DNA of 25,000 nt, from IMG/VR virus record IMGVR_UViG_3300013093_000257, positions 1-25,000 of that record, one strand, 5' to 3'. Positions 1 through 25,000 of the stretch are shown here, piece by piece. Under the pieces are notes generated by a model. That model was given only the letters and a program-made list of their open reading frames with translations, searched no databases and was not told the origin of the DNA. The translations under genes were made by a program, and so were the position numbers. Numbering within the stretch: the first letter of the stretch is position 1; the number at the start of each line of letters is the position of its first letter. The stretch is from a virus.

Positions 1-3000
1 ACCAATGCCAACTGGATAGATGAGCATGTTGGTAAACTATGGTGGGATTTAAGCACTGTTAAATTCACATGGTATGAGCAGGGCGAATTAGAATTCCGTA
101 AGAACAATTGGGGAGGAGTATTCCCAGGATGTACTATTGATGTCTATGAATGGATGCGTTCAACATATTTACCAAGTCAATGGGCCGGTCTAGCAGATAC
201 AACTGACGGCCTTGTTCTTGGAATGAGTGGCCAACCTAAGTATCCTGATAATAGTGTATTGTCTGTTAAACAAATTTTTAATTCTACAACACAACAATTA
301 ACTAATGTTTACTACTATTGGGTTAAGAATACTGTCGTTGTTCCTAGCAATACTACAAGAAGAATTAGTGCTTATAATGTAGCAAGTTTAATTGCCAATC
401 CTCTAACAAATGGAATTCAATATATTTCTTTCTTGTCAGATAATGCTGTATCATTGGCTAACTGCAAACCTTCTTTATCATCGTCTGATATTCATCTAGC
501 AGTTGAAATGGATACTATAAACAATTCTATTCCTAAACATACAGAATGGTTGTTATTGCAAGAGGGCGATATTAATAGTTTGCCTGGCAATGCGTTAACA
601 CAGAAATTATTAGACAGTCTTTTAGGACATGATACACAAGGTAATCAGGTTCCTGATCCTACATTGCCTAACAGATTAAAGTATGGTGTTGAAATTAGAC
701 CTCGTCAAAGTATGTTTGTTGATCGTCTAGGTGCTATTAAGATATTAGTTGAATATGTTAATAGTATTTTGTCTCAGAATTTGATCACAGACAATTATGA
801 TCTTACATTATTAAAATCTAAAGAAGAGATTCCTAATATTGCATTAGGTACATACGATATTTTAGTTGAAGACTTGACAGCCCGAGATTTATTATCTCCT
901 AGATATGTTTCTCAAGCAACTTTAGCATGTACATTAAAGTATGGAAAAATTTCAACAATATCAATTGTTAATCCTGGATTTGGTTATAAGGCTGCTCCTA
1001 CAGTAACTATATTAGGTACAGGTACTGGCGCAGAGATTGGACTAACGATTGATGCATCAGGTGCAGTGGTATCTGCAAAAATAATTAGTGCAGGATCTGG
1101 TTATACAACAGAACCTACATTTGTTGTAAGACCATTTACTGTTATTGTACAAAGCGATTCTAGTGTAAACAATAAGTGGAGTATATATCAGTGGAACTAT
1201 CAAACATTGACCTGGGGTTATCCGGTGCATGTTCAAAGTTTTGACACAACTAACTATTGGTCATATGCAGATTGGGTTAGTCCAAAGTTTAATCCAAATC
1301 AAGAATTCTTGATAACATTAGATGCGCCGTACGAGCTTGATGTATTAACTAATGTTCCTGCTGGAAATTATATTAAAATTAGAAATAACGGAAATGGGCA
1401 AGCAATCGTTCTTAAGAAGTTATCAACAGTTGATCAACCCGGTTCTTATAATTTAGAATATGATTTAGTTTACCAACAAAATGGTACTATTCAATTATCA
1501 AATAGTTTATGGAACTATACTTCTGGTACATCTGGATTTGACAACATTGCGGCATATGATCAAACAGGCTTTGATTCAACTCCGGATCAAGAAGCTAGTA
1601 ATATTTTTAATGCTATCAATAATAATATTTTTGTAGGCGATTTACAAATATATCTAAATCTCAGTTGGTTTAAACTTGTTCGTTATGCAATGACAGAACA
1701 AAAATTTATAGATTGGGCGTTTAAAACATCCTTTATCAGTGTAACAAACAATGCAGGGCAGTTAAATCAGCCAGCTACTTATAAGTTAGATGATACTAGT
1801 TATTACGAAAGTTTTATAGCGGAAGCTAAACCTTATAGAACAAACGTTAGAGAATGGACAGATGCATATACTTCTACAGAAGTATCAATGTCTATGACTA
1901 CTGACTTTGACGTTCCGTCTTATTATAATACATCAACTCATCAGTTTACTCCGGTATCATTTGGCTCATCATTGTTAACACAACAACCTTATAGATCTTG
2001 GTTTGACAATTATACATATTATATAAAAAGTATTGATGTGTTTAATGGCGGATCCGGATATCAATATCCGCCTCAAGTTATTATTGAACCGACAAATGGT
2101 GATATAGTAACGACTACCGCTACTGCTGTAGCCTACATTGCGTTAGGGGCAGTGACACAAATTGTCGTTACTAATCCAGGTGCAGGATACACATCTAATC
2201 CTAGAATTATTTTAGCAGGTGGTGGCCCAACAACATTAACAACTGCGACAGCAGGTGCCAAGTTAGCAAATGATACTACACGAGCTACATTGACACATAT
2301 TAAGTTTGATAGAGTTGCGGGATATAATGAAATTACTACATCAACTGCCTATGACAGCTTTGTCGGTGACGGGTCTAAACATGTATTTCCATTAACATGG
2401 TATCCGTCTACTAATCCTGCTGATTTCACTGTATTGATAGCAGGCATTTTGCAGTTACGTTCAGATTATACTATCAATTATAGTACTACCAAATTTAAAG
2501 GTTATACAAAAAATTATGCTACTATAACATTAAATTCTGTTCCAACGTTTGGTCAATTAATTGAAATTGATTATGTTAAGAACGTTGAGTTATACCATGC
2601 AGTTGATAGAATTCAACACTTTTATCAACCGACTAGTGGAATGCCGGGTAATACTGCTACGCTATTAATGAATGGATTAGAATATCCAGGTGTAACAATC
2701 GACACATTGCCGTTCCAGGCTTCGTTGGGTTGGGACACAGCACCGTTTGATCAAAGTAGTTGGGACGATTATGTTTCGGAAACAGGAGTTTATATTGCAT
2801 CCAGCCCTGTAGTTAGAGCAAACCCTGCGTTTGCTAACGGAAATTATGTATTTTCAGTTTCCGCCACCCCGGGCATTAGAAATATACAAATTGGTGCAAC
2901 TGCTACATTTACAAATACTACAACTATATATACTGTTAACAGTTCAACAGCTAACGCACTTTATAGAGGATATTGGGATATTGGAATTACAGGAACAAAT

Positions 3001-5445
3001 ATTCCCGTATTCTCTACAAGCGAATCTATAACATTTACTAATCCTAATGCAGAAGTATTTGCGCTTCCTTTTGTTCCTGCGGTAGGTACAACTATTACTG
3101 TATATGTAAGTACAGGTTCTGTTGTTAATGCTACAAGAATTGATGATCCTAACTATGGAACAACTGGTACAATAACTAACGCTAATGCTACTATGAAGAG
3201 CTTTAACGGTGTAGTTGGAATTAACACAATTAGTATTGGTCAAATAGTTGGTCCTAACGACATAATTATATTCCGTCCTTGGACAAGCGATGGAACAACT
3301 ATTCCCAACGATGTAGATTTAGATACATTAGTTTACGGTGGAACTATTACCCCAGGTTATATTAGTGAATCAGATGAGTATACTGATATTAATTTAGATG
3401 GCGATGCATTCATTAGCTCATCTAATAGCCACGGTCCTGAAGAAAATCTTCCTGGCAATATTTTAGAAAGTATTGGAATTAGCATTTACGAACGTCCGCT
3501 AGCAGTCAATCCATTGATAGTTAATAAAAAGTATTTCACAGACGGAACTGTTAGAACATTTGACCTTGGCATCACTCCGCCTAATGTAGATAGTGTATTT
3601 GTGTTGTGGAATGATACGCCGTTATATAATACTGTCGATTTTACGATTGACTATGTTAACAATACACTGTCAACAAACAACACATTGACCAATGGTTTCC
3701 TATCGTTGACTACCTTGGGAGTTGGCGGAACAGAATTATTAGAAAACGACACAGTGGTTGTAACTAATACTGCGACAACTCAATATGCTTTTGCATCGGC
3801 TTTCTCAGAAGTTCAAAGTGCTTATGTAACACTTAATGGTGTATCAATTGCTCCGCCAAACTATACATTGGTAAGTAACACAGATACATATGGTGTTGGT
3901 AGAGCAACTATCAGTTTGAACACAACAACACATGTAAATGATGTTATTCAGGCTTGGTTGTTTGCGGCTCCATACAAAGCATTTAGTCAGGTAGTTGATC
4001 AAATCACTACTGCAAGTTCTGGAGTTAGTGTGTTTACATTAAAACAACCTCCGGGCAATCTTGGTCCATTCCATGGACAGGTAATTGTAGAATATAACGG
4101 TAAAAAATTATTACCGCCTGACACTTTATATTTTGTAGTTGAAAATAATCAATTGACCTACCCATTAAATATTCACTTCCCATATCCTGCAGGAGTTAAC
4201 GCAAGTCAAGTTGAAGTATATATTAATGGTGTACTAGCAACATTGGGATATGATTATGAATTAATCCAAACTGAAAACCTAGTAGTGTTTAGTCAGCGTT
4301 CAGTTAAAAATGGTGATGCTATTGCGATTGTTAATCTAATCAATAACGATTATGCGATTGAGAATAATCAATTAGTTTTAACTTCTCAAGTTGATACATC
4401 ATCTGGTACAAATTTACTTCGAGTAGTTACATTTACTAACGGTGATACTTCGAGCATTAGAACGGAAAGATTCATTGGTAACTTGTCTAGACGTTACCCA
4501 ATGAGTCGTCAGATGATTAATAGCAACTATGTTTGGGTAACTGTTAACGGAACTAGTTTAACACAAGATGTAGATTATCAAATTGATTCTGATCGTCAAA
4601 CTATTGTATTAGGTACAAATTTTGTATTAGGACCTGCTGACAATGTGGTAATATTAAGCATTGCAGATGTTGCTGTACAAGAAACTACCGGTTATAGAAT
4701 TTTCAACGACAGTTTAGGTAGAACAAGTTATAAACGTTTAAGCGGAAGAAATACCACAGCCCTAGCCCAAACATTAAATTCTACAGATACTACTATTACG
4801 GTAGTAGATGCATCAGTATTAGGTACTCCAAATATCAGTCGAAATGTGCCTGGAGTTATACTGATTTTCGGTGAAAGAATCGAGTATTACCAGGTAAATG
4901 GTAACGTTTTGTCACAAATTAAGCGTGGAACTTTTGCCACTGGTGTTAGAGCATCATATCCTGTAGGAACTACAGTTATTGATCAAAGCCCGGTTCAAAA
5001 TATTCCTGTATTGGAGTATGCTCAAACTCAGCGGTTCTTAGTAACTGATACTAGCACAGTTGAATATCCGTTAACTGATATTACTTTTACTACATCAACT
5101 ACTGCAACGACTCAGGTACAGGTATTTTATCAAGGAACTATGCTAACTAAGACAACAAGCACTGTTCATAATCCCGAAGTTGCATACGATTCTGGAGAAA
5201 TCAATAGTGCAGGAATTTCTAGTGATACTATTGTACCTGCAGAATACTATATTGATCCTACAACATATAACCTAGTACTAAATTTTGCTCCACAACTTGG
5301 CGCAGAAATTAGAGTAATACGCAATCTAGGAACAGTATGGGGTAATGAATTAGTGTCAGAAGTTACAAGCAATTCTGAACAAGTTAACTTTTTATTAGAA
5401 AGGCCGGCCATTCTGCCAGATAAATATTATTATGGACAACAATGA
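1..5445 (+). CDS. Large repeat-built virion structural protein, 5' end outside window
   Basis: The reading frame is open from base 1, so the gene begins left of the window; the first internal ATG at 154 is not a credible start, because the preceding 51 codons (reading W-W-D-L and E-W-M-R) are protein-like. About 1,814 residues are visible. The protein is rich in Thr, Asn, Val, Tyr and Gly with few charges, typical of beta-structured phage fibre or baseplate proteins. It carries four copies of a G-x-G-Y-x(3)-P motif in two pairs, and about six later units of the pattern V-x-V-x(3)-G-x-x-L-x(4)-D-Y-x-I followed by a G-D-x-I-x-V-like strand. Near 4700-5010 lies a segment with SGRNTT, ITVVDAS and GERIEYY, which I associate from memory with marine T4-like structural proteins. 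The next gene overlaps its last 14 bases. The likely role is a peripheral baseplate or tail-fibre-network protein; the exact part is unknown. No signal peptide or membrane segment is visible in the part seen. Confidence 0.88.
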   Translation, partial: TNANWIDEHVGKLWWDLSTVKFTWYEQGELEFRKNNWGGVFPGCTIDVYEWMRSTYLPSQWAGLADTTDGLVLGMSGQPKYPDNSVLSVKQIFNSTTQQLTNVYYYWVKNTVVVPSNTTRRISAYNVASLIANPLTNGIQYISFLSDNAVSLANCKPSLSSSDIHLAVEMDTINNSIPKHTEWLLLQEGDINSLPGNALTQKLLDSLLGHDTQGNQVPDPTLPNRLKYGVEIRPRQSMFVDRLGAIKILVEYVNSILSQNLITDNYDLTLLKSKEEIPNIALGTYDILVEDLTARDLLSPRYVSQATLACTLKYGKISTISIVNPGFGYKAAPTVTILGTGTGAEIGLTIDASGAVVSAKIISAGSGYTTEPTFVVRPFTVIVQSDSSVNNKWSIYQWNYQTLTWGYPVHVQSFDTTNYWSYADWVSPKFNPNQEFLITLDAPYELDVLTNVPAGNYIKIRNNGNGQAIVLKKLSTVDQPGSYNLEYDLVYQQNGTIQLSNSLWNYTSGTSGFDNIAAYDQTGFDSTPDQEASNIFNAINNNIFVGDLQIYLNLSWFKLVRYAMTEQKFIDWAFKTSFISVTNNAGQLNQPATYKLDDTSYYESFIAEAKPYRTNVREWTDAYTSTEVSMSMTTDFDVPSYYNTSTHQFTPVSFGSSLLTQQPYRSWFDNYTYYIKSIDVFNGGSGYQYPPQVIIEPTNGDIVTTTATAVAYIALGAVTQIVVTNPGAGYTSNPRIILAGGGPTTLTTATAGAKLANDTTRATLTHIKFDRVAGYNEITTSTAYDSFVGDGSKHVFPLTWYPSTNPADFTVLIAGILQLRSDYTINYSTTKFKGYTKNYATITLNSVPTFGQLIEIDYVKNVELYHAVDRIQHFYQPTSGMPGNTATLLMNGLEYPGVTIDTLPFQASLGWDTAPFDQSSWDDYVSETGVYIASSPVVRANPAFANGNYVFSVSATPGIRNIQIGATATFTNTTTIYTVNSSTANALYRGYWDIGITGTNIPVFSTSESITFTNPNAEVFALPFVPAVGTTITVYVSTGSVVNATRIDDPNYGTTGTITNANATMKSFNGVVGINTISIGQIVGPNDIIIFRPWTSDGTTIPNDVDLDTLVYGGTITPGYISESDEYTDINLDGDAFISSSNSHGPEENLPGNILESIGISIYERPLAVNPLIVNKKYFTDGTVRTFDLGITPPNVDSVFVLWNDTPLYNTVDFTIDYVNNTLSTNNTLTNGFLSLTTLGVGGTELLENDTVVVTNTATTQYAFASAFSEVQSAYVTLNGVSIAPPNYTLVSNTDTYGVGRATISLNTTTHVNDVIQAWLFAAPYKAFSQVVDQITTASSGVSVFTLKQPPGNLGPFHGQVIVEYNGKKLLPPDTLYFVVENNQLTYPLNIHFPYPAGVNASQVEVYINGVLATLGYDYELIQTENLVVFSQRSVKNGDAIAIVNLINNDYAIENNQLVLTSQVDTSSGTNLLRVVTFTNGDTSSIRTERFIGNLSRRYPMSRQMINSNYVWVTVNGTSLTQDVDYQIDSDRQTIVLGTNFVLGPADNVVILSIADVAVQETTGYRIFNDSLGRTSYKRLSGRNTTALAQTLNSTDTTITVVDASVLGTPNISRNVPGVILIFGERIEYYQVNGNVLSQIKRGTFATGVRASYPVGTTVIDQSPVQNIPVLEYAQTQRFLVTDTSTVEYPLTDITFTTSTTATTQVQVFYQGTMLTKTTSTVHNPEVAYDSGEINSAGISSDTIVPAEYYIDPTTYNLVLNFAPQLGAEIRVIRNLGTVWGNELVSEVTSNSEQVNFLLERPAILPDKYYYGQQ
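955..1131 (+). repeat. First pair of G-x-G-Y protein repeats
   Basis: Inside the large structural protein, two units of about 35-40 residues each contain hydrophobic-rich strand, then NPGFGY or SAGSGY, then a Pro three or four residues later and another strand (AAPTVTI, TEPTFVV). A second pair lies near 2023-2226. The repeat is clear at protein level only; the DNA copies have diverged. Such units probably form small beta-modules. Confidence 0.6.
2023..2226 (+). repeat. Second pair of G-x-G-Y protein repeats
   Basis: Two further units with GGSGYQYPPQVII and NPGAGYTSNPRIIL, matching the pair near 955-1131 in spacing and in the Gly-x-Gly-Tyr and Pro positions. The pairs sit on either side of a non-repeat region of roughly 300 residues. 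Confidence 0.6.
2377..5340 (+). repeat. Region of degenerate beta-domain repeats with N-G-x-x-L and D-Y-x-I strands
   Basis: Protein-level repeats inside the large structural gene. Recognisable units lie at about 2377-2595 (IAGILQLRSDYTINY), 3550-3780 (WNDTPLYNTVDFTIDY), 3784-3990 (LNGVSIAPPNYTL), 4177-4345 (INGVLATLGYDYELI), 4526-4680 (VNGTSLTQDVDYQID) and 5056-5340 (YQGTMLTKTT, then a PAEYYID strand). Each unit is followed by an I-x-L strand and a short hydrophobic strand. Boundaries are approximate. I infer tandem immunoglobulin-like or jelly-roll-like sandwiches along a fibre, but the fold is not proven. Confidence 0.5.
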
Positions 5446-6103
5446 GAATAAGAAAATGCCAAATCAACAACCAGTAAATCAACCTACATCGCCTATTTTT
5501 GGTGATGCCGGCGGCGTTAAATTACAAGGTCATATTAAAATATTTGATCCTGAAACTAACGAAGTTTATGTAAACAAGCGTAATGCCATCCATTATGAAA
5601 ATTTTAGTCAAACACTAGTACAGAGTATTGGAAATCAGGGATTTGGTTGGGTATTTGAGATGGATTTTGGTAATGGCGGTAGCCGTGTTGATCCTACAGG
5701 TATTATCACTTACCTAACACCTAATACAGTTGGTGCAAATGCATCTCTGTATAACCAGACATACTATAAAATTGTTGACCAACAAAGTGCAAGTAATCTA
5801 GATCCTACAAGAAACTTTATGGAATTTAGACACGTATCTGGTGCAACATATACAGATTTGTTAGTGAGTTGTTTATTAGACTTCGGTGAGCCTAGCGGAC
5901 AACAAGCATTTGATACAGAAACAAACTTCAATGGTAATTATGTATTTGATGAATTAGGTCTAAGAGCATACAGCCCTAACGGTGTGGGCACTGGTAATTT
6001 ATTAACACACGTTATTTTTCATCCTGTTCAGAAGAGCTTGAACAGATTAGTTCAAATTGATTACACAATTCGAGTACAAAGCCTTAGCGGATCTGGAGCT
6101 TAA
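5432..6103 (+). CDS. Putative virion structural protein (223 aa)
   Basis: The start ATG at 5432 lies 14 bases inside the previous gene, in another frame, and suggests translational coupling. The first 25 residues are polar and probably disordered (N, Q, P rich). The rest contains HIKIFDPETNEVYVNKRNA near residues 35-53, followed by IHYENFSQTLVQSI. I recognise this stretch from memory in structural proteins of marine T4-like phages. There is no signal peptide or membrane segment. It sits between a giant structural protein and four fibre proteins, so a small baseplate or fibre-connector role is the best inference. The specific T4 counterpart is not identified. Confidence 0.85.
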   Translation: MDNNENKKMPNQQPVNQPTSPIFGDAGGVKLQGHIKIFDPETNEVYVNKRNAIHYENFSQTLVQSIGNQGFGWVFEMDFGNGGSRVDPTGIITYLTPNTVGANASLYNQTYYKIVDQQSASNLDPTRNFMEFRHVSGATYTDLLVSCLLDFGEPSGQQAFDTETNFNGNYVFDELGLRAYSPNGVGTGNLLTHVIFHPVQKSLNRLVQIDYTIRVQSLSGSGA

Positions 6104-6105
6104 TT

Positions 6106-8139
6106 ATGGGTAGCTTTAATGTTTATTTTTCAGATCCAAATAAGATCGCTACTCCTATCGTAGTTGAAGACGGCACAATTAATACAATTGATACCAGTGT
6201 TTCTTTGATAGGTAAAAATGTTTCAGGTTATTCTTCAGCATTAGCTACTGATTTTGTTCAGATGTTAGAAAATTTTGCTAGTGCAACTTCTCCTAACAAT
6301 CCTATACAAGGTCAGTTATGGTATAACAATGCAGAAAATCGTCTAATGATTAATGATGGTACAGCAGGAACTGGAAATTGGTATCCTGCAGATGGTATCT
6401 GGAGGCAATCAAATCAGCCAACAGGATTACCAGGCGATTTATGGGTTAACGAAAGCAACGGACAGTTGTTCTTAACACTTGACGGTATTAACTGGACACT
6501 AGTTGGCCCTAACTACAGCAGTACTCTAAAGACTGGTATCTATCCAGAAACAGTTACAGACAAGTACGGAACTAATCATACTGTTATTAAACAATACATT
6601 AATGATAATGTTGTTGAGATTATTAGTTCAGACAATTTTGTTCCACAACAAGTCATTAACGGATTCAGTAATATACAGGCGGGCATTAACCTAAACGCTA
6701 ATTTTAGTTCTAAATTAAATGCAACTGCCTATGCGGCAGAGAATATTCTAGTTACAAGTCCTTATACACAATATGTTTTAGGAAATAACTTTGTCCGTAA
6801 TGACATTGATAATACAGTAAATGCTAGCCTTAATATTAATGATAATTTAGGCATAGGTACTGTTCCTACATTCATATTAAAGAAAGTTGGAACGCTTCAA
6901 AACGTATTTTTAAATTCTAGTAATGCTGGTGAATTTTCTTTCCAGGTTGCTGATCCGTCCGGTAACGGAGTAAACAACGAATTACTCACTGTTGACGGCG
7001 ATGCTTTTAGAGTAACTGTTGGATCATCACATGCTACTGATTTAAAGGTTAATGGTAATGTTACTATTACAGGTAATTTTACATTAACAAACAACATTGC
7101 ATCGGGTGGATTCTTTGAAATTCAAACTCCTGCTAAGATTGTTTCTACATTGAATGTGGGTGGTACTAGTACATTTACCGCTACTAGTTACTTTACAAAA
7201 CCTATGTATTTAGGACAAACAGGACAACCAACAAGTACTTTGGGTGTTGATGGAATAATTCCACAATCATCTGGTACATATAATATTGGTCAGTTAAACA
7301 ATCCATTTTCAAATGTATATTCAAAGAATTTTACTGGAAACTTTAATGGTAATTTAACGGGCGGTGCTCAATTCCTTTCTAACACTAGCACGTTTGCCCT
7401 AGGTGGTCAGTTAACAGGCGGGTTATATTTTGGAATTAATCAACAGCCTGTACTATCAGAGCCAACTGGATTTAATGGGCAGGCTGGTAATTATGTGTTC
7501 AACGCACAATTATCTGTTAATTCGATCACTAGTCAAACTTCTACATCTACAGTAGCGGTATCGGACAGTTTGTTAGTTGCAACTGCGGTAGGTGCTGGTG
7601 TAAATCTAGCACAAATTACTAAGGCAAATTTATTACAAGACTTGTATGATAATCTAGTTCCTGCAGGGACGATTGTTCCTTGGGCAGGTGTAAGTCCTTT
7701 GAGCAGTTTACAAAGTGCCGGCGTTGGAAATAGAAAAGCAGATGGTACATATAATTGGCTAATTTGCGATGGTAGCTTCTTTTATGAAAAAGATTATCCA
7801 TCATTATTTGCGGCTATTAGTTATACATACGGAGGCGATCCTAGCGTAGCGGCTTTCCAAGTACCGGACATGCGAGGTAGAATGATTATCGGATATGATA
7901 ATATGTCTAATAATTTTATAGGAAGCCCGTCAACTGCGGCAGGTAGAGTTCCTGGGGCAAATGTTCCAAATGCAGAATTAGCCAATCAAGGCCTTGCTCC
8001 AGCAGTAACTGGTGGTTCAAATACCGCAACTGTTTCTACAGGAGTTACTGGTCCCGATGGTGTGCTAACTACTACTTCAACACAAATTACTGGTGTAATG
8101 AATCCGTATTTTGCGTTTAACTACATTATAAAGACCTAA
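6106..8139 (+). CDS. Tail fibre protein with C-terminal phage tail collar domain (677 aa)
   Basis: This is the first of four consecutive fibre paralogues. ATG at 6106 follows the previous stop by two bases, and GGAG seven bases upstream fits a ribosome binding site. Residues 1 to about 137 form the shared N-terminal domain: a S-L-I-G-K-N motif, MLENFAS, IQGQLWYN, then PGDLWV and a second W-containing strand. The middle is a low-charge beta-rich shaft with a YNIGQ...F-S-N-V-Y motif and NGNLTGG. From about residue 515 to the end it matches the tail collar domain (PF07484 type): VPAGTIVPWAG, WLICDGS, YPSLFAAI, FQVPDMRGRMIIG at about 585-597, and a final MNPYFAFNYIIKT. In this family the collar domain lies at fibre tips. 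The likely role is a tail fibre or short tail fibre contacting the host surface. Confidence 0.92.
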   Translation: MGSFNVYFSDPNKIATPIVVEDGTINTIDTSVSLIGKNVSGYSSALATDFVQMLENFASATSPNNPIQGQLWYNNAENRLMINDGTAGTGNWYPADGIWRQSNQPTGLPGDLWVNESNGQLFLTLDGINWTLVGPNYSSTLKTGIYPETVTDKYGTNHTVIKQYINDNVVEIISSDNFVPQQVINGFSNIQAGINLNANFSSKLNATAYAAENILVTSPYTQYVLGNNFVRNDIDNTVNASLNINDNLGIGTVPTFILKKVGTLQNVFLNSSNAGEFSFQVADPSGNGVNNELLTVDGDAFRVTVGSSHATDLKVNGNVTITGNFTLTNNIASGGFFEIQTPAKIVSTLNVGGTSTFTATSYFTKPMYLGQTGQPTSTLGVDGIIPQSSGTYNIGQLNNPFSNVYSKNFTGNFNGNLTGGAQFLSNTSTFALGGQLTGGLYFGINQQPVLSEPTGFNGQAGNYVFNAQLSVNSITSQTSTSTVAVSDSLLVATAVGAGVNLAQITKANLLQDLYDNLVPAGTIVPWAGVSPLSSLQSAGVGNRKADGTYNWLICDGSFFYEKDYPSLFAAISYTYGGDPSVAAFQVPDMRGRMIIGYDNMSNNFIGSPSTAAGRVPGANVPNAELANQGLAPAVTGGSNTATVSTGVTGPDGVLTTTSTQITGVMNPYFAFNYIIKT

Positions 8140-8143
8140 GAAC

Positions 8144-9979
8144 ATGTCATATACAATACTAAATGCCGACGGAACGACCCTGCTAACTCTAGCAGACCAA
8201 TCCTATGATAACGTAACAACAAGTTTAACACTTATAGGAAAGAATTCTAATGCGTACGGTCAATCGGTTAACGAAAACTTTGTTTTATTATTAGAAAATT
8301 TTGCTAATGTTAGCGAACCACGTAGCCCTGTAACAGGTCAGCAATGGTATAATACACTTGAAGGTAGAATGTATGTTTACACCACAAGTACATTTAAGCC
8401 AGTTAGCGGATCATTGGTTTCATCGACTGCTCCAGGCAACCTAGTTGCGGGTGATCTTTGGTTAGATTCTGTTAACAATCAATTATGGGTTTGGAACGGC
8501 ACTAAGTTAGTAAGCACATCTAAACAATATGCTGACTCTGTAGGTAAAGCAGGTTGGTTGGTTGAGACAGTACAAGATATTGGTCTTAATGTTTATAATG
8601 TATCAAATTTATATAATGATGGTGTGTTGTTGGGCGTGTTATCAGAACAACCAATTACATTGAATTCTAATTATATAACAACGTATAATACATCAACTAT
8701 TAGACGTGGTTTTACATTAAACCCTGCGTTCGGTGATATTCGTTTTTGGGGAACAGCTACTAGTGCAGATTCTGTAGCAGGATTTGATTCTAGTTCTTTC
8801 TTAACTAAAAACACTACTACAAATAGCGGAAACGTTATGACAGTTCCTCTATTTGTGCAAAATAATGTCGGTGCTACAATTGGTGCAAGTAATAATTTAA
8901 CTTTTTATGTTAATGGTAATACATCTACAATCTATAACGCTGTACCAAACACAATTTTAGATATTCAAGCAAATAATGGATCTAATGCGGTTATTATGAT
9001 TACCATTAATGGTGCAACCGAGCGTGTTGGTATTAATAATAACACACCTGCGTATCCTTTAGATGTTATTGGAGATGTTAGAGTAGTTGGTAATCTTACT
9101 GTTATAGGTACACAAACAAATATTGAAGTTGCCCGTTTACAGGTTCAAGATATTAATATCGAATTAGGTTCGTATCAAACAACATCTAGTGATGCGTTTG
9201 TTAATGGCGGCGGTATTGTATTACATGGCGCATCAGATCATACTATTTTATATGATAATTCTAGTACATCTTGGGACTTTAGTGAAAATATTCAACTAGC
9301 AGTTAACAAAGGTTATTACATTAATACACAACAAGTATTAGATGCTAATAATGTTTATTCTATCGGCGCTCCTAAATTATTAAATCTAGGTGTAACTACT
9401 CCGATGAACCAAATTCTGTTTGGTGGAATGAGTATTACATCTTCAACCATTGCAAGTTATGCCGCAAATGATCTGACATTAAGAGGCGGAACAGGATTTA
9501 TTAACGTAAGTTCATCGACTATTGTCAATCTTGCTCCTACTAATTTTTATTCTACAACATCAACTGCCGCAGTTACTAAAAAATATGTTGATGATGAAAT
9601 TAGTCTAAATGCTGGTGGTCTACAAGGAAGAAAACCTTATACTTTAAGTGTTGATGTAACTTATTTTGTAAACGTTAATCAAGATATTAAATCTTATCTA
9701 GATAAACTATTGCCTGTTAATGGCGGCCCTGCTGGATCTGCTTATGCACAACCAGACGGTTCCATTTGTACAGTATTGGCAATGACCTATGCCGCAAGTA
9801 CAGCAACTAGTTTCCTTACTTTAAATAAATCATACGTACAACTCAGCACAGGCACAAACGTTTTAGAAGACGTTGCAGGCGAAGTATTAATTGTTGTTCC
9901 GCCACCAATGCCTACCTATGTAACAAAACTATATCAAGTATCCACAGGCACCTGGACTTATATACAAGATATCACGTAA
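8144..9979 (+). CDS. Tail fibre-like protein, shared N-terminal domain (611 aa)
   Basis: This is the second fibre paralogue, starting four bases after the previous stop. Residues 1 to about 130 repeat the shared domain: TLIGKN, LLENFAN, VTGQQWYN, AGDLWLD and QLWVWNG. The middle holds VIGDVRVVGNLTVIGTQTN followed by a V-Q-D-I-N-I-E-L-G strand, a motif I know from trimeric phage fibres. KKYVDDEI near residues 480-487 resembles the short helix that precedes fibre tips in many phage proteins. The last 130 residues (after GLQGRKPY) form a different C-terminal part from the neighbours and lack a collar domain. It may be an alternative or auxiliary fibre, or a part of a hetero-oligomeric fibre; the receptor is unknown. 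Confidence 0.9.
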   Translation: MSYTILNADGTTLLTLADQSYDNVTTSLTLIGKNSNAYGQSVNENFVLLLENFANVSEPRSPVTGQQWYNTLEGRMYVYTTSTFKPVSGSLVSSTAPGNLVAGDLWLDSVNNQLWVWNGTKLVSTSKQYADSVGKAGWLVETVQDIGLNVYNVSNLYNDGVLLGVLSEQPITLNSNYITTYNTSTIRRGFTLNPAFGDIRFWGTATSADSVAGFDSSSFLTKNTTTNSGNVMTVPLFVQNNVGATIGASNNLTFYVNGNTSTIYNAVPNTILDIQANNGSNAVIMITINGATERVGINNNTPAYPLDVIGDVRVVGNLTVIGTQTNIEVARLQVQDINIELGSYQTTSSDAFVNGGGIVLHGASDHTILYDNSSTSWDFSENIQLAVNKGYYINTQQVLDANNVYSIGAPKLLNLGVTTPMNQILFGGMSITSSTIASYAANDLTLRGGTGFINVSSSTIVNLAPTNFYSTTSTAAVTKKYVDDEISLNAGGLQGRKPYTLSVDVTYFVNVNQDIKSYLDKLLPVNGGPAGSAYAQPDGSICTVLAMTYAASTATSFLTLNKSYVQLSTGTNVLEDVAGEVLIVVPPPMPTYVTKLYQVSTGTWTYIQDIT

Positions 9980-9993
9980 TTCGGAGAAATTGA

Positions 9994-12510
9994 ATGCCAT
10001 ACAACTTAGTAAAATTTGACGGGACTGCCTTAGTTGCTGTTGCTGACGGTGAAATAGATAATCAAATCACCACTAGCATTAACTTTATCGGTAAGAATGT
10101 TACAGACTATGGTACTGCTCAAAACGATAACTTCTTATGGCTATTAGAAAATTTTGCCGCAACTACTTCTCCAATTAATCCAATACAGGGTCAGATTTGG
10201 TTTGATTCTTCATTTGCTTCGCCATCAACTGGAAGTTTAAGACCTAAGATCTATGACGGCGGCAATTGGAGAACGCTTGGTATAACTGAAATTAATCCTA
10301 CACAACCTACATATCTACAACCGGGAGATTTATGGTTTGACAGCAATTTAAAACAGTTATGGGTACAAACAAATACTGCTAGTAATTTTAGCTTAATTGG
10401 TCCAGAGTTGGTTGTTGGATTTAATAACACCAAATGGACATCTAATTCAGTTTTAGATTCTCTTAATACATCTCATGCTGTAGTTTCTATAGCAGTAAAC
10501 GGTAGTATAATTGCCGCGGCTTCTGCAGATGCATTTACAATTTCTGCTTCTGATCCATTTTATACAGCAGGATTTACACAATTACACAAAGGATTAACGT
10601 TTGTAGATTCGTCTGTGGCATTATATGGCAATGTTGAAGATTCTAGATATACAAAATCCACATCTACTGAAATTATTACAGGCGAGTGGAGTTTTAACGA
10701 AGGCATTAACATTGGTACAGGTAGTATCAGTGTAGACGGATCCGGCAATTTAATGTTGTTCAGCGGAAACGGCACAGTAATGTTAAATGCCTCAAACATT
10801 TTACCACCTGGAATAAATTCTAGTTTAGGATCAACAACCGCTAAATTTAAAAATATTTACGGAACAAACATTAGCGCAGGCGCTAGTTCTGCATCTGGTT
10901 TGTTTATTGGTAATTGGGCATTATCGAATTCTAGTAGTTTCCATCCTGTATCGGACAGTTCTAATAATTTAGGTTTATCTAATCTTAGATGGGGTAATGT
11001 ATATGCCTCTCAAGTGTCTGCAGGATCTACAGCATCAAGTGCTACAATAGAAGGTCAGTGGTCATTCACAAATAATAGCAAATTAACAAGCCCTGTATTG
11101 CAAACTCCGACATTAACTGCTGGATCTCCTAGCACATCTGGTACACTAATTGGTCAATGGAGTGCTGGACCAGGAAGTACCATACATGCTACTGCGGTTG
11201 TTGATTCATTAGGCGGCGTTCAGGCACCAGATGTAAATCCGACTCCTACTACTGTAGCATTACGTGATGGCATAGGTAACCTTAACGCAGTAACTTTTTA
11301 TGGAAATTTAACAGGTAGTATTGTAACCGCTACTAATTTTTATGGAGGAACATTTAATGGTCCTGTAATAGGTGATGTTCAGGCTAAAACTATTACTTCT
11401 CAGATAGTCTATAGTGATGTAGATGGTAGCCTTCGTGGCGCTACGGTTACTGCAACTAATGTATATGCTACATTAAATGGCTCATTAAATTCTAATAGTA
11501 TTAGTGCTGGTAGTAATTCAAGTCCAGGTACTATTATCGGCAAATGGAATTTTACTCCAGATAGTCAGTTAGGTGTAAATTACATTTCAACAGGGTCTGG
11601 TGTAAACGGAACAATAGTTGGTCAATGGAGATTGGCGTCTGGAAGTACATTCCAAGCAACTAATTTAATCGATGCTACTGGTGCCAATGTCGGTACTGAT
11701 GTTAATCCTACAAATTCAACAATAGCACAGCGTTCAGGCCAAGGTGATTTGTACGCTAATAATTTTTATGGAAATGTACATGGTGATGTACATGGTAATT
11801 TAATTGGTGACGCTGTTACAGCAACTAATTTTTATGGAACATTACACGGAAGTATAGCAGGTGGTGGTAGTGTTGCGTTTGCGACAGATGCAGATAATTT
11901 AGCCTTTAACGGTAGCTATGTTAAATCTACTTCTAGTAATGTTATTAATACAGTTGTAGCTCGAAATGCAAATGGTAATTTTGCCACCAACGCAATTACC
12001 GCAGTAGGAGCAATAAGCACTCCTAACTTGTTATCAGGTGTAGCAAATGATTCTTCTGCTCCTGGTTATATCACCGGAAAGTGGACTTTAACATCTGGTT
12101 CAACTTTACAAGCAACTTACGCTGACTTGGCAGAAAAATACTTGCCAGATAACGAATATGCTCCAGGAAGTTTATTGATGTTTGGCGGAAATGCAGAAGT
12201 TACTCTTTCTAATGGAGCAGGCAACACACAAATTGCAGGTATTGTTTCGACTAAACCTGCCTATATGCTGAATAGTGAATTAGAAAGCGGTGTATATATT
12301 GCTTTGGCAGGGCGAGTGCCTTGCATGGTCGTTGGACCAATCAGTCCAAGGGATTTATTAGTAGCAAGTTACATACCTGGCGTAGCAACTTCAATTCAAA
12401 ATATTTTTGGACCTACTAGCTATACATTAGGATCAATTATTGGGCGAGCTATACAAGGGTACAGCGATCCGGTAATCGTTAGAACAATCGAAGTTAAAGT
12501 AGGAATGTAA
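9994..12510 (+). CDS. Tail fibre-like protein with G-x-W repeats and YADLAEKY C-terminal domain (838 aa)
   Basis: This is the third fibre paralogue. The ATG at 9994 has a clear GGAG-type ribosome binding site eight or so bases upstream. The N-terminus (1 to about 145) carries FIGKN, LLENFAA, IQGQIWFD, PGDLWFD and LIGP. The shaft has seven G-[EKNQ]-W repeats (residues about 230, 306, 354, 387, 516, 543 and 695) and a duplicated module with D-V-N-P-T followed by an N-F-Y-G or T-F-Y-G strand. From Y709 to the end it has YADLAEKY, PGSLLMFGG, GIVSTKPAYMLN and ALAGRVPCMVVG. I recognise this C-terminal domain from marine phage fibres; it resembles the intramolecular-chaperone (peptidase G2-like) domains, but self-cleavage is not established. 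The likely role is an elongated trimeric fibre. Confidence 0.9.
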   Translation: MPYNLVKFDGTALVAVADGEIDNQITTSINFIGKNVTDYGTAQNDNFLWLLENFAATTSPINPIQGQIWFDSSFASPSTGSLRPKIYDGGNWRTLGITEINPTQPTYLQPGDLWFDSNLKQLWVQTNTASNFSLIGPELVVGFNNTKWTSNSVLDSLNTSHAVVSIAVNGSIIAAASADAFTISASDPFYTAGFTQLHKGLTFVDSSVALYGNVEDSRYTKSTSTEIITGEWSFNEGINIGTGSISVDGSGNLMLFSGNGTVMLNASNILPPGINSSLGSTTAKFKNIYGTNISAGASSASGLFIGNWALSNSSSFHPVSDSSNNLGLSNLRWGNVYASQVSAGSTASSATIEGQWSFTNNSKLTSPVLQTPTLTAGSPSTSGTLIGQWSAGPGSTIHATAVVDSLGGVQAPDVNPTPTTVALRDGIGNLNAVTFYGNLTGSIVTATNFYGGTFNGPVIGDVQAKTITSQIVYSDVDGSLRGATVTATNVYATLNGSLNSNSISAGSNSSPGTIIGKWNFTPDSQLGVNYISTGSGVNGTIVGQWRLASGSTFQATNLIDATGANVGTDVNPTNSTIAQRSGQGDLYANNFYGNVHGDVHGNLIGDAVTATNFYGTLHGSIAGGGSVAFATDADNLAFNGSYVKSTSSNVINTVVARNANGNFATNAITAVGAISTPNLLSGVANDSSAPGYITGKWTLTSGSTLQATYADLAEKYLPDNEYAPGSLLMFGGNAEVTLSNGAGNTQIAGIVSTKPAYMLNSELESGVYIALAGRVPCMVVGPISPRDLLVASYIPGVATSIQNIFGPTSYTLGSIIGRAIQGYSDPVIVRTIEVKVGM
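10681..12108 (+). repeat. Seven G-x-W repeat units in fibre shaft
   Basis: Seven protein-level units are visible: GEWSFNEG, GNWALSNS, GQWSFTNN, GQWSAGPG, GKWNFTPD, GQWRLASG and GKWTLTSG. Most are followed by S-x-x-x-A-T and preceded by a S-G or P-G-x-I strand. Two of them precede a copied module containing D-V-N-P-T and ending in an F-Y-G-N strand. The units are spaced unevenly (27 to 152 residues). They suggest a modular shaft grown by internal duplication. Confidence 0.75.
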
Positions 12511-12511
12511 A

Positions 12512-13699
12512 ATGTCATATATATTATATAAAACAAACGGTACGGTATTAACAACAATTTTAGATGGGTCAATCGATCAAACATCTACACCATTAACTTT
12601 AGTAGGCAAAAACTATTCCGGTTATGGACAAATTATTAATCAAGATTTAATTAAATTAACAGAAAATTTTGCATACAATGTTCAACCTGCAAATGCAATG
12701 ACAGGTCAACTTTGGTATGATTCTGCAAACAAAGCTCTTAAAGCATATAACGGAAGTAGATTTAGACAGCTAGCAGTAATTGATAGTAATTCTAATGGCC
12801 CAACTGATGCAGTCCAAGGTGATTTATGGTTTAATGAAACAGATCAAAAACTGTATTATAATAACGGCACTACTTGGCTAGTTATCGGTCCTCAATTTAC
12901 TGGACTAGGTTCTAACAATCTTATAACACCACAATTAGTTTATGATACCGGTACTGCTCCTCATTTTATTTTAGAAGCACAGATGCAGTTAGGTAGCGTA
13001 ACTACTTCAACTGAGGTGGCCGCAGTATTTTCGGTAGACGAATTTACACTAAATGGAAGTTCGTCTGTCAATGGTTTTAATATTATTAAATCTGGTATTA
13101 CTTTATATGGTGCTGATCCTATCACTGGAGTATCTGCTTCTGGACCAACTGGGTCAACTATCATGTGGGGAACATCTGCAGATTCCTTAAGATTAGGTGG
13201 AGTATCTGCAAATCAATACGTTACAGTTAATGCTCCTCAATTCAACAGTCAACTAAGTGTTAATAGTAAATTAGGAGTCAATATTAACACCGGCGACTTA
13301 ATTTTACAAAGCATATTAGTTGGCGGATATACTCAAGCAGTTATTTCGGCCAATAACTCAAACGGTAATAACGGAACTAAATTACAGGTAAATGTTAACC
13401 TTGGTAACACAACAACTAACATAGTTAGTTTTGGAGCAAGTGGTGGCGGTACTCCTGCAATATTGCCAACTACTGCGGTAGGAGTTACTACAGACATTGG
13501 TACAATTACAGCACCGTTTGGACAAGTGTATTCAAATAAAGTAAACGCAAACATGTTTACGATTACGAATCAATATAGTAGTAATGCGGCCCGTGACGCC
13601 GCAATACCAGCACCTTCAATCGGTACTATTGTGTTGGTTGGAACTACATTCCAGGGAAATGTGGACGGTACTATAACAGGATGGGTTAACTTAAATTAG
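12512..13699 (+). CDS. Tail fibre-like protein, shared N-terminal domain (395 aa)
   Basis: This is the fourth and shortest fibre paralogue, one base after the previous stop; AGGA seven bases before the ATG is a fair ribosome binding site. The shared N-terminal domain (1 to about 130) includes TLVGKN, LTENFAY, MTGQLWYD, QGDLWFN and WLVIGP. The middle is low-charge and beta-rich, with NKLGVNINTGDLILQ-like strands and a DIGTITAPFGQVYSNKV motif that matches the I-G-x(4)-F-x-x-V-Y pattern of the first and third fibres. The final 45 residues (from TITNQYSSNAARDAAIPAP) form a compact tip unlike the others. The stop is TAG. It closes the structural transcription unit, just before a bidirectional terminator. 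Its precise place in the virion is unknown. Confidence 0.9.
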   Translation: MSYILYKTNGTVLTTILDGSIDQTSTPLTLVGKNYSGYGQIINQDLIKLTENFAYNVQPANAMTGQLWYDSANKALKAYNGSRFRQLAVIDSNSNGPTDAVQGDLWFNETDQKLYYNNGTTWLVIGPQFTGLGSNNLITPQLVYDTGTAPHFILEAQMQLGSVTTSTEVAAVFSVDEFTLNGSSSVNGFNIIKSGITLYGADPITGVSASGPTGSTIMWGTSADSLRLGGVSANQYVTVNAPQFNSQLSVNSKLGVNINTGDLILQSILVGGYTQAVISANNSNGNNGTKLQVNVNLGNTTTNIVSFGASGGGTPAILPTTAVGVTTDIGTITAPFGQVYSNKVNANMFTITNQYSSNAARDAAIPAPSIGTIVLVGTTFQGNVDGTITGWVNLN

Positions 13700-13706
13700 T
13701 TCATAA

Positions 13707-13730
13707 AAAAAGCACCTTGCGGTGCTTTTT
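13707..13730. terminator. Bidirectional intrinsic terminator between convergent units
   Basis: A perfect 10-bp inverted repeat (AAAAAGCACC, loop TTGC, GGTGCTTTTT) lies 7 bases after the fibre stop and 3 bases from the end of the opposing gene. The GC core is flanked by A-runs on the left and T-runs on the right, so it reads as a hairpin plus U-tract on both strands. It can therefore end the + strand virion transcript and the - strand transcript alike. Confidence 0.9.
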
Positions 13731-13733
13731 AAT

Positions 13734-14396
13734 TTAAGCTTCAGCTTTGGTTTTAGCTGGAGCTTTCTTTTTGGTCGGAACCAAATCTTCTGCTAGTTGA
13801 CGCATCTTCGCGGCTTCTTTAGCTAGCTTATCTGCTTGACTGCGATAATACTTGGCTTGGTCTTCTGGAGTACCTGCCGGTGCAACAGTTCCTGCAACTG
13901 GTGCAGTTTCTGTAACAGATGCTGTTTCTTCGATATCAATATCTGCGCTTTCATTTAGATATTCTTTGGCCGCTTCTGGCTTTTTATTAGCCATAGTTGG
14001 AATGGTTGAATTAGAACCATCTTTAATAGCCAACTGCTCTAAAGTAATACCGCGTTGTTCTGCAATTAACTTGTTCAATTCATCTAATTGAATTGATGTT
14101 TTATTGTCTGGAGTGACCAGTACTAGGTTAGTAGGAACTCGTTTCAAATGACCGTTGACATGAAGATATTCAAGCATGTTGTTACCATCTGGGAACTTTC
14201 TAACTGCTAATACATCGGCGATTTCTTCTGCTTGTTGTCCACTTTCGTGTTCTAACACACTCATTAGATTATCGTGATAAATGTCACGTAGTCCTGCAGA
14301 TGCACATACTAGCCCATAGTTTGGGTCACCTGGTAAAGTGCGGTAAATGATTACCACTCTTGTACCGTTGTTTTTCATTTTGCCAACGTGTTTCAT
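13734..14396 (-). CDS. Conserved phage protein of unknown function, Ala/Lys-rich tail (220 aa)
   Basis: I place the start at 14396 because AAGGA lies seven bases upstream and this leaves 10 bases after the previous gene; an ATG 24 bases further upstream would overlap that gene and lacks such a site. The N-terminal 110 residues are compact (MKHVGKMKNNGTRVVIIYR, then LPGDPNYGLVC, DNLMSVLEHESGQQAEE, VLAVRKFPDG). They resemble a conserved protein of T4-like environmental phages that I remember without a function. Residues about 145-180 are Thr/Ala/Pro-rich and likely disordered. They are followed by a probable helix (Y-Y-R-S-Q-A-D-K-L-A-K-E-A) and a basic KKKAPAKTKAEA end that could bind nucleic acid or be cleaved. 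It is the last gene of the - strand run, next to the virion genes. Confidence 0.85.
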   Translation of the reverse strand: MKHVGKMKNNGTRVVIIYRTLPGDPNYGLVCASAGLRDIYHDNLMSVLEHESGQQAEEIADVLAVRKFPDGNNMLEYLHVNGHLKRVPTNLVLVTPDNKTSIQLDELNKLIAEQRGITLEQLAIKDGSNSTIPTMANKKPEAAKEYLNESADIDIEETASVTETAPVAGTVAPAGTPEDQAKYYRSQADKLAKEAAKMRQLAEDLVPTKKKAPAKTKAEA

Positions 14397-14406
14397 ATTC
14401 TTTTCC

Positions 14407-14634
14407 TTATTGTGTTGCACCGTCTTGTGCTGGAGCCGCTGGGGCTACTGCTTTCAAGAAAGTGTCTAACTTAGTGAATACTGCACCAACGGCGGCCATT
14501 TCGGCGGCCTTAAAAGCACCACGTGTGCAAGCAACATCAATAATTGCTCTTAGGTTTTGTAGATCTGTAACTGTTAGATCTGGACCTTGTGGTTGTGCTG
14601 GTTGTTGCGTATTTTGATCTACTGCGTCTGTCAT
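14407..14634 (-). CDS. Small conserved phage protein of unknown function (75 aa)
   Basis: The start at 14634 has a strong AAGGAG site that overlaps the stop of the gene upstream. The first 20 residues are Gln/Pro-rich and probably flexible. The core is LTVTDLQNLRAIIDVACTR then GAFKAAEMAAVGAVFTKLD, which looks like a two-helix or three-helix bundle. I recognise this core as frequent in T4-like cyanophage-type genomes, always unannotated. The end is Ala/Pro-rich. It sits between two other unknown genes with 10-base gaps on each side, so the three are probably co-expressed. No function is proposed. Confidence 0.85.
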   Translation of the reverse strand: MTDAVDQNTQQPAQPQGPDLTVTDLQNLRAIIDVACTRGAFKAAEMAAVGAVFTKLDTFLKAVAPAAPAQDGATQ

Positions 14635-14644
14635 GTTATTCTCC

Positions 14645-14926
14645 TTATTTGTGCAGATATGGGCATGCTAATGATAACATAGAAAGTTCTTTTGGTTCTT
14701 CTACCCCAATCTCATATGCTGTTATTAATTTATTACTGTGAGGATCCACAGCCTGTATCTTTTGAATACAATAACGGCTATCTAAATTGGTATAAATCCA
14801 ATTGTCTATTTCTCGTATCTTATCAATTTCCTTAATTTTCATCTTAGCAAAATTTGGGGGTATACGATCTAGTTTCCTCATATTGAGGACGTTCAATGCG
14901 TTTACCCTACCTTTTGATAAAGACAT
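14645..14926 (-). CDS. Conserved phage protein of unknown function (93 aa)
   Basis: The start at 14926 is preceded by a modest AGTAGGT site. The N-terminus is basic (KGR, RKL). A motif RIPPNFAKMKI and then IDNWIYTNLDSRYCI suggests a small folded protein, and I recall similar stretches in T4-like marine phages with no assigned role. Three cysteines are present but not in a metal-binding spacing. The promoter-like octamer TATAAATA lies 13 bases upstream of the ATG, overlapping the end of the VWA gene, and may give late expression of this gene and the two after it. Function unknown. Confidence 0.82.
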   Translation of the reverse strand: MSLSKGRVNALNVLNMRKLDRIPPNFAKMKIKEIDKIREIDNWIYTNLDSRYCIQKIQAVDPHSNKLITAYEIGVEEPKELSMLSLACPYLHK

Positions 14927-14938
14927 AATATACCTACT

Positions 14939-16198
14939 TTATTTATAATAGGCAGTCTGGCCGAATGGAGCAATTATGGATTCATTGCCGTGAATAACAA
15001 ACAAACTTTCGCAATAATTTTCATCTCCCCAGCTACCGCAAGGATACCCGTCAGTGAACATGATAAAGCGTTTTGGCTCAATACCTTCTTCTTTCATAAA
15101 TTCAAAGTTGGCATCAAAATCAGTACCACCACCACCTTTACATTCATAAGTCAAAATCTCATCTGCATTGTCGCCTGTAAAACGAGCATAGTTATAAATG
15201 CCGGTATCAAAGCACCACAAGTCTAGTTTAAAGTCTACATATTCGTCCATAATGCCTTTAACTTCACTTAGGAAATCTTTGGCCATTTTGTCACTAATAG
15301 AACCTGACATATCAATTGCTACTGATACGTCAATGGTTTCTTCATTTAACATTCCTGGTAGCACAGCGCCACACATTTGACATTTGCGATTAGGACGAGT
15401 AAAACTAAAATTGCTCTTTAGAATACTTTGAATATTCATACGCAACAGTTGACGCCAATCCATTTTAGGTTCAGTAAAGTCTTTAATCAAACGTGCAACA
15501 CCTGCAGGCACTTTGCCTGCACCTGCGGCCTGAGCCGCACTAACCATTGCCTCTTTGATTTCGTCTCGGATCTTTTTCTTTTCTTCAGCAGTAAGTTTTG
15601 GACGACCTTTACCACTGCCGTCAACGTCACCACCTTCTCCGCCACCTTCGTTTTCGTCATCGCCGTCTAAGTGTTCGTCGAGCAATTCTCCTAGTGAATT
15701 GATATCGATCTTAATTGCTTTCTTTTCAATTTCTTCGTAAATTTCCTCGTAACTCCAACCTCTGTATTTGTTGTCTTGGAAAATTTTAATAGAACGTGGC
15801 ACTTCGCCGATGCGTTCATCTACAAGAATTTGATTAACTGCGTAGTCAGCCGCAATGTTACTAAGTTGAGGATCACGGAAATCTCTACGACCCATGTGAT
15901 CAAATACGTTATGCAAAACTTCGTGTGCAAAACCAAATTCACATTCTTTTGGATTTAGTCCATCGACGAATTCTAAATTGTAGTAAAAACGGCGACCGTC
16001 TGTTGCTAACGTACCACACCAGTCACTGGCTTCGATCAGTTGAAGCCGAGTAGCCATGTTACCAAAAAACGGATGACGCAACAGCAGGCCTACACGAGCT
16101 GTAATTAATTTGTCAAGGACAAGGTCTTTCTCTCGTTGAGTAAACTCACGTTGGGTTTTTACTTTTTTAGTCTTTTCTTGTTTCATTACTGCTGACAT
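14939..16198 (-). CDS. VWA domain / putative metallopeptidase-like protein (419 aa), MoxR partner
   Basis: The start at 16198 has AAGGA seven bases upstream. The N-terminal half matches the putative metallopeptidase domain of the DUF2201 type: a helix with RHPFFGNMATRL, then HEVLH at residues 92-96 (HExxH zinc motif), H101, and NIAADYAVNQIL. A low-complexity acidic Glu/Asp/Gly linker spans about 174-195. The C-terminal part is a VWA-like domain with MIDAS residues D296-x-S298-x-S300, T359 in GGGGTDF and D383 in FTDGYP. A C-x-x-C pair (273, 276) lies between them. In bacteria such proteins work with MoxR AAA+ ATPases, and a MoxR gene lies just upstream here. The pair probably forms a metal-dependent chaperone or remodelling complex; protease activity is only inferred from HExxH. 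A perfect sigma70 promoter precedes it. Confidence 0.9.
   Translation of the reverse strand: MSAVMKQEKTKKVKTQREFTQREKDLVLDKLITARVGLLLRHPFFGNMATRLQLIEASDWCGTLATDGRRFYYNLEFVDGLNPKECEFGFAHEVLHNVFDHMGRRDFRDPQLSNIAADYAVNQILVDERIGEVPRSIKIFQDNKYRGWSYEEIYEEIEKKAIKIDINSLGELLDEHLDGDDENEGGGEGGDVDGSGKGRPKLTAEEKKKIRDEIKEAMVSAAQAAGAGKVPAGVARLIKDFTEPKMDWRQLLRMNIQSILKSNFSFTRPNRKCQMCGAVLPGMLNEETIDVSVAIDMSGSISDKMAKDFLSEVKGIMDEYVDFKLDLWCFDTGIYNYARFTGDNADEILTYECKGGGGTDFDANFEFMKEEGIEPKRFIMFTDGYPCGSWGDENYCESLFVIHGNESIIAPFGQTAYYK
14940..14947 (-). promoter_or_regulatory. Possible T4-type late promoter octamer TATAAATA
   Basis: An exact match to the T4 late consensus lies on the - strand 13 bases before the 93-aa gene. 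Transcription would start about six bases downstream, leaving a very short leader that still includes most of the ribosome binding site. The match also encodes the last Tyr-Lys-stop codons of the VWA gene, so chance is a real alternative. Confidence 0.4.
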
Positions 16199-16227
16199 GG
16201 CAATTCCTTATTAGTGACTGTATATAT

Positions 16228-16256
16228 ATTATATATGTTTTTTACCAAATTGTCAA
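16228..16256 (-). promoter_or_regulatory. Perfect-consensus sigma70 promoter for the VWA gene
   Basis: On the - strand TTGACA (16256-16251) and TATAAT (16233-16228) are separated by exactly 17 bases. Both hexamers are full consensus. The -35 box contains the stop codon of the upstream 55-aa gene. The start of transcription would fall near 16221, about 22 bases before the VWA gene's ATG. It implies use of host housekeeping RNA polymerase. Confidence 0.88.
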
Positions 16257-16420
16257 TAATTTTCTTTGACAATATAGTATTGTGGCTTAGGATACTTTTC
16301 TAGAATTTGTTGTTCTTTAATGTATTCATTCATTTTTGGTGCAGTGAAAAACATCTGATGTAACACGGGTTTGTGTGTACTAGAATCAACTACTGACAAG
16401 TACCAAGATTTAACAGCCAT
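16253..16420 (-). CDS. Small protein of unknown function (55 aa)
   Basis: An ATG at 16420 is preceded by AAAGGA four bases upstream, and the frame runs 55 codons to TGA. The product starts MAVKSWYLSVVD, contains MFFTAPKMNEYIKEQQI and ends YYIVKENY. It is compact, with a plausible strand-helix-strand layout and no membrane segment. It fills the space between the ATPase terminator and the VWA promoter, and its stop codon lies inside the promoter's -35 box. Being between the two partners, it might act with them, but nothing in the sequence proves this. I do not recognise the family. Confidence 0.75.
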   Translation of the reverse strand: MAVKSWYLSVVDSSTHKPVLHQMFFTAPKMNEYIKEQQILEKYPKPQYYIVKENY

Positions 16421-16438
16421 ACTATCCTTTCGTTAATT

Positions 16439-16460
16439 AAAAAAAGGCCCCGAAGGGCCT
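16439..16460 (-). terminator. Intrinsic terminator with UUCG loop after the MoxR gene
   Basis: On the - strand the stem AGGCCC pairs with GGGCCT around a TTCG tetraloop, followed by seven T residues. It begins three bases after the ATPase stop codon. UUCG is an unusually stable loop, so this should end most transcripts from the moxR promoter. The 55-aa gene starts only 18 bases past the T-run, so it probably depends on read-through. Confidence 0.9.
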
Positions 16461-16463
16461 GTA

Positions 16464-17549
16464 TTATCCTTCCATTGCTGAGATAATGTACTTACCGTAC
16501 TTATCATGGAATTTATCAAAGTTCTTCAGCTTGCTGGAATCAAATGGCAAGTTATAGTTAGTAAGTGCAACCTTAGCACCCATAACAACTAGCTCAGTTG
16601 GGAAATTATCCATCATAAAACCAAAGAAGTTATCTGCCATAGAGTCCCAGTCTTTGACTCGTTTTTGGTCCGCTGTCTGAAGCTCGTAGCACAAACTAAT
16701 ACTCAAAGAATACATAGCGGAGATTTCCTTGATTGCAATCTTATCAATCTTACCGCTTAGAATATCTTCTGGCTTAGGCATTTGTTTTGCAACTTTGCGG
16801 TGAGCCATAAACTTAACAGCAAGCCCCTCGCCGACTGCACCTGAAACGAGGTCAGTGAGCGTATTCTCAGGAAGGTCTTCGTCGGCAAGGAGCTCTGACA
16901 CAAATGACCAAGAGCGAGGAGTAGCAAAGCTACGGCTTGGGCTCTTTGGATCAAAATCGTACAAGTCTTGTTTTGCAAAACCAAGATAACCAACAACTTG
17001 TTCGTGAATCTTATTGTTAACTGCCCATTCCAACCAGTCTTCAAAATCGTAAGTAAGTTCAATGTGAACAAAACGATTTGCCAACGGAGCAGGCATACGA
17101 TAAGTAACACCCTTGTCAGTTTCGCGGTTACCAGCCGCAACAATTGAAACACCATCTGGCAATTTATATGTACCAACACGGCGATTCAAAATAAGTTGAT
17201 AAGCCGCGGCCTGTGTAGCAGGAGCCGCTGAATTAAGTTCGTCCAAGAATAGAATAGCAGTACTATTTGGATCACTAGGAAGTTCACCAGGAGGTGCCCA
17301 TGTCATTGTTCCTAGATTGGAATTGTAATAAGGGATACCTTTAATGTCTGTAGGTTCCCATAGGCTCAAACGAACGTCAATAACTTCACGCTCTTGTTCT
17401 TCACCAATTTGTTTAACAATATCGGACTTACCGATACCTGGAGGGCCCCACATGAACACAGGGCGTTTAATTTTGATACATTTACGTAGCGCAACTTTAG
17501 CCTGATTTGGCGTTTGTGTACGATTACCTACTGACTCACCTTTTGCCAT
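16464..17549 (-). CDS. MoxR-type AAA+ ATPase (361 aa)
   Basis: The start at 17549 has GAGGA seven or so bases upstream. The AAA+ core is complete: Walker A GPPGIGKS at residues 35-42, a pre-Walker strand with the MoxR-typical WEPTDIKGIP (64-73), Walker B ILFLDEL at 99-105, sensor 1 at N141 in AAGNRETD, and an arginine finger in PLANRF (R159). The C-terminal 200 residues form the lid and a helical extension and lack known domains. MoxR ATPases couple ATP hydrolysis to remodelling or metal-insertion by VWA-domain partners, and such a partner follows downstream. The gene has its own near-consensus promoter and its own terminator, so its level can be set separately from the VWA partner. The substrate in the phage cycle is unknown. 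Confidence 0.93.
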   Translation of the reverse strand: MAKGESVGNRTQTPNQAKVALRKCIKIKRPVFMWGPPGIGKSDIVKQIGEEQEREVIDVRLSLWEPTDIKGIPYYNSNLGTMTWAPPGELPSDPNSTAILFLDELNSAAPATQAAAYQLILNRRVGTYKLPDGVSIVAAGNRETDKGVTYRMPAPLANRFVHIELTYDFEDWLEWAVNNKIHEQVVGYLGFAKQDLYDFDPKSPSRSFATPRSWSFVSELLADEDLPENTLTDLVSGAVGEGLAVKFMAHRKVAKQMPKPEDILSGKIDKIAIKEISAMYSLSISLCYELQTADQKRVKDWDSMADNFFGFMMDNFPTELVVMGAKVALTNYNLPFDSSKLKNFDKFHDKYGKYIISAMEG

Positions 17550-17572
17550 TTTATTCCTCGTTTAGTTTAATA

Positions 17573-17595
17573 AAAACAGTATTGCTCACTGTTTT
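17573..17595 (-). promoter_or_regulatory. Inverted repeat at the expected 5' end of the moxR transcript
   Basis: AAAACAGT and ACTGTTTT form a perfect 8-bp inverted repeat around a 7-base loop. The predicted transcription start (about 17592) falls at its edge, so the mRNA would begin with this hairpin. It could protect the 5' end, serve as an operator, or act as a weak attenuator, since T-rich sequence follows. Which of these applies cannot be decided here. Confidence 0.5.
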
Positions 17596-17598
17596 AAT

Positions 17599-17627
17599 AG
17601 TATAACACTCTTAGAGGGGTTTGTCAA
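17599..17627 (-). promoter_or_regulatory. Near-consensus sigma70 promoter for moxR, extended -10
   Basis: On the - strand TTGACA (17627-17622) and TATACT (17604-17599) are spaced by 17 bases, with TG one base before the -10 box (extended -10). The -35 box lies inside the last codons of the 136-aa gene. The predicted start is near 17592, about 43 bases before the ATPase start codon. Confidence 0.85.
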
Positions 17628-18021
17628 TTGCTTCTTGTGTCTTTTTTGCGTTAGAGCGAGCTTTTGCTAGTCCAAATTTAGCAATGTCGCCGGAAAACAA
17701 CACCAATTGTATTGCTACTTTTTCTGAGAATACATGGATAATTTGTTTATCTATGTAATAGGGACAGTCAATGTATTTGTTTAAACGAAGCTCTAATTGG
17801 CTTGTCCATTCTGTTTCTTTTGGAACTCGTATTGAATGTGTTTTTACATCCATCTTTTGAGTTAATGTCTTGAAACCTGCTTCTGTTAGTTTAAGTGCAG
17901 AATTGCCCTTACGTCTAGGGTTGTACCAAAATACAGGCAAATATTTTCTAATGGTTTTGTCGTCTGTAGCTAATTCTAAACTTTCTAACAACTTTTTGGT
18001 TAGCTCGATTTTGTAGTCCAT
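17611..18021 (-). CDS. Conserved phage protein of unknown function (136 aa)
   Basis: The ATG follows directly after the stop of the upstream gene (TAA then ATG, no gap), which suggests coupled translation. Notable stretches are YLPVFWYNPRRKGNSALKL near residues 28-46, TEAGFKTLTQ, and YIDCPYYIDKQIIHVFSEKV with LVLFSGDIAKFGLAKA at the end. The mix of strands and helices suggests a single globular domain. I recall similar proteins in T4-like marine phages, always without function. The last codons hold the -35 box of the moxR promoter. Confidence 0.85.
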   Translation of the reverse strand: MDYKIELTKKLLESLELATDDKTIRKYLPVFWYNPRRKGNSALKLTEAGFKTLTQKMDVKTHSIRVPKETEWTSQLELRLNKYIDCPYYIDKQIIHVFSEKVAIQLVLFSGDIAKFGLAKARSNAKKTQEAIDKPL

Positions 18022-18306
18022 TTATACTAGCTTTTCTCCAGTAGTAAGTTTGTACACGGAGAAGTCCTTACAGTTGAATAGTTTGTTTAATTTTTCTGCT
18101 AAATTGATAGCATGACCGGAATTTGAAAAACTAACCTTTTTATATTTGGGCCCAATTTCTTGAGCCAACATGCTAGACGTTTTCAGATTAACGGGCTTAT
18201 CTTTATAAAAAACTGCCCAGATGGCATCTGCTTCTAAAACTTGTTCAGTTTTATAATTTTTCTTGTTTGTTATTTCTAACAACACGGTTGGTTTAGGTCT
18301 AGACAC
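18022..18306 (-). CDS. Conserved phage protein of unknown function (94 aa), GTG start
   Basis: The start codon is GTG at 18306; no in-frame ATG is available until residue 45. The only ribosome binding site is GGAG ten bases upstream, inside a hairpin loop. The product begins SRPKPTVLLEITN and includes AIWAVFYKDKPVNLKT and KYKKVSFSNSGHAINLAEKLN. The pattern resembles small alpha/beta proteins of T4-like environmental phages that have no assigned function. Expression is probably controlled: a T4-type late promoter octamer overlaps the 5' arm of the leader hairpin. It is followed without a gap by the 136-aa gene, so both may share the control. Confidence 0.83.
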   Translation of the reverse strand: MSRPKPTVLLEITNKKNYKTEQVLEADAIWAVFYKDKPVNLKTSSMLAQEIGPKYKKVSFSNSGHAINLAEKLNKLFNCKDFSVYKLTTGEKLV

Positions 18307-18307
18307 G

Positions 18308-18334
18308 ATATGCGTACTCCAAATATACGCATAT
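18308..18334 (-). promoter_or_regulatory. Leader hairpin presenting the ribosome binding site of the 94-aa gene
   Basis: A perfect 9-bp inverted repeat (ATATGCGTA and TACGCATAT on the - strand) encloses a 9-base loop TATTTGGAG. The GGAG ribosome binding site ends exactly at the loop-stem junction, and the GTG start codon lies one base after the stem. When folded, the spacer between binding site and start codon is double-stranded, which should hinder initiation. This is read directly from the sequence; the effect on translation is inferred. Confidence 0.7.
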
Positions 18335-18341
18335 ATTTATA
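18334..18341 (-). promoter_or_regulatory. T4-type late promoter octamer TATAAATA
   Basis: An exact TATAAATA on the - strand lies in the intergenic space before the 94-aa gene. The expected start, about six bases on, falls inside the 5' arm of the leader hairpin. The preceding TGT also makes an extended -10 for sigma70 (TG-T-TATAAA), with no good -35 box, so a host promoter is the alternative reading. Confidence 0.6.
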
Positions 18342-18351
18342 ACAGATAGTG

Positions 18352-18576
18352 TTAAAAAGTACCACCATCCATGCTTACTTGAATCGTATCTTCGGTAGCA
18401 GGTTTAGATAATTGTGCATCTAAATTGCCTGCTAAACGTGTCATTGCAAGTGCTAGGCTATCTGTAAGAGCAATGGCGTCTTTTATGTCTAAAACAACCG
18501 TTTTCTGACCGGATTTGTTTGCAATTCGAACCTTATCTATAAGGTTTTCGATAGGTAATGTGTTTAATTGTTTCAT
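18352..18576 (-). CDS. Small conserved phage protein of unknown function (74 aa)
   Basis: The ATG overlaps the stop of the gene upstream in an ATGA junction, so translation is probably coupled. The core TVVLDIKDAIALTDSLALAM suggests a strand followed by a long helix; the end is TIQVSMDGGTF. It has no signal peptide or clear membrane segment. I recall similar short proteins in T4-like phages but know of no function. It precedes the late-promoter-like region and is thus the last gene of the upstream cluster. Confidence 0.8.
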   Translation of the reverse strand: MKQLNTLPIENLIDKVRIANKSGQKTVVLDIKDAIALTDSLALAMTRLAGNLDAQLSKPATEDTIQVSMDGGTF

Positions 18577-19046
18577 GGTTGTTTACTTACTGTATTAAGT
18601 ACTGACCTCATTTCTGCTTCTGTTTTAAAAGGACCTTTAAACGGATATCGTTCTAAAGTAATTAGTTTGGGACAAAATGATTTAACCCATCCTTTTCTAA
18701 ACTGAATAACATAATATCCTGCACAGTACTGACTTTTACTTTTGGTACTTTTAGCATAAATGGGTAATCTTTGTTGCACGTTGTACAATGGATTATATGG
18801 TTTACTAGAGCAAGGAAAATCATACACAGTATGATTGTTTTTCTTTACTACCTTAGTAGGACCAGGTGTGTCGGAAAATTCTACACCTAATTTTTCCTTA
18901 ACATCTTTTATAGATCCGATTTCGATTCTGCGACCTTGACGTATAAACGAAAATACTTTTTTCTCTTTATTAAGTGTACCTAACTTTGTACCCTCTTGTT
19001 CCAATAACCAACTTTTATTTGGTATCAACACCTTAGCTGTAGTCAT
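18573..19046 (-). CDS. Conserved phage protein of unknown function (157 aa)
   Basis: I choose the ATG at 19046 because GGAGGA stands five bases upstream; an in-frame ATG 12 bases earlier has no usable spacing. The product starts MTTAKVLIPNKSWLLEQEG. Near residue 90 it has VYDFPCSSKPYNPLYNVQQ, then YAKSTKSKSQYCAGYYVI and RKGWVKSFCPKLITLERYP. It is basic with several cysteines, and the Tyr/Lys/Ser-rich centre might contact nucleic acid, though that is a guess. I recognise this stretch from T4-like marine phages near replication genes, without known function. It follows the exonuclease by 18 bases. Confidence 0.85.
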   Translation of the reverse strand: MTTAKVLIPNKSWLLEQEGTKLGTLNKEKKVFSFIRQGRRIEIGSIKDVKEKLGVEFSDTPGPTKVVKKNNHTVYDFPCSSKPYNPLYNVQQRLPIYAKSTKSKSQYCAGYYVIQFRKGWVKSFCPKLITLERYPFKGPFKTEAEMRSVLNTVSKQP

Positions 19047-19064
19047 TATTTCCTCCATCCTGTA

Positions 19065-20051
19065 TTATGCCTCATATCTTGCGTTTAACGGATCAGAATA
19101 ACTTTGAACCTGTTCTACTACTTTAACAAGATCGTAGGAGTTAGCAAACTTCATTAACCTAATTCCAACTTGCGCTATGTTTTTATTCTTACCTAGTTCG
19201 TTTGCAATAGTTTCGGCAATTAATACTTTAATTTCGTCGGGCTGTGCTGTAAGATCGCACAACAGTTTATTACGATTATAATCGTCTAATACACGATGTT
19301 CAACCCCTTCGTGATCAGTCCAACGCTGTAACATCATGTTGTTCCAATTGTACCCCTTGGAGTTTCGATCTGCGAACGCTTCTCTAAGTCCCACTTTTTT
19401 CTTAGTGCCTTTCTCTCTGACTCCGGGATAAGCAGAAAAGATGTTGTCTGACGTGTCTCCACGCATACACTTTTCGAAGAGGAGCCATTCTGGGTCTGGA
19501 GCAGGCTTGGCAACTTTGTTTTTTTTGTCAATAACATGTTTTCCCTTTTCATCAAAATAACCTTCGTGTGTAATAGTAACACCACTGACACCATTGTACT
19601 GTCGTACATTAGGTGCAATTAATTGTGCAAAGTCTCCATCTGTACTAATGATAACATGATCATCATTAGGATGTGCTTGAATAAAACCTGCTATCAAATC
19701 GTCAGCTTCTAACTGAGGATGTTGTAGAACTGTACAGTTTGTACGCTCATTTATAAAATCTTTGAATTGATCAAATGTTTCCCAGAAGATACGATCTTCC
19801 TCTTGCTCACGTGGACTTTGAGCCGCACGAGCATCAGATCGTTAACGCTTGTAAGGAGCATAGTGATCCTTACGCCAGCTACGACCTTCGAGTGCAAATA
19901 CAACATGAGTACCTTTAAAATCTTTCCATGCCTTCCTAACTGAATTAAGAATAACATGCAGGCTCATGCCTACCTTTTCATCAGCCTCGCCTCTTATAAC
20001 GTGTCTAGCACGAAAGAATGTATTTGCTGTATCTACTATAATATATGTCAT
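19065..20051 (-). pseudogene. T4 RNase H-like 5'-3' exonuclease (FEN family), interrupted by an in-frame TAA
   Basis: One frame runs from ATG 20051 to 19065 (about 328 codons, near the 305 residues of T4 RNase H) but has a TAA at 19844-19842, codon 70. Both sides belong to the same protein: D7 in IIVDTAN and RSWRKDHYAPYKR before the stop; LEADD (E115, D117, D118), STDGDF (D138, D140) and GDTSDNI (D199, D202) after it. These are the metal-binding acids of the FEN family, which removes RNA primers and 5' flaps at replication forks. In T4 the matching stretch is, from memory, YKKNRGKAR, so one residue is replaced by the stop. The second part has only a poor TTG start (19697) that would cut off LEADD. 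It could be a real nonsense mutation, read-through, or a sequencing or assembly error. ATG overlaps the previous stop (TAATG). Confidence 0.88.
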
Positions 20052-20488
20052 TAACTAATCTCTGTTTTGCCATCATCACGCAAAGCACGATTAACATAAC
20101 CTGTACCTCTACGACTCATGTCAATACCTTGCTCTGCACCTACGTTACGACACAATTCACTAAACCAAGCATCAACAATCGCTTCGTCTGTAGGACCGTT
20201 GTATCCTGCGCTTTTTAATTGTAACACAAAATACTCGTTCCAATCAAGCTCAAAGAAACCGTTTCTGAGATTATCTTTGTTTACGTGAGTATCTAATACA
20301 GCTACCCACGGTTCTTTGTTTTCGGTGGCAATTTCTTTAGGAGTACGTGCATCTTGCTGTGCTTGTTCTTCTTGTATTTTTTCTAAACGATCGATTTCAT
20401 CTTGTCTAATTTTGGCTTCTTGTTGCAGTTGTGCTAAATTTGCTTCCAACTGATCGATGCCCATTATTTTTTTAATAAAGTTTTTCAT
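20051..20488 (-). CDS. Conserved phage protein with N-terminal coiled coil (145 aa)
   Basis: The start at 20488 has AAGGA about five bases upstream and overlaps the previous stop as ATGA; an upstream TTG would extend it by seven codons with no better signal. Residues about 14-50 are a Gln/Glu/Leu-rich heptad-like helix (LAQLQQEAKI, IDRLEKIQEEQAQQ). The globular part has EPWVAVLDTHVNKDNLRNG then FFELDWNEYFVLQLK and DAWFSELCRNV. I recall this protein directly beside the exonuclease in related phages, and the TAATG junction with that gene supports joint expression. A partner role at the fork is possible but unproven. Confidence 0.85.
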   Translation of the reverse strand: MKNFIKKIMGIDQLEANLAQLQQEAKIRQDEIDRLEKIQEEQAQQDARTPKEIATENKEPWVAVLDTHVNKDNLRNGFFELDWNEYFVLQLKSAGYNGPTDEAIVDAWFSELCRNVGAEQGIDMSRRGTGYVNRALRDDGKTEIS

Positions 20489-20772
20489 ACTCTTCCTTTT
20501 AAATTCCAAATTAGGAATTTATTTTTTTCAATCCAGTAGTGTTGAACAACAGGATCGCCAGGACCGGTAATCCAGTTTTCGCCGTGGTAAGCAAGTTTCC
20601 CCCAAAGAGGTTTATTTGTTAGAAAGCACTTTTTTGGAAACCAACATAGTTTAAGTTTCCAATACTTTGCCCTGCGTAATCCCCAGTCTTCACTTGGCGG
20701 CGACTGAGACACATCGTCTTCAAACTTGTTTTGAGACATTGCCTTTTTTCCGTAATAGCCGACGCCCATCAT
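20485..20772 (-). CDS. Conserved Trp-rich phage protein of unknown function (95 aa)
   Basis: I take the ATG at 20772, which overlaps the queE stop as ATGA like other junctions here. Other in-frame starts exist at 20781, 20769 and 20739 (MSQNKFEDD), and none has a clearly better binding site. The core is DWGLRRAKYWKLKLCWFPK, then LWGKLAYHGENWITGPGDP and KNKFLIWNLKG. The high Trp, Tyr and Lys content suggests a small compact domain. I recall similar proteins in T4-like phages but no function. It lies between queE and the coiled-coil gene. Confidence 0.78.
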   Translation of the reverse strand: MMGVGYYGKKAMSQNKFEDDVSQSPPSEDWGLRRAKYWKLKLCWFPKKCFLTNKPLWGKLAYHGENWITGPGDPVVQHYWIEKNKFLIWNLKGRV

Positions 20773-21617
20773 GTGCCCCACTCATTTTTAAAGAGTGGCA
20801 CTTGTAAACGATCACTATATCGCCAACCACGTTTCATTGCGGCAAGGGCAACAGATTTAGCATTGAGAGTGTACACAGACTCAACACCACCAACAGGCAT
20901 AATGTATATGTGACCTGTAAAGCCGTCTTTTCTATATTCGTCAACTGCTTGTTCTGCATCTTGTATATCCTTTTCTGTTGCTACTACAAATTTTAAATAT
21001 CCTCTACCAAACCATTCGTATTCGGTTACAATTTTAGGTAGGATTGCTTCTTCCCACTTCTCACCACTCACCGGAAGTTTGGCACTGATACTAAATGTAA
21101 TCTGTCTGCCTTTGACCTGCTTCTTCCATTTAAATAGATACTTTTTAAAATCGTCTGTTAAACGCTGAGTACCATTTGTTTCAAACGTAATTTCTTTAAG
21201 ACCTTGCATCTTAGGATGATCTAGCAAGTCTGGATAAGCACGTTGCCAACCCAACAACGGTTCACCACCTGTAATAACAAGATGTTCATCTCTCCATTCT
21301 CCGTGCGGAAGAATTTCCATAATACGTTCAGCAATAGCATCGCTTGTGAGCATTGGACTTAGATTTTTGAAATCTGGATGCCAACTAGCATAACTATCAC
21401 AGCCTGTACTAACCAATGGTAATTGTTCGTACTTGTCGTAATGGAATGCTACTTGTGCAATAGTGTCTGCCTCATCGCTTAGTTCGCCTTTTGGCATACC
21501 AAAGCCCTTACAAGTAAAATTGCAACCAAATGTTCTAAGGAACACACTGGGCACTCCCATATATCTACCCTCTCCCTGTATAGAGTAAAAAAGCTCCGCC
21601 ACTTTAATTTTTGACAT
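20769..21617 (-). CDS. queE: 7-carboxy-7-deazaguanine synthase QueE, split cysteine motif (282 aa)
   Basis: This radical SAM enzyme converts 6-carboxytetrahydropterin to 7-carboxy-7-deazaguanine on the route from GTP to preQ0. Evidence: the N-terminal FYSIQGEGRYMGVPSVFLR of QueE, GGEP at residues 117-120, FETNGT and KFVVAT strands, and MPVGG near the end. The iron-sulphur cysteines are unusual. C32 and C36 keep C-x3-C, but the third, C73 in GCDSYASW, comes 36 residues later, where the standard motif is C-x3-C-x2-C. GCDSYASW matches the canonical W-C-D-T-x-Y-x-W stretch, so a segment of about 34 residues is inserted. AAGGA lies upstream of ATG, and the ATG overlaps the previous stop (TAATG). 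With folE it points to phage 7-deazaguanine synthesis for DNA or tRNA. Confidence 0.93.
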   Translation of the reverse strand: MSKIKVAELFYSIQGEGRYMGVPSVFLRTFGCNFTCKGFGMPKGELSDEADTIAQVAFHYDKYEQLPLVSTGCDSYASWHPDFKNLSPMLTSDAIAERIMEILPHGEWRDEHLVITGGEPLLGWQRAYPDLLDHPKMQGLKEITFETNGTQRLTDDFKKYLFKWKKQVKGRQITFSISAKLPVSGEKWEEAILPKIVTEYEWFGRGYLKFVVATEKDIQDAEQAVDEYRKDGFTGHIYIMPVGGVESVYTLNAKSVALAAMKRGWRYSDRLQVPLFKNEWGT

Positions 21618-22210
21618 TAATTTGTTCCTTGTAAACTGTCTATAATAACTTTGCGTTCTCTATTGTACACTTGTTTCTTTAAAAAGTCAATAAATTCGGC
21701 ATGTTCCATACTCTCTGCTTTATTTAGAATATTTTGACAGGCCTTTAAATAATATCTGCGTCTAGCGGCCTTAGTAACACCTTTCATATCTTCTACTGTA
21801 AATTGAAAAGATCGTTCTAATGCTTTTGCGGCCTCCGAAGGTTTTCCATGCCATTCTACGTCACCATCACCAGTGATAATCAGAACAGGTTTACGATCTG
21901 CACTATTAAATGTGATAGAATCTCTCGGTGGTGTAAATCCATTACCGACAGTATAACCAACACGCTGTCCGGCCGGTCTTGATGTTGTTCCAGTTGCACC
22001 CGATGCACTAGTTGACCATTTAAAATCAACAGTTTTTATTTGTTGAATTTCATAGGCGGTCATAATCTTAGTTGAATCGTCCTTTAATCGAAATAACCAT
22101 GTAACTGGAGATGTTACTATGTTTTCTAATTTAGATAACGTATATATAAGGGAACGGCAAAGTTTATTCTGCGCCTTTGCTGTAATATAGTTAAATTTAG
22201 ATATCATCAT
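21617..22210 (-). CDS. Conserved phage protein of unknown function (197 aa)
   Basis: The ATG at 22210 overlaps the upstream stop in an ATGA junction. The first 49 residues are basic and helical-looking, and M50 (MTAYEIQQIKTVDFKW) could be an alternative start with a weak site. The centre is Ser/Thr/Gly-rich (STSASGATGTTSRP), followed by NGFTPPRDSITFN and strands around LIITGDGDVEWHGKP. The C-terminal half is helical: FQFTVEDMKGVTKAARRRY, CQNILNKAE and FIDFLKKQVYNRERKVI. I remember the C-terminal half from T4-like marine phages, without function. The arginine-rich helix might bind nucleic acid; this is inference only. Confidence 0.83.
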   Translation of the reverse strand: MMISKFNYITAKAQNKLCRSLIYTLSKLENIVTSPVTWLFRLKDDSTKIMTAYEIQQIKTVDFKWSTSASGATGTTSRPAGQRVGYTVGNGFTPPRDSITFNSADRKPVLIITGDGDVEWHGKPSEAAKALERSFQFTVEDMKGVTKAARRRYYLKACQNILNKAESMEHAEFIDFLKKQVYNRERKVIIDSLQGTN

Positions 22211-22395
22211 TCTGGTAACGCTCTAAATCTTTCTAAAAAACTTTCGATATAGCAACTAAACTCGCGTGATTCTTTCACGCCGTCTTGCTCATAATGTACC
22301 CATGTGTGTCCATCTTTGGCTTCAATTACATGAATGACATGAAATCTTTTTCCATCTGCCCCGGCCCATTTACTACCTTCTTTAACTTGTGTCAT
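22207..22395 (-). CDS. Small conserved protein, SH3-like pattern, unknown function (62 aa)
   Basis: The ATG at 22395 forms an ATGA overlap with the stop of the phosphoribosyltransferase gene; a GTG four codons earlier is possible but less likely. The pattern VKEGSKWAGADGKRFHVIH, then WVHYEQDG and REFSCYIESFLERF suggests five short strands and a final helix, as in small SH3-like phage proteins. I do not recognise a named family. Its position, coupled to the phosphoribosyltransferase, hints at joint expression rather than a shared function. Confidence 0.8.
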   Translation of the reverse strand: MTQVKEGSKWAGADGKRFHVIHVIEAKDGHTWVHYEQDGVKESREFSCYIESFLERFRALPE

Positions 22396-22889
22396 TTTTT
22401 CCACCACTCCTCATAAGGGAATTCAATCCAGACATCTTCGTCTGCTTTGTTTATTTCCATTCCAACAAAATCCATACTAACCTTAGACTTACTTGATAAG
22501 TTATCTACAACTACAGCAAATTTAACATTACCGTTCCAGACCTTTTCCCATACTTCGCTCTCTGGATGAGCCATATCCATCCAATCACGCATCAACCAAT
22601 TAAATGTAGCGCCTGTATCGTTAATGTCATCAACAATAAGAATATTCTTTCCGTCAAATGCATCTGCGGCCATACCTGCGTTACTAACGCAATCACCGCC
22701 ATCTCGAAGGCTAATGTCTAAACTATTCATTTTAACATCTAGCCAGTGGCTAAGGAAAACGGCAGGAATTAGCCCGCCGCGAGTAAGTCCTACAACATAG
22801 TCTGGAGTCCATCCGCTATGATGTATTTCTCTACAAATGTTGCTAATTAAATTTTCATAATCACTATATGTTATTATTTGCTTTTTCAC
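22392..22889 (-). CDS. Type I phosphoribosyltransferase (165 aa), GTG start
   Basis: The start is GTG at 22889 with AAAGG seven bases upstream. Residues 83-95 (ILIVDDINDTGAT) are the PRPP-binding signature of type I phosphoribosyltransferases. YVVGLTRGGLIPA (31-43) is the matching N-terminal PPi-loop strand with the R-G-G turn. The length (165) fits purine-salvage enzymes such as xanthine-guanine or hypoxanthine phosphoribosyltransferase. The C-terminal hood has a Trp-rich end (WIEFPYEEWWKK), where guanine-type enzymes stack the base near W-I-x-F-P. The likely role is PRPP-dependent purine base salvage, possibly of a 7-deazaguanine-type base given the folE and queE neighbours; the substrate is not proven. 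Confidence 0.9.
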   Translation of the reverse strand: MKKQIITYSDYENLISNICREIHHSGWTPDYVVGLTRGGLIPAVFLSHWLDVKMNSLDISLRDGGDCVSNAGMAADAFDGKNILIVDDINDTGATFNWLMRDWMDMAHPESEVWEKVWNGNVKFAVVVDNLSSKSKVSMDFVGMEINKADEDVWIEFPYEEWWKK

Positions 22890-22959
22890 GTCGAGCCTTT
22901 AAGAAATCTTCATTGTGTATCCATTTTTGATTTTCAAAATGGCCTACTAAAAACCCCAT
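22864..22959 (-). CDS. Possible 31-aa protein bridging two genes
   Basis: An ATG at 22959 opens 31 codons that cover the only gap between the cupin-like gene and the phosphoribosyltransferase, overlapping both. The product reads MGFLVGHFENQKWIHNEDF then LKARREKANNNI, which looks protein-like rather than random. There is no clear ribosome binding site. It may be a real small gene or a chance frame. Confidence 0.35.
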   Translation of the reverse strand: MGFLVGHFENQKWIHNEDFLKARREKANNNI

Positions 22960-23357
22960 TCACGGATTTGTGGTCCGGGGATAAAACAAGTCCATGCAGT
23001 TACATCTGGATGTAATTCAATACGATGAAAACTCTTTGGACCACAAATACGGAAATGTCCAGGACCACGCCAGTAGCGTGTCTCTCCGATTTTCCAACCT
23101 TGTGAATTAAATCGAGGAACGTATTCATAATAGCCACCTTTAAGAATAAGTGTGGCATATGGCCATGGATGATCATGTACCTCGTCTGGATCACTTTTAA
23201 GAAACTTATGTACAAACACGTTAAATGGAAACCATTTACGATCTTTTAGAAAAACGTAGTAGCGTTCTAGATATGGTTCATTGCTTTCGCGATCAAGAAT
23301 AACACGCTTACGCCCGTGTGCTTCCAACCAATTAAGAATTTTGTTTGTTAGTTTCAT
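22947..23357 (-). CDS. Cupin-fold protein (136 aa)
   Basis: The ATG at 23357 overlaps the end of the previous gene by 26 bases. Residues about 54-75 read DPDEVHDHPWPYATLILKGG, with two histidines and one glutamate in the cupin metal-binding arrangement. A second motif comes later around GPKSFHRIELHP (H at about 111). Strands with YYEYVP and TRYWRGPGHF lie between. This gives a single small beta-barrel of the RmlC-like cupin class. Members can be sugar epimerases, dioxygenases or binding proteins, and phages of this type commonly carry such proteins without known substrate. The stop is TAG. Confidence 0.82.
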   Translation of the reverse strand: MKLTNKILNWLEAHGRKRVILDRESNEPYLERYYVFLKDRKWFPFNVFVHKFLKSDPDEVHDHPWPYATLILKGGYYEYVPRFNSQGWKIGETRYWRGPGHFRICGPKSFHRIELHPDVTAWTCFIPGPQIREWGF

Positions 23358-23538
23358 CTTTACTCTTACAAAGTTGATACATCATTTTAAACTGTTCCCA
23401 GGATTTTCGCAACCCCGGAAATTCTTCACACATACGACCCAAATTAATTGCGTCTACATTATATTCTAAATACCATTGATGCTGTTGGTCTAATCCCGGA
23501 ACTTGTGTTGGATACGGTAACTTTCTATGTTTAGCCAC
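23332..23538 (-). CDS. Small conserved phage protein of unknown function (68 aa)
   Basis: The start is uncertain. A GTG at 23538 gives MAKHRKLPYPTQVPGLDQQ as N-terminus and only an 8-base overlap with the gene upstream. ATG at 23574 would add 12 codons and a 44-base overlap, and ATG at 23640 would add 34; none has a strong binding site. The core QQHQWYLEYNVDAINLGRM then EEFPGLRKSWEQFKMMYQL is helical with conserved-looking Trp and Tyr. I have a vague memory of relatives in T4-like phages. Function unknown. Confidence 0.72.
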   Translation of the reverse strand: MAKHRKLPYPTQVPGLDQQHQWYLEYNVDAINLGRMCEEFPGLRKSWEQFKMMYQLCKSKDETNKQNS

Positions 23539-23824
23539 GCAGTGATTCCATGGTAAAAATCTTGGCAATTTCATGTCCAAGGTCTTGTTCGTTAGTAATA
23601 ATATATAACGTAGTATTATGTCGGTCTTTGATTCTATCATAATTAGAAGTTTCTACAACAGTTCCGCCTCTTGCTCTATGCATAGAAAAAGACAGTTTAT
23701 TATTATTGTCTAACTCTGTAGCTCTACCAATACCGAGGGTGTTACTACGAATCTTTGATAATTCAACTAATTCGCTATCATCGTTGTTTAACCAATTGCG
23801 GATTTTTCTTTTAAGCCAGCTCAT
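23531..23824 (-). CDS. Small conserved phage protein of unknown function (97 aa)
   Basis: The ATG forms an ATGA overlap with the stop upstream, and AAGGA lies about six bases before it. It begins with a basic amphipathic helix (MSWLKRKIRNWL). The rest alternates strands: LSFSMHRARGGTVVETSNY, TTLYIITNEQDLGHEIAKI, ending FTMESLRG. I recall the GGxVVE and ITxxxDLG pattern in marine T4-like phages without a known role. The N-terminal helix could touch membrane or nucleic acid. Confidence 0.82.
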   Translation of the reverse strand: MSWLKRKIRNWLNNDDSELVELSKIRSNTLGIGRATELDNNNKLSFSMHRARGGTVVETSNYDRIKDRHNTTLYIITNEQDLGHEIAKIFTMESLRG

Positions 23825-24318
23825 TCTTCATCCTTAAAATCAACAACATTACCGTCAGCGTCTGCACAAATGATACGTACAGTTTCGCCATCTTCATCTT
23901 TAATTTCGATTGGACCCCAGATCCACCAATGGGTATCGCCTTGCATCCAACCTTCTTCTTCTAAATCGTAAGGAGTGTTTTCTTCGAGGAATTCACGGAT
24001 CTCTTCTTCCTCGTCTTCTTCTAATCCTTCAATGTCAATATCGTACCAGCAACCGCCGTCAAACATTTCAACAAGGTCAACGCTTTCGATGTTGTTGACT
24101 TCGCAGTCTAGCATATCAATGCTGTCTTTCTTTCCGTCACCGCCAGGTACAAATGTAAATTCAAACTCTGGCGGTTTATCGTCTGAAGTTTCTACAGTCC
24201 ATTCGCCATAACGGAAACCGTTAGTGACTGTGACTTTGCCCTCGCCTTCTCGTTGATGATATGATTCAACTTCTTGACAAGACTTTTTATAATATGTACT
24301 AACGGTCCAAGTTGCCAT
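23821..24318 (-). CDS. Highly acidic conserved phage protein (165 aa)
   Basis: AAGGA stands seven bases before the ATG at 24318. By hand count it has about 48 Asp/Glu against about 12 Lys/Arg. The N-terminus MATWTVSTYYKKSCQEVES is familiar from T4-like environmental phages. A continuous acidic helix lies around residues 96-115 (LEEDEEEEIREFLEE), and a Trp-rich part follows (DTHWWIWGPIEI). The charge would suit a DNA-mimic or an inhibitor of a nucleic acid-binding host protein, but no direct sign of that exists. No signal peptide is seen. Confidence 0.85.
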   Translation of the reverse strand: MATWTVSTYYKKSCQEVESYHQREGEGKVTVTNGFRYGEWTVETSDDKPPEFEFTFVPGGDGKKDSIDMLDCEVNNIESVDLVEMFDGGCWYDIDIEGLEEDEEEEIREFLEENTPYDLEEEGWMQGDTHWWIWGPIEIKDEDGETVRIICADADGNVVDFKDEE

Positions 24319-24327
24319 GATATTTCC

Positions 24328-24522
24328 TTAGTTTTCCAAATCCATTAAATTCCACTCTTTAATCACAGCAATAAGTTCTTCTTCTGTGTTACAAAGAGTT
24401 TTAACAGATGCCCAGTCGTCCTTCTTATTGCGACCACTGACTTCTACCATCCAACCGTTATCGTAACGATTAAGAGTGATGTTTTCATTTACTTTTGCTA
24501 ATTTACCTAATTTATTTGCCAT
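24328..24522 (-). CDS. Small conserved phage protein of unknown function (64 aa)
   Basis: The ATG follows the previous stop by one base, with AAAGGA seven bases upstream inside the preceding gene. The product reads MANKLGKLAKVNENITLNR, then YDNGWMVEVSGRNKKDDWA and a C-terminal helix EEELIAVIKEWNLMDLEN. This strand-strand-strand-helix layout is familiar to me from T4-like marine phages with no assigned role. It is probably co-translated with the acidic protein after it. Confidence 0.83.
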   Translation of the reverse strand: MANKLGKLAKVNENITLNRYDNGWMVEVSGRNKKDDWASVKTLCNTEEELIAVIKEWNLMDLEN

Positions 24523-24523
24523 T

Positions 24524-24751
24524 TTATTTCCTTTCTAATTGAAGTTTGCGTAGTTTAGATTTTAATTCAGCCAGGTCTTGTTTAAGACTATCATTTAGAT
24601 TATTTGCTACAGTTAGTTCGTCTTTAAGTTCACTATCTAATTCTTTCAATAGTCGTGCCTTGTAAGTACGCTCACTTTCCCAATGCCAATTGTGTCCAAT
24701 AAGCATACCGAGCCCTAGTACAACAAATAAAAGAATTAAATCACTTATCAT
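24524..24751 (-). CDS. Small membrane-anchored coiled-coil protein (75 aa)
   Basis: The ATG overlaps the folE stop as ATGA. Residues about 3-19 (SDLILLFVVLGLGMLIG) form one hydrophobic membrane segment. The rest is a charged heptad-like helix (LLKELDSELKDELTV, LKQDLAELKSKLRKLQ) to a basic end. The layout is like inner-membrane spanins or other small phage membrane proteins, but the usual spanin neighbours (lysozyme, outer spanin) are absent here. Function is therefore left open. Confidence 0.8.
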   Translation of the reverse strand: MISDLILLFVVLGLGMLIGHNWHWESERTYKARLLKELDSELKDELTVANNLNDSLKQDLAELKSKLRKLQLERK

Positions 24752-25000
24752 TTAGAAGCATACTCTTGTTGCATCTTAATATTGTCAAAGAATTCTTTCT
24801 TTGTTCCCATATCATCTTTAAATGCGCCACGCAATACTGTAGTCTGTGTTAAACTACTCTTAGCCATAATTCCTCTGTTCTCACAACACCCATGTGTCAT
24901 TTGAATGTATACGCCTAAGTCTGTGGCGCCTGTGGCTTTTTGGATTTCCCTAGCAATATCATTACAAAGTTCCTCCTGGAGAGTTCCACGTCGGGCACAC
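24748..25000 (-). CDS. folE: GTP cyclohydrolase I (FolE), C-terminal part, cut by window edge
   Basis: The frame is open to the right edge, and the last 83 residues are visible. They contain RRGTLQEELCNDIAREI (the dimer helix region), a strand with VYIQMTHGCCENRGIM, and SLTQTTVLRGAFKDD. These match the C-terminal end of GTP cyclohydrolase I, with a Cys after the conserved His in the place of the zinc-binding H-x-C. The enzyme converts GTP to 7,8-dihydroneopterin triphosphate, the first step of both folate and queuosine/preQ0 routes. Queuosine use is favoured because queE lies in the same - strand cluster. TGA overlaps the next start codon as ATGA. The start is outside the window. Confidence 0.9.
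   Translation of the reverse strand, partial: CARRGTLQEELCNDIAREIQKATGATDLGVYIQMTHGCCENRGIMAKSSLTQTTVLRGAFKDDMGTKKEFFDNIKMQQEYASK

Follow-up and report, generated by a model that had tools for sequence, protein, structure and literature searches.

A predicted T4-type early/late translation switch before an orphan gene of jumbo phages

The window analysed here comprises 25,000 nucleotides, positions 1 to 25,000 of the IMG/VR virus record IMGVR_UViG_3300013093_000257. On its - strand, a 94-aa gene with a GTG start codon (18306-18304) extends from 18306 to 18022. Its product belongs to an orphan family conserved in jumbo phages, with homologues at 80 loci of uncultured jumbo phages (84-99% identity) and others in the cultured phages PA5oct, Phosso, Atu_ph07 and SCTP-2. 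Searches of the protein against PHROG and Pfam returned no family. A structure model (pLDDT 87.7, pTM 0.67) had no significant match in the PDB, and the significant matches of a structure search on the viral side were uncharacterised proteins only. A 136-aa gene (18021-17611, - strand), to which Phosso and PA5oct have weak relatives at the corresponding position, begins directly after the 94-aa stop codon and, judged from adjacency only, may share its control. Upstream lies a 74-aa gene (18576-18352, - strand), the presumed source of read-through transcripts. Its stop codon is about 10 nt before the promoter octamer described below and no terminator-like site was found on the - strand from 19958 to 18306; thus, read-through into the 94-aa gene is expected.

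The neighbours of the 94-aa gene include genes for a MoxR-type AAA ATPase and a DUF2201/VWA protein, and the order of 94-aa gene, small gene and ATPase gene recurs in Phosso and SCTP-2. The gene at 14939-16198 (- strand) is labelled 'HNH endonuclease' by PHROG 1314; this label looks wrong, and Pfam identifies DUF2201 metallopeptidase and VWA-like domains in the predicted product. An exonuclease gene at 19065-20051 (- strand) is interrupted in the window, with ORFs of 69 aa and 210 aa over 987 nt. In the relatives L001 and L003 it is intact as a 328-aa ORF of equal length, and the interruption is either a premature stop or a sequence error.

Direct reading of the - strand places the T4-type late promoter octamer TATAAATA at 18341-18334, with its core TAAATA at 18339-18334. 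In T4 late promoters, transcription starts at the sixth base after TAAATA. The corresponding base here is a G at 18328 (the predicted +1), and the 5-nt spacer TATGC (18333-18329) upstream of it forms most of the 5' arm of a hairpin. This arm, ATATGCGTA (18334-18326), takes the last A of the octamer as its first base; the loop TATTTGGAG (18325-18317) carries the Shine-Dalgarno sequence GGAG at 18320-18317, and the 3' arm TACGCATAT (18316-18308) ends one base (C, 18307) before the start codon. A preliminary description of this DNA had reported an exact octamer, a perfect 9-bp inverted repeat, a GGAG inside the loop and a 3' arm one base short of the GTG, and each of these is present at the positions given. 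In RNA, the stem gains a tenth pair, a G-U.

By itself, the window sequence is no proof of a switch, since neither motif exceeds chance and the folding signal is weak. The octamer occurs twice in the window against 3.8 occurrences expected from shuffles, and three perfect 9-bp inverted repeats (loop lengths 3-12) were counted where 2.0 are expected. The window's read-through RNA folds no better than shuffled sequences (z -0.94, single sequence), and masking of the ribosome site, compared with upstream-shuffled controls, reached only p = 0.09 for the window alone. No match was obtained at the gathering threshold in an Rfam search of the window, nor in a DNA-DNA search of phage records with the region around the site. 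It is the comparative evidence that decides.

The nearest kin, G018, encodes a gp55-like late sigma factor (phrog_234 match, 3.8e-27), and phrog_234 also matched in nine of 12 large contigs and in all four cultured relatives. TAAATA is strongly enriched ahead of gene starts in these genomes, in a 354-kb relative with 78 of 223, against 5-16% for control hexamers. The second octamer of the window (14940-14947, - strand) lies 13 nt before a 93-aa gene (ATG at 14926) and is probably a late promoter as well, since the same arrangement recurs in the genome G002 (L095:14827).

Upstream of the 94-aa gene, TAAATA was present at all 80 close loci and at 79 of 80 distant ones (159/160 in total). The 80 close loci represent 49 distinct leaders, and in nearly all of these the stem abuts or enters the start codon and the sixth base after TAAATA is a G. 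The five bases before +1, on the other hand, exist in about 20 variants, nearly all of which are accompanied by a matching 3' arm. The stem averages 8.9 bp when each leader is folded with its own arms and 5.8 bp when arms are swapped between relatives. Pairing of the segment before +1 scored 321, while the maximum of 1000 permutations was 256. When double changes were counted as branches of the coding-sequence tree on which both sides had changed and the pair was kept, positions -5 to -1 had undergone 24 independent changes of this kind (null mean 2.3, maximum 8). A covariance-model count gave 35 double-changed cells against 15.9 and a score of 0.243 against 0.171 when shuffled (reached in 0/500), and it probably understates the pairing because the 3' arms are partly misregistered. 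In the same count, the -2 slide also gave a high value, with 75.8% of cells paired, which is ascribed to the arms being TA-rich and alternating. One close leader, L049, has a broken pair. The preliminary description had named arms that vary without keeping their pairing as grounds for abandoning its proposal; in the relatives the pairing is kept, which points to selection on compensatory changes as the force maintaining the helix.

These data bear on two other readings of the repeat. One is that an AT-rich leader came to hold both the octamer and a 9-bp repeat by chance. This agrees with the frequency of either motif in the window, and conservation and covariation over 49 distinct leaders leave it a practically negligible probability; a chance origin is refuted by the changes in the relatives. 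The other is that the repeat is a DNA operator, or an accessory element of the late promoter, bound by a dimeric protein. The repeat is indeed palindromic and adjoins the promoter. However, a DNA-binding protein needs conserved arm bases, and here some 20 arm sequences with compensating changes and a variable arm spacing are found; moreover, a repeat of this kind is lacking at most late promoters of these genomes. Such an operator is thus highly improbable.

The bases found to co-vary with the 3' arm precede the predicted late start, and the late transcript would therefore lack them. Selection on their pairing must then work through RNAs initiated at some point further upstream. The consequence for initiation was assessed by a masking test, in which the energy needed to open positions -15 to +3 is compared with that of controls shuffled in the upstream part only. 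Among close leaders, the median opening energy was 12.3 kcal/mol for read-through RNA, 3.7 kcal/mol for late RNA and 6.8 kcal/mol for upstream-shuffled RNA. Masking at p<=0.05 was seen in 84% of close leaders and 53% of distant ones (47% fail); for TAAATA-promoter genes of these genomes in general the figure was 8-24%. The late RNAs of L056 and L059 are still structured. As positive controls, the test recovered T4 genes e (16.8 vs 4.1 kcal/mol) and 49, and it also picked a T4 start at 45612, annotated as I-TevII in the T4 record; it thus detects known cases. Of the cultured relatives, Atu_ph07 passes and PA5oct, Phosso and SCTP-2 fail; with no significant hairpin in three of these four, this part of the proposal is weaker than first put.

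The leader of the 94-aa gene is very probably best explained as a lock on read-through RNA that is opened by late transcription. Early and middle transcripts arriving from upstream genes would carry both arms of the hairpin. With a stem at the start codon and the Shine-Dalgarno sequence in the loop, ribosomes would be unable to initiate on this RNA. In the late phase, RNA polymerase would be guided to TATAAATA by a gp55-type sigma factor, and transcription would begin within the 5' arm, near the G at 18328. The resulting message would keep GGAG and the 3' arm but lack most of the pairing bases, and would be translated. An early/late switch in the style of T4 had been suggested in the preliminary description, and conservation, covariation, the gp55-like sigma factor of the relatives and the T4 controls all argue for it. 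Inferred parts of this account are the precise point at which transcription starts, the block to translation and a need to keep the 94-aa protein off early in infection.

Two further roles of the hairpin may be weighed against this mechanism. Stem-loops near 5' ends can stabilise mRNA, and the hairpin might accordingly be a stabiliser or a processing site, through 5' protection or endonuclease cleavage, instead of a translational block. Such a role is very unlikely here: the late transcript, expected to be the abundant one, would be without the hairpin, and stabilisation or processing requires no placement against the start codon, which the stem has in nearly every close lineage. The hairpin might also be an RNA operator for a repressor protein, for instance the 94-aa protein acting on its own message, with the overlap of the promoter reflecting compactness. 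T4 gp32 and gp43 are translational repressors of this kind. RegA of T4 is another precedent (PMC3014915), and a segment, GTATATTTGGAG, is fairly conserved in many close leaders. However, the loop varies in sequence and length by lineage. GGAG, earlier placed in the loop as part of the proposed switch, occurs in most distinct close leaders (39/49) and is absent from the loop in a few lineages (e.g. L051, L056, L072). In distant lineages the stem lies elsewhere. In addition, self-repression late in infection would fail because the late transcript would not carry the operator. We consider an RNA operator unlikely.

The read-through lock has close parallels in T4. In read-through RNA of T4 gene e, a helix buries the ribosome site. 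The 5' strand of this helix coincides in part with a TATAAATA late promoter and is missing from late transcripts (PMC3014915). The 94-aa leader shares with e, the lysozyme gene, the same pattern of opening energies in read-through and late RNA. Unlike e, it precedes an orphan gene, occurs in jumbo phages and not in Tevenvirinae, and has kept its predicted lock across far more divergent lineages and in several architectures. Inhibitory RNA structures at the translation start have also been described for T4 soc, 49 and I-TevI and for Aeh1 mobE, and early and middle transcripts of I-TevI are said to go untranslated just as those of e do (PMC3014915). T4 49 passes the masking test, as the 94-aa leaders do at the family level, whereas soc, 49, I-TevI and mobE encode known proteins and the 94-aa gene is an orphan. 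In cyanophage S-PM2, the T4-type late promoter is NATAAATA (PMC2984593). Cyanophage late promoters share their consensus with the 94-aa promoter, but the latter overlaps a hairpin predicted to mask the ribosome binding site, and the related genomes also use TAAATA-N5-ATG.

A late promoter, a gp55-type sigma factor (in relatives), sequestration at the family level and compensatory changes, all features of a T4-type switch, appear together at the 94-aa leader as far as leaders and predicted folds can tell. What is new is that such a switch apparently precedes an orphan gene and occurs in phages only remotely related to T4; the comparative data behind it are unusually strong.

The early/late translation switch of T4 is known from a few genes of T4 itself and of its near relatives. 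Its probable occurrence, under demonstrable selection, before an orphan gene of very distant jumbo phages would make it a general and evolvable control device. It would also flag the 94-aa protein, like lysozyme, as something that the phage must not make early. Further, the G conserved at +1 and the leaderless register described below offer directly testable predictions on late transcription outside T4.

Across distant loci the form of the stem varies. The hairpin form of the window is kept in L202, L217 and L228. In L172-L175 and L225 (TATGTTTAATCT/AGATTAAACATA), TAAATA is found in the loop of a long stem, and in L179, L182, L187 and L190 an ATG follows TAAATA after 5 nt and is abutted by a hairpin. 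Over the whole family, then, the predicted late promoter is almost always present and the predicted hairpin is common, not universal.

The arrangement with a 5-nt spacer is widespread in related genomes. TAAATA exactly 11 nt before ATG was counted in 18, 11, 18, 8 and 9 genes of five related jumbo genomes (G002, G006, G007, G009 and G016; 64 genes together), against 0.03-0.23 expected; the reversed-motif control ATAAAT in this count is compromised by its overlap with the real octamer. In T4, no gene has TAAATA-N5-ATG. At starts of this type, position -1 is mostly a pyrimidine, and a Shine-Dalgarno sequence is hardly ever present. With T4 spacing, the A of their ATG would be the +1, and the genes probably give rise to leaderless late mRNAs. 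No description of leaderless late mRNAs for gp55-type late promoters was found in the literature searched. The window has one such site, at 5421-5434 (+ strand). Its orthologues have a spacing of 10-12 in 39 of 80 loci, and the others one of 20-32, mostly with an AGGA-like site. We consider it rather more probable than otherwise that the late promoter of these jumbo phages is used in two registers, one about 23-35 nt before the start codon with a Shine-Dalgarno sequence, the other 5 nt before an ATG whose A is +1, giving leaderless messages of dozens of genes. The lock of the 94-aa gene would have moved between the two registers, in L179, L182, L187 and L190 as a hairpin-abutted AUG that is blocked when internal and open when 5'-terminal.

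A variant of the 94-aa gene start was seen at L003:2977-3285 (+ strand), where the 5' arm contains an ATG in the gene's reading frame; a 102-aa form would be made from it, from read-through RNA only.

Masked leaders were also observed at other genes of the jumbo relatives. The GH19-type endolysin genes at L094:968-1597 (+ strand) and L119:11964-12584 (- strand) and in L247 have a late promoter and a ribosome site that is masked in the predicted read-through RNA, which parallels T4 lysozyme, although the stems differ. The wider endolysin relatives are mostly without TAAATA, and two of seven distinct TAAATA leaders among them are masked. Further masked leaders with a late promoter lie at L135:4787-5236 (+ strand), L120:14245-17997 (- strand), L153:9475-12927 (+ strand) and L131:9458-10006 (+ strand); the genes behind these four leaders encode a CsgF-like secreted protein, baseplate wedge proteins and an Fe/Mn superoxide dismutase.
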